Assembly (NCBI GenBank): GCA_018648405.1
Contig: JABGRF010000241.1
Span: 1-35,310, forward strand
Source of the DNA: Candidatus Scalindua sp.
GTDB taxonomy: Bacteria; Planctomycetota; Brocadiia; Brocadiales; Scalinduaceae
Direction of reading: 5' to 3'
Length of the DNA stretch: 35,310 nt
Part shown: in pieces, positions 1 through 35,310 of the stretch
Position numbering within the stretch: position 1 is the first letter of the stretch
Layout of the letters: every line of letters begins with the position of its first letter
Translations under genes and position numbers: made by a program
The notes under the pieces: generated by a model
Database searches by the model: none
What the model was told of the DNA's origin: nothing
What the model saw: only the letters and a program-made list of their open reading frames with translations

Positions 1-664
1 TTTTCTTAAGCTCAATCTCACCGGGTTTCCAGTGCGGTGTAACACCATGCCTCCTGAACAGGTAGATATGGATCGCCATAAAAGCCATAAGACCAGCTGG
101 CAGAAAAAAAACGTGAAAACTGTAAAATCGAGTCAACGTCAGATTCCCATAATCATTTCCACCCTGAACTACCTCTTTTAGAAACTCTCCAATGCCAGGT
201 GACAAGCCCATGATGCTTGTAGCAACTTGAGTCGCCCAGAAACCTTTCTGATCCCATGGAAGAAGATAGCCAGTTAGTCCGAATCCAAAAACCATAAAGA
301 GCATAAAAACCCCGGTAATCCAGTTCAGCTCACGAGGCCTCCTGTATGCACCATAAATCAGTGTTTGTCCCATATGGAGGACAGCAAGAACAATCATTGC
401 ACTTGAACCTATATTATGCATACCTCTTACAAACCATCCGGAAAAAGTCTTATGTTGAATGTAATACACACTTCCCCATGCATCTGTTGCTGATGCAGAG
501 TAACCAGTAGCAAGCATAACACCGGATATAACCTGCATCATAAATACAAAAATCAGGGCACTTCCAAAAACATAAGACCACTTAGCTCCGCCTTCTACCG
601 GTTCATCCATGAAAAAGCTAAAGAGTGTGCTTATTCCAAGTCTATCTTCTAACCATTTCTTCAT
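1..664 (-). CDS. Cytochrome b (N-terminal part) of a bc-type complex, partial
   Basis: This is the membrane dihaem cytochrome b subunit of a quinol:cytochrome c oxidoreductase. The open frame runs from an ATG at 662-664 (MKKWLEDRLG) to the window edge without a stop, about 221 residues. I see hydrophobic helices at roughly residues 32-55, 84-105, 118-137 and 186-206. Haem-ligand His pairs lie in RGMHNIGS and VLHMGQT (second helix) and in FYSFHVFF and AIHIYLF (fourth helix), the classic b-haem spacing. GYLLPWDQKGFWA is a signature of the family. It lies 47 bp downstream of the Rieske gene and is surely co-transcribed with it. The C-terminus is outside the window, so I cannot tell whether it is a b6-like short subunit, a full-length cytochrome b or a fusion to c-type haem domains. 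Confidence 0.93.
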   Translation of the reverse strand, partial: MKKWLEDRLGISTLFSFFMDEPVEGGAKWSYVFGSALIFVFMMQVISGVMLATGYSASATDAWGSVYYIQHKTFSGWFVRGMHNIGSSAMIVLAVLHMGQTLIYGAYRRPRELNWITGVFMLFMVFGFGLTGYLLPWDQKGFWATQVATSIMGLSPGIGEFLKEVVQGGNDYGNLTLTRFYSFHVFFLPAGLMAFMAIHIYLFRRHGVTPHWKPGEIELKK

Positions 665-711
665 TATCTCGTTATTTACTCCAGTGTTTTGTAATCTTAA
701 TAAGTAATTAT

Positions 712-1266
712 CTAAGCAGGCATTTTTCCAGAAATACCTAATCTCATTTTCTCATATTTTACAAATATTTTTCCATCTTTAATCTCTGTCTCTAGAGTAT
801 CCATTCCACGTGGAGATGGCCCGGAAAGCACCCTTCCTTCTATATCAAAAAAACTATCATGACACGGGCATATAAACTTCCCGGAACCCTCATCCCAATT
901 AATCCCACAACCAAGATGTGGACATATTGAAGTAAAAGCAGTAAATTTCTTGTCCTCGTTCATTATAATCCAAACTGCTCCTATTTCCATAGGGGGGAAT
1001 TTTGTCCATGCATCCGTTTTGGCATCCACAATTTTTACGTTCATGGGAACGTTTACCTGACAGCTACTTATACTACCCAGCTCAATCAATCCGGTTGAAC
1101 CGGAAACCGTCTGCCGCAAAGCCGGACTTATAAAAGTACGTATCAGTGGAACAGCGTAAGCTACACCGATAAGAGACGATAATACAACAGAACATATCTT
1201 TAGAAAGTCACGTCTTCCTTTATTTGAATGTAGTTCTGTTTCTTCTACATAAATTTGTTTATTCAT
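712..1266 (-). CDS. Rieske iron-sulfur protein of a bc-type complex
   Basis: A 184-residue Rieske [2Fe-2S] subunit that takes an electron from quinol at the Qo site of the partner cytochrome b. Cluster box 1 is CPHLGC (residues 115-120) and box 2 is CPCHDS (133-138), giving the two Cys and two His ligands and the disulfide Cys pair. The N-terminus carries a twin-arginine motif (GRRDFLK, residues 17-23) followed by one hydrophobic helix (about 25-47), so it is a Tat-exported, membrane-anchored protein. I chose the ATG at 1266 because AGGAG lies about 8 nt upstream. An in-frame start 13 codons earlier has no such site and would add residues outside the usual layout. The next gene is cytochrome b. 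The cluster probably starts in the 1267-1531 spacer. Confidence 0.95.
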   Translation of the reverse strand: MNKQIYVEETELHSNKGRRDFLKICSVVLSSLIGVAYAVPLIRTFISPALRQTVSGSTGLIELGSISSCQVNVPMNVKIVDAKTDAWTKFPPMEIGAVWIIMNEDKKFTAFTSICPHLGCGINWDEGSGKFICPCHDSFFDIEGRVLSGPSPRGMDTLETEIKDGKIFVKYEKMRLGISGKMPA

Positions 1267-1531
1267 ATTTAGTGCTCCTAAACTGTCAAACTGAAAGCCA
1301 ACCAAGAAAAACCATTCAATCAGAAGTGAATTAAGATGGTCTACTTACGATTAGTAATATCAATCCTGATAACTAAAATTCGTATTTTTATCACAATAAT
1401 AGATAGTTAGACTAATATAAACACTATGGTGGATTAATAAGAGGAGTCGAAAGGACTTAAACGATTGATTTATAACACACCTTATAAACTTCTTACAATT
1501 TTCCCCACAAAACAGGAATAATTAAAAAGAG

Positions 1532-2341
1532 TTAATTTTGATTTTTCGTACTAGTTACAAGTTCTCCCACAAACTCCCCTACCTTATCAACCAACACACT
1601 GCAATCCTGATTAATATGCTTCTCTATTTCTCTTACTATGGCACTTCCTACAATAACGCCGTCAGCAATTCTCCCGGCCATTCTAGCCTGCTCAGGAGTT
1701 GATATTCCAAATCCAAGGGCAACCGGCAAGGATGTTGCTTTTTTTATTTTTTGGATGTTAGTTGTTATCTCTTTATTTAATTCATTTTTAGAACCTGTTA
1801 TCCCTACTACTGATATATAATATAAAAAACCTTGAGATTTTTTTACAATTAAATCCACACGATCATCAGTCGTTGTCGGAGCAATAAAACAGGCCACCTT
1901 GAAATCTTCCACCTTCCCCGTCTCAATTATATCCTCTGCTTCCTCAATAGGAAGATCTGGAATTGTAGCACCGTCAAGTCCAGCTTTAGCAGCATTTTTT
2001 ACAAATTCCTTATGTCCGTACTTAAAAAGTATGCTCTGAGATATCATAGATACAATAGGAATCTGAGATTCCTTCCGAACATCCCTAACAAGTTCTAATA
2101 TATCGGAAAACTTAATACCTGATGAAAGCGCCCTATAATAAGACGATTGAATCACAGGGCCATCTGCAATAGGATCAGAATACGGAACACCAAGCTCTAT
2201 CATATCAGCGCCCCTTCTGTCAAATTCCAATATCAATTCCCTAGTAGCATCCAGATTCGGATCCCCTGCGGTTATAAAAGGTATAAATGCGGGCACACCT
2301 TTCTCTTTCAATTCTTTAAATTTGGCATCAATCCTATTCAC
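1532..2341 (-). CDS. trpA: Tryptophan synthase alpha subunit
   Basis: A 269-residue TIM-barrel subunit that cleaves indole-3-glycerol phosphate to indole and glyceraldehyde 3-phosphate and passes indole to TrpB. Visible hallmarks are the N-terminal FIPFITAGDP, the catalytic Glu/Asp region IELGVPYSDPIADGP, and the phosphate-binding GFGIS and GVIVGSAIV segments near the C-terminus. Length is normal for the family. The start is GTG at 2339-2341. An AAAGGA Shine-Dalgarno-like stretch lies about 11 nt upstream, and the ATG in between is followed at once by a stop (ATG TTT TAA). It sits 61 bp downstream of trpB, the usual trpBA pair. No other trp genes are in the window. Confidence 0.97.
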   Translation of the reverse strand: MNRIDAKFKELKEKGVPAFIPFITAGDPNLDATRELILEFDRRGADMIELGVPYSDPIADGPVIQSSYYRALSSGIKFSDILELVRDVRKESQIPIVSMISQSILFKYGHKEFVKNAAKAGLDGATIPDLPIEEAEDIIETGKVEDFKVACFIAPTTTDDRVDLIVKKSQGFLYYISVVGITGSKNELNKEITTNIQKIKKATSLPVALGFGISTPEQARMAGRIADGVIVGSAIVREIEKHINQDCSVLVDKVGEFVGELVTSTKNQN

Positions 2342-2402
2342 TTAAAACATGTTCCTTTTATATAGTTATGGCTCAACCAAAATACATGGCCTCACCTTTT
2401 AA

Positions 2403-3644
2403 TTACAGATCAATTCCCAGCTTACTGGCAACCTCAAAAGAGTCCTTATCTCCACTTCCAGATAGATTTAATATAATAATCTTATCTTTATCTACTGTTG
2501 GCGCAAACTTTACCATATACGCTATTGCGTGAGATGCTTCGAGTGCAGGAATGATACCTTCCAATCGTGCACACATACTGAACGCGTCTACAGCCTCATC
2601 ATCAGTGACAGAAACATATTCAGCCCTGTGGATATCTTTTAAGTAGCTATGTTCCGGCCCAACTCCAGGATAATCGAGACCTGCAGAAATTGAATGTACT
2701 GGCGATGTCTGACCATCATCATCCTGTAAGACATAGCTAAGACTGCCGTGAAGCACACCCTTCTCACCACTGGAAAGAGTAGAGGCATGTTGTCCTACAT
2801 CATAACCCAATCCACCAGCCTCAACACCAATCAATTTTACATCCTTGTCATCAATAAATGGATAAAAAGCACCAATCGCATTACTTCCACCACCAACACA
2901 TGCTATGATATAATCAGGTAATCTCCCCTCTGCACTCTGAATTTGCTCCCTCATCTCCTGTCCAATTACTATCTGAAAATCCCTGACCATAACTGGATAT
3001 GGATGAGGACCAACCACTGAACCAATTATATAATGAGTATTAACGACTGAAGACATCCAATCTCTTAGAGCCTCGTTAGTTGCATCTTTAAGAGTTTTTG
3101 ATCCTGTCTTTACCGGTATAACATTGGCCCCAAGCAATTTCATCCTGAACACGTTTAAAGATTGCCTTCGTATGTCTTCCTCTCCCATATAGACATCGCA
3201 CTCTAAACCAAACATCGCAGCCGCAGTAGCCGTTGCAACGCCATGCTGTCCAGCGCCTGTTTCAGCAATAATTCTCTTCTTCCCCATTCGGATGGCAAGA
3301 AGAACCTGCCCCATTGTATTATTTATTTTGTGAGCGCCTGTGTGATTTAAATCTTCTCTCTTAAGATATATTTTTGGACCATTTAATTTCTCTGTTAATC
3401 TTCGTGCAAAATATAGTGGTGATGGCCTGCCTACATATTCATTTAAATAATATTTTAATTCTTCATTAAATTTAGGATCATCTTTAGCCGTTAGATATTC
3501 CCTCTCTAGCTGCTCTAGTGCCGGCATTAATGTTTCAGGTACAAATTTACCGCCATATTCACCAAAGTGCCCACTCTTATCCGGTATATTCTGTCCATAA
3601 AATGCTTCGGCTATATTTATATTATTATCTGTCATGGTTTTCAT
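2403..3644 (-). CDS. trpB: Tryptophan synthase beta subunit
   Basis: A 413-residue PLP-dependent subunit that condenses indole with L-serine. The PLP Schiff-base Lys is K106 in [10 protein letters not shown], and the phosphate-binding loop is [10 protein letters not shown] (about 251-260). [13 protein letters not shown] near the start and [11 protein letters not shown] are family signatures, so it is the TrpB1 type that pairs with TrpA. The ATG at 3644 has AAGGGAA about 6 nt upstream. A second ATG three codons in is possible. Its start codon is only 19 nt beyond the U-tract of the terminator that closes the preceding HAO-family gene, which leaves no room for a promoter. Transcription must come by read-through or from a promoter within the 3' part of that gene. 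Confidence 0.98.
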
Positions 3645-3660
3645 AATTTATTCCCTTGGC

Positions 3661-3704
3661 ACAAAAAAAGGGTAGCACAGTTTAGAAATCTCCGTGCTAC
3701 CCTT
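3661..3704 (-). terminator. Rho-independent terminator after the HAO-family gene
   Basis: A perfect 11-bp inverted repeat, with arms at 3668-3678 and 3694-3704 (AAGGGTAGCAC and its complement), is followed on the minus strand by seven T. It lies 30 bp after the HAO-family stop and immediately before the trpB ribosome-binding site, so it could also act as an attenuator for trpBA. Confidence 0.9.
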
Positions 3705-3734
3705 CTAAAAACAACAAAAGTTATTTAATGAAGA

Positions 3735-5306
3735 TTAGTGTTCTTCACCAAAACAAGGATGATCGCCGTGATCACATGCATCTTCGACTATATCACCCTC
3801 TGTCCTCTTATAACCAGTAAGAAGATCAGTATACTCACCATGCTTCCAGAAATCGAAAGCCTTATGCTCTATACCAACCTCTTTTTCAAGAGTAGAAATT
3901 CTTCTTAACTTTGAAGCTTCATCCTTGATCTGGATAAGATGTCTGTCCATTGGGAACGCACCTGCATTGTAAGAAACGTCATCAATTGCGAAATGCGCTG
4001 CTGATTTGTATACAGCAGTTACCTGGTAAACAATCATCTCAACTGCAAGTCTTTCAATGTTTGATACATTGTAGAATCTTGGAGCACCACCTGGTAGTAA
4101 ATTCATCGTGTGACCACCAGTGTAGTCAGGTGCAAGGTCAGCCGGCATTGGATCAAACAAGCCTTCAAGATATAACCCAACAATAACGCCAACTGCTTCA
4201 CGCCATTTAGTGAAACTGACGTTAATCTGCTCATCCATACCATACATTTGCTCTGCAGCAAATCTAGGTGAGTGACAACCCTGACATTTCTTTATCCATG
4301 CATCCCTCTTAGCTTTATGCTGAGGTGCACCTCTGTCGAGCAGAAACATACCCATATGTGCATAATCAGTTGCCATATGCTGTACGTTGTGATTACCATC
4401 TTCACCTATATGACAGTACGCACATGTAGGAGTACGGTAATTCTTAGGAGTCATCTTCTTATCCCAATCCCAAGTATCACCTTCCATCATATAAATCTTA
4501 CCATGAAAAGAGTTGTACCAGAACTCATATTCAGCATGGTCTACACCCATGTGACATACACCACATGTATCTGGCTTTCTTGCTTCTGATGGTTTGAACT
4601 GATGCCTTGTATGACATCCGTCACATCTGTTTCCAGCAATACCATGACATTGAGCACAACTAGCAACTTCTTCCGCAGGTTTTCCAATTTGCCAAGCAAA
4701 TTCGGTAACTGATATATCCCAAATTGTGTGAGAGCCATGCGAACCCTGCCCACCAGCAAGATGTTCACTTTTTTCCTTTGCATGACACTTACCACAAGTG
4801 GTGACGCTAGGCATTATCAATTCCTGATGGTTGTTACCATGACATGCATCACATCCTACTACCTGTTCCGCATCCATCGAAGCTGTCTTTCCACCTTTTG
4901 AGTGCTGACTCAGTTTCCAGTCTACTACTATTCGTGGCGTCTGGATTGAATGACATAGAACACACTCTTCAGGCTTAAATACTCCCTCAACCTTTTGTGT
5001 TGATACATAGTAATCATCTGGATTATAGTACAATGCTGTTATAGGTAAGTAATTAAATATGTTTTTGAACTTACCCTCACCCGGAAATGTTCTATCTGGA
5101 CCAGTGTATCTAGCTGTCAAACCAAAGACATACATTGTTCCGTCATCATCATCTCCAACAGCCTGTCCATAAATTGATGATGCTACATCCTGAAACGTTG
5201 GTGCTGCATCATCAGCACTTGCATTTTTGCAGAAATTCATCGGCAAAAGAGCACAACCGGCAATGATTGCCAGCATCAACAAACAACCTTTTATTGATCG
5301 TATCAT
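3735..5306 (-). CDS. Octahaem hydroxylamine oxidoreductase-family protein
   Basis: A 523-residue exported multihaem protein of the HAO family, enzymes that oxidise hydroxylamine or hydrazine or, in some anammox paralogues, reduce nitrite. A signal peptide occupies residues 1-31 (cleavage near NASA/DD). Eight CXXCH motifs start at about residues 115, 152, 171, 217, 228, 248, 296 and 341. By position the fourth (CAQCH) would be the catalytic P460-type haem. The C-terminal helical part (360-480) normally supplies the Tyr that cross-links this haem. Here the segment SNIERLAVEM appears to have Ala where I would expect Tyr, so a reductive (nitrite-reducing) paralogue is possible. This is inference without an alignment. 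It has its own promoter, a long leader and a terminator, and lies between the hzs and trp/bc genes. I cannot assign the exact substrate. Confidence 0.92.
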   Translation of the reverse strand: MIRSIKGCLLMLAIIAGCALLPMNFCKNASADDAAPTFQDVASSIYGQAVGDDDDGTMYVFGLTARYTGPDRTFPGEGKFKNIFNYLPITALYYNPDDYYVSTQKVEGVFKPEECVLCHSIQTPRIVVDWKLSQHSKGGKTASMDAEQVVGCDACHGNNHQELIMPSVTTCGKCHAKEKSEHLAGGQGSHGSHTIWDISVTEFAWQIGKPAEEVASCAQCHGIAGNRCDGCHTRHQFKPSEARKPDTCGVCHMGVDHAEYEFWYNSFHGKIYMMEGDTWDWDKKMTPKNYRTPTCAYCHIGEDGNHNVQHMATDYAHMGMFLLDRGAPQHKAKRDAWIKKCQGCHSPRFAAEQMYGMDEQINVSFTKWREAVGVIVGLYLEGLFDPMPADLAPDYTGGHTMNLLPGGAPRFYNVSNIERLAVEMIVYQVTAVYKSAAHFAIDDVSYNAGAFPMDRHLIQIKDEASKLRRISTLEKEVGIEHKAFDFWKHGEYTDLLTGYKRTEGDIVEDACDHGDHPCFGEEH

Positions 5307-5522
5307 TCTTCTTCCATCCCCTTTCTTCTTAGTATAAAAAGATACAATAACAACTTCTTAAAAAACTATTGCAATAAAACAGTCCCGTTACAACTAGAAC
5401 TTTACCACAAACTTCATCATAGCTGCATCCCAATGTGTTTATCAGTTTAGACAACCCTTGTAAGCTCTTTAATTTTCAGATGTTATGTCTAAACGAGCGC
5501 TGACCACATACTTCTATATCGA
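5307..5522 (-). other. Long 5' leader of the HAO-family gene with a stem
   Basis: About 215 nt separate the predicted transcription start from the ATG at 5306. A perfect 9-bp inverted repeat (GTTTAGACA and its complement, at 5445-5453 and 5486-5494) encloses a 32-nt loop. The start codon is preceded by a GGGGAT..GGAAGAAGA purine-rich stretch. I recognise no known riboswitch. Confidence 0.5.
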
Positions 5523-5528
5523 AAGTAA

Positions 5529-5556
5529 ATTATACTAATAACCGCTTACATGTCAA
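5529..5556 (-). promoter_or_regulatory. Consensus sigma70-type promoter of the HAO-family gene
   Basis: On the minus strand TTGACA (5551-5556) and TATAAT (5529-5534) are both perfect consensus hexamers with a 16-bp spacer. The expected start is near 5522. It begins just after the hzsA terminator, so the HAO-family gene is transcribed separately from the hzs operon, presumably constitutively and strongly. Confidence 0.85.
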
Positions 5557-5570
5557 GCGATTTTACAAAT

Positions 5571-5619
5571 TATAAATAAAAAAAGCTGGCATAGCTTTCA
5601 TACTCCTGCTATGCCAGCT
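5571..5619 (-). terminator. Rho-independent terminator of the hzs operon
   Basis: A perfect 12-bp inverted repeat (AGCTGGCATAGC and its complement, arms 5584-5595 and 5608-5619) is followed on the minus strand by a run of seven T and more AT-rich DNA. It lies about 57 bp after the hzsA stop codon and closes the hzs transcription unit. Confidence 0.92.
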
Positions 5620-5634
5620 CTAAGCTAACTAAAC

Positions 5635-5678
5635 GCTCGAAAACGAGCATTTTTTAAGAATCTGAAACTAGATTCTTA
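5635..5678 (-). repeat. Two small hairpins at the hzsA 3' end
   Basis: A 9-bp perfect inverted repeat (TAAGAATCT and its complement, arms 5655-5663 and 5670-5678) includes the hzsA stop codon in its stem. A 5-bp GCTCG/CGAGC hairpin at 5635-5648 follows it. Neither has a U-tract on the minus strand. They may be 3'-end stabilising structures ahead of the true terminator. Confidence 0.5.
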
Positions 5679-8096
5679 TCTGCCACGATATCCTGGGTAT
5701 GGGTCAGGACCTTGAATGTTGTCCCATTGTGCGCCCAAATCTACCCACTCAACAAATAAGTATCTTTCTTCTGGTGTTAGCATGTTGTTATGCATAACCC
5801 TACCACCAACAGGTATAGGATTATTCCTTGCTGCGAACTGTGAAAGTTCTTCTTCATAAAGTCTCCAGATAAGAAGACTGTTTATTGCAGCACTTGGATT
5901 AACATACTTACCACCTATATTTGTGTCTCTACCCCTCTGAGGAGCTAAGAGACTGTTGTATGACTGACTGAATGCTGCAACGCCACCAACAGAAACCAAG
6001 CTTGTACTACCACTCAGATTAGGAGCCTGTGTAGAACTATGACAAGAAGCACATTTAGCATCTAAGATTGGCTGAATGTCTCTTCTGAAATCAACAGTTC
6101 TCAACTTGTCAATATTCAAACCTTCAACTGCTGCTGAAGTTGTACCTGAAGAACCACCATAATAAACATCATTAGGTACAACAACGTCATCACCATGTTT
6201 CACACCAGCATAATTACCATTCTTGTCAACTCTTAAGTTAGCCCACATAAATGGAGAATCATAATGGCTCAAATCACTGAACCACCAGTTGTAAAGCGCT
6301 TTTGTGTGAATGTTCAGATAACCCTTCTTATCATAAGAACCCCAGTGACAACCTGTACAAATCCTACCACCATATGGCCTTACATATGCCCATGATAGCT
6401 GAGTCTGTACTGCCATACCTTTGTCATCCAGAATCTGAGTGCAATATGCTTCATCACCTGGATGTGAACTTACAACAGAACCATCATCTTCTACATACTG
6501 ATAACCGAACATACGTCTCTGAGAGTAAGATGTTCCAGAGTTAGAACTTGACTTAGCACCACCAAGAAGGTGTGCACCAGCACCCTGAAGATATCTTTTA
6601 GAATCCGTCTCATTCGGCAGTACAGCATTTAGTACTCTGATAGCCTTGATGTCACCATGACCAACTTCTTTTGCCCTCTGATGTGCATAAGGACCAATTG
6701 GAAGATTTGTCAATGTTGTATCAAAGCATATTGTTGTACTCCATGAGTGAGGATATCCTTCAACTTTAACCTGGTCAAACGGCTGATAGGTTACAGTTGT
6801 TACACCAAACTCTGCTCCTGCTGTAAACGAGTTTATCCATCTTGGTTTGTAACGTGGATAAACAGGCTGAGGCTGATGATCATTCCATTCCGGATCATCG
6901 TATACCACTTCAGAAACAGTGCCCTTATCAGCACAGAAGTAGTAAAGACCAAAATCCTGTCTTTCAGCAGAAGACACCATTAGACGACCGTCTGGCAATG
7001 GATGAGGACTTCTATAAAGTCTTCCATCATTGCTCAACCTGGACTGTGTCTTAGCATGAGGAGTAGTCCAACTAACTCTTGCAAGATTACCTATGCCTGA
7101 GTTGTTGTCTAATGCCTCAATGTAATACACATATCCATCTGAAGCCTCTCTTGCCTGAATCTTAGGCGCATCTGGCTGCTCAGAAACCTCATTACCATAG
7201 ATATGCCTAGGATAAGAACCGTCCCAGTTATCTACAAGCAGGCATGTACTGCCGTTAGAGTTGTTATGAGTACCATTAGCTTGAGTACTACTGAACATGA
7301 TATTTCCGTCACGTGTGAGTGTTGGGTCAAAATTAGAACTTACATTGTAAGTAATCTTGTCCATAACAGTATCAACGTTAGGCATATCAAGTCCTACAAG
7401 CAAATGACCACAGATTCTATCCATTGACTTTCCACCCTGAGGGTCAAGTCTATAGATGTCAAAGTTGTAGTCTCTACCAAACTCATCCATTGAATTGTCA
7501 GGTGAATAAGCAAGCATCAAGAAACCCATCTTAGGAACTGTGCCACGAGGAGCCCAGTCACCTTCAAAATATCTAGCTCTTGATATAACTCTACCTTCAC
7601 CTTCTTCAATAGCACCAGCCGCATAGTAGATAGGACTTCTTGATGTACCAGGAGCATCAGTTAACTGCCTGACGCCTGTACCATCAATATTAACTTCCCA
7701 TATCTGACAACCACCACCATTTTTGTGAACACCTGCAAATGCAACCTTTGAACAATCCCAGTTAAGACAAGGATCAAAAGCACTCTGGAAGTCATTTGTT
7801 AGGACTTTCAGGCTTCTTGTCTTCGTGTTGTATGATACAATCCTGCTATCATTAGAAACATAATTTGGGTATTGATGATATGGATCGCCAGCAGTTGTAG
7901 GCTTTGACTGTGTGAACACAACAGTATCAACCTCTCCCTGAATCTCTTTTGCCATACCCCAGTAGTCGCCCCAAATAGCCTTACCAGGCTTAGCTCCACC
8001 TGTCATGACTTGAGCCTGGCAGTCTGCACTGCTAAAGAGCCCCCATATAGCAACAACACCAACCAGGGCAATTGACTTCAATAATCCCTTCTTCAT
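5676..8096 (-). CDS. hzsA: Hydrazine synthase alpha subunit
   Basis: Catalytic subunit of hydrazine synthase, which makes hydrazine from NO and ammonium in the anammoxosome. The 806 residues comprise a signal peptide (1-28), a propeller domain rich in TolB/PD40-like blades (about 60-450), a middle haem domain and a C-terminal cytochrome domain. The first haem motif is CTGCH (580-584) followed four residues later by Tyr588. In the Kuenenia structure, as I recall, the active-site haem alpha-I is ligated by a Tyr at exactly this spacing while the motif His binds zinc. The second motif is CASCH (682-686), and H769 in GGRVMHN is a candidate distal ligand. Length is close to the Kuenenia subunit. 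AGGAG lies 11 nt before the ATG. It is the last gene of the operon, 122 bp after hzsBC. Confidence 0.96.
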   Translation of the reverse strand: MKKGLLKSIALVGVVAIWGLFSSADCQAQVMTGGAKPGKAIWGDYWGMAKEIQGEVDTVVFTQSKPTTAGDPYHQYPNYVSNDSRIVSYNTKTRSLKVLTNDFQSAFDPCLNWDCSKVAFAGVHKNGGGCQIWEVNIDGTGVRQLTDAPGTSRSPIYYAAGAIEEGEGRVISRARYFEGDWAPRGTVPKMGFLMLAYSPDNSMDEFGRDYNFDIYRLDPQGGKSMDRICGHLLVGLDMPNVDTVMDKITYNVSSNFDPTLTRDGNIMFSSTQANGTHNNSNGSTCLLVDNWDGSYPRHIYGNEVSEQPDAPKIQAREASDGYVYYIEALDNNSGIGNLARVSWTTPHAKTQSRLSNDGRLYRSPHPLPDGRLMVSSAERQDFGLYYFCADKGTVSEVVYDDPEWNDHQPQPVYPRYKPRWINSFTAGAEFGVTTVTYQPFDQVKVEGYPHSWSTTICFDTTLTNLPIGPYAHQRAKEVGHGDIKAIRVLNAVLPNETDSKRYLQGAGAHLLGGAKSSSNSGTSYSQRRMFGYQYVEDDGSVVSSHPGDEAYCTQILDDKGMAVQTQLSWAYVRPYGGRICTGCHWGSYDKKGYLNIHTKALYNWWFSDLSHYDSPFMWANLRVDKNGNYAGVKHGDDVVVPNDVYYGGSSGTTSAAVEGLNIDKLRTVDFRRDIQPILDAKCASCHSSTQAPNLSGSTSLVSVGGVAAFSQSYNSLLAPQRGRDTNIGGKYVNPSAAINSLLIWRLYEEELSQFAARNNPIPVGGRVMHNNMLTPEERYLFVEWVDLGAQWDNIQGPDPYPGYRGR

Positions 8097-8175
8097 AAGT
8101 TGGTTTACTCCTTTCCTTTTAATATATTAAAATGAAACACAATTAATTCAGTTAAGTTAAATCTACCTACAGATT

Positions 8176-8201
8176 ATAGCCTCTGTAATATCAGAGACTA
8201 T
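8176..8201 (-). repeat. Hairpin between hzsBC and hzsA
   Basis: On the minus strand ATAGTCTCTG and CAGAGGCTAT form a 10-bp stem with one G-U pair and a 6-nt loop, starting 17 nt past the hzsBC stop. No U-tract follows, so it is not a terminator. It may be an mRNA-stability or processing element in the operon. Confidence 0.5.
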
Positions 8202-8218
8202 TGCCCCATAAAATGAAT

Positions 8219-10291
8219 TTATAAAGCCTTCATAAACTCAACAAGATCCTGCAGATCCTGATTATTCAGATTAGATGTAACACCATGCATATCTAATGTT
8301 GTGCAAGTGTTATCAATCGTATTCATCAAAGTCTGCGCACTACCATCATGGAAATACGTACCAGAAGCGTAGATATCTCTTAATGTTGGAGTATCAAACT
8401 CTTTTACAAGATCAAGTCCAATAATTGGCACATCATACTCTTCACTGTAAGGTCCAACTCCAGTTTCTAGAACTGTAGTGTTAAACACAGCTCCCGGTGT
8501 TGTCCTGAAACCATCTTTACCAACTCTTCCGGTTCCAACATCATGAGTCTGAGCGTCACTGAACAATGCTCTTGGATTTTTAGGATCACCAGGATGACAC
8601 TCAATGCAACCAACCTTTGGATCACTAAATACTTTCCATCCTCTTTTCTGAGCTTCAGTCAATGAACCATCTTCTTCTCTGAAAGGACTTCCTGTAAACT
8701 CTAAAGATCTGATATAAGCAATCAAAGCCTCAAGTCTTTCAGGAGAGAAATTCTCACTTCTGAACACAAATCCAGGGTCACGACCACATACTCTGTCAAT
8801 CGAAGAAGCAGCTCCTACGATTTCATCAGGATGACCTGTGAATCCTTCATGCCTAAATGGAGGAAGGTATCTTCCACCTCTAATGTACTTAGTGTTCTTC
8901 CAGCTACCCCAACCTTCATCACCAAGGTCCCAGATCGTGCCTGTTGTCTGGCCTCTTTCATAGTGGCAACTTGCGCATGAATACTCACCCTGCAGTGTCC
9001 ATGATGCTTCGTTAAACAAAAACTGTCCATATCTCACCAATTCACTCTTATAAGGTGAGTGCTTTGCCCTGTAATGTACTTCAGGAACTGTAAGCGGCTC
9101 TCCTCTTTCGAGTGGCTCCCACTCAGGACCAGTCTGCATTGTTGCAATAACTGAAGGCTCATCACCTACCTGAATAAAAGACAAACTGTTTGAGAAATAG
9201 TTTGCAGTGTACATAGTCTTACCATCCGGTGAAAGAGCAACTGAACTAGGGCCTAGACCCACATTAACTCTTGCTACCAGATAATCAATCATCAATGTCA
9301 GGTCATTCTTCATGTCATCAAGCTCTTCTTGAGTGCTTGAAACAACGATGTCCAACAACTTTGGCAGATCAAGGATTGTTATCCTGTGCATACTTCTAAC
9401 ACCAACAAAAGCATATTTTCCGTCAGGAGAAACAGTTACTCCGTATGGATTTCCATCATAATTGTTATGCTCATCTAAAGGCATACTTGCAACCTTACCG
9501 CCTCTTTTAGTCTCTACAACAGCGAGGTTGTTAGAGAATATCTGAGCATTTTCAGCTTCACAAACAGGAAGCCAGTTCTTTGGCTGTTCCATTGTGACAA
9601 GTACATATGCTCCATCAGGCGTGTACTCTACACCCCTCAGGTTACAACTCTGATAGATATTTCTGTGCTCAGTAACCCTACCAGTTGAAAGATCTACAAA
9701 ATCTACGCCTCTGTTGATCTTACCAGTTGTATCCAGGACAACTGCAGCAGATTTTCCATCAGGAGAAATTGCTATGTCCCTTGGACCATAATCAGTAGTT
9801 CTGATTTCGCCAATCTTGCTGTTCATTGCGGTGTCAATAATATCAACAGTGTTCCACATACTACCTGAACAACAAACATATGCCTTAGAACCGTCTTTAG
9901 ACAATTTAATACTACATGGCCAATCACCAACCTTTATTGTCTTTACAACAGCCTTATTGCCTACGTCAATGACTGACACGGTATCACTTTCAGCGTTACA
10001 AACGAACAAAGTGCGACCGTCCAATGTATAAACACTGGCTTCCGGCTGTACCTGTACAGGCACTTCACCAGTCACTTTTTTGGACCTAACATCAACAAAC
10101 GACACGCTGTGTCCCGACTGATTGCATAAAGCCAACTCGCTACCATCAGGCGAAACTGCTACGTGGAATGGGGATGGATGCTCAGTCCTTACCCTTGTGC
10201 CCTGTATAAAGCCAGCACCAGCACTTTGAACCAGCGCTAAGCTTAGCATTCCCGCACCCAGGAATCCCAATATCCAAGCCTTTTTCTTCAT
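8219..10291 (-). CDS. hzsBC: Hydrazine synthase fused beta-gamma subunit
   Basis: A 690-residue fusion of the non-catalytic beta propeller and the dihaem gamma subunit of hydrazine synthase. Gamma is thought to reduce NO to hydroxylamine, which passes to HzsA. A signal peptide covers residues 1-26. Residues about 35-380 carry YVTN-type propeller blades with recurring SPDG turns (VAVSPDG, IAISPDG, VTVSPDG, VALSPDG). Residues about 400-690 resemble MauG/bacterial cytochrome c peroxidase, with haem motifs CASCH (439-443) and CIECH (562-566) and the family signature TLRDI..GTYFHDGSAQTL (about 636-655). In Kuenenia these are two genes, whereas fusion is known from Scalindua. A strong TGGAGGTG site lies 5 nt before the ATG. 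It lies upstream of hzsA and downstream of the Cys-rich gene by 51 bp. Confidence 0.96.
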   Translation of the reverse strand: MKKKAWILGFLGAGMLSLALVQSAGAGFIQGTRVRTEHPSPFHVAVSPDGSELALCNQSGHSVSFVDVRSKKVTGEVPVQVQPEASVYTLDGRTLFVCNAESDTVSVIDVGNKAVVKTIKVGDWPCSIKLSKDGSKAYVCCSGSMWNTVDIIDTAMNSKIGEIRTTDYGPRDIAISPDGKSAAVVLDTTGKINRGVDFVDLSTGRVTEHRNIYQSCNLRGVEYTPDGAYVLVTMEQPKNWLPVCEAENAQIFSNNLAVVETKRGGKVASMPLDEHNNYDGNPYGVTVSPDGKYAFVGVRSMHRITILDLPKLLDIVVSSTQEELDDMKNDLTLMIDYLVARVNVGLGPSSVALSPDGKTMYTANYFSNSLSFIQVGDEPSVIATMQTGPEWEPLERGEPLTVPEVHYRAKHSPYKSELVRYGQFLFNEASWTLQGEYSCASCHYERGQTTGTIWDLGDEGWGSWKNTKYIRGGRYLPPFRHEGFTGHPDEIVGAASSIDRVCGRDPGFVFRSENFSPERLEALIAYIRSLEFTGSPFREEDGSLTEAQKRGWKVFSDPKVGCIECHPGDPKNPRALFSDAQTHDVGTGRVGKDGFRTTPGAVFNTTVLETGVGPYSEEYDVPIIGLDLVKEFDTPTLRDIYASGTYFHDGSAQTLMNTIDNTCTTLDMHGVTSNLNNQDLQDLVEFMKAL

Positions 10292-10342
10292 TCTTACACC
10301 TCCAAAAACTAAAATTATAAAAAAACTACTTAAAACACTACA

Positions 10343-10921
10343 TTAAAAATCCGGTTCATGCGGACATGTTCCAGACATTTTACAAACAGTTACAAGTTCT
10401 TCGCCGCAATCCGAACACTTACCATTTGAAAGCAAATGCTCCGCATACTCCATTTTGTGATCAATCTCAAAACCTGCACCTGGTTCATCATACTCTTTAC
10501 CACATTTTTTGCAACCAAAATTAAGCTTCGCCCTAACTGCAGTACCTGTCAAATCGTCGTTGCATACTTCGCAAAACCCAATATTAAAGGCGTAGCAGGC
10601 TTTAGAATTCTCGCATTTATCATTAACGCAATTATATTTAGTCCTAATGCATGACCAAGATTTCACAACCTTATGCTTCGTAACTTCTTCACCCTCTTTA
10701 TGCTCCTTAGTATTCCAGATATATTTCAAGTTACCACATTCTGTCCAGGTAAATATCTCTTTACATTCTGTACACCAATTCAGCAACTCGTTAACTTTCA
10801 TTGGGCATGGTCCGCCCTTTTCAGCCTTGACGATACTAAACTGGCTACCCATGAGCGCAACCATACATACAAATACTCCCAAACATAAAACCCTACCGAA
10901 TCTTTTTTTCAATGTATTCAA
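10343..10921 (-). CDS. Exported Cys-rich protein of the hzs operon, unknown function
   Basis: I do not recognise a family. The protein has a signal peptide (about residues 1-33, ending IVKA/EKGG) and then about 160 residues with many Cys, mostly in CXXC pairs: CTEC, CEVC, CKKC, CSDC, plus CPMK, SCIRTKYNC and CVNDKC. None is followed by His in a haem motif, so zinc-ribbon or rubredoxin-like metal sites or disulfides are more likely than haem. I place the start at the TTG at 10921 because GGAGG lies 7 nt upstream. A TTG at 10939 also opens the frame but would put this ribosome-binding site inside the coding region. As first gene after the sigma54 promoter and directly before hzsBC, it could help assemble or metallate hydrazine synthase. 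That role is inferred from position only. Confidence 0.8.
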   Translation of the reverse strand: MNTLKKRFGRVLCLGVFVCMVALMGSQFSIVKAEKGGPCPMKVNELLNWCTECKEIFTWTECGNLKYIWNTKEHKEGEEVTKHKVVKSWSCIRTKYNCVNDKCENSKACYAFNIGFCEVCNDDLTGTAVRAKLNFGCKKCGKEYDEPGAGFEIDHKMEYAEHLLSNGKCSDCGEELVTVCKMSGTCPHEPDF

Positions 10922-10989
10922 GCCTTCGCCTCCTTTCAAATTTTCCTTGTTATTAATAACACTATTTAGTACGCAGAATATATATTTGG

Positions 10990-11005
10990 AGCATTCCGCG
11001 TGCCA
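10990..11005 (-). promoter_or_regulatory. Sigma54 (-24/-12) promoter of the hzs operon
   Basis: The minus strand reads TGGCACGCGGAATGCT. It matches the RpoN consensus TGGCACG-N4-TTGCW at all but one position and has the diagnostic GG-N10-GC spacing. The start would be near 10979, giving a ~57-nt leader to the TTG at 10921. The gene directly upstream encodes a sigma54-dependent activator. Confidence 0.88.
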
Positions 11006-11087
11006 TAATACTATATGTTTTTAATATATCCTGTAAACACCCAAAACAAAAAGCCTTAAATATGAATCCTTCATCATCATACAAATA

Positions 11088-11143
11088 GTCAGCAGAAAAG
11101 ATTTGGCTGAATTCTGCCAACTTCAACTTTCACACTGTCAGCA
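11088..11143. promoter_or_regulatory. Putative upstream activator site of the hzs operon
   Basis: TTGGCTGAATTCTGCCAA at 11103-11120 is an 18-bp dyad (16 of 18 positions symmetric) centred about 130 bp upstream of the predicted sigma54 start, the usual distance for an NtrC-type enhancer. Two direct copies of GTCAGCA (11088-11094 and 11137-11143) flank it, 49 bp apart. Binding by the adjacent regulator is inferred. Confidence 0.6.
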
Positions 11144-11182
11144 AACTACCAGAGCAATCCAAATATGTCAATTTATTTGTTG

Positions 11183-12571
11183 TTAATTTTGAGCATATTT
11201 CTCAAGCCGATATCTGAACGTCCCTCTGCTGAGACCCAGCAATTTAGCAGCCTTAGTTTTATTATTCTTGCTTTTTTTCAAAGCCTGCAAAACCAAGTGT
11301 TTTTCCAGCTCATCTATAGATATTCCTTCAGGTGGCAAATTAAAATTCACCATTTTATATGCATTGTCTTTTTCGCTTCGATAACCAGAAATTGATTCTC
11401 TTACTAAAGTAACAGGAAGATGATCCTCCGTCACCATGCTTCCTTTGCACAAGATCACAGCTCTTTCCATGCAGTTTCGTAATTCCCTTACGTTACCATC
11501 CCACCTGCTTGACACGAGCAGGTTTTCAACGTTCTTTGTCATTTTCAGCGACAACTTTCCCATTTTTTCAGAAAACTGCGCAACAAAGTTTCGTGCTAAC
11601 TGCAAAATATCCTCAGGTCTTTCCCTTAGAGGCGGTATTTTTATAGGAAATACATTTACTCTATAATACAAGTCTTCCCTAAATTGACCCTTCTTAACAT
11701 AATCCTCAAGGTTTTTATTACTGGCACAGATGATTCTAACGTCAACCTTTACCGTTTCAGATCCCCCAAGCCTCTCTAATTCCCGTGCTTCAATTAGTCT
11801 CAGCACTTTGGCCTGAACAATAGGATTCATCTCTGATATTTCATCGAGAAACAGCGTACCGCCATGGGCCATTTCAAAGCGACCCTTCTTGGATTTCTCT
11901 GCTCCTGTAAAGGCACCCTTTTCATAGCCGAATAACTCGCTTTCCAGCAGTGTCTCAGGCAAGGCAGCACAGTTAATCGAAACTAACGGCCCACCCTTCC
12001 TTAAACTATTGAAGTGGATTGCTCTCGCTACAAGCTCTTTCCCGGTGCCACTTTCTCCGTAAACAAACACGGTTGAATCCGTTCTGGAAACATCTCCAGC
12101 CAACAAAAGAACTTCCAATATCTTAGGAGAGTTACCTATAATGTTACCAAAATTATAATGCGACTCTAATTCCTTTCGAAGATATCGATTTTCCATTGCA
12201 AGAGATCTCATCTTCAGTGCTTTTTCCACTGCAACTGAAAGCGATTCACCCTCAAATGGCCTTACGATATAATCAAAGGCACCCTCTTTCATCGACTCCA
12301 CCGCAGTCTCAATGGAATCATCCCCGGTTACAACAATAACCGGCAACTCGGAATCCATTGATTTAATCTGCTTAAGGAATTCCAATCTGCCCATTTTCGG
12401 CACTCTCAGATCAGTAATAATCAAGTGCAGTTTTTCGCGCTCAACAAAATCAACTATCGATGTCAGGTCTTGAGCCTTAACAACCTCGATATTATCCATC
12501 TTATCGAACATAACCTTGACGTTGCGTATTATTCGCTCTTCATCATCAGTTATCAACACCCTACTAACCAC
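11183..12571 (-). CDS. Sigma54-dependent response regulator (NtrC family)
   Basis: A 462-residue activator with three domains. The receiver (1-120) has acidic pocket D9/D10 and phospho-acceptor D54. The AAA+ domain (about 140-380) has Walker A GESGTGKE (172-179), the sigma54-contact loop GAFTGA (219-224) and Walker B LFLDEI (240-245). A Fis-type helix-turn-helix lies at the end ([19 protein letters not shown]). The receiver's normally invariant Lys before Pro is Arg here (R104 in YIVRPF), which may change phosphorylation kinetics. The start is GTG at 12571 with GAGGA about 9 nt upstream. It is 42 bp after the cytochrome b gene, so probably in that operon, and is followed by the sigma54 promoter of the hzs genes, its likely target. 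No cognate kinase is adjacent. Confidence 0.95.
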
Positions 12572-12613
12572 TATGGAGTATCCTCAAAAACAAGACAAAA
12601 ATCACATAAATTT

Positions 12614-13522
12614 TCAAAAAGCAAATATACTAAATATATCAATATTGAGATCTTTGATTAAATCCATAAAGAGTGACGCAAGAGAGCATATCACAGATGA
12701 CAGCATAAATCCCACCATAAGCAAACCAATAGTAAGAAGAGGCACACCCATCATTCTGGATACAAATTTTGCCATTGGAGATGACGGTTTAACCCTTAAA
12801 CCCTCTAACTGACCCTCTTCCTTCATCCTCTCATAGTAAGCACCTCTTTCATGCTTTACATGAGCCTCATCAATCTTACCCGTAAACATCGCCTCATCGG
12901 TAGGCATATTCTCAGGCAGCATGTGTGTATGGAGGAAATGAATTGAAAAGATAAATCCTGCAGCTAACAATGCTTCGTATCTATGTGCAACCAGAGCGAT
13001 ACTTGGTAAATCAATGTAGCTTGCAACGCTGACGGGTACAAGCCTCGTGGCTTGCACTGGAAACCAAAGAATATAACCTGTAACCGCCATAACCAATGTT
13101 CCCCACATAAGCGACAGATATTCAAATTTTTCCCAATATATAAATCTTTCAAACTTTGGTCGTTTACCCAGCCTGAAAAACCACAAGATATCTCCTAGTA
13201 TGTGCAACACATCCTTCGGTTGTATCAATAGAGAATCGGGCCCCCAGAACATGCCCCTATCTTTCTTTATTAGAGACTCGTAGGCCAGATACGCAAAGTG
13301 CAAAAAGGCTGCTACAAAAGTGAGGAGCGCACAAAGCCTATGAATATTACCAGCGGCAGGATAGCCACCCATAGCACCATACAACCACTGACCCCAAGCA
13401 TAGTCCTTGAACACCAAAGGCATACCGGTTAACACTAACCCGAAAAAACTTATAATTGTGAAAGTATGGCCAAGTCGATGAAACTTGCCAAACCGTAGTA
13501 ATGTTGTAGTATTATCAGCCAT
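12614..13522 (-). CDS. Membrane dihaem cytochrome b of the hzs electron-transfer module
   Basis: A 302-residue integral membrane protein resembling the cytochrome b subunits of formate dehydrogenase, Ni/Fe hydrogenase and thiosulfate reductase, which exchange electrons with quinones. I see about five hydrophobic segments (about 20-37, 60-82, 140-155, 178-198 and 258-285). Candidate b-haem ligands are H15/H19, H61, H75, H180 and H195/H198/H200. It overlaps the upstream multihaem cytochrome gene by 8 bp, which implies translational coupling and a complex. In Kuenenia a cytochrome b and multihaem c pair at this place upstream of hydrazine synthase is proposed to deliver electrons from quinol for NO reduction. 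I apply that role here by synteny. Confidence 0.85.
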   Translation of the reverse strand: MADNTTTLLRFGKFHRLGHTFTIISFFGLVLTGMPLVFKDYAWGQWLYGAMGGYPAAGNIHRLCALLTFVAAFLHFAYLAYESLIKKDRGMFWGPDSLLIQPKDVLHILGDILWFFRLGKRPKFERFIYWEKFEYLSLMWGTLVMAVTGYILWFPVQATRLVPVSVASYIDLPSIALVAHRYEALLAAGFIFSIHFLHTHMLPENMPTDEAMFTGKIDEAHVKHERGAYYERMKEEGQLEGLRVKPSSPMAKFVSRMMGVPLLTIGLLMVGFMLSSVICSLASLFMDLIKDLNIDIFSIFAF

Positions 13523-14522
13523 GATCAGATTTATTCTCCTTTCGATCGTCTAATATTGAGCCCAGCCATGATAAAAGCATATGCGTACCGAACTGCGCAA
13601 ATGTTACCACCAAAAGGCCAACATACGCCACGAAAAGAACGGTTAATAATGTCTGCGGACTCTTTACGATACTCTTGATTTCCGCAGGATCTTTTCTGAT
13701 ATTTTTTAAAGCTATCAACGCCGATTTATAATAACCAACGTCTTTGTAAGCCGGATGCGCAACATGCTTAACAAAACTGTTGCCAGCGCCTGGATGACAC
13801 TTACCACAGGTTTCCTTCGCCTTTTCCGGACCTAATGTAGATTCAGGATCTGCTGAATTGAGAATAGTATGCTGCCCGTGACAATCGACACACGTCGCTA
13901 TATCCAAGCCTACATACCCCATTGCAGTAACCTGACCATGTAGATTATTACGATAAGAACGGTAGTATTTTTCATGACAACCTCCGCATTTTTCTATCGT
14001 ATCCCCTCTGTGCTCCAGGTTATCAGCCCGAGGTGTATTCATCTTAGATTTCTGTCCCGTGTGGCAATACTTACAAGTAGGTAGCTGTACACCTTTTTCC
14101 TGCATCAGGCTTGCATGACTACCTTCCAGGAATGTTGCGGCCGGATCATCGTGACAGAATGTTACACAATCTACCGGTTGTAAATTTGGATAGTGCTCTC
14201 CTTCAGAATCTTCCAGATCAGAATGACAATCGATACAGTAGAAGTCCTCACCACCGTGAGCAGATGCATGGTACTCTTCTTCATCCACAACCATTGTCAC
14301 AATCTCCACTTCGCCAGTGACATGGTCTACCCTGACCTTGGATGCTACCTCTGCCGGATCTGCATGACACTCCATACAGTCACTATTCTCTTGAGCAAAG
14401 AGGCTATTTGATGAAAAAGAAGAAATGAAAATAAGACATGAGATAAAGCATGAAATGATTACAAGCTTACATATTTTACTATCTTTAAATACTTCTGTCG
14501 TTGTTTTTGACAATGATACCAC
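13515..14522 (-). CDS. Membrane-anchored multihaem cytochrome c of the hzs electron-transfer module
   Basis: A 335-residue cytochrome with a signal sequence (about 18-43) and a C-terminal membrane helix (about 292-314), so the haem domain lies outside the membrane face and is anchored next to the cytochrome b. Canonical haem motifs are CMECH (49), CIDCH (96), CKYCH (150), CGGCH (179), CVDCH (211) and CGKCH (239). A seventh, CVTFCH (119-124), has three residues between the Cys. With that CX3CH site counted the protein would be heptahaem. The start is GTG at 14522 with GGAG 8 nt upstream. It overlaps the next gene by 8 bp. The likely role is passing electrons from the cytochrome b to hydrazine synthase or its carrier, inferred from context. 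Confidence 0.88.
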   Translation of the reverse strand: MVSLSKTTTEVFKDSKICKLVIISCFISCLIFISSFSSNSLFAQENSDCMECHADPAEVASKVRVDHVTGEVEIVTMVVDEEEYHASAHGGEDFYCIDCHSDLEDSEGEHYPNLQPVDCVTFCHDDPAATFLEGSHASLMQEKGVQLPTCKYCHTGQKSKMNTPRADNLEHRGDTIEKCGGCHEKYYRSYRNNLHGQVTAMGYVGLDIATCVDCHGQHTILNSADPESTLGPEKAKETCGKCHPGAGNSFVKHVAHPAYKDVGYYKSALIALKNIRKDPAEIKSIVKSPQTLLTVLFVAYVGLLVVTFAQFGTHMLLSWLGSILDDRKENKSDHG

Positions 14523-14595
14523 TTTATGATCTCCTCCTCTTGATTGAAAGAAAGATAGTACTTTTATACAGTGGGATAAACTTTCACTATAGCTG

Positions 14596-14624
14596 ATTAT
14601 CTTCTATTTAAGTAGAGCGCACAA
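14596..14624 (-). promoter_or_regulatory. Weak candidate promoter of the electron-transfer-module operon
   Basis: On the minus strand GATAAT (14596-14601) lies 17 bp after TTGTGC (14619-14624). The -10 matches consensus at five of six positions but the -35 only at three. It is the best candidate I see before the GTG at 14522. Confidence 0.3.
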
Positions 14625-14630
14625 TACAAC

Positions 14631-14664
14631 CGTCTCCCCTCCTCTTAAGCAAGGAGGGGAGACG
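14631..14664. repeat. Perfect 13-bp GC-rich inverted repeat
   Basis: CGTCTCCCCTCCT (14631-14643) and its exact complement (14652-14664) enclose an 8-nt loop containing CTTAAG. Neither strand has a T-run after the stem. It separates the c554-like gene from the electron-transfer-module operon and may be a terminator without U-tract, or a protected 3' end. Confidence 0.7.
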
Positions 14665-14751
14665 AAAAACATCTTACTACCATTATTTTTAAAGCGACTA
14701 GCACGAATCATCTATTTACAAGCTGATTCTCAAAGAAACAAATCCATTACA

Positions 14752-15492
14752 CTACTTAGCATTTGGAGGCTTTGTTTTGTACCATGGATCCAGCTCTACA
14801 TAGCCCTTCCATTTCTTTGCGTCCGGCTTAACATCATCAATGCCATCATGGTCCCTGTGATCGTCTCTCTTAATGTAATCCTTTGTAAAGAGCCTTTCTT
14901 GACCTTTGCTATTTTTCGTACCTTCACACTTAGGACACTTGTTTTTTGAACCTGCATCTTCCCAGTGGCAAGTAAGGCATTGTTTTTTTATCGTCTTGTA
15001 CTTATTTATGCCGGCTACTAATAGACCTGCGTCGTATTGAGCTTTTCTGGCAGCCATAGGATCTTTTTTCAACAACTTCTTAAATGCGTCTTTGCCCTTA
15101 CCACCAAGGTTCTTCTTAGCCTTTATATAACCCTCTCCAGGGCCATGGCATGCTTCACAACCAACGTTTTCAATAAAGTCCTTTGTACCCTGCTTGGACT
15201 TACCCTTCTTTATCTTCATGCCCAACGCTGTAGCATGACATTTTAAACACTCAGGATTACTCTTGTCTTCATCAGTTTTCAACCTGCTGAAAGTGTTATA
15301 ATGCTGATTCTTCATCTTCTTATATTCTTCACCTTCAAAACAGCCTTTAGACATATGGCACTTACAGCCACCATTACCCATATATTTCCACTTCTGCTTA
15401 CCGGCAAAACTCTGGCTACATTGAAAGACTACAAGCGACAATGATATAGCTACGAATGTCAAAACACATCTTCTTAAATTACGGCCAAACAT
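14752..15492 (-). CDS. Cytochrome c554-like tetrahaem protein with an unusual haem motif
   Basis: A 246-residue exported cytochrome (signal peptide about 1-31) of the c554 type, recognised from the N-terminal pattern of first haem site followed by a GEEYKKMKNQHYNTF stretch. Three canonical motifs are present: CLKCH (82-86), CEACH (112-116) and CLTCH (172-176). The first site is CKCH (43-46), with only one residue between the Cys. A later CPKC (186-189) lacks His. The rest is very Lys-rich, suggesting an acidic redox partner. It has its own sigma70-type promoter and lies upstream of the hzs regulatory and electron-transfer genes, so it may be a small carrier in hydrazine metabolism. This is inference. 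Confidence 0.85.
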   Translation of the reverse strand: MFGRNLRRCVLTFVAISLSLVVFQCSQSFAGKQKWKYMGNGGCKCHMSKGCFEGEEYKKMKNQHYNTFSRLKTDEDKSNPECLKCHATALGMKIKKGKSKQGTKDFIENVGCEACHGPGEGYIKAKKNLGGKGKDAFKKLLKKDPMAARKAQYDAGLLVAGINKYKTIKKQCLTCHWEDAGSKNKCPKCEGTKNSKGQERLFTKDYIKRDDHRDHDGIDDVKPDAKKWKGYVELDPWYKTKPPNAK

Positions 15493-15599
15493 ATGGTAAC
15501 CCCCTTCTCTTTATCTTAAAATATCTGTGAAAAACTAATACCTAAACACCCTCTACGGTGATACAAAACTACAAAATATCCTACCTCTAACGGTTTGGA

Positions 15600-15628
15600 A
15601 TTTTATCAAGACCCTTTTATTGTGTCAA
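15600..15628 (-). promoter_or_regulatory. Sigma70-type promoter of the c554-like gene
   Basis: On the minus strand TTGACA (15623-15628, perfect) and TAAAAT (15600-15605, five of six) are separated by 17 bp. The predicted start near 15593 gives a leader of about 100 nt. Confidence 0.75.
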
Positions 15629-15800
15629 GATAAAAACTATTCAATTCCATTCGATGCATTTTATGACACAAAACCCTGACATTTGGAAAATATTTAAATG
15701 CCTTTTCGTCAGTATTACACCAATAAACACCCATCTTTACATTAAAACTGTAACTTTATTCGCTTAGCTCAGAACACCAGCCAAGAGCGGCTATAACATG

Positions 15801-15840
15801 TCGAAAAAACACTATTTCGGAATCGGTTTTGCCGAATAAT
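15801..15840 (-). terminator. Weak terminator candidate after accC
   Basis: A short TTCGG/CCGAA stem (arms 15832-15836 and 15816-15820) is followed six bases later on the minus strand by six T (15804-15809). The stem is short and its extension bulged. Confidence 0.3.
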
Positions 15841-15850
15841 TGCTCAATTA

Positions 15851-17197
15851 TTACTTCTCACTTAAGAGATTTTCTACAAAATGAGTATCAACATCGCCAG
15901 TAGCAAATCTTGAATCTGAGATAATCTTAAGATGAAGAGGTATTGTTGTCTTGATACCTTCAATTCTATATTCGCTTAAGGCCCTTTTCATACAAGCAAT
16001 AGCCTCATCTCTTCCTTTTTGATGCACTATCAATTTGCCCAATAGTGAATCATAGTACGGAGGCACCTCGTATCCCGAATAAACATGCGAATCAACCCTG
16101 ACGCCCTTACCTCCGGGAGCATTGCACATTGTGATCTTGCCTGCATGTGGCCTAAAGTCGTTGTCAGGGTCTTCAGCATTTATCCTGCACTCTATTGCAA
16201 CCCCCTCGCTTTTTATCTTCTTCTGGCGCAAATTCAATCTTTCACCAGAAGCAATCCTGATTTGCTCTTTTACCAGATCAATCCCAGTTAGCATTTCCGT
16301 TACAGGATGCTCAACCTGAAGCCTGGTATTCATTTCTATAAAATAGTGATTCCCTTCTGTATCCACTAAGAATTCTACTGTGCCAACATTGGTATAATTA
16401 ACAGCCTTTGCAAGCTTTATTGCTGATTTACAAATATCTTCACGTAGTTGATCAGATATATTCGGTGACGGTGCCTGCTCCACTAACTTCTGATGCCTTC
16501 TTTGAATTGAGCAATCCCTCTCACCAAGATGTACAATATTGCCATATTTATCAGCAACTATCTGAACTTCAATGTGACGTGAAGGCTCTATGTATTTCTC
16601 GATATAAATAGAGGAATCATTAAAAGCGACTTGTGCTTCACGCTTAGCAACCGCTATAGCATTAACCAGGCTTATATCATTATGGGCAACTCTCATACCA
16701 CGCCCACCACCACCAAAAGATGCTTTTATTAAGATAGGATAACCTATTTTATGAGCTACCTCTATGGCCTGCTGCTGATCGTCGATAGTAGATTCGCTAC
16801 CAGGAATTACCGGTATCTTGTTTTCGATTGCAATATTTCTAGCGAGTGTTTTATTACCCATTTTATTCATCACATCGGAATTCGGCCCAATAAAAACGAT
16901 GTTGGAAGATTCACATACTTCAGCAAAGTGACTATTTTCCGCCAGAAAGCCGTATCCCGGGTGTATAGCCTCTATATCGGCAATCTCAGCAGCACTTATA
17001 ATGCTGGGAATATTTAAATAACTTTCTGCTGATTCCCCTGGACCAACGCATACATGAGCATCTGCGTATTCCAGATATAATGCATTTTTATCCGCCTTTG
17101 AGTATGCGATAACCGTTTCTATACCAAGTTCTTTACAGGTCCTTAATATCCTTAGAGCTATTTCACCTCTGTTTGCAATTAGAATCCTGGAAAACAT
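15851..17197 (-). CDS. accC: Biotin carboxylase subunit of acetyl-CoA carboxylase
   Basis: A 448-residue ATP-grasp enzyme that carboxylates the biotin on AccB using bicarbonate and ATP, the first half of malonyl-CoA synthesis. Its length is essentially that of the E. coli enzyme. The N-terminal domain begins MFSRILIANRGEIALRI. The ATP-binding glycine-rich loop is KASFGGGGRGMRV (about 158-170). FIEMNTRLQVEHPVTE carries the metal-binding Glu/Asn and the catalytic Arg. The ATG at 17197 has GGAGGAG about 12 nt upstream. It lies 263 bp downstream of accB on the same strand. That gap is long for an acc pair, so a separate promoter or processing is possible, but I found no convincing promoter. Confidence 0.97.
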   Translation of the reverse strand: MFSRILIANRGEIALRILRTCKELGIETVIAYSKADKNALYLEYADAHVCVGPGESAESYLNIPSIISAAEIADIEAIHPGYGFLAENSHFAEVCESSNIVFIGPNSDVMNKMGNKTLARNIAIENKIPVIPGSESTIDDQQQAIEVAHKIGYPILIKASFGGGGRGMRVAHNDISLVNAIAVAKREAQVAFNDSSIYIEKYIEPSRHIEVQIVADKYGNIVHLGERDCSIQRRHQKLVEQAPSPNISDQLREDICKSAIKLAKAVNYTNVGTVEFLVDTEGNHYFIEMNTRLQVEHPVTEMLTGIDLVKEQIRIASGERLNLRQKKIKSEGVAIECRINAEDPDNDFRPHAGKITMCNAPGGKGVRVDSHVYSGYEVPPYYDSLLGKLIVHQKGRDEAIACMKRALSEYRIEGIKTTIPLHLKIISDSRFATGDVDTHFVENLLSEK

Positions 17198-17331
17198 AAT
17201 ATATGCACACTCCTCCCAATTTTAATATTTTTCGCAAAATACATAAGAATAAAACTCCGGATTTGTTTATACTTGTGTGGTCTAAAACCTATATAACAAA
17301 TACGCGTAAATAATGCAGGACTATCTTATAG

Positions 17332-17349
17332 ATTCGCTTTCACGCGAAT
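17332..17349. repeat. Small hairpin in the accB-accC gap
   Basis: ATTCGC and GCGAAT flank a 6-nt loop (TTTCAC). No U-tract follows on the minus strand. The rest of the 263-bp gap (17198-17460) shows no ORF or clear promoter. Confidence 0.35.
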
Positions 17350-17460
17350 GAATGCAAGGCAATACTAACAGTACATTCTTTTTAAACTCGTTTAATTTTG
17401 TCTGGACCAGGTACTTGTAGCCCAGGCTGTTAATAAGAAATTCAAACTTTAATACACGCT

Positions 17461-17910
17461 TCATTCACCAGATGTATCTACACTAAAGAGAGGCTGTCCA
17501 TACTCAACAGCGGTACCATTGTCCACTAATATCTCGACAATTTTTCCTTTTACCTCTGCTTTAACCTCATTCATAATTTTCATTGCCTCAATGATACAGA
17601 CAACTGTTTCTTCGCCAACTCCATCACCAACAGCCACGTAAGGATCGGCAGCCGGAGCACTTGTATAAAATGTCCCAACCATTGGAGCCACAATCTCAGA
17701 AACACTTGATTCATTGCTTGACGTTATGTATTTAGTTGCACCTTCCGGCAATGAAGACTTCACATCTGGAAGCTGAATACTCGTTTGTATAGAGTCCTGG
17801 CTATTCCTTTTTAAACGTATTTTGGTCGCCTCTTCCTCAACTTCTATTTCAGCAAGACCATTCTCATTCATCAGCAAAATTAAATTTTTTACTTTTTCAA
17901 TTAGTTCCAT
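17461..17910 (-). CDS. accB: Biotin carboxyl carrier protein of acetyl-CoA carboxylase
   Basis: A 149-residue carrier that shuttles carboxyl groups from AccC to the carboxyltransferase. The C-terminal biotinyl domain (about 72-149) has the attachment motif IIEAMKIMNEV with biotin-Lys K111. The Met usually found after this Lys is Ile, a common variant. The start MELIEKVKNLILLMNENGL matches the AccB N-terminal helix, followed by a linker rich in Ser and Pro. The first 14 bp overlap the end of the LOG-like gene, so translation is probably coupled. accC follows after 263 bp. Confidence 0.96.
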   Translation of the reverse strand: MELIEKVKNLILLMNENGLAEIEVEEEATKIRLKRNSQDSIQTSIQLPDVKSSLPEGATKYITSSNESSVSEIVAPMVGTFYTSAPAADPYVAVGDGVGEETVVCIIEAMKIMNEVKAEVKGKIVEILVDNGTAVEYGQPLFSVDTSGE

Positions 17911-18436
17911 TTTTAATTTTCTCTCTATTTTCTATGATAGCAAAGGCTTTATCTACCGCCTCCTCCGCGTTTTCGCACATTACTACGCTGTTAATGTACG
18001 ATTGCTCATCGAATGGAGGCATTCTACCAGATAACTGTTCTAAATTCCATGTATGAATCCCAATTACAGGTTTCTTCTTTAAAAGAGCATAACTGATTTC
18101 CGAAAGAGTACCCAGCCTGCCACTTATGGCAATTACAGCATCCCCGGAATATGCAACTAAAACGTTCCGCGCAAAACCCAAACCTGTCGGCAAAGCAATA
18201 TCAATAAAAGGATTTGCGCTACCAGTATCCTCACCTGGTAAAATCCCGATCGTAAGGCCACCGTTCTCTTTGGCCCCTTTAGCAGCTTCAGCCATTACCC
18301 CGCCGAGTCCGCCACATATTAAAATCGCATCTCGACTTGCAATTTCCCTTCCCACTTCATTCGCAATTTTAGCAATTTGAGGATTTAGCTCTTCATCACC
18401 ACTTCCTACTACAGATATACAAATTTTTCTTGGCAT
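17897..18436 (-). CDS. LOG/TIGR00725-like nucleotide-binding Rossmann protein
   Basis: A 179-residue protein with a LOG/DprA-like Rossmann fold, of the kind annotated as TIGR00725 family. Visible features are ICISVVGSG at the start, the glycine-rich AILICGGLGGVMAEAAKGA (about 37-55) and RLGTLSEISYALLKKKPVIGI (about 106-126). The last corresponds to the PGGxGTxxE motif of LOG cytokinin-activating phosphoribohydrolases, with SGR in place of PGG but the Glu kept. That change makes true LOG activity uncertain, and binding of a nucleotide is the safer claim. Its start is 6 bp after the TPR gene stop and its end overlaps accB by 14 bp, so the three genes form one unit. The functional link to fatty-acid synthesis is unknown. 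Confidence 0.8.
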   Translation of the reverse strand: MPRKICISVVGSGDEELNPQIAKIANEVGREIASRDAILICGGLGGVMAEAAKGAKENGGLTIGILPGEDTGSANPFIDIALPTGLGFARNVLVAYSGDAVIAISGRLGTLSEISYALLKKKPVIGIHTWNLEQLSGRMPPFDEQSYINSVVMCENAEEAVDKAFAIIENREKIKNGTN

Positions 18437-18442
18437 TACACA

Positions 18443-19975
18443 CTAATTTTTTGCAATTTTTTCTTCCAGTACAACGAAATCGATGTCAGCAAGGAGATTC
18501 AGACAAAAACTAATTTCCACATTACTCTCACCAAGCACCTTCGCAAGTTTCTCAGCCTCTTCCTTAGTCAAGCCAATTGTTACCGCTGGCAACAGCTTCC
18601 TCCGATTCACTACTAGCATATCTTTCTCCTTTGCACGAGCTGGGAGCACAACGGAAAAACTCCTATCGCAATTACCCAGCTCTTCAAGCGCTCTTTCATG
18701 TTCCGCTATTGAATCATTGAATGAACCTCTCTTCTTATAAGACACAGATAAATCGTTATGCACATTTTTATATCCAGGATCAACGCTTGCCACTTTCTCC
18801 CATGTACTAATAGCCACATCAAGATCACCCTTAAAGTAATATGCCAACCCAAGATTATATAATCCTTCCAGATAATCCGGTTTAATCTGCCTTGACTTTC
18901 TAAATAATGAAATTGCATTATCATATTGCCCCTTTTGGAGGCGAATAAGGCCCAGATTATTAAGAGCGGAAACATTGTCAGGCTGAACACCAAGAACCTT
19001 TTTAAATTTATCAATTGCACTGTTAATCAGCCCACCACTCTTGTAAGCAAGCCCTAAACTAACCAGCGTTTCAATATCACCCGGCCGTGAAGTTAAAACC
19101 TGCTTGAATTCATTGATTGCCTCTCTGTGCATCATATTTTCAGTGTAAACGACTCCAAGATTATAACGAGCGTCTAGCATGTCTGGATTTATTTCAAGAG
19201 CTTTTCTCCATACAGAAACCGACTCGCGAAACATTCCCTTTTCATCATACGCATTTCCAAGGTTATAATAAGCGTCTACAAAGTCTGGATTGATCTCGAT
19301 TGCCCTTTTCCATGCAGCTATGGCATCATCAAGCATACCCTTCTCGTATAAAACCGAACCCATGTTATTATAAGCATCAATATGATTAGCATTAATATTC
19401 ACGGTTTCTCTATACGATACAAGCGCATCATCTAGCATGTTTTTATCAAAATAAACATTCCCCAGACTATAACGGGCTCCCGCATGGTCAGGACTTAATG
19501 CCAGAGTATTTTTGAACTCCTGAATTGCACTATCTAATTCACCTGTGCTCCTAAGCACAATACCAAGAAAATAATGTATTCCCGGATCATCAGGATCAAT
19601 GTCCAGTCCATTTCTGAATACATCTATAGCCTCTGCATACAAACCCTTCCTGGTATACGCAACTCCCATATTGAAATATACGTCAATATCAGATGGAGTA
19701 ATCGCGATAACCTTTTTCCAGGCAGACATGGCTTTATCTAACGACCCTTTTTCTTCGTATGCATTTCCCAGGTTATAGTACGCTTCCACAAACTCCGGAT
19801 TCACAACCACAGCTCTTTCCCAGGCCGAAATGGCACCATCTATATCACCTTTATCATAATGGGAAACGCCAAGATCATAATGGTAGCTACGACCATCAAG
19901 ACCAAAAAGAGTATTTTTTGGAAGAACAAAAAATACAAAGATGGCCAGTATCTGAATTGCGTATTTTATCTTCAT
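18443..19975 (-). CDS. Exported tetratricopeptide repeat protein
   Basis: About 510 residues with a signal peptide (MKIKYAIQILAIFVFFVLP) followed by roughly 12 consecutive 34-residue TPR units to about residue 425. Their recurring cores are of the form VEAYYNLGNAYEEKG and AIxxWxKAIEINPD. The C-terminal ~85 residues are a different domain (VTIGLTKEEAEKLAKVL) that I cannot name with confidence. TPR arrays scaffold protein complexes, and here this would be on the outer face of the cytoplasmic or anammoxosome membrane. I prefer the ATG at 19975 because the signal peptide follows directly. A GTG three codons earlier also opens the frame. Neither has a strong ribosome-binding site. It is the first gene of the unit leading to accB. 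Confidence 0.9.
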   Translation of the reverse strand: MKIKYAIQILAIFVFFVLPKNTLFGLDGRSYHYDLGVSHYDKGDIDGAISAWERAVVVNPEFVEAYYNLGNAYEEKGSLDKAMSAWKKVIAITPSDIDVYFNMGVAYTRKGLYAEAIDVFRNGLDIDPDDPGIHYFLGIVLRSTGELDSAIQEFKNTLALSPDHAGARYSLGNVYFDKNMLDDALVSYRETVNINANHIDAYNNMGSVLYEKGMLDDAIAAWKRAIEINPDFVDAYYNLGNAYDEKGMFRESVSVWRKALEINPDMLDARYNLGVVYTENMMHREAINEFKQVLTSRPGDIETLVSLGLAYKSGGLINSAIDKFKKVLGVQPDNVSALNNLGLIRLQKGQYDNAISLFRKSRQIKPDYLEGLYNLGLAYYFKGDLDVAISTWEKVASVDPGYKNVHNDLSVSYKKRGSFNDSIAEHERALEELGNCDRSFSVVLPARAKEKDMLVVNRRKLLPAVTIGLTKEEAEKLAKVLGESNVEISFCLNLLADIDFVVLEEKIAKN

Positions 19976-19984
19976 TGTCACCAC

Positions 19985-20308
19985 TATTTTTGAATTTTAA
20001 CCCTGGTTGATTTAGCCCAAGACTTTTACATGATATGATTTACGACAAATTACGGCTTGTGTTTGCCAACACATCAGCTTAAATGTGGCTTTTCAGTGTG
20101 GGATGTATTTGCCCAGTCTTATACAAAATAATAGACAGCTAAAAGACCTTAGCAACTACCCTTATATCAAATTAGAAAAAAAACTCAATATAAATTTTTA
20201 CATGAAACTTTCTATTGCAGGTATTTAGAAAACCACAAGCAGCCGTTTATCTAATTTTTATAGACAAAACAATATATTGACTTAAGAAGTTTAATCAATG
20301 GCCAATGA
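19985..20308. other. AT-rich spacer between the aldehyde dehydrogenase and TPR genes
   Basis: These 324 bp contain a candidate promoter for the TPR gene (20128-20155) and a T8 run on the minus strand that lacks a preceding stem, so I do not call it a terminator. No ORF or RNA gene was seen. Confidence 0.5.
20128..20155 (-). promoter_or_regulatory. Candidate promoter of the TPR-LOG-accB unit
   Basis: On the minus strand TTGCTA (20150-20155) and TATTAT (20128-20133) are separated by 16 bp, four of six and five of six matches to the sigma70 consensus. The leader would be about 145 nt. Confidence 0.4.
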
Positions 20309-21772
20309 CTAACCGCCAAGGTTTATCCATACGCTTTTTACATGTGTGTATAACTCTAAAGCATGAACACCCAACTCTCTACCGAAACCACTTTGCTTAA
20401 ATCCACCAAATGGCGAGGCGGCATCGAAGGCATTATATGTGTTAATCCAAATTGTACCGGCCTTCAAATCTCTGGCAAGCCGGTGAGCTTTCTTTATGTC
20501 CTTTGTCCAAACAGCAGCAGCCAGGCCGTAAACAGATAGATTGCCTTGCCTTACTACCTCGTCAACGTCCTCAAATGTAATAGCCGATACAACAGGACCA
20601 AAAATTTCCTCCTTCGCAATTCTCATGTTGTTGTCAACCGCGTCAAAGATAGTAGGCTTGATAAAATAACCCCTCTCTCCACATCGCTCACCGCCTGTTA
20701 CCAGTTTTGCACCCTCCTGCTTTCCAGTTTCAATATAGCCTAGGATCTTATCAAATTGTTCCTTAGAAACCTGTGCTCCCATCTGAGTACCGGTATCTTC
20801 CGGATTCCCAACACGCATATTTGCCGCCTTATTTGATAATTTCTCTACAAATTCCTCATGAATACTCTTTTCAATGAATAATCTGGAACCGGCACAACAG
20901 ACTTCACCCTGATTAAAGAATATACCCGTCATCGCGCCGGCAACAGCACTATCAATATCAGAATCCGCAAATACAATATTAGGAGACTTTCCACCTAATT
21001 CCAGAGATATACGCTTTAAATTTTTTGATGCCGCCTGCATTATGATGCGCCCCGTAGCACTACCACCAGTAAAGGCAATCTTATCTACGTCCATATGTTC
21101 TGCAAGAGCTGCACCTGCCGTAGGGCCATAACCTGTCACAATATTCAGTACCCCATCCGGCAAACCTGCCTCCTGGCAGATCTCACCCAACCTCAATGCA
21201 GATAACGGAGTTTGCTCGGCAGGTTTTAAGACAATAGTGTTGCCGCAAGCCAAAGCAGGCGCTATTTTCCAGGCAGCCATTAGCAAAGGGAAATTCCACG
21301 GTATTATCTGCCCCACAACACCAACAGGCTCTCTCAGGGTATAGTTAAAAAAATCACCCCTAACCGGTATCGTCTCACCATGAATCTTGTCAGCCCATCC
21401 TGCATAATACAAGAAACAATCAATGACCAGAGGAATGTCTGCATTTGTTGTTTCATTGATTGGCTTACCATTGTCCAATGTATCCAACAATGCCAACTCA
21501 TCCTTATTCTTTTCTATTAAGTTCGCTATTTCTAATAGAATACGGCCTCTGTCCCGAGCATCTATCTTTTTCCACGGGCCATTTTCAAATGCCTCACGTG
21601 CGGCAGCAACGGCAAGGTCTATATCAGCGCTATCTCCCTCTGCAACGGAAGTAATAACCTTCTCCGTTGCAGGGTTCAACGTATCAAACGCCTTACCTGA
21701 AACTGAATCTACCCATCTGCCATTAATAAACAACTTACCAGGTTTAATTTTTACATCTTTTTTTGTCATCAT
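20309..21772 (-). CDS. NAD(P)-dependent aldehyde dehydrogenase
   Basis: A 487-residue soluble enzyme of the ALDH1/2-like class that oxidises an aldehyde to the carboxylate. Catalytic residues are visible: general base E258 in [10 protein letters not shown], nucleophile C292 in [11 protein letters not shown] (the position equivalent to Cys302 of mammalian ALDH2), and oxyanion Asn N160 in PWNFPLLMA. The coenzyme loop is FTGGSATGR (234-242). Length is standard. The start is ATG at 21772 or the adjacent ATG at 21769, with GGTGG just upstream. It is 26 bp downstream of the batB-like gene, so it lies at the end of the MoxR/Bat operon. Substrate cannot be told from sequence, and an aldehyde-detoxifying role is only a guess. 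Confidence 0.95.
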
Positions 21773-21798
21773 TTTGTTTCCACCTTACTTAAATAGCC

Positions 21799-22809
21799 TT
21801 AAAGTAAAAGAAAGATTACCAGCAGTAACAATGCCGCTCCAAGAAAATATTGAGAAACATCCTTAACCGTATTCCTGGTCTTTGTCCCCAAAACTTTTCT
21901 ATGATCTGCTATAACACCCTCAAAAATACTCTTAAGTTCATCACCAGTTGCATCATGAATATATGTCCCGCCGGTTACATCTGCAATTTCCTGTAATAAT
22001 TCCGGATCCGGTTTTGTCATGATCGTATTATCTTCAAAATCAATCTCAAATCCGGTTACATGACCGTTTTTATCTTTTTTTGGAATCGGTGAAGCCTTCA
22101 GAGGATCCCCAATTCCAATTAAATAAACCGAGATATCCTTTCTCTCCATCAGCATTTTCACCGCTTCTGCAACCTGACTTCTAACTGACAACTGCTCCTC
22201 TCCATCAGTAAGAAAGATAATCACCTTCTCTCTCTCTTCCTCACTGAATGACTCAATTGCAAGAAGCAGTGCATTTCCAACATTTGTACCGTACGGCACA
22301 AACCGCGAGTAGTTCTCATTAATCATGCGCAGAATTCTCAAATAAATACTATCATAATCCGTTGTCAGATAAGGAAGCATGGAGAATGCTCTTCCGGCAA
22401 ATACTACCAATCCCAGATAATCATTCTCAAGACCCTTAATCAGACTCTCCATCTCTATCTTTGCCCTTTGCAGCCTGTTAGGATTGACATCCTCCGCCAG
22501 CATGCTTAGCGACACATCAAGTACAAAAACAATCTCCATGCCTTCCATCTCTTGATATTCTTCAATAGTTTGCCACTTGGGCCCTATCAAGACCATACAC
22601 AGACCGCAAAATGATATACTGACCATTAGGCCTTTCATAATATTTTGCGTAGTATTTGGTATCCTGCTGAAACTCTGCAGAATGTCAAGCCCGCCAAAAC
22701 GACTTAACCACATTCGCTTCCTTCCTGTTGAATAGAGATAAACAAGAAAGATGAGCGCTGCTCCAGAGAGTATGTAAATCAGATATTGTTGTTGTGAAAA
22801 AAATAGCAT
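21799..22809 (-). CDS. BatB-like von Willebrand factor A membrane protein
   Basis: A 336-residue protein with two N-terminal hydrophobic helices (about 8-26 and 58-77), a VWA domain and a C-terminal helix at the very end (FLGAALLLLVIFLLL). The metal-ion-dependent adhesion site is intact: DVSLS (D98, S100, S102), a TNVG Thr and FLTDGEEQ Asp. This is the BatB layout of the Bacteroides-type aerotolerance locus, in which VWA proteins partner with a MoxR ATPase in the membrane. It follows the TPR gene after 155 bp and precedes the aldehyde dehydrogenase. The ATG at 22809 lacks a clear Shine-Dalgarno site. Confidence 0.88.
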   Translation of the reverse strand: MLFFSQQQYLIYILSGAALIFLVYLYSTGRKRMWLSRFGGLDILQSFSRIPNTTQNIMKGLMVSISFCGLCMVLIGPKWQTIEEYQEMEGMEIVFVLDVSLSMLAEDVNPNRLQRAKIEMESLIKGLENDYLGLVVFAGRAFSMLPYLTTDYDSIYLRILRMINENYSRFVPYGTNVGNALLLAIESFSEEEREKVIIFLTDGEEQLSVRSQVAEAVKMLMERKDISVYLIGIGDPLKASPIPKKDKNGHVTGFEIDFEDNTIMTKPDPELLQEIADVTGGTYIHDATGDELKSIFEGVIADHRKVLGTKTRNTVKDVSQYFLGAALLLLVIFLLL

Positions 22810-22895
22810 TTTATTTAAGCCAAACTATAGTTATTCAATCGCATCCTTACATAGATCACCGCTGATCTGTTAGCAATTCCCTACTCAGGTTCTAT

Positions 22896-22926
22896 AAAAA
22901 AAGAGACACGGACAAACAAGTTTGTC
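22896..22926 (-). terminator. Possible weak terminator or attenuator inside the Bat operon
   Basis: GACAAAC and GTTTGTC form a 7-bp stem with a 2-base loop (22911-22926). On the minus strand, eight bases later, seven T follow (22896-22902). The stem-to-U distance is longer than ideal, so function is doubtful. It could lower expression of the batB-like and ALDH genes. Confidence 0.35.
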
Positions 22927-22964
22927 AATGCCACCATTATGTTCTACAACTTTATTTAACATTC

Positions 22965-23549
22965 CTACCATCTGACCTTAGGATCTCCACCATGTCTATA
23001 TCTGTTACCCCAAGGGATCAGTTTAAGAGACTGGATCCTCTCCTCTCTCTCCTGCTTTACTTGAGAAAAGAGCGTTGAAAGCTGTTTTTGCCCCAGCCTC
23101 ATTCTCTCAAGATTCTTTTTTGCTTCAAAGTCGTCAGGATCTATCATGAGCACCTTAGAATACTCTTCTGCTGCCGTAATAAAATCCATATTTGTTGCTA
23201 TTATATTCGCCCTGTTATATATGGCATTTTCTTTAATCAATTCGTTGTCTGACCTGGCAGCCTGCTTGAATTCCGCTCCCGCCTTCTTGGTATCACCCAT
23301 TAACATCAGTACCACCCCTGTATTGTATGCAACATAAGGGTCTTCCCTGCCAAGGTATTTAGAAACCCTATATAGCGCAGAGCCCTTCACTCCTTCCAGT
23401 GTTTCAAACGCTCTGTTATACCTTCCCATTGCCACATCCTTCTTTACATTTTCGGCAAGTCTACAATGACTCCAGTACCCCCGCCCACATGCAATCAACA
23501 CTATCGCTATGACAAGAAACGATATTTTGACAATAAGACGCTTACTCAT
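22965..23549 (-). CDS. BatC-like TPR protein, possible lipoprotein
   Basis: A 194-residue protein with an N-terminal hydrophobic segment ending in a lipobox-like LIAC with Cys21, followed by two to three TPR-type units (about 75-155: VAYNTGVVLMLMGDTKKAGAEF, AIYNRANIIATNMDFITAAEEY, DDFEAKKNLERM). Its place between the two VWA genes is that of BatC in the Bat locus, where the TPR protein is thought to scaffold the complex. The gap to the BatA-like gene is 15 bp, with AAAGGA about 10 nt before the ATG. Whether Cys21 is lipidated or the segment is a plain signal anchor cannot be decided here. Confidence 0.8.
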   Translation of the reverse strand: MSKRLIVKISFLVIAIVLIACGRGYWSHCRLAENVKKDVAMGRYNRAFETLEGVKGSALYRVSKYLGREDPYVAYNTGVVLMLMGDTKKAGAEFKQAARSDNELIKENAIYNRANIIATNMDFITAAEEYSKVLMIDPDDFEAKKNLERMRLGQKQLSTLFSQVKQEREERIQSLKLIPWGNRYRHGGDPKVRW

Positions 23550-23564
23550 AATTTGTTAATCCTT

Positions 23565-24587
23565 TCAGGGAATCTTCAACCATACATTCTCTATCACTAT
23601 CATTCCTAATAAGAAGCAGATACTGATCGCCGTAGGAACAAAGAACAGGTCTTTCTTCTTTACGACAGTCTCCATTATTATCTTTTCCTTTTCTATCTTG
23701 TCAATCTCTGCATAAAACTGCTCCACCTCTTCATAGTTCTCTGCTTCAAAAAATTTTCCGCCGGTTGATTCAACACCTTTTCTCAATGATGCTGTTCTCT
23801 CAGCAGCCTGTTCATGCTCCACACCAGTTTCTGCAGACGCAGGCACGGACACTACATGAACCTTCACCCCCAGCCTTTTAATAAAACGGAGCGACCTGGA
23901 TGGCTTTATACCCACATTATATATTCCGTCTGTAAACAGGATTATTACCTTATTCTTCATTGTACCTCTGCCCTGAACCATTTTTGCAAAATCCAGTGCA
24001 TATTTCCCAAGCCCTTCCACCCGGTTCATGCTCTTTCTTAATTTGCTAATCTCAAAGACCTGCCCCATGTCCCTCTCAATAAGCGCAAGAATGGAAGTAA
24101 AAAGCCCTTCTCCAATAGCAGTCCTTACACCAACATCATGTGGTTTAATCCGGTCTAACGATTTCTCTAATAACTCTGTTTCCCAGGTAGGCAGGACAAC
24201 GACAACTGCATCAGTCCCGTACATGGTAATGCCTATCATGTCATGTGTTCTTTTCCTTATAAAATCCTTGGCTATATCCCTGATTATCTCCATCGCTTCA
24301 CCTGTCATACTGAATGATGTATCTATAGAGAGTATTATTTCACGACCTTGATAGGACACCTCTGATTCATGATAGCTGGATTGTGGCCGCGAGAAAGCAA
24401 GAATTGCAAATAGCACGGCGATAAAGCCCAGTATCTTAGGTAACCGCATCACATAAGTCTTAGCACTTTTAGCCCCTTCTAAATGGCTTGTGCTTGAATA
24501 GCCTAAGTATTTCCCTTCCCTTCTTAGAAAAAACAAGATAACAAAAGGGATCAATGCCAGTAGAAACAGAGGATTTTCCAGATTCAA
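23565..24587 (-). CDS. BatA-like von Willebrand factor A membrane protein
   Basis: A 340-residue protein with two N-terminal helices (about 5-21 and 50-65), a VWA domain (about 83-290) and a C-terminal helix (about 313-332). The metal site reads DTSFS (D89, S91, S93) with FTDGIYNVG further on. It is paralogous to the BatB-like protein two genes downstream. The start is TTG at 24587, with GGAGTG about 8 nt upstream. The gap to the BatD-like gene is 39 bp. The probable role is a membrane partner of the MoxR ATPase in envelope stress or complex assembly. Confidence 0.88.
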   Translation of the reverse strand: MNLENPLFLLALIPFVILFFLRREGKYLGYSSTSHLEGAKSAKTYVMRLPKILGFIAVLFAILAFSRPQSSYHESEVSYQGREIILSIDTSFSMTGEAMEIIRDIAKDFIRKRTHDMIGITMYGTDAVVVVLPTWETELLEKSLDRIKPHDVGVRTAIGEGLFTSILALIERDMGQVFEISKLRKSMNRVEGLGKYALDFAKMVQGRGTMKNKVIILFTDGIYNVGIKPSRSLRFIKRLGVKVHVVSVPASAETGVEHEQAAERTASLRKGVESTGGKFFEAENYEEVEQFYAEIDKIEKEKIIMETVVKKKDLFFVPTAISICFLLGMIVIENVWLKIP

Positions 24588-24626
24588 TCTTTTTTCACTC
24601 CAACTTTTAAATTTTCCTTAACGCAG

Positions 24627-26036
24627 CTAAAAATAACTCCGCCTCTTAGCCTCTTTTAGAATCTCCTGTACCCCATCAATAGCCTTCTTAATCGCAACTC
24701 TATTGACATCACCAAAGATAACAGAGTCAAAGGATTTAAGTACATTGTCTGCAGCGACCACTATCTCCTCAGCCATCTTCTTATCCCTGATTGTATCAAT
24801 AAGTTTCGCTGTAGTTATTGACCGCACTACGTCTCTGCGCATCTCCTTCAATGCACCAAGAAACCCTCTTAAGGTACAATCAATATTAACAATAGACTGC
24901 CGCAAACCATCATCTTCAGCATCACTGTCGAAATCCGCAATCAATTTTTCTAGCCTCTCCGCATGTGCGAGAGGGGACATTGCCATCCTCTCTCTAATTA
25001 TTGCAGACATCCTGTAAATGGCTTTCTTGGCCTCATTTGCCCCGAGAGCGATTATGATGACAATCCCCATAATAGCCGGCAGGTGGCTCCTCAACCATAT
25101 ATCCTTTTTCGAATAAACAAGCGGCCCCTTTCCCCTCTCAAGGGGAACATCAATTCTTTTCAATAAACTATTGACCAAAACAGGAATCGCAGGAGTACCT
25201 ATTCTCTGTGTCGCAGGAAATATTCCTTCCTTTCCCTGCTTAACATTTATTTCGCGCTCGTCACAATACAACACAGGCATTGAAGGGATTTCAAAATTCT
25301 CTGATTTGTCCGGTAAATCATAAATTGAGAGGTCATATTCTAAAGTAGTTTTTTTCAATTTTCCTTCCGCTTTTTCATTAATCCTGAAACCTCTTAAATC
25401 AAACGGGCTGAGGTTGAGTTGTTTCATATTCTCTTCCAGTATTTGAATATATTTTTCATGCCAGATCGTAAGTTTATATTTAAGGGTATCCCCAATAGCA
25501 ATCACATCTCTATCCAACTCCGTCTCTACAAGGACCGGGACCTTCTTTAATGCCATGGAGGATGTTTGCACCTGCCCGGAACTCTTATTTACCTCGTCGG
25601 TATACGATATAAGAAATGCGGGTACCGTGTAGATCCCCATTTCCGCATCATCAGGCAAGGAGAGAATGTATGTTATAACACTGAAGTCGCTATCATTATT
25701 AAATATCTGCCTTTCTCCAACAGTTACCTTTTCTATCCTGAAAGGAGAAAGATCTACCGCATTAAATTCATCCACATCTACACTGACACCCAGCTTCCAT
25801 ATCAACTGCAGTGTTAAATGAATCATCTTACCGGTGACAAACCGATAATCTTCAACAAACAACCAGAGCTCAGCTGGTGCATCCATTTCAGGTATCAGCG
25901 TATCTATATCACTCGGCTGAACATCATCTCCGTACTCCTGTTCTCCCCCGTAGCCAGATTGCTGAGCCTTACAAATACCAAAAGACATTAGGAATACAAA
26001 CGCGCACAATAACGTTATAAATAAAACTCTCTTCAT
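24627..26036 (-). CDS. BatD-like exported membrane protein
   Basis: A 469-residue protein with a signal peptide (1-24), an extracytoplasmic region of beta-rich sequence (about 50-290) and a single membrane helix (about 318-334) followed by a basic cytoplasmic tail. This is the topology of BatD ('oxygen tolerance') proteins. Sequence identity to known BatD is not obvious to me, so the call rests mainly on topology and position. It overlaps the DUF58 gene by 4 bp (ATGA type), indicating translational coupling, and precedes the BatA-like gene. Confidence 0.7.
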   Translation of the reverse strand: MKRVLFITLLCAFVFLMSFGICKAQQSGYGGEQEYGDDVQPSDIDTLIPEMDAPAELWLFVEDYRFVTGKMIHLTLQLIWKLGVSVDVDEFNAVDLSPFRIEKVTVGERQIFNNDSDFSVITYILSLPDDAEMGIYTVPAFLISYTDEVNKSSGQVQTSSMALKKVPVLVETELDRDVIAIGDTLKYKLTIWHEKYIQILEENMKQLNLSPFDLRGFRINEKAEGKLKKTTLEYDLSIYDLPDKSENFEIPSMPVLYCDEREINVKQGKEGIFPATQRIGTPAIPVLVNSLLKRIDVPLERGKGPLVYSKKDIWLRSHLPAIMGIVIIIALGANEAKKAIYRMSAIIRERMAMSPLAHAERLEKLIADFDSDAEDDGLRQSIVNIDCTLRGFLGALKEMRRDVVRSITTAKLIDTIRDKKMAEEIVVAADNVLKSFDSVIFGDVNRVAIKKAIDGVQEILKEAKRRSYF

Positions 26037-26887
26037 CTCTTTATCCTGCTCCTCCGCCTTATCCTCTTGTCAAAAAAATCTGACAGAGCACTTACCCATA
26101 GCTCTTCTGTCATATCAGTCTTCAACGTAAGGTAGCCAAGATTAAGTTTATTAAACAATTTAATGTGTTGTAGATTCGCATTGAGATCCTGAGACAAATC
26201 CAGATACTTCACTCCATGAGTTTCTAAATCCTTTACTGCGACGAAACCCCTCGCCTTAGGAAGTGATTCCTCTCTAATGTCAGATATTATTATCGGGATA
26301 ACATCATGTTTCCTAACAAGGGATTTTAACGAGCTTTCGTAATCAAACGGTGCAAAGAAATCAGATAGCACAAATACAAGCGAAGGAGCGAACCTCTTAC
26401 CATTCAAAAATTTAAATGCACAGTTGATATTTGTACGTCTGCCTTTAACTTTGGCACTCAACATATTTCCGGCCAATCTTACGCCTTCTTTCTGGCCTGC
26501 ATGTGGAGGTATATAATTCTCGACCTTATCCGTAAACGATATGAAACTTACAAGATTACCTGTTTCTGTTGCAGATTGAACGAGTGTGGAGATTATGGAA
26601 GATTGAATTTTTTCTTTAGTAAAGCGTGTCGTACCAAACTTCGTTGATTCACTTCTATCGACCAAGAAGAATATGTTTGTCCTTTTATCAACCAGCTTTA
26701 ATCTGACATGTAATGCCCCGGTTCTTGTAGTCGCTTTCCAATCAATAGACCTGAATTCATCACCAGGCTGGTACTGCCTCAACTCATCAAGCTCAATCCC
26801 TCTTGTTGAGTTCATGTAACTGGAGAAAGAACCTTCAAAAAGATTAGCCACCATTCTCTGTAAATGTAACCTTATCTTACTTCTCAA
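26033..26887 (-). CDS. DUF58 domain protein of the MoxR/Bat operon
   Basis: A 284-residue protein with the DUF58 signature ELRQYQPGDEFRSIDWKATTRTG (about 35-57; only the core PGDEFRSIDWK is diagnostic) and a VWA-like start FFLVDRSESTKFG (about 73-85) with a degenerate metal site. DUF58 proteins almost always sit next to a MoxR ATPase, as here. The start is TTG at 26887, with AAGAGG 8 nt upstream. It ends in a very basic tail. No membrane helix is seen, so it is probably cytoplasmic or peripheral. Biochemical function of the family is not established. Confidence 0.9.
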   Translation of the reverse strand: MRSKIRLHLQRMVANLFEGSFSSYMNSTRGIELDELRQYQPGDEFRSIDWKATTRTGALHVRLKLVDKRTNIFFLVDRSESTKFGTTRFTKEKIQSSIISTLVQSATETGNLVSFISFTDKVENYIPPHAGQKEGVRLAGNMLSAKVKGRRTNINCAFKFLNGKRFAPSLVFVLSDFFAPFDYESSLKSLVRKHDVIPIIISDIREESLPKARGFVAVKDLETHGVKYLDLSQDLNANLQHIKLFNKLNLGYLTLKTDMTEELWVSALSDFFDKRIRRRSRIKR

Positions 26888-26922
26888 TAAACCGGCCTCT
26901 TCAGATCAATTAGACAGTGTTG

Positions 26923-27939
26923 TTAATTAGAGGTATCTGTTTCCAGAATTGGCACCTTTTCCAGGATCTTGCCTATTACATCATCAGGATCAATTCCCTG
27001 AGACTCTGCCTCATGCGTCAAAATCACTCTGTGCCTTAAAACAGGGTAAGCCATCTTATGGATGTGTTCAGGCAGGACTATATCACTGCCTGACAGAAAG
27101 GCGTAAACACGTGCAGCCTTTGCCAGGTAGATTGAAGCACGAGGCGAAGCACCATACATAACCATGTCTTTAATGTATTCGTCACAATCAAGACCCGGCC
27201 TTGTCGCCCTTACGATGCGTGTCGAATACTTCAGTATTTCAGACTCTTTATGTAATGGGATCTTTTTTGCGATGAAATGTCTCAATGCAATTATTTCGTC
27301 AGGATGTAAAACTGCATCCAGATCTGGCTCTTCACCACCAATTTGCCTCTCTGCTATCTCCCTCTCCTCTTCATAAGAAGGATACTCAACCCTTATCTTA
27401 AACATAAATCTATCGACCTCAGCTTCCGGCAGGAGATAGGTTCCGGATATCTCTATCGGGTTTTGAGTTGCAAGGACAATAAATATATTTTCCAACTCAA
27501 ATGATTTTCTGCCTATTGTCACCTGCTTTTCCTGCATGCTTTCCAGCAATGCGCTCTGAACCTTTGCAGGAGCTCTGTTGATCTCATCAGCCAATAGTAA
27601 GTTAGTAAAAACCGGACCTTTCTGAACTGCACTTTTCCTGGTCTCAGGATCACACAATTCATACCCGGTGATATCACTGGGTATCAGATCCGGTGTAAAC
27701 TGTATCCTTTGAAATTTTGCATCAATCGCCCTTGACAGGGTTTTAATAGTTATAGTTTTTCCCAGCCCCGGATAACCCTCCAGCAGAATATGACCATCAG
27801 AAAAGAGAGCAATAATGATAGCCTCGATCATCTCATCCTGACCTACTATAACCTTCTGTATCTCTTTTTTAATACCTATGTACTTCTCTTTTATATATTT
27901 AGCATCTTCAAACTTCTTAGTCTGTATTCTTTTAGCCAC
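26923..27939 (-). CDS. MoxR-family AAA+ ATPase
   Basis: A 338-residue AAA+ ATPase, the first gene of the Bat operon. Walker A is GYPGLGKT (55-62) and Walker B LLLADEIN (114-121). Sensor and arginine-finger regions follow in LATQNPIEISGTYLLPEAEVDRF, a signature of the MoxR class. MoxR ATPases act as chaperone-like motors that work with VWA partners to assemble or activate complexes. The start is GTG at 27939 with GGAG upstream. It is read from a consensus sigma70 promoter at 28028-28055 with a leader of about 80 nt. Six more genes follow on the same strand with short gaps or overlaps. Confidence 0.95.
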   Translation of the reverse strand: MAKRIQTKKFEDAKYIKEKYIGIKKEIQKVIVGQDEMIEAIIIALFSDGHILLEGYPGLGKTITIKTLSRAIDAKFQRIQFTPDLIPSDITGYELCDPETRKSAVQKGPVFTNLLLADEINRAPAKVQSALLESMQEKQVTIGRKSFELENIFIVLATQNPIEISGTYLLPEAEVDRFMFKIRVEYPSYEEEREIAERQIGGEEPDLDAVLHPDEIIALRHFIAKKIPLHKESEILKYSTRIVRATRPGLDCDEYIKDMVMYGASPRASIYLAKAARVYAFLSGSDIVLPEHIHKMAYPVLRHRVILTHEAESQGIDPDDVIGKILEKVPILETDTSN

Positions 27940-28027
27940 CGTTTATTTCTCCTGTGTTGAATATCCCGGAAACTCTATAATTCCTGATTCAATCAATTCT
28001 GGACCATTATTAAATACGTGGGCAGTA

Positions 28028-28055
28028 ATTATATAATAATTAGTTTTACTGTCAA
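28028..28055 (-). promoter_or_regulatory. Consensus sigma70-type promoter of the MoxR/Bat operon
   Basis: On the minus strand TTGACA (28050-28055) and TATAAT (28028-28033) are perfect consensus boxes with a 16-bp spacer. This is the same geometry as the HAO-family promoter at 5529-5556. Confidence 0.85.
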
Positions 28056-28057
28056 TA

Positions 28058-28070
28058 ATGATTAAATCAT
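28058..28070. promoter_or_regulatory. Palindrome between divergent promoters
   Basis: ATGATTAAATCAT is a perfect 6-1-6 palindrome in the 29 bp between the moxR and mtnP -35 boxes. It could be an operator acting on both promoters, though AT-rich palindromes also occur by chance. Confidence 0.35.
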
Positions 28071-28084
28071 CATTGAATTAGTTC

Positions 28085-28112
28085 TTGACGGCACAGGATG
28101 CATCGTTAGAAT
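28085..28112 (+). promoter_or_regulatory. Sigma70-type promoter of mtnP
   Basis: TTGACG (28085-28090) and TAGAAT (28107-28112) are five-of-six matches with a 16-bp spacer. The predicted start near 28119 leaves a leader of about 36 nt. Confidence 0.65.
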
Positions 28113-28154
28113 AACACGCTTTTAATAATACTTTGTAAATTAAGGACTATAAAT

Positions 28155-29015
28155 ATGGCTAACGGAAAAATAGGAATAATTGGCGGCAGCGGTTTGTATA
28201 ATATCGAAGGAATAACAGATGTTGAAAATATTAAAGTAGAAACTCCTTTTGGAGACCCTTCTGATCTGTTTATAACTGGTAAACTGGAAGGCAAAGATGT
28301 TGTATTCCTTCCTCGACACGGAAAGACCCACAGTATATTGCCTTCGGAATTGAATTTTCGTGCAAATATCTATGGTATGAAGAAGCTTGGAGTCGAGAGA
28401 ATAATAGCTGTCAGTGCAGTAGGAAGTATGAAGGAAGAGATCAAGCCTCTCGACATAGTGATTCCTGACCAATTCATTGACCGCACACAGGGTAGAATAG
28501 GCACCTTCTTTGGAGATGGAATTGTAGGCCACGTAAGCCTCGCTGATCCGGTCTGCTCAGTCCTTGCAGACACACTCCATAAAGCAGCAAATAGTGCCGG
28601 AGCTACAGTCCACAAAGGAGGAACTTATGTATGCATAGAGGGGCCTCAATTCTCAACCAGAGCAGAATCACTAACATATCGCCAATGGGATGTAAGTATT
28701 ATCGGAATGACAAACCTGCAGGAGGCCAGACTGGCCCGCGAAGCGGAGATATGCTACAGCACACTGGCTCTTTCCACTGATTATGACTGCTGGCATGAAG
28801 GAGAGGAAGATGTTACAGCAGAGATAGTCCTTCAAAACATCATGAAAAACGTTGATACAGCCAAGGCCATAATTAAACATGCCTTACCAACGATTGAAGG
28901 TGAAAGAGGTTGCGGATGTGCGAATGCGTCAAGTAACGCCATTGTGACGCATAAGGATAACATTCCAAGCGAAGTGAAGGAACGATTGAGTCTCATATTT
29001 GGAAAGTACCTATAG
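28155..29015 (+). CDS. mtnP: S-methyl-5'-thioadenosine phosphorylase
   Basis: A 286-residue enzyme of the purine nucleoside phosphorylase family that splits methylthioadenosine with phosphate, the first step of methionine salvage and clean-up of the polyamine-synthesis by-product. Visible signatures are IGIIGGSGLYNIEGI (phosphate loop), FLPRHGKTHSILP, CIEGPQFSTRAES (substrate pocket) and the MTAP-type MTNLQEARLAREAEICY followed by STDYDCWH. The Asp in the last segment is typical of adenine-specific members. AAGGA lies about 9 nt before the ATG. It is the only plus-strand gene in the window and has its own promoter. A purine nucleoside phosphorylase with wider specificity is the only alternative. 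Confidence 0.95.
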   Translation: MANGKIGIIGGSGLYNIEGITDVENIKVETPFGDPSDLFITGKLEGKDVVFLPRHGKTHSILPSELNFRANIYGMKKLGVERIIAVSAVGSMKEEIKPLDIVIPDQFIDRTQGRIGTFFGDGIVGHVSLADPVCSVLADTLHKAANSAGATVHKGGTYVCIEGPQFSTRAESLTYRQWDVSIIGMTNLQEARLAREAEICYSTLALSTDYDCWHEGEEDVTAEIVLQNIMKNVDTAKAIIKHALPTIEGERGCGCANASSNAIVTHKDNIPSEVKERLSLIFGKYL

Positions 29016-29062
29016 ACGTCGCGAAACAGATTCAACTACAGTCAACAATTCACCATTTCATG

Positions 29063-29098
29063 GAAGTGATCTAAGGTTAACGAACTTTAGATCACTTC
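29063..29098. terminator. Inverted repeat between convergent mtnP and kinase genes
   Basis: A perfect 12-bp repeat (GAAGTGATCTAA and its complement, arms 29063-29074 and 29087-29098) lies midway between the converging stop codons. No T-run follows on either strand, so it is a likely shared 3' hairpin rather than a textbook terminator. Confidence 0.5.
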
Positions 29099-29126
29099 AT
29101 TCATCAATCCTGCTTTTCGTAATCCA

Positions 29127-32100
29127 TCAACACTTGAATTCCAAATCATTTATATATTTTGCCAACGCTTCATGTTTAAACGGTTTTTTTAGAAAGAAGT
29201 CTACCGTTAACCCTTTATCTGCCATCGATGCAAGACTGCCACTCCAGCCAGAAATTATGCCTATCTTAGGTCTCTTCTTTAACCCGTTAAGAGACTTTAC
29301 CACATCATACCCACAGATATTTGGCATCGCAATATCACATAGCACAAGGTCAAAACGTTCACCCTCTATCATATTTATAACATTAACGCCATTATCAGTA
29401 GTTTTAACATCATGGCCACCTTTAGAAAGGAATTGATTTAGTATATCTCGCATACTTTCTTCATCATCTATAACCAGGATGCGTAGGCTTTTCTCATTTG
29501 TTTTCTGTTCCGGCGCAGAAATCTTTATTACTCTTCTTCTTTTAATGGTCACTGGAAATTGCATGGTAAATGCTGTACCTTTTCCCAACTCACCGTCCAC
29601 CTCTATTTTACCGCTATGCCTGGTCACTATACCGTAAACTATACTCATACCCAATCCAGTACCTTCAACTCCCTTAGTAGAAAAGAACGGGTCAAATATA
29701 TTTTTCTTCACATTCTCAGACATACCTTCTCCGTCATCAGTAACGTTTACAAATACAGTCTCATTATCACTCCATGTACCAAATGAAATTTTTCCACCAC
29801 CAGACATTGCATCAAGTGCATTATTGATTATGTTAATAAATACCTCTCTTATTTCTGCAGGATTACACATAATAGATGGAACCCTCCCCATGCCTTCTGT
29901 GTCAATTCTGTAGTCTATGCCTCCGGCAAGCGCCTCATTCTGCCATCTGGGCTTTGTAAAATCAATAGAATGCCTTATTAAATCCCTGATATCAAAAGAG
30001 ACAAATTCTTTAGTGTCAGGACTGGTCTTAGTAAATTTAAGCATATTACCGGCTATTTCAGCTCCATCATCGGCAGCCTTCATTATGATCCTTAAAGCAT
30101 CAGCCAAGACTTTATCATCTTTGTAGTCTTCCTCCAGCAACTGAACATTACCAGAGATAATCGCCAGAAGATTGTTAAATTCATGGGAAATACCGGCAGT
30201 TATTGCACCGATAGACTTCAGTTTTTCTGACTGTAATAGCGCTTTTTCCATCTTTTTATGCTCTGTGATGTCTTGGGTAGTTCCAATCATACCAATAACA
30301 TTACCACTATCATCAAGTTGTAATTCTCCACGACTATACACCCATCTAGTTTCACCATCGGATTTTCTTATTATAAGATAATCTTTATTAAACGGTATCT
30401 TCTTATCCAATACACTCTGTTGATAGGTGGCCAAACTATCTCGGTGATCTGGGTGAATTATTTCAACCCAATCTTCAACGCTGTACTCTCTTTTTTTTCC
30501 TATACCCAATATAGAATATAGCATTTCCGTTCCAGACCAAATGCCTGTAGTCACATTAAGTGTAAAACTACCAATCTTACCCACACGTTGTGCCTCTGAC
30601 AGACGTTTTTCACTCTGAATTAGCGTCTCCTCTGCCTGCCTACGTTCGGTTACATCTGTGACAAACACAGTAAACCCCGTAATATGATGTAAATTGTCAT
30701 AAATCGGGTTAAAAATCAATTCATACCAAAATCGACTGTTAGCTTGACCATATTCCTCAATTTTGACAAAGCTCTCACCTTTCGTGACTCGCTTGTAATT
30801 TGTTTCGGCTTTTAGACGGTCATCTTCTACGGAAATATACGAAAGGATATGCCGGCCAATCTCAATATCAGCGCCATACACTTCTTTCATCTTTTTTACA
30901 TGAGCCATGTTAAAGCTCAAATAATTGTAGCTCGTATCCAGAACAAAAATAATAACATTATCAGGACTCTCGATAACGGCGCTTAGTAACGAATTCGATC
31001 TTTGAAGCGCCTCACCTGCCTGTTTGCTCTCAGTAATATCATCCTTAACAGCAATGAAGTTTGTAATAACACCTTCAGCATTTTTTACAGGAGAAATGGA
31101 TGCAGACTCCCAATATAGTCCGCCATTCTTTTTCCTGTTACAAAATTCCCCCTTCCACTCATTGCCTGATTTAACAGTTTCCCATAGTTCATTGTAAACT
31201 TCAGGGGGTGTTTTTCCAGATTTCAAGATACCTGGATTTTTGCCAATAGCTTCTTCGATACTATAGCCTGTAAGTTGCTCAAACCTTGGATTGGCATACT
31301 CAATATTGCCTTCAGCATCTGTAATTACAATAGTGGCAGAACTGTGTTTTATCGCTTGAGACAATTTAGCAACATCGGCAGTACGCTCAATCACACGTTG
31401 CTCCAATGATTCATTAAGTGTTTGAATTATCTCTTTTGCCTTTTTCTCATGAGATGCACGATCAGATATGGTATAGAAGCAGACTACAATAAATCCCGTA
31501 AGCAACAAACCACCTATCAGAAATCCCCAAGGATACCAAATGTATCTTTTTTTCATAAATACTGGAGTAGGTTTACATACTATTGACCACTTACGGCCGG
31601 CTACATTTAATATAGTCGAAACATACAACCCCTCTGATTTTATTTCTTCCAGAGACAAAGGAGGGCTGACATCATGTCCTAACCGTGATGGATGATAATA
31701 GAGAAATTGCACATCCTGAGGGTTTGAGGTATCAAAAAGATAGACATCTACACCTTGCCCTTTAAGATAACCTAGTGTCCCCTCTACAAGATCACCTACT
31801 CTAAACACACCTGAGACAAGTCCTGTTAAATTTGCACGTCTCTCCTCGATTGTGTCTATAGAAGCCTGTTTATGATAAACAGGTACAAATATCAGGAATC
31901 CATACTGGTCACCTTCTTCCTGTACCAGTGTAATACGTGAAGTCCCGACCGCTTTTCCTGTATCACGTGAGAGGCACAGGGCTTCAAACCGTTCTTGATT
32001 AGTTGACAAGTCAAAACCCATGGCAACCTCATTACCTATATAAGGCTCTATATAATAGACAGGAAAGTGTTCCTTGCTATCATCAGCTCTTACCACACCT

Positions 32101-32510
32101 CCCTGTGGTAGCATCTTAGTTATCTGGTAGTCCGGATAGCCTTCAGCCTGTACCTCCCGCTCATGATCTTCACGTTGTTGGCTAGAAATGCGTGGTATCC
32201 ATCCCAGTGCCTGAATATCATTATGATACGCAAGTAAGTATTTGCAAAATTCATCAAATCCATCCCTTGTTACATATTCACTACTTCTAAATAGTGAGTA
32301 AATGGATTGAAGAGCTTGCTCGTTGTTCTCAATCTCTCTTTCTATGGAGTTGACCCTGTCCATTGCAACAAGCATGAAATCATTTTTTATTTTTGTTGTT
32401 TGATATCCACGTACAACAAAAAACAGGGATATTGATATACATAACCCTAGACAAACAATTAATATAGTTTGTAAGTTTATTTTTATTTTTTCAGGTTTTG
32501 TTGTCTTCAT
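29127..32510 (-). CDS. CHASE-PAS hybrid sensor histidine kinase with C-terminal receiver
   Basis: A 1127-residue membrane sensor. Transmembrane helices lie at about 13-34 and 325-347 and enclose a periplasmic-type CHASE domain (GDQYGFLIFVPVY, YIEPYIGNEVAMGFDL). A short coiled coil (350-385) leads to three PAS domains (about 386-495, 505-622 and 632-750). The kinase core has phospho-accepting H776 (GISHEFNNLLAI, the NtrB-like H-box), N-box N897 (NIINNALDAM) and G-boxes DDGEGM and GTGLGMSIV. A receiver domain follows (1008-1127) with phospho-Asp D1059 and Lys K1109. No DNA-binding output is attached, so a phosphorelay partner elsewhere is needed. Whether it talks to the sigma54 regulator at 11183-12571 is unknown. 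No Shine-Dalgarno site is evident. Confidence 0.93.
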   Translation of the reverse strand: MKTTKPEKIKINLQTILIVCLGLCISISLFFVVRGYQTTKIKNDFMLVAMDRVNSIEREIENNEQALQSIYSLFRSSEYVTRDGFDEFCKYLLAYHNDIQALGWIPRISSQQREDHEREVQAEGYPDYQITKMLPQGGVVRADDSKEHFPVYYIEPYIGNEVAMGFDLSTNQERFEALCLSRDTGKAVGTSRITLVQEEGDQYGFLIFVPVYHKQASIDTIEERRANLTGLVSGVFRVGDLVEGTLGYLKGQGVDVYLFDTSNPQDVQFLYYHPSRLGHDVSPPLSLEEIKSEGLYVSTILNVAGRKWSIVCKPTPVFMKKRYIWYPWGFLIGGLLLTGFIVVCFYTISDRASHEKKAKEIIQTLNESLEQRVIERTADVAKLSQAIKHSSATIVITDAEGNIEYANPRFEQLTGYSIEEAIGKNPGILKSGKTPPEVYNELWETVKSGNEWKGEFCNRKKNGGLYWESASISPVKNAEGVITNFIAVKDDITESKQAGEALQRSNSLLSAVIESPDNVIIFVLDTSYNYLSFNMAHVKKMKEVYGADIEIGRHILSYISVEDDRLKAETNYKRVTKGESFVKIEEYGQANSRFWYELIFNPIYDNLHHITGFTVFVTDVTERRQAEETLIQSEKRLSEAQRVGKIGSFTLNVTTGIWSGTEMLYSILGIGKKREYSVEDWVEIIHPDHRDSLATYQQSVLDKKIPFNKDYLIIRKSDGETRWVYSRGELQLDDSGNVIGMIGTTQDITEHKKMEKALLQSEKLKSIGAITAGISHEFNNLLAIISGNVQLLEEDYKDDKVLADALRIIMKAADDGAEIAGNMLKFTKTSPDTKEFVSFDIRDLIRHSIDFTKPRWQNEALAGGIDYRIDTEGMGRVPSIMCNPAEIREVFINIINNALDAMSGGGKISFGTWSDNETVFVNVTDDGEGMSENVKKNIFDPFFSTKGVEGTGLGMSIVYGIVTRHSGKIEVDGELGKGTAFTMQFPVTIKRRRVIKISAPEQKTNEKSLRILVIDDEESMRDILNQFLSKGGHDVKTTDNGVNVINMIEGERFDLVLCDIAMPNICGYDVVKSLNGLKKRPKIGIISGWSGSLASMADKGLTVDFFLKKPFKHEALAKYINDLEFKC

Positions 32511-32632
32511 GCTTATTTAGTTTATATAGATACAAGAGTGGTTTACAAAAAGCAGCTTGATAAATTGGATGCAGTACAATAATCCAAAAAAGCTGAGGTT
32601 TCATCCAACCCAAATTTTGTGTCTTATCAAGA

Positions 32633-32893
32633 TTATCTCTGCCTTATATATTTAAAACGCAATATAATAATGAATATACTGAATGCTAATCCAGCCGCAT
32701 TGGCCACAATAATTATCATGTCTTCAATATGTATGCCGTAGGACAACCAACATGAAAGGCCAACTATAAGGAGCATGTACATTACTGGAGAGATATCATC
32801 CAATCTCTTTGTACGTATGCCTCTTATTATCTGCGGAATAAAGCCTGAAGTCGTACATATTGCGGCAATTATTCCTACAATTTTCCACTCCAT
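32633..32893 (-). CDS. SemiSWEET/PQ-loop small membrane transporter
   Basis: An 86-residue protein with three membrane helices (about 4-20, 36-54 and 60-80) and a PQ-loop motif in the first (TSGFIPQIIRGIRTK), the hallmark of bacterial SemiSWEET sugar transporters, which work as dimers. The length is exactly that of the family. The start ATG at 32893 has GGAGGAGG close upstream. The terminator of the preceding NO-reductase-like gene ends only 40 bp before this start, leaving little room for a promoter. Substrate is unknown. Confidence 0.9.
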   Translation of the reverse strand: MEWKIVGIIAAICTTSGFIPQIIRGIRTKRLDDISPVMYMLLIVGLSCWLSYGIHIEDMIIIVANAAGLAFSIFIIILRFKYIRQR

Positions 32894-32932
32894 CGGAACC
32901 TCCTCCGTAAAACCACTGTTTGAATAAATTGT

Positions 32933-32980
32933 GAAAAAAAAAGACAGATCTTTTTATATTATGCTATAAAAAGGTCTGTC
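32933..32980 (-). terminator. Strong Rho-independent terminator of the NO reductase-like gene
   Basis: A 16-bp stem with one wobble pair (arms 32943-32958 and 32965-32980) is followed on the minus strand by nine T. It starts 21 bp after the stop codon of the qNOR/Nod-like gene. Confidence 0.93.
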
Positions 32981-33001
32981 TCTTTCTACACATCAAAAAA
33001 T

Positions 33002-35310
33002 CTATGCTACCTGTATGTCACACTCCGGCAACTCTTCTTTTGTAAGAACCGACTCCTCTGGACTATGCTCTGTCGCAGCAGCCTTGAGTGAGTTAAGTCG
33101 GGATATCATAAAGTAGAGTAGAGGCACCACACCGGCAAAAAAGAGCACACCACCCACCGCACGCATCCACGTCAACACCTGGAAAGTACCGCCAAGAATA
33201 AATTCCTGCGAGCGGGCTACCCAATAGCCATTTTCAACAACCGACTTGAATTGTAACACTCCGGCAGGGAATGTATCCATCACCACCATCAGCAGGAGTC
33301 CCACGTTAATCGCCCAGAAGGTAGAGCGCAGAAGCCTTACGTTCCAGCGCCTGGCGGTTATAACATGTCGGCTGCAAAACAGAACTGCCGCTATCGAAAG
33401 GTTACCGTAAACGCCCATCAAAGCCGCGTGACCGTGATTGACAGTTAGGTAGGTACCATGTTCATAATAATTTATTATCGGAAGGTTTATAATCAAGCCA
33501 AATACACCTGCACCGAAAAAGTTCCAGAAATTTACGGCAATAAGGAACAGAAATGCCTCTGAGAATCCGAATGATGATCCTGTTACGGCTGAATTTGTTG
33601 AACGACTAAATGAATATCCCGGCACCCGTACAAACTTCCAGACTTCGAGCGTCAGCAGTACAAGTGGAATAACCTGGAGTGTTGAGAAAACGCTTCCCAT
33701 AGCCATAAGAGCGGCAGGCTTTGCATTCCAGTAAAAGTTGTGAGAAATACCCAACAGGCCTGAGCCTAGAAACAGCAGTGTCGCCAGATAGATCACCCTG
33801 ATCGCACCCTGCCGTGAAACCAAACCCATGAGAACCATATAGCAGGCAATAATCATTGTTGTAAATACCTCAAAAAAGCACTCTGCCCACATGTGAATAA
33901 CGCACCAGCGCCAGAAATCGGCAATGACGAAATTGGTATTCTTCCCGCCCACAAAGCTTGACAAGAACAGAATTGTAATAGCCACAACAGAGTATAGAAT
34001 CCAATATGGTAATGAGAATGCTGATTGTCCCTTCAAAGCCGGTTTTACCCCGCGATATATAATCACGGACCACATAACAAGTGCCGCAAAGAGAACAACC
34101 TGCCACAATTTACCAAGCTCAACAAATTCCCAACCCTGGTTGCCAAGTAACCTCCAATGATCACCAAGCAGGTTCTTTGGCCCCAGGAAACATCCTACGA
34201 ACATACCAACAACAACTGAAACCAGCAAGCCGAAGAGTATGTTGATAAGGAGTACCTGACGCTTCGGCTCCTGCCTGTAAATTCCGGGAAGAATAAAGAT
34301 GGAACCAGCTATCCAGCAGGTCGCTATCCATAGAATAGATAACTGTACATGCCAGCTACGCGTAATAGTTATCTGCAAAAGTTCAGAAATGTTATAGCCG
34401 AAGAAAGTTGTAAATCCGACAAAATCGTGAATCGTCAAGACACCGGCCACTATCTGTATGAAAAACAGTGAAACCGCAACCACAAAAAACTTGTATGTTG
34501 CACGTTGACTAGCTGTTGGAGCTGATGCATCAACACTCTTATTATCAACAGGGTTTTCACTGACCTGTAACTGCGAGGACTTGGAATAGTAACTATAAGT
34601 ACAGAGAACCGCACCCAGACCGAATATCAGAAATAGCATTCCGATAACGCTCCATAGTATTACTGACGGTGTCGGAGTGTTCCCGGCGTACTCATCAAAT
34701 GGCCAGTTATGGGTATAACTGGATTCACCTCCGGGCCTTTCCACCGCACAAACCCACGCACCCCAGAAGAAAAAGGCCGAAAGGTCTTTAAGTTCAGCAT
34801 CGTCTGTAATATAACCTGCTGGTTTAAAAGCCTCCTTGTGATCTCCCTTGAATTTTGAACTATAGTATTCCGTCAGACGTTCTGCTGCATACGCCTGCCC
34901 CTCAGTAAGCATTACGATATTTTTCTCTCTGTCATAACGATTCGCTTTGAGTTCACGCTTCACCCTGACAGAGATACCATCTTTCTCTATTTGAGATAAC
35001 TCATCCGTATTACCACTTGTAACCTGATTGCCATAAAAATCGTTCATCTCAACTGCAACCTGGTGGAGTGCTTCAGCGGTAAAATCCGGCCCACGGGCAG
35101 CACCATCCCCGAACATGCTTCCGTATTCCATCAAAGCATATCTCTGGAAGATCAGCTGTCCACGTTCCACGGCACTCTTTTGAACAATTTCTTCCCCTGA
35201 AGGTGAAACATAATCAGGTTTTGGAGGCGCATCTTTGTACGTACTGAAACCCATAAATATAACACCGGATGCACCTACAACCAGAACAGCAAGTAAATAT
35301 TTCCACCAAT
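33002..35310 (-). CDS. Quinol NO reductase-like protein with NO dismutase-type active site, 5' partial
   Basis: At least 768 residues, open to the window edge; the first in-frame ATG at 35254 is internal because an upstream helix (WWKYLLAVLVVGASGVIF) belongs to the protein. Numbering below is from that ATG. The N-terminal extracytoplasmic domain and the FFFWGAWVCAVERPG signature are those of quinol-type NorZ. About a dozen helices follow. Haem ligands are present: H302 (SWHVQL), H607 and H609 (NHGHAALMGVYG), and H454 with E458 (HMWAEC). However, the FeB di-His motif is H505-N506 (ISHNFYW), the Glu of FSxLE is Gln (Q527), and the quinol-site Glu and Asp appear replaced (H276..G280; RAVGG near 698-702). 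These changes are those described for NO dismutases. The function is NO detoxification or 2 NO to N2 plus O2. Confidence 0.85.
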   Translation of the reverse strand, partial: WWKYLLAVLVVGASGVIFMGFSTYKDAPPKPDYVSPSGEEIVQKSAVERGQLIFQRYALMEYGSMFGDGAARGPDFTAEALHQVAVEMNDFYGNQVTSGNTDELSQIEKDGISVRVKRELKANRYDREKNIVMLTEGQAYAAERLTEYYSSKFKGDHKEAFKPAGYITDDAELKDLSAFFFWGAWVCAVERPGGESSYTHNWPFDEYAGNTPTPSVILWSVIGMLFLIFGLGAVLCTYSYYSKSSQLQVSENPVDNKSVDASAPTASQRATYKFFVVAVSLFFIQIVAGVLTIHDFVGFTTFFGYNISELLQITITRSWHVQLSILWIATCWIAGSIFILPGIYRQEPKRQVLLINILFGLLVSVVVGMFVGCFLGPKNLLGDHWRLLGNQGWEFVELGKLWQVVLFAALVMWSVIIYRGVKPALKGQSAFSLPYWILYSVVAITILFLSSFVGGKNTNFVIADFWRWCVIHMWAECFFEVFTTMIIACYMVLMGLVSRQGAIRVIYLATLLFLGSGLLGISHNFYWNAKPAALMAMGSVFSTLQVIPLVLLTLEVWKFVRVPGYSFSRSTNSAVTGSSFGFSEAFLFLIAVNFWNFFGAGVFGLIINLPIINYYEHGTYLTVNHGHAALMGVYGNLSIAAVLFCSRHVITARRWNVRLLRSTFWAINVGLLLMVVMDTFPAGVLQFKSVVENGYWVARSQEFILGGTFQVLTWMRAVGGVLFFAGVVPLLYFMISRLNSLKAAATEHSPEESVLTKEELPECDIQVA

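Follow-up and report, generated by a model that had tools for sequence, protein, structure and literature searches.

The locus described here raises the questions of whether it encodes a complete hydrazine synthase, what the fusion of the beta and gamma subunits in a single reading frame tells about the lineage of the host, and how the corresponding operon could be controlled. Hydrazine synthase is the signature enzyme of anammox and, to our knowledge, little seems known about its regulation in anammox bacteria, the genetics of which is hard. About half of marine nitrogen loss has been attributed to anammox (PMC12607021).

The window, i.e., the whole stretch of 35,310 nucleotides that was analysed, corresponds to contig C108 of a Candidatus Scalindua MAG of 2.57 Mb, distributed over 406 contigs and 78% complete. 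All on the minus strand, the genes follow one another from 5' to 3' in the order c554-like cytochrome, six-haem cytochrome, cytochrome b, NtrC-family regulator, Cys-rich protein, hzsBC, hzsA, HAO-like protein, trpB and trpA, beyond which, on the same strand, lie genes read as the Rieske protein and the cytochrome b of a bc1 complex. The span 5676-10291 coincides exactly with hzsA plus hzsBC, and the conserved cluster around both genes extends further. The structural genes are as follows:

3735..5306, minus strand: gene for an octahaem HAO-like protein of 523 aa with 8 CxxCH, directly behind hzsA; its nearest match is the Kuenenia-type HAO (6t5e/4n4j), and it scores under the hydrazine dehydrogenase cut-off
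5676..8096, minus strand: hzsA, hydrazine synthase alpha subunit, 806 aa, ATG start with Shine-Dalgarno sequence AAAGGAAAGGAG (ORF, 5C2V chain A, NCBIfam)
8219..10291, minus strand: hzsBC, fused hydrazine synthase beta-gamma, 690 aa, ATG start with Shine-Dalgarno sequence TTTTGGAGG (NF052342, 1609 bits)
8219..9160, minus strand: gamma part of hzsBC, residues 378-690, MauG/CCP-like dihaem domain
9161..9166, minus strand: fusion point, the two residues left between the chain B match and the chain C match of 5C2V
9167..10291, minus strand: beta part of hzsBC, residues 1-375, signal peptide (about 26 aa) and seven-bladed YVTN-type propeller
10343..10921, minus strand: Cys-rich exported protein with 15 invariant Cys and several CxxC, heading the operon in main hzs loci of the families compared
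12614..13522, minus strand: membrane cytochrome b of the electron-transfer module before hzs, of the kuste2855-2856 type by gene order
13515..14522, minus strand: multihaem cytochrome c with 6 CxxCH, from the module that includes the cytochrome b at 12614..13522
14752..15492, minus strand: triheme c554-like cytochrome, of the kuste2854 type by gene order

The hzsA product aligns over residues 30-803 with chain A of the Kuenenia enzyme (5C2V, 1150 bits), scores 1608.7 bits against the NCBIfam model hydrazine_alpha (cut-off 800), and its locus holds the single HZS_alpha match of the source genome. In HzsBC, residues 27-375 correspond to chain B (512 bits) and residues 378-690 to chain C (604 bits), no stop occurring between the two parts, and the beta-gamma fusion model NF052342 hydrazine_BC covers 690 of 690 positions with 1609.3 bits (cut-off 1250), no difference from that model being found. 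Chance as the source of these matches is excluded. The alpha, beta and gamma subunits are all encoded at 5676-10291, and the end-to-end matches to chains A, B and C, together with the NCBIfam models, bear out a preliminary description of this DNA as a complete hydrazine synthase locus made of hzsA and hzsBC; its account of a propeller and a MauG/CCP-like dihaem domain joined in one 690-codon frame without a stop agrees with the two ORFs found. Its attribution to an anammox organism is likewise in keeping with the named relatives of hzsBC, which belong to Candidatus Scalindua (95% identity to isolate P6-7, 90% to S. arabica and OFTM1). On sequence grounds, both the identity of the enzyme and the beta-gamma fusion are established.

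The alpha residues around the haems were numbered from the alignment of hzsA to 5C2V chain A, set against PMC12758564. Haem alphaI is associated with CTGCH at 580-584, in the context CTGCHWGSY (580-588), where Tyr588 is the equivalent of Kuenenia Tyr591, the iron-ligating residue following the haem alphaI motif (PMC12758564). Haem alphaII is associated with CASCH at 682-686, the distal His769 being equivalent to Kuenenia His772. The gamma part contains the haem motifs CASCH (439-443) and CIECH (562-566), together with Glu459, Cys502 (=Cys165) and Asp505 (=Asp168). Tyr591, Cys165 and Asp168 are all counted as functional residues, Cys165 as the third covalent cysteine and Asp168 as a residue implicated in proton supply (PMC12758564, PMC12607021). 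Glu303 occurs in hzsA where Kuenenia possesses the zinc ligand Cys303 (GNC changed to GNE in the chain A alignment); this zinc site does not define the family, because the Cys303 ligand has been reported to be absent from Scalinduaceae (PMC12758564). According to the current model, NO is converted to hydroxylamine at the gamma subunit, and hydroxylamine passes through a tunnel to be joined with ammonia at the alpha subunit (PMC12758564, PMC12607021). HzsA would accordingly be expected to carry the haem site for joining hydroxylamine and ammonia, and HzsBC to unite the propeller and the predicted NO-reducing dihaem domain in one putatively exported chain.

With respect to known systems, the three subunits match those of Kuenenia stuttgartiensis kuste2859-2861 (5C2V) end to end, the haem ligands are kept, and by gene order the c554 cytochrome, the b/c module, the sigma-54 regulator and the Cys-rich protein are neighbours in both organisms. 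In contrast, beta and gamma are separate in Kuenenia, and the alpha subunit there has Cys303 instead of Glu. Candidatus Scalindua profunda resembles the window in its fused HzsBC (scal00025) and in the HAO-like gene located directly behind hzsA (scal01318) (PMC3655542), but the locus numbers of its hzsBC and hzsA are far apart in a fragmented assembly, whereas both genes are adjacent in one operon in the window, as in most of the relatives examined. The window thus contains an ordinary, correctly recognised anammox locus, of which both the enzyme and the fusion were previously known.

The HAO-like neighbour reaches about 620 bits with Kuenenia-type HAO (6t5e/4n4j) versus 364 bits with hydrazine dehydrogenase; a C-terminal piece of hydrazine dehydrogenase was matched at the edge of another contig of the source genome, C391. 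A second HAO-like gene of 564 aa, absent from the window, occurs behind trpA in some relatives (L032:216-1910, L044:2903-4597) and shares 37% with the HAO-like gene beside hzsA. At the end of the contig, an incomplete gene at 33002-35308 encodes a quinol-type nitric oxide reductase, closest to 3ayf (563 bits), which would use up NO, the substrate of hydrazine synthase. A PAS-rich hybrid sensor kinase with a receiver domain is located at 29127-32510, and a relative with 61% identity occurs in the same neighbourhood of genome G051 (L140).

The gamma subunit was matched in 58 of the 62 genomes of the order, many of the matches being weak or fragmentary. Within the genus of the window, hzsBC is fused in G047, G049 (two copies), G052, G055 (two copies) and G057, and hzsB and hzsC are split in the groundwater genomes of the same GTDB genus, G050 (RIFCSPLOWO2_12_FULL_40_19) and G058 (Hainich H41-bin245). 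Split genes also occur in other genera of the family (G045, G046, G059, G060), in the Brocadiaceae examined, in Anammoxibacter and in G003; the main loci of G051, G052, G053, G054 and G056 were left without a fused or split score, contig breaks falling inside hzs in several genomes. In a tree of eight flanking proteins, the fused genomes all fall into a single clade (support 1.0), whose sister group is the split pair G050 and G058 (0.99); the hzsBC tree agrees with this tree (support 0.80). The HzsA tree alone, in which the fused clade is unresolved (UFBoot 47-53), is too weak to place the fusion, and its FastTree version nests the split pair G050/G058 among the fused genomes.

The same joint is found in 8 fused genes of 6 genomes, and every complete gene encodes 690 aa, the copy of 684 aa in G057 being cut by the contig end. 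Split Scalinduaceae genes read ...SVIQTPVN-stop, followed by a spacer (mostly 62-73 nt) with a ribosome-binding site, the gamma signal peptide and then GEAQVIATIQTG. Fused genes read ...SVIQ-TGDDPQ-VIATIQTG or near variants of constant length, the conserved form of the joint being S(V/F)IQ-xG(D/E)(D/E)P-x-V(I/M). The simplest account of this difference would be one deletion of about 150 nt in the marine clade, which would have taken out the end of the beta gene (its last few codons and its stop), the spacer together with the ribosome-binding site, and the signal peptide of gamma, after which a single signal peptide would export both the beta and gamma parts. Taken together, the flank and hzsBC trees and the common junction support a single origin of the fusion, predicted to lie in the marine clade of Scalindua. 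As separate genes are retained in the groundwater genomes of this GTDB genus, the fusion marks a marine subclade and not the genus Scalindua as a whole. The earlier proposal that the fusion points to the Scalindua lineage consequently holds for the fused marine clade but not genus-wide, and a fused beta-gamma gene has also been described outside Scalindua, in the MAG nzgw515 (PMC8862662). Separate beta and gamma genes in close relatives, which the preliminary description had regarded as evidence against its view, do exist in G050 and G058 and leave the reading of the present locus unaffected. The fused gene and a 75 kDa beta-gamma protein were shown in S. profunda in 2013 (PMC3655542), and the fusion in Scalindua is also mentioned in PMC9723696, PMC11104535 and PMC12758564, so the fusion itself is already known and its placement within the genus is what is new here. 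Dated after the split between marine and groundwater Scalindua, it can serve as a marker for the clade and calls for caution in primer design and annotation.

Other readings of the fused locus have to be weighed against this one. Homologues with fused beta-gamma and an adjoining alpha homologue do exist (PMC12758564, PMC10732223), and hzsA and hzsBC might accordingly be taken for such distant propeller-cytochromes from other Planctomycetota, Bacteroidota and others, devoid of hydrazine synthase identity. Yet the distant homologues lack the Ser590-Tyr591 pair, the Tyr of which is present in the window hzsA, and some of them possess extra haems, whereas only 2+2 haem motifs occur in hzsA and hzsBC; the scores of about 1609 bits to both hydrazine_alpha and hydrazine_BC and the synteny with Brocadia and Scalindua hzs loci also argue against this interpretation, which is already refuted by the conserved residues and whose probability is negligible. 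An assembly or frameshift artefact could be suspected in a MAG of 406 contigs that is 78% complete, the more so as hzs duplicates mis-assemble in relatives (the main copy of G046), but it deserves hardly any credence, given that the same joint recurs in 8 genes of 6 separately assembled genomes and that the fused protein of S. profunda was seen on a gel (PMC3655542). It is, finally, quite unlikely that the fused form was ancestral in Scalinduaceae, or in all anammox bacteria, and was split repeatedly, or that several fusions took place. Such a history would accommodate the fused state of non-anammox homologues, the proposed fission in the anammox ancestor followed by re-fusion in Scalinduaceae (PMC12758564), the fused nzgw515 outside Scalindua (PMC8862662), and the N-terminal strand of gamma, which in all families tested resembles the strand that ends a YVTN propeller repeat. 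However, the split genes of the compared families contain a spacer and a gamma signal peptide, both of which each split would have to reinvent, and in both the flank tree and the hzsBC tree the fused genes, with their identical joint, group together in a single clade. The locus therefore very probably encodes the hydrazine synthase of a marine Candidatus Scalindua, in which beta and gamma were fused once, in the marine clade, by a deletion of about 150 nt.

The position of the joint within the propeller deserves some consideration. It probably falls between strands three and four of the seventh blade, in its last hairpin, and this hairpin, SNSLSFIQVGDEPSVIATMQTGPEW, resembles other hairpins such as that of blade 2, SDTVSVIDVGNKAVVKTIKVGDWP. 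The alignment of hzsBC to the archaeal YVTN propeller 1L0Q continues through the joint, and most of the solved propellers compared align only to about residues 35-374 of HzsBC. In the separate gamma subunits of every family tested, the first strand is YVTN-like and represents the best such match in the whole gamma sequence. According to the AlphaFold prediction for HzsBC, residues 380-386, the first strand of gamma, form the fourth strand of blade 7; this model, built from 6 near-identical sequences only, is good for the propeller, and most of the gamma half has a pLDDT below 40, so that the domain arrangement is not readable. The first gamma strand could close blade 7 or, alternatively, this role could be played by the N-terminal beta segment IQGTRVRT. 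The position of the joint would fit the proposal of an ancestral fusion that was split and later re-fused (PMC12758564).

The region between the regulator gene and the operon contains the elements by which the hzs genes could be controlled:

10990..11005, minus strand: sigma-54 -24/-12 site TGGCACGCGGAATGCT, 11/12 to consensus with GG-N10-GC spacing, in the gap between regulator and operon
11103..11120, minus strand: dyad TTGGCAGAATTCAGCCAA, candidate upstream activator site, 115 nt from the -24 box
11143..11171, minus strand: sigma-70-like element TTGACA-17-TAGTTT, conserved in Scalinduaceae only
11183..12571, minus strand: sigma-54-dependent response regulator of the NtrC family with receiver, AAA+ and Fis-type HTH domains, corresponding to kuste2857 by gene order

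Only four copies of the strict sigma-54 pattern occur in the 2.57 Mb of the source genome, the others being located in a flagellin/fliD-type intergenic gap, which is a common sigma-54 setting, about 120 nt before a FecR-like gene, and inside an ORF; looser matches with two mismatches elsewhere in the window are at chance level only. An NtrC-family activator gene precedes most hzs loci in Brocadiaceae and Scalinduaceae, and 38 loci of both families with such a regulator were compared. They belong to three kinds, namely the main operon (regulator, Cys-rich gene, hzsB and hzsC or hzsBC, hzsA), kinase-regulator-hzsB-hzsC, and kinase-regulator-hzsC alone; six hzs loci devoid of a complete regulator within reach (L034, L037, L041, L074, L163, L167) were not counted. 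In 36 of the 38 regulator-hzs gaps, a GG-N10-GC site reaches 8/12 or more, for a dinucleotide-shuffle expectation of about 6.5 and a single antisense hit (1/38), these counts overstating the evidence as orthologous loci share ancestry and are not independent. At 10/12 or more, 21 gaps out of 38 have a site versus 0 in antisense, and in the control regions upstream of eight other genes no site reached 10, the loosest cut giving between 0 and 3 hits per gene. All 17 loci of the kinase-regulator type possess the site. It is broken or decayed in G056 and missing in G059 at the main operon. The dyad TTGGY-N8-RCCAA lies 112-116 nt upstream of the sigma-54 site in 17 of 21 main loci (0.4 expected); first noticed in Scalinduaceae, it is present in 6 of the 8 Brocadiaceae that were not used to find it, including G032, which belongs to the same GTDB genus as Kuenenia hertensis. 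In families f2 and f3, which have no regulator, no comparable sigma-54 site was found at the hzs operon.

The regulators keep Walker A and, in most cases, GAFTGA or GSFTGA, replaced by GAFTSA or GAFTNA in some Brocadiaceae; in the window regulator, Walker A is located at 172 and GAFTGA at 219. RpoN occurs in 58 of the 62 genomes of the order and was not found in the 78% complete MAG of the window. The arrangement resembles NtrC-type sigma-54 promoters in its GG-N10-GC -24/-12 element, its dyad about 115 nt upstream and its adjoining gene for an NtrC-family response regulator; the window dyad TTGGC-N8-GCCAA does not appear to be the NtrC site. For the Kuenenia cluster, PMC12053348 lists a sigma-54 regulator, kuste2857, and an uncharacterised kuste2858, and excess hydrazine lowers both of them along with hydrazine synthase. 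No description of an hzs sigma-54 promoter was found in the open-licence literature.

A different reading would consider the conserved block as a sigma-70 promoter with the dyad as its operator, the -24/-12 look-alike being incidental. TTGACA-16/17-TAnnTT is indeed conserved in most Scalinduaceae loci, even where the sigma-54 site has decayed (G056, G059), but it is absent in Brocadiaceae, where the -24/-12 site is kept, as is the dyad at 112-116 nt, and the 17/17 score of the kinase-regulator-type loci for GG-N10-GC also makes this reading rather unlikely. Transcription of the operon from the sigma-54 promoter at 10990-11005, driven by the activator encoded at 11183-12571, which would probably bind the dyad at 11103-11120, is quite likely. 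At a broader scale, sigma-54 control by cis-encoded NtrC-family regulators is likely for the hzs genes across Brocadiaceae and Scalinduaceae, including the main operon, the extra hzsBC and the lone hzsC. The main promoter would be preceded, at about 115 nt, by a conserved activator site; both regulator and site are absent from the two remaining families examined. The predicted, conserved promoter is strong on comparative grounds and, together with its candidate activator site and the regulator encoded at 11183-12571, provides a testable hypothesis for the control of hydrazine synthase.

The Cys-rich gene opens the main hzs operon in all four families compared and corresponds by gene order to the uncharacterised kuste2858. 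Its start is probably the TTG at 10921, after AAAGGAGG, instead of 10939. The protein gave no reliable match in Pfam, in the PDB or by fold, the best Foldseek E-value being 0.93 for a model with a pLDDT of 68. Two diverged tandem copies of the gene are found in the split-gene Scalinduaceae loci L035, L049 and L051, and one copy in fused-gene loci.

Additional copies of the hzs genes occur in several relatives. The hzsB and hzsC of the main locus of G046 (L048:5063-7317) had been considered as pseudogenes replaced in trans by a second copy, a proposal that was dropped in view of the pattern of an unpolished duplicate: compared with the intact copy (L047), they show 8 mismatches and 28 gap openings in 2280 bp, and the main copy is probably an unpolished long-read duplicate, open to misreading as a pseudogene. 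In G049, two unlinked hzsBC copies (L033:8608-10699, L034:9294-11383) are 99.0% identical over almost exactly the open frame alone, which suggests gene conversion or a recent copy. A lone hzsC with its own start and no hzsB in between follows the kinase-regulator pair in L039, L151, L153, L156, L159, L162, L165 and L166, in both families.

Follow-up and report, generated by a model that had tools for sequence, protein, structure and literature searches.

Genes and predicted control elements of the hzs locus

We analysed a stretch of 35,310 nucleotides from Candidatus Scalindua sp. (the window), in which the hydrazine synthase genes lie on the minus strand behind a gene for an NtrC-family sigma54 activator. 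A gap of 244 bp separates the regulator gene from zn and is the site of the predicted promoter and dyads. The features are:

14752-15492, minus strand: c554
13515-14522, minus strand: c3
12614-13522, minus strand: cytb
11183-12571, minus strand: NtrC-family sigma54 activator gene (Pfam and residue table)
11136-11151, minus strand: weaker distal dyad TGGTAGTTTGCTGACA, a block conserved in the family alignment, containing GTCAGCA at 11137-11143
11104-11119, minus strand: UAS1, TGGCAG-AATT-CAGCCA, predicted proximal regulator site, the 16-bp conserved core of an 18-bp dyad
10990-11005, minus strand: predicted sigma54 (-24/-12) promoter TGGCACGCGGAATGCT of the operon zn-hzsBC-hzsA-hao, matching 11/12 of the consensus
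10343-10939, minus strand: zn, secreted CxxC-rich protein (kuste2858 position), first gene of the operon (ORF)
8219-10291, minus strand: hzsBC, fused hydrazine synthase beta-gamma subunits (ORF; propeller and cytochrome domains)
5676-8096, minus strand: hzsA, hydrazine synthase alpha subunit (Pfam HZS_alpha, E=3.6e-22)
3735-5306, minus strand: octahaem hao-like gene downstream of hzsA (Pfam Multi-haem_cyto; syntenic)

A preliminary description of this DNA had placed a sigma54 promoter directly before the hzs operon. The assignment to the operon stood, but the first gene behind the promoter is zn, and hzsBC, hzsA and the hao-like gene come after it. The window copy of zn, which has no Pfam match, probably starts with TTG at 10921, after AAAGGAGG, and zn is syntenic in every regulator-carrying locus whose contig extends to it. 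Some genomes carry it as a tandem duplicate (L074, L075, L076, L077). The loci compared below belong to the window's own family (f1, Scalindua-type; 14 genomes, with named records that include Candidatus Scalindua) and to a second and third family (f4/f5, Brocadiaceae-type and f5; 25 loci, including Brocadia, Jettenia, Kuenenia and Loosdrechtia). Within the limits of the contigs, the gene order c554-c3-cytb-regulator-zn-hzs is shared by all 14 genomes of the window's family.

Conservation of the sigma54 promoter and of the upstream dyads

Scanning both strands of the whole window, we found that TGGCACGCGGAATGCT, which carries the GG-N10-GC core noted earlier, is the top-scoring sigma54-type site. 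When the 244-bp gap was shuffled 5000 times, 61 of the shuffled sequences reached its score, 38 of these with a GG/GC core, so that the site by itself is only suggestive and the case for a promoter rests on conservation. The same promoter and dyad were sought at hzs in other anammox genomes. The sigma54 core is kept in 37 of the 39 regulator-carrying loci of the anammox families: 12 of 14 loci of the window's family have it in full at the aligned place, the exceptions being G012 (GC to GT at -12) and G015 (GG to GT at -24), and all 25 Brocadiaceae-type/f5 loci have GG-N10-GC, mostly as TGGTAY-N7-TGCT. Sites matching at least 10/12 were present in 12/14 Scalindua-type gaps versus 0.36 in shuffles and in 24/25 Brocadiaceae-type/f5 gaps versus 0.52, and the antisense strand of the same gaps contained none at this threshold. 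In the family alignment few parts of the gap are as well conserved as the -24/-12 blocks, the dyads and the ribosome-binding site. A housekeeping-type promoter could drive hzs instead, the sigma54 match being incidental, given that a weak sigma70-like site, TTTACA-16-TATAGT (10/12), lies at 11037-11010, just upstream of the sigma54 site. However, its hexamers, unlike the -24/-12 blocks, are not conserved in the family alignment, on which ground this site was rejected, and the count of promoter-like sites is within shuffle expectation, making a housekeeping promoter barely credible. The gene for sigma54, rpoN, is present in 58 of the order's 61 genomes and in every one of the 38 of good quality; a search of the window's own assembly (G000), which is 77.7% complete, did not find it.

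Upstream of the promoter, TTGGCTGAATTCTGCCAA at 11103-11120 (plus strand) is self-complementary at 16 of 18 positions, confirming the 18-bp dyad reported before; its conserved core is the 16-mer UAS1, 98 bp from the -24 element. A dyad is present in 39/39 regulator-carrying loci, at 93-99 bp from the promoter in 36 of 38 and at 94-98 bp in 13 loci of the window's family (the 93-bp case, G049, has a poor dyad with a better copy 124 bp away). The distance from the dyad to the stop codon of the regulator varies across loci from 15 to 218 bp, indicating that the dyad travels with the promoter. A symmetric dyad motif (TGGCTGATATCAGCCA), trained on Brocadiaceae-type and f5 loci only, placed the aligned dyad as the best site in every Scalindua-type gap except that of G009, where it was second-best, and gave UAS1 of the window a score of 21.3, the top of the gap (p = 1/301); training on one family and scanning the other located the aligned dyad, in most cases at p <= 0.01. 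The distal dyad TGGTAGTTTGCTGACA stands 32 bp from UAS1, a distance of about three helical turns (31-32 bp in most loci of the family), and its motif score is weak alone (p about 0.07). Two GTCAGCA repeats had been said to flank the dyad, and both are present (11088-11094 and 11137-11143), but they are not conserved as a pair: relatives lack the copy at 11088-11094 and the other is part of the distal dyad, and the pair was dropped as a functional repeat.

Alternatively, the dyad may serve the regulator gene as an intrinsic terminator hairpin and not be a binding site: a scan reports a hairpin of 5 pairs here with T-rich DNA behind it, and such DNA lies behind the dyad in most Scalindua-type loci. 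Yet 11 of 38 loci have C.A at pair 4, which shows that pairing is not kept, the hairpins are weak (-1 to -7.5 kcal/mol), the position is fixed to the promoter and not to the regulator's stop, and the T run is absent after the dyad in many Brocadiaceae-type loci. On the evidence of pairing, hairpin strength and position we rejected the terminator, which we regard as very improbable. Judged by conservation across the families, it is very likely that the hzs operon has a genuine sigma54 promoter and enhancer and that the adjacent regulator uses them.

The regulator, its targets and its input

Three loci, all that were complete enough to read, keep c554-c3-cytb-zn-hzs without a regulator between cytb and zn (G017, G018 (f2) and G019 (f3)). 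Their cytb-zn gaps contain neither a sigma54 site nor a dyad, and the three genomes do carry rpoN. A genome-wide search with a combined pattern (dyad, 88-112 bp, sigma54 core) gave a single match in the window's genome, at the hzs site, while the reversed control pattern gave 0 matches in 61 genomes; in relatives the matches were mostly at hzs, plus an amtB/glnK upstream set in the Scalindua-type family. The strict dyad TGGYTGNNNNCARCCA occurred at near chance frequency overall, and the window site is not a match to it; it was dropped as a genome-wide probe, the combined pattern being informative instead. Upstream of the c554 operon no sigma54 site of at least 10/12 was present in 16 loci, including the three genomes without the regulator. 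Conservation, co-absence in f2/f3 and the single genome-wide match all support the earlier view of a dedicated, RpoN-dependent switch, and we strongly predict that the hzs switch is of this kind. As a separate observation, glnK/amtB promoters of Scalindua-type genomes (L220, L221, L223, L224, L228, L229, L257, L260) have a sigma54 site with a similar dyad of the TGGCAGATATACGCCA type 99-102 bp upstream, which the hzs regulator or a paralogue may bind; the Brocadiaceae-type glnK promoters examined are without such an arrangement.

We propose that sigma54-RNA polymerase would transcribe zn-hzsBC-hzsA-hao from the -24/-12 site, that regulator dimers would bind UAS1 with the assistance of the weaker distal dyad, and that the regulator would form an AAA+ ring, touch sigma54 through GAFTGA across the ~98-bp loop and open the promoter using ATP. 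That the adjacent regulator drives the operon from the sigma54 promoter through the upstream dyads is highly probable; regulator binding, promoter activation and the start site are inferences from the conservation and co-occurrence of the elements.

By Pfam the regulator is composed of a receiver, an AAA+ domain and a Fis-type HTH (HTH_8), and its AAA+ domain carries Walker A/B, arginine fingers and GAFTGA at residues 219-224, in agreement with the NtrC-type activator with an intact GAFTGA loop originally described next to the promoter. The window receiver keeps the acidic pair D9 and D10, the phospho-acceptor D54 and the switch residue T82. The invariant beta5 lysine is Arg104 in the window regulator; among 13 Scalindua-type orthologues position 104 has R in 7, K in 5 and N in 1, and among 17 f4/f5 orthologues T in 8, A in 8 and K in 1. 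All 10 regulator-2 proteins (the regulators of the second hzs copy of relatives, described below) keep the lysine, and all 9 other paralogues from the same family of genomes keep both K and GAFTGA. GAFTSA or GAFTNA stands in place of GAFTGA in 11 of the 17 f4/f5 orthologues, and the window protein retains GAFTGA. Receiver identity is 66% for the hzs-adjacent regulator versus 79% for regulator 2 over the same genome pairs, AAA+ conservation being equal. In one genome, G016, the regulator gene is broken near the C-terminus by a frame change and a stop (L077:5908-6018), possibly an assembly error.

The preliminary description had called the switch two-component. In a classical arrangement of this type a kinase encoded elsewhere would phosphorylate Asp54, and this would be required for hzs transcription. 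The acidic pair and Asp54 are found in all orthologues and Thr/Ser82 likewise, and the lysine is retained in the 5 Scalindua-type orthologues and in G061; with Asp54, both acidic residues and the switch Thr intact, phospho-control through a distant kinase may still operate. Nevertheless, no kinase gene adjoins the hzs regulator in any of about 40 loci, the lysine is replaced by R, N, T or A in most orthologues while all control paralogues keep it, and the receiver has changed more quickly than its counterpart in the paralogue. Moreover, replacing the glycine of the NorR GAFTGA with Asn makes the protein fully constitutive and with Ser partly so, most other changes being inactive (PMC2941729), and such changes, which partly or fully free NorR from its regulatory domain (PMC2941729), are those of the GAFTSA/GAFTNA orthologues. 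We consider a classical two-component switch unlikely for this copy, and the data argue for an atypical regulator input. Our preferred reading is that the input is probably not a classical kinase-receiver one, the receiver being atypical or its phospho-control largely lost, so that hzs expression would be set by the amount of regulator or by another ligand; this step is less certain than the rest of the mechanism.

A predicted second hzs circuit in relatives and comparison with known systems

Brocadiaceae-type genomes carry a second hzsCBA block, 99.7-100% identical to the first over about 4.8-4.95 kb. The identity stops no more than about 30 bp from the first start codon, and the upstream regions are unrelated. 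The paired blocks lie at L101/L102, L103/L104, L105/L106, L109/L110, L113/L114 and L115/L116, where the two copies are 99.9-100% identical; as a side reading, near-identical pairs under two regulators may reflect concerted evolution or recent copying. The regulator of copy 2 is of the sigma54 type, about 41% identical to the first, with a canonical receiver and GAFTGA, and a HAMP-PAS-HisKA-HATPase kinase is encoded directly upstream of it. Copy 2 has a sigma54 site in its promoter, some 200-340 bp ahead of the gene, together with a dyad that differs from that of the first copy, TGACCA-N4-TGGTCA, often present twice about 80 bp apart. Several Scalindua-type genomes share this arrangement; the window's own genome, which is incomplete, yielded no second copy. 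The Kuenenia-type G048 has a second hzs copy with a TGACCA-type dyad and a sigma54 site, its regulator and kinase being encoded elsewhere. G033 and G045 have a lone hzsC that carries a sigma54 site and is preceded by one more paralogous pair of kinase and regulator; at L199 (5406-6640) and L201 (5501-6773) a lone hzsC follows a kinase-regulator pair and a sigma54 site of its own, apart from the two hzs operons. A copy-2-type regulator also precedes short unknown genes, not hzs, in G005 (L205, 7163-9150 and 11320-12942), where the arrangement occurs twice with a TGACCA-type dyad and a sigma54 site.

Anammox bacteria may run near-identical hzs blocks from two sigma54 circuits, one an old operon with an orphan activator that is losing phospho-control and would give high basal expression, and one in which a kinase-regulator pair would drive an identical copy in a signal-dependent manner. 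We hold this reading with evenly balanced confidence; it rests on loss of the receiver lysine and on the constitutive-type GAFTGA variants, with the identity of the copies attributed to gene conversion or recent copying.

In Scalindua the hzs genes rank with the most highly transcribed ones (PMC3655542), and duplicated hzs operons have so far been explained as gene dosage (PMC5854607). In the open-licence papers searched the control of hzs genes is not explained, and we found there no description of the hzs promoter, the enhancer, the altered receiver or the second circuit; the regulator itself was known by annotation. Hydrazine synthase is the defining enzyme of anammox, one of the main routes by which nitrogen leaves oceans and wastewater. 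Since the layout is kept in nearly 40 anammox genomes, a testable control circuit of hzs can be named, with promoter, enhancer and activator, and genomes with or without this control can be predicted. Duplicated hzs operons are seen to stand behind different regulators.

The NtrC/glnAp2 system has a sigma54 promoter with an upstream enhancer pair. Like it, the hzs locus combines a -24/-12 promoter with two dyads about 32 bp apart, about 100-160 bp upstream, and an AAA+ activator with GAFTGA and a Fis-type HTH, whereas hzs differs from it in the dyad sequence, in having no adjacent NtrB-like kinase, in a receiver without the invariant lysine and in its target, hydrazine synthase. The laboratory NorR bypass variants (G266) affect the same GAFTGA position as the naturally occurring Brocadiaceae-type GAFTSA/GAFTNA orthologues, although NorR has a GAF sensor domain where these carry a receiver (PMC2941729). 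Kuenenia kuste2854-2861 has the same gene order: cytochrome genes are followed by kuste2857, already annotated as a sigma54 response regulator, then kuste2858 and hzs (PMC6423088, PMC12053348). Beyond this annotation we found in these two papers nothing on a promoter, a binding site, receiver or GAFTGA changes or the second circuit; one of them describes the regulator as lowered together with hzs on hydrazine exposure (PMC12053348).

Follow-up and report, generated by a model that had tools for sequence, protein, structure and literature searches.

A qNOR-type gene on a hydrazine synthase contig

The window analysed here, a stretch of 35,310 nucleotides, is an entire contig (C108) of a Candidatus Scalindua metagenome-assembled genome (MAG) comprising 2.57 Mb in 406 contigs and 78% complete. 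The minus strand carries, at positions 33002-35308, a nod-like gene for a qNOR-type membrane protein of the putative NO dismutase (Nod) family, present in a single copy in its own genome. Open-frame analysis revealed one uninterrupted frame of 768 codons followed by the stop, truncated by the contig end, so that about five N-terminal residues are absent (the orthologues begin MKSTNWWKYLL). Pfam places a NorB cytochrome c-like domain (PF22085, E 1e-47) at residues 33-203, together with a COX1 domain (PF00115, E 2e-46), and the translated frame has no CxxCH motif, leaving a cytochrome c-like domain without haem c. The closest solved structure is the qNOR of Geobacillus stearothermophilus (3AYF, E 1e-168), which is also the top PDB match (TM 0.87/0.89) to the AlphaFold2 model of the protein (pLDDT 81, pTM 0.84). 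As expected of a Nod, the protein combines the qNOR fold and an additional N-terminal helix with a cytochrome c-like domain that has no haem c, and the domains and the best solved relative bear out the sequence-only reading of this DNA, which had assigned the protein to the qNOR type.

Directly downstream of nod, a small PQ-loop/SWEET-type membrane protein (32633-32893, minus strand; Pfam) is kept in several, not all, Scalindua loci. The same contig encodes, also on the minus strand, the hydrazine synthase beta-gamma fusion hzsBC (8219-10291; NF052342, 1609 bits) and the alpha subunit hzsA of this NO-using enzyme (5676-8096; NF052339, 1609 bits). Fused hzsBC has been seen in Scalindua (PMC10732223), and the presence of hzsA and the fusion on the nod contig identifies the host as a Scalindua-type anammox bacterium, in line with the earlier attribution to an anammox genome. 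That reading had also placed nod next to the hydrazine enzymes; they do lie on the same contig, but at distances of about 23 kb (hzsBC) and about 25 kb (hzsA). Two further regions accompany the hydrazine genes. A HAO/HDH-like multihaem protein adjoins hzsA (3735-5306) and, at 401 bits against the hydrazine dehydrogenase cut-off of 900, is a paralogue. The region beyond hzsBC (11183-15492), possibly an electron-transfer module for hydrazine synthesis, encodes a sigma-54 response regulator and a multihaem cytochrome, together with proteins resembling cytochrome b561 and cytochrome c554.

The base composition of nod (GC 45.8%, GC3 0.46, compared with about 40% and 0.31 nearby) and its position at the contig end are what one would see if binning or assembly had joined a foreign Nod gene to an anammox contig. 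However, nod, the MoxR/DUF58 genes and hzsBC follow one another in the same order, at 82-89% DNA identity, in a contig of Scalindua SI037_bin72, an independent assembly of a second species, and about 20 kb on the nod side of this arrangement is the same in a third. Moreover, the orthologues in 8 of the 12 other genomes have the same high GC3. The collinearity in two other species rules out the contig-joining artefact, an explanation to which we give almost no credence, and since the gene order is common to other species, nod is part of the Scalindua chromosome. A mobile origin was likewise discarded: phage records gave no match, the plasmid matches listed were below 40% identity, and the six of these examined were canonical. 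Partial qNOR-like proteins with 39% identity are also present on two IMG/VR contigs that are listed as viral.

Active-site and quinol-site residues

Residues are numbered here according to the Geobacillus qNOR 3AYF. The haem histidines 355, 651 and 653 are retained in the window protein, as are the first FeB ligand H508 (His472, codon 33893-33895), the FeB glutamate E512 (Glu476, 33881-33883) and the second FeB ligand H559 (His523, 33740-33742; all codons on the minus strand, from the residue table). The adjacent FeB ligand H560 is replaced by Asn in ISHNFYW (Asn524, 33737-33739), the catalytic glutamate E581 by Gln in FSTLQ (Gln545, 33674-33676), and the quinol-binding D746 by Gly, RAVPD becoming RAVGG (Gly720, 33149-33151). 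In the quinol-site loop (34415-34429, minus strand) the HxxxE motif reads HDFVG, with H328 kept and E332 changed to Gly; the back-translated primer nod1012R falls at the same place. The full set at the 3AYF sites is therefore H328, G332, F336, H508, E512, H559, N560, Q581 and G746. All four replacements had been proposed from the letters of the window, and the alignment to 3AYF recovers each of them; the aligned columns show no conservation of the replaced FeB histidine, glutamate and quinol residues. Note that the quinol site is changed at two of the four positions checked (E332 and D746), whereas H328 and F336 are kept, as is also common among many other members of the Nod-like clade.

These changes occur together. 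Among 124 homologues scored, all 100 rows with N560 also have Q581 and lack both E332 and D746, and all 24 rows with H560 have E581 and D746 and are canonical qNORs, so that N560 marks the Nod-like clade (N in 100/100 Nod-like rows, H in 24/24 canonical). The window, with N, Q and G, does not have the canonical combination H560, E581 and D746. H328 is present in 60 of the 100 N560 rows and therefore lies outside the diagnostic set; further marks of the clade are D90 for H, M509 for L and A565 for G. Part of the homologue set was collected with a pattern containing HNFYWN, which biases it toward N560, but a scan of planctomycetes without this pattern gave the same N560/H560 split. The altered residues are identical in every aligned Scalindua orthologue, and dN/dS of the orthologues against the window is 0.06-0.14, indicative of purifying selection; chance or sequencing error is thereby excluded.

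Phylogenetic position

In trees of 75 and 39 rows, all N560/Q581 proteins form one clade (support 100/100) apart from canonical qNOR. The Scalindua set is nested among Planctomycetota, with Pseudomonadota, Acidobacteriota and Melainabacteria as neighbours, and the clade also includes several Bacteroidota lineages, among them Muricauda sp. TMED12. Forcing the Scalindua set to group with canonical qNOR in the 39-row tree lowered lnL by 28.6 and was rejected (AU p 0.0035). A canonical NorZ identity is thus ruled out by the residues and by the tree, which places the gene outside the quinol-oxidising NorZ proteins. On sequence grounds, the protein belongs to the putative Nod clade of membrane enzymes derived from qNOR, which it represents in Scalindua; the suspicion that it is a Nod-like variant of qNOR holds for both the shared residue set and the position in the N560/Q581 clade. 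Membership of the putative family is as firmly established as sequence allows with a tree anchored for putative Nod on Muricauda sp. TMED12 and many Bacteroidota, instead of on the DAMO references.

Elsewhere in the phylum, one family (f28; five loci) forms a deep N560/Q581 subclade at 46% identity, and several of its genomes have an additional second Nod-like gene (about 63%).

Distribution, selection and neighbourhood

Orthologues of nod at 80-95% identity are present in 8 of the 12 other Scalindua genomes, the closest named relatives being Candidatus Scalindua MAGs at 94% (L020), 90% (L021) and 80% (L022). A relative at 50% identity is found in both genomes (n=2) of genus g2, which belongs to the same family as Scalindua. 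This gene comes from another part of the Nod clade and has also lost H328, which suggests a second, separate acquisition within the family. The search found no nod in family f4, the large sister family within the order, whose genomes we infer to be of the Brocadia/Kuenenia type. GC3 of the Scalindua orthologues is 0.44-0.51, compared with about 0.31-0.34 in most window neighbours, consistent with an ancient transfer or with codon selection.

Neighbourhoods of nod vary between Scalindua species, and the search for an operon joining it to an O2-using partner found none beside the gene. In one Scalindua genome (L020) the upstream gene (706-2529) resembles one for a flavodiiron protein; its product actually joins an ODP-family domain to a GGDEF diguanylate cyclase, possibly making it an O2- or NO-sensing c-di-GMP protein, and the gene is not conserved beside nod.

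Upstream of nod, six Scalindua genomes share the element TTGAAC-TTACATA-nnn-TATGTGA-TAA (TTGAACTTACATAnnnTATGTGATAA), which is promoter-like in sequence and would be of the sigma-70-like type, its spacer containing a palindrome. At one mismatch or fewer, the element occurs essentially only near nod in 13 genomes; the window's own copy would fall past the contig end. Searches upstream of nod in the relatives for FNR/DNR, NsrR, NorR and sigma-54 sites gave no consistent match.

Relation to known enzymes and previous reports

The same residue changes define the putative Nods described by Ettwig in 2012 (PMC3413370), namely DAMO_2434/2437 of Methylomirabilis oxyfera and the proteins of HdN1 and Muricauda, and the change from H to N has been applied to Nod as a diagnostic (PMC13386854). 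These proteins and that of Scalindua have in common the qNOR fold without haem c, H560N, E581Q and the lost quinol-site residues, and the clade of the Scalindua protein also holds that of Muricauda sp. TMED12, whose genus includes one of the original putative Nod hosts. They differ in that the Scalindua gene occurs singly instead of as a pair and belongs to an anammox planctomycete, and no methane or alkane oxygenase was seen next to it. The comparison with Methylomirabilis was made through published nod primers, back-translated by hand. The NC10-specific primer nod1012R encodes DF(I/V)GGGP, matching the Scalindua HDFVG with Gly at 332, and the NC10 primer sites match the Scalindua protein at DF(I/V)G and FYWxAKP. 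Against the window, primer nod684Fv2 has one mismatch and nod1706Rv2, which encodes FYWIAKP where the window has FYWNAKP, has three; general nod primers may therefore miss the Scalindua gene.

Canonical qNORs (G. stearothermophilus 3AYF, Alcaligenes, Cupriavidus necator) have the fold (TM about 0.87), the haem ligands, H508, E512 and H559 in common with the window protein at 30-37% identity. In contrast, the window protein has H560, E581, E332 and D746 all replaced, and the canonical qNORs form a separate clade.

A one-sentence mention in the literature (PMC10359470) assigns nod to two MAGs of Candidatus Scalindua from oxygen-deficient zones, the same genus and gene class as here; that mention comes with no analysis of the gene's residues, tree position, synteny or promoter. 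A nod 95% identical to that of the window over 604 amino acids occurs in Arabian9_MAG_63, which, judging from its name, probably belongs to that data set. In Candidatus Scalindua profunda, qNor scal02135 was annotated as a quinol-oxidising NO reductase (PMC3655542); this qNOR-type protein of the same genus, compared by its description, is a probable orthologue. An Arabian Sea study assigned 40% of norB/norZ reads to Scalindua and found no NC10 nod (PMC4830246), and these reads may represent the gene described here. The presence of nod in Scalindua is thus not fully new; what is new is the residue proof, the conservation across the genus, the linkage to hzs and the nod-specific promoter element. 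Our literature search covered open-licence papers, and fuller descriptions may exist.

Possible functions of the Scalindua protein

The best explanation, in our view, is that the protein dismutes NO, a proposal drawn from sequence features to which we assign about an even chance. In support of this, the qNOR fold and the haem b/b3 ligands are kept while H560, E581, E332 and D746 are replaced jointly, as in every clade member examined. The position in the fully supported N560/Q581 clade, the DF(I/V)G encoded by the NC10 primer, the conservation of the gene in the genus, its own promoter-like element, and the cbb3 genes of the same genome with their response to substrate in Scalindua cultures also speak for it. 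In the proposed mechanism, the altered quinol site would prevent electron uptake from quinol, so that NO could be disposed of without an external electron donor, and two NO would be converted to N2 and O2 at the haem b3/FeB site. The enzyme would act as an overflow valve for nitrite-derived NO left unconsumed by hydrazine synthase, and the cbb3 oxidase of the same genome, or flavodiiron proteins, would remove the resulting O2. On the other side, the retained H328 is possibly compatible with a partial quinol site, the co-occurrence of nod and cbb3 is not strict, some genomes having one only, and nod has no O2-using gene beside it and a neighbourhood that differs within the genus. No Nod has been purified to date, and conflicting results have been reported (PMC13386854).

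The protein could still be an NO reductase (2 NO + 2 e- -> N2O) that detoxifies NO with electrons from a c-type cytochrome, another donor, or quinol through the changed site. We rate this as a real possibility, at something like one chance in three. An ocean study argued that NO reduction may still be the role of Nod-like genes, given that they track the N2O maximum in a Pacific oxygen-deficient zone (PMC5723336), and the qNor of S. profunda was interpreted as an NO detoxifier (PMC3655542). The protein retains the fold and the haem ligands as well as E512 and two FeB histidines, and our search of the genus found no canonical qNOR that would do the same job. However, all 100 clade members have lost the catalytic Glu together with the Asp and Glu of the quinol site, and no conserved partner cytochrome adjoins nod. 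An NO- or O2-binding protein without turnover, serving as a sensor, sink or scaffold, would account for the changed active site, and the conserved promoter element of its own suggests dedicated regulation. Yet the protein has no extra signalling domain, the complete enzyme fold would be superfluous in a sink, and the active-site residues are strictly kept in the clade under strong purifying selection across the protein, which makes this role improbable.

As for the physiology around NO dismutation, the MAG encodes a cbb3 oxidase, with a ccoP-like gene located after a fused ccoNO; a search of the same MAG (78% complete) for cytochrome cd1 (nirS) gave nothing above the cut-off. In a Scalindua culture, cbb3 genes were strongly expressed and responsive to substrate even without O2, NO was formed from nitrite alone, and the electron balance did not close (PMC13253579). 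The text of that paper has no match for 'nod' or 'qNor'; we infer that the physiology it describes is connected to the Scalindua nod. Two other loci of the window's genome (contigs C43 and C179) encode NnrS/COX1-like membrane proteins joined to DUF1858, one of them also to ScdA_N, and other genomes of the genus repeatedly show weak COX1 matches of similar length; such proteins could be NO-related haem proteins.

Implications for marine anammox bacteria

Scalindua is the main marine anammox genus. If its Nod makes O2, a supposed obligate anaerobe would have an O2 source of its own, and Scalindua would be able to form N2 from nitrite by another path in addition to that through hydrazine. Such a source would also give a reason for a constantly expressed oxidase and for the substrate-driven expression of cbb3 in O2-free cultures. 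Since Scalindua enrichment cultures exist, the function of Nod is directly testable. For the oceans, nod genes and transcripts in oxygen-deficient zones could then not be taken as a sign of methane oxidation by NC10 bacteria; if the Scalindua protein makes N2O instead, marine anammox would be a possible source of N2O.
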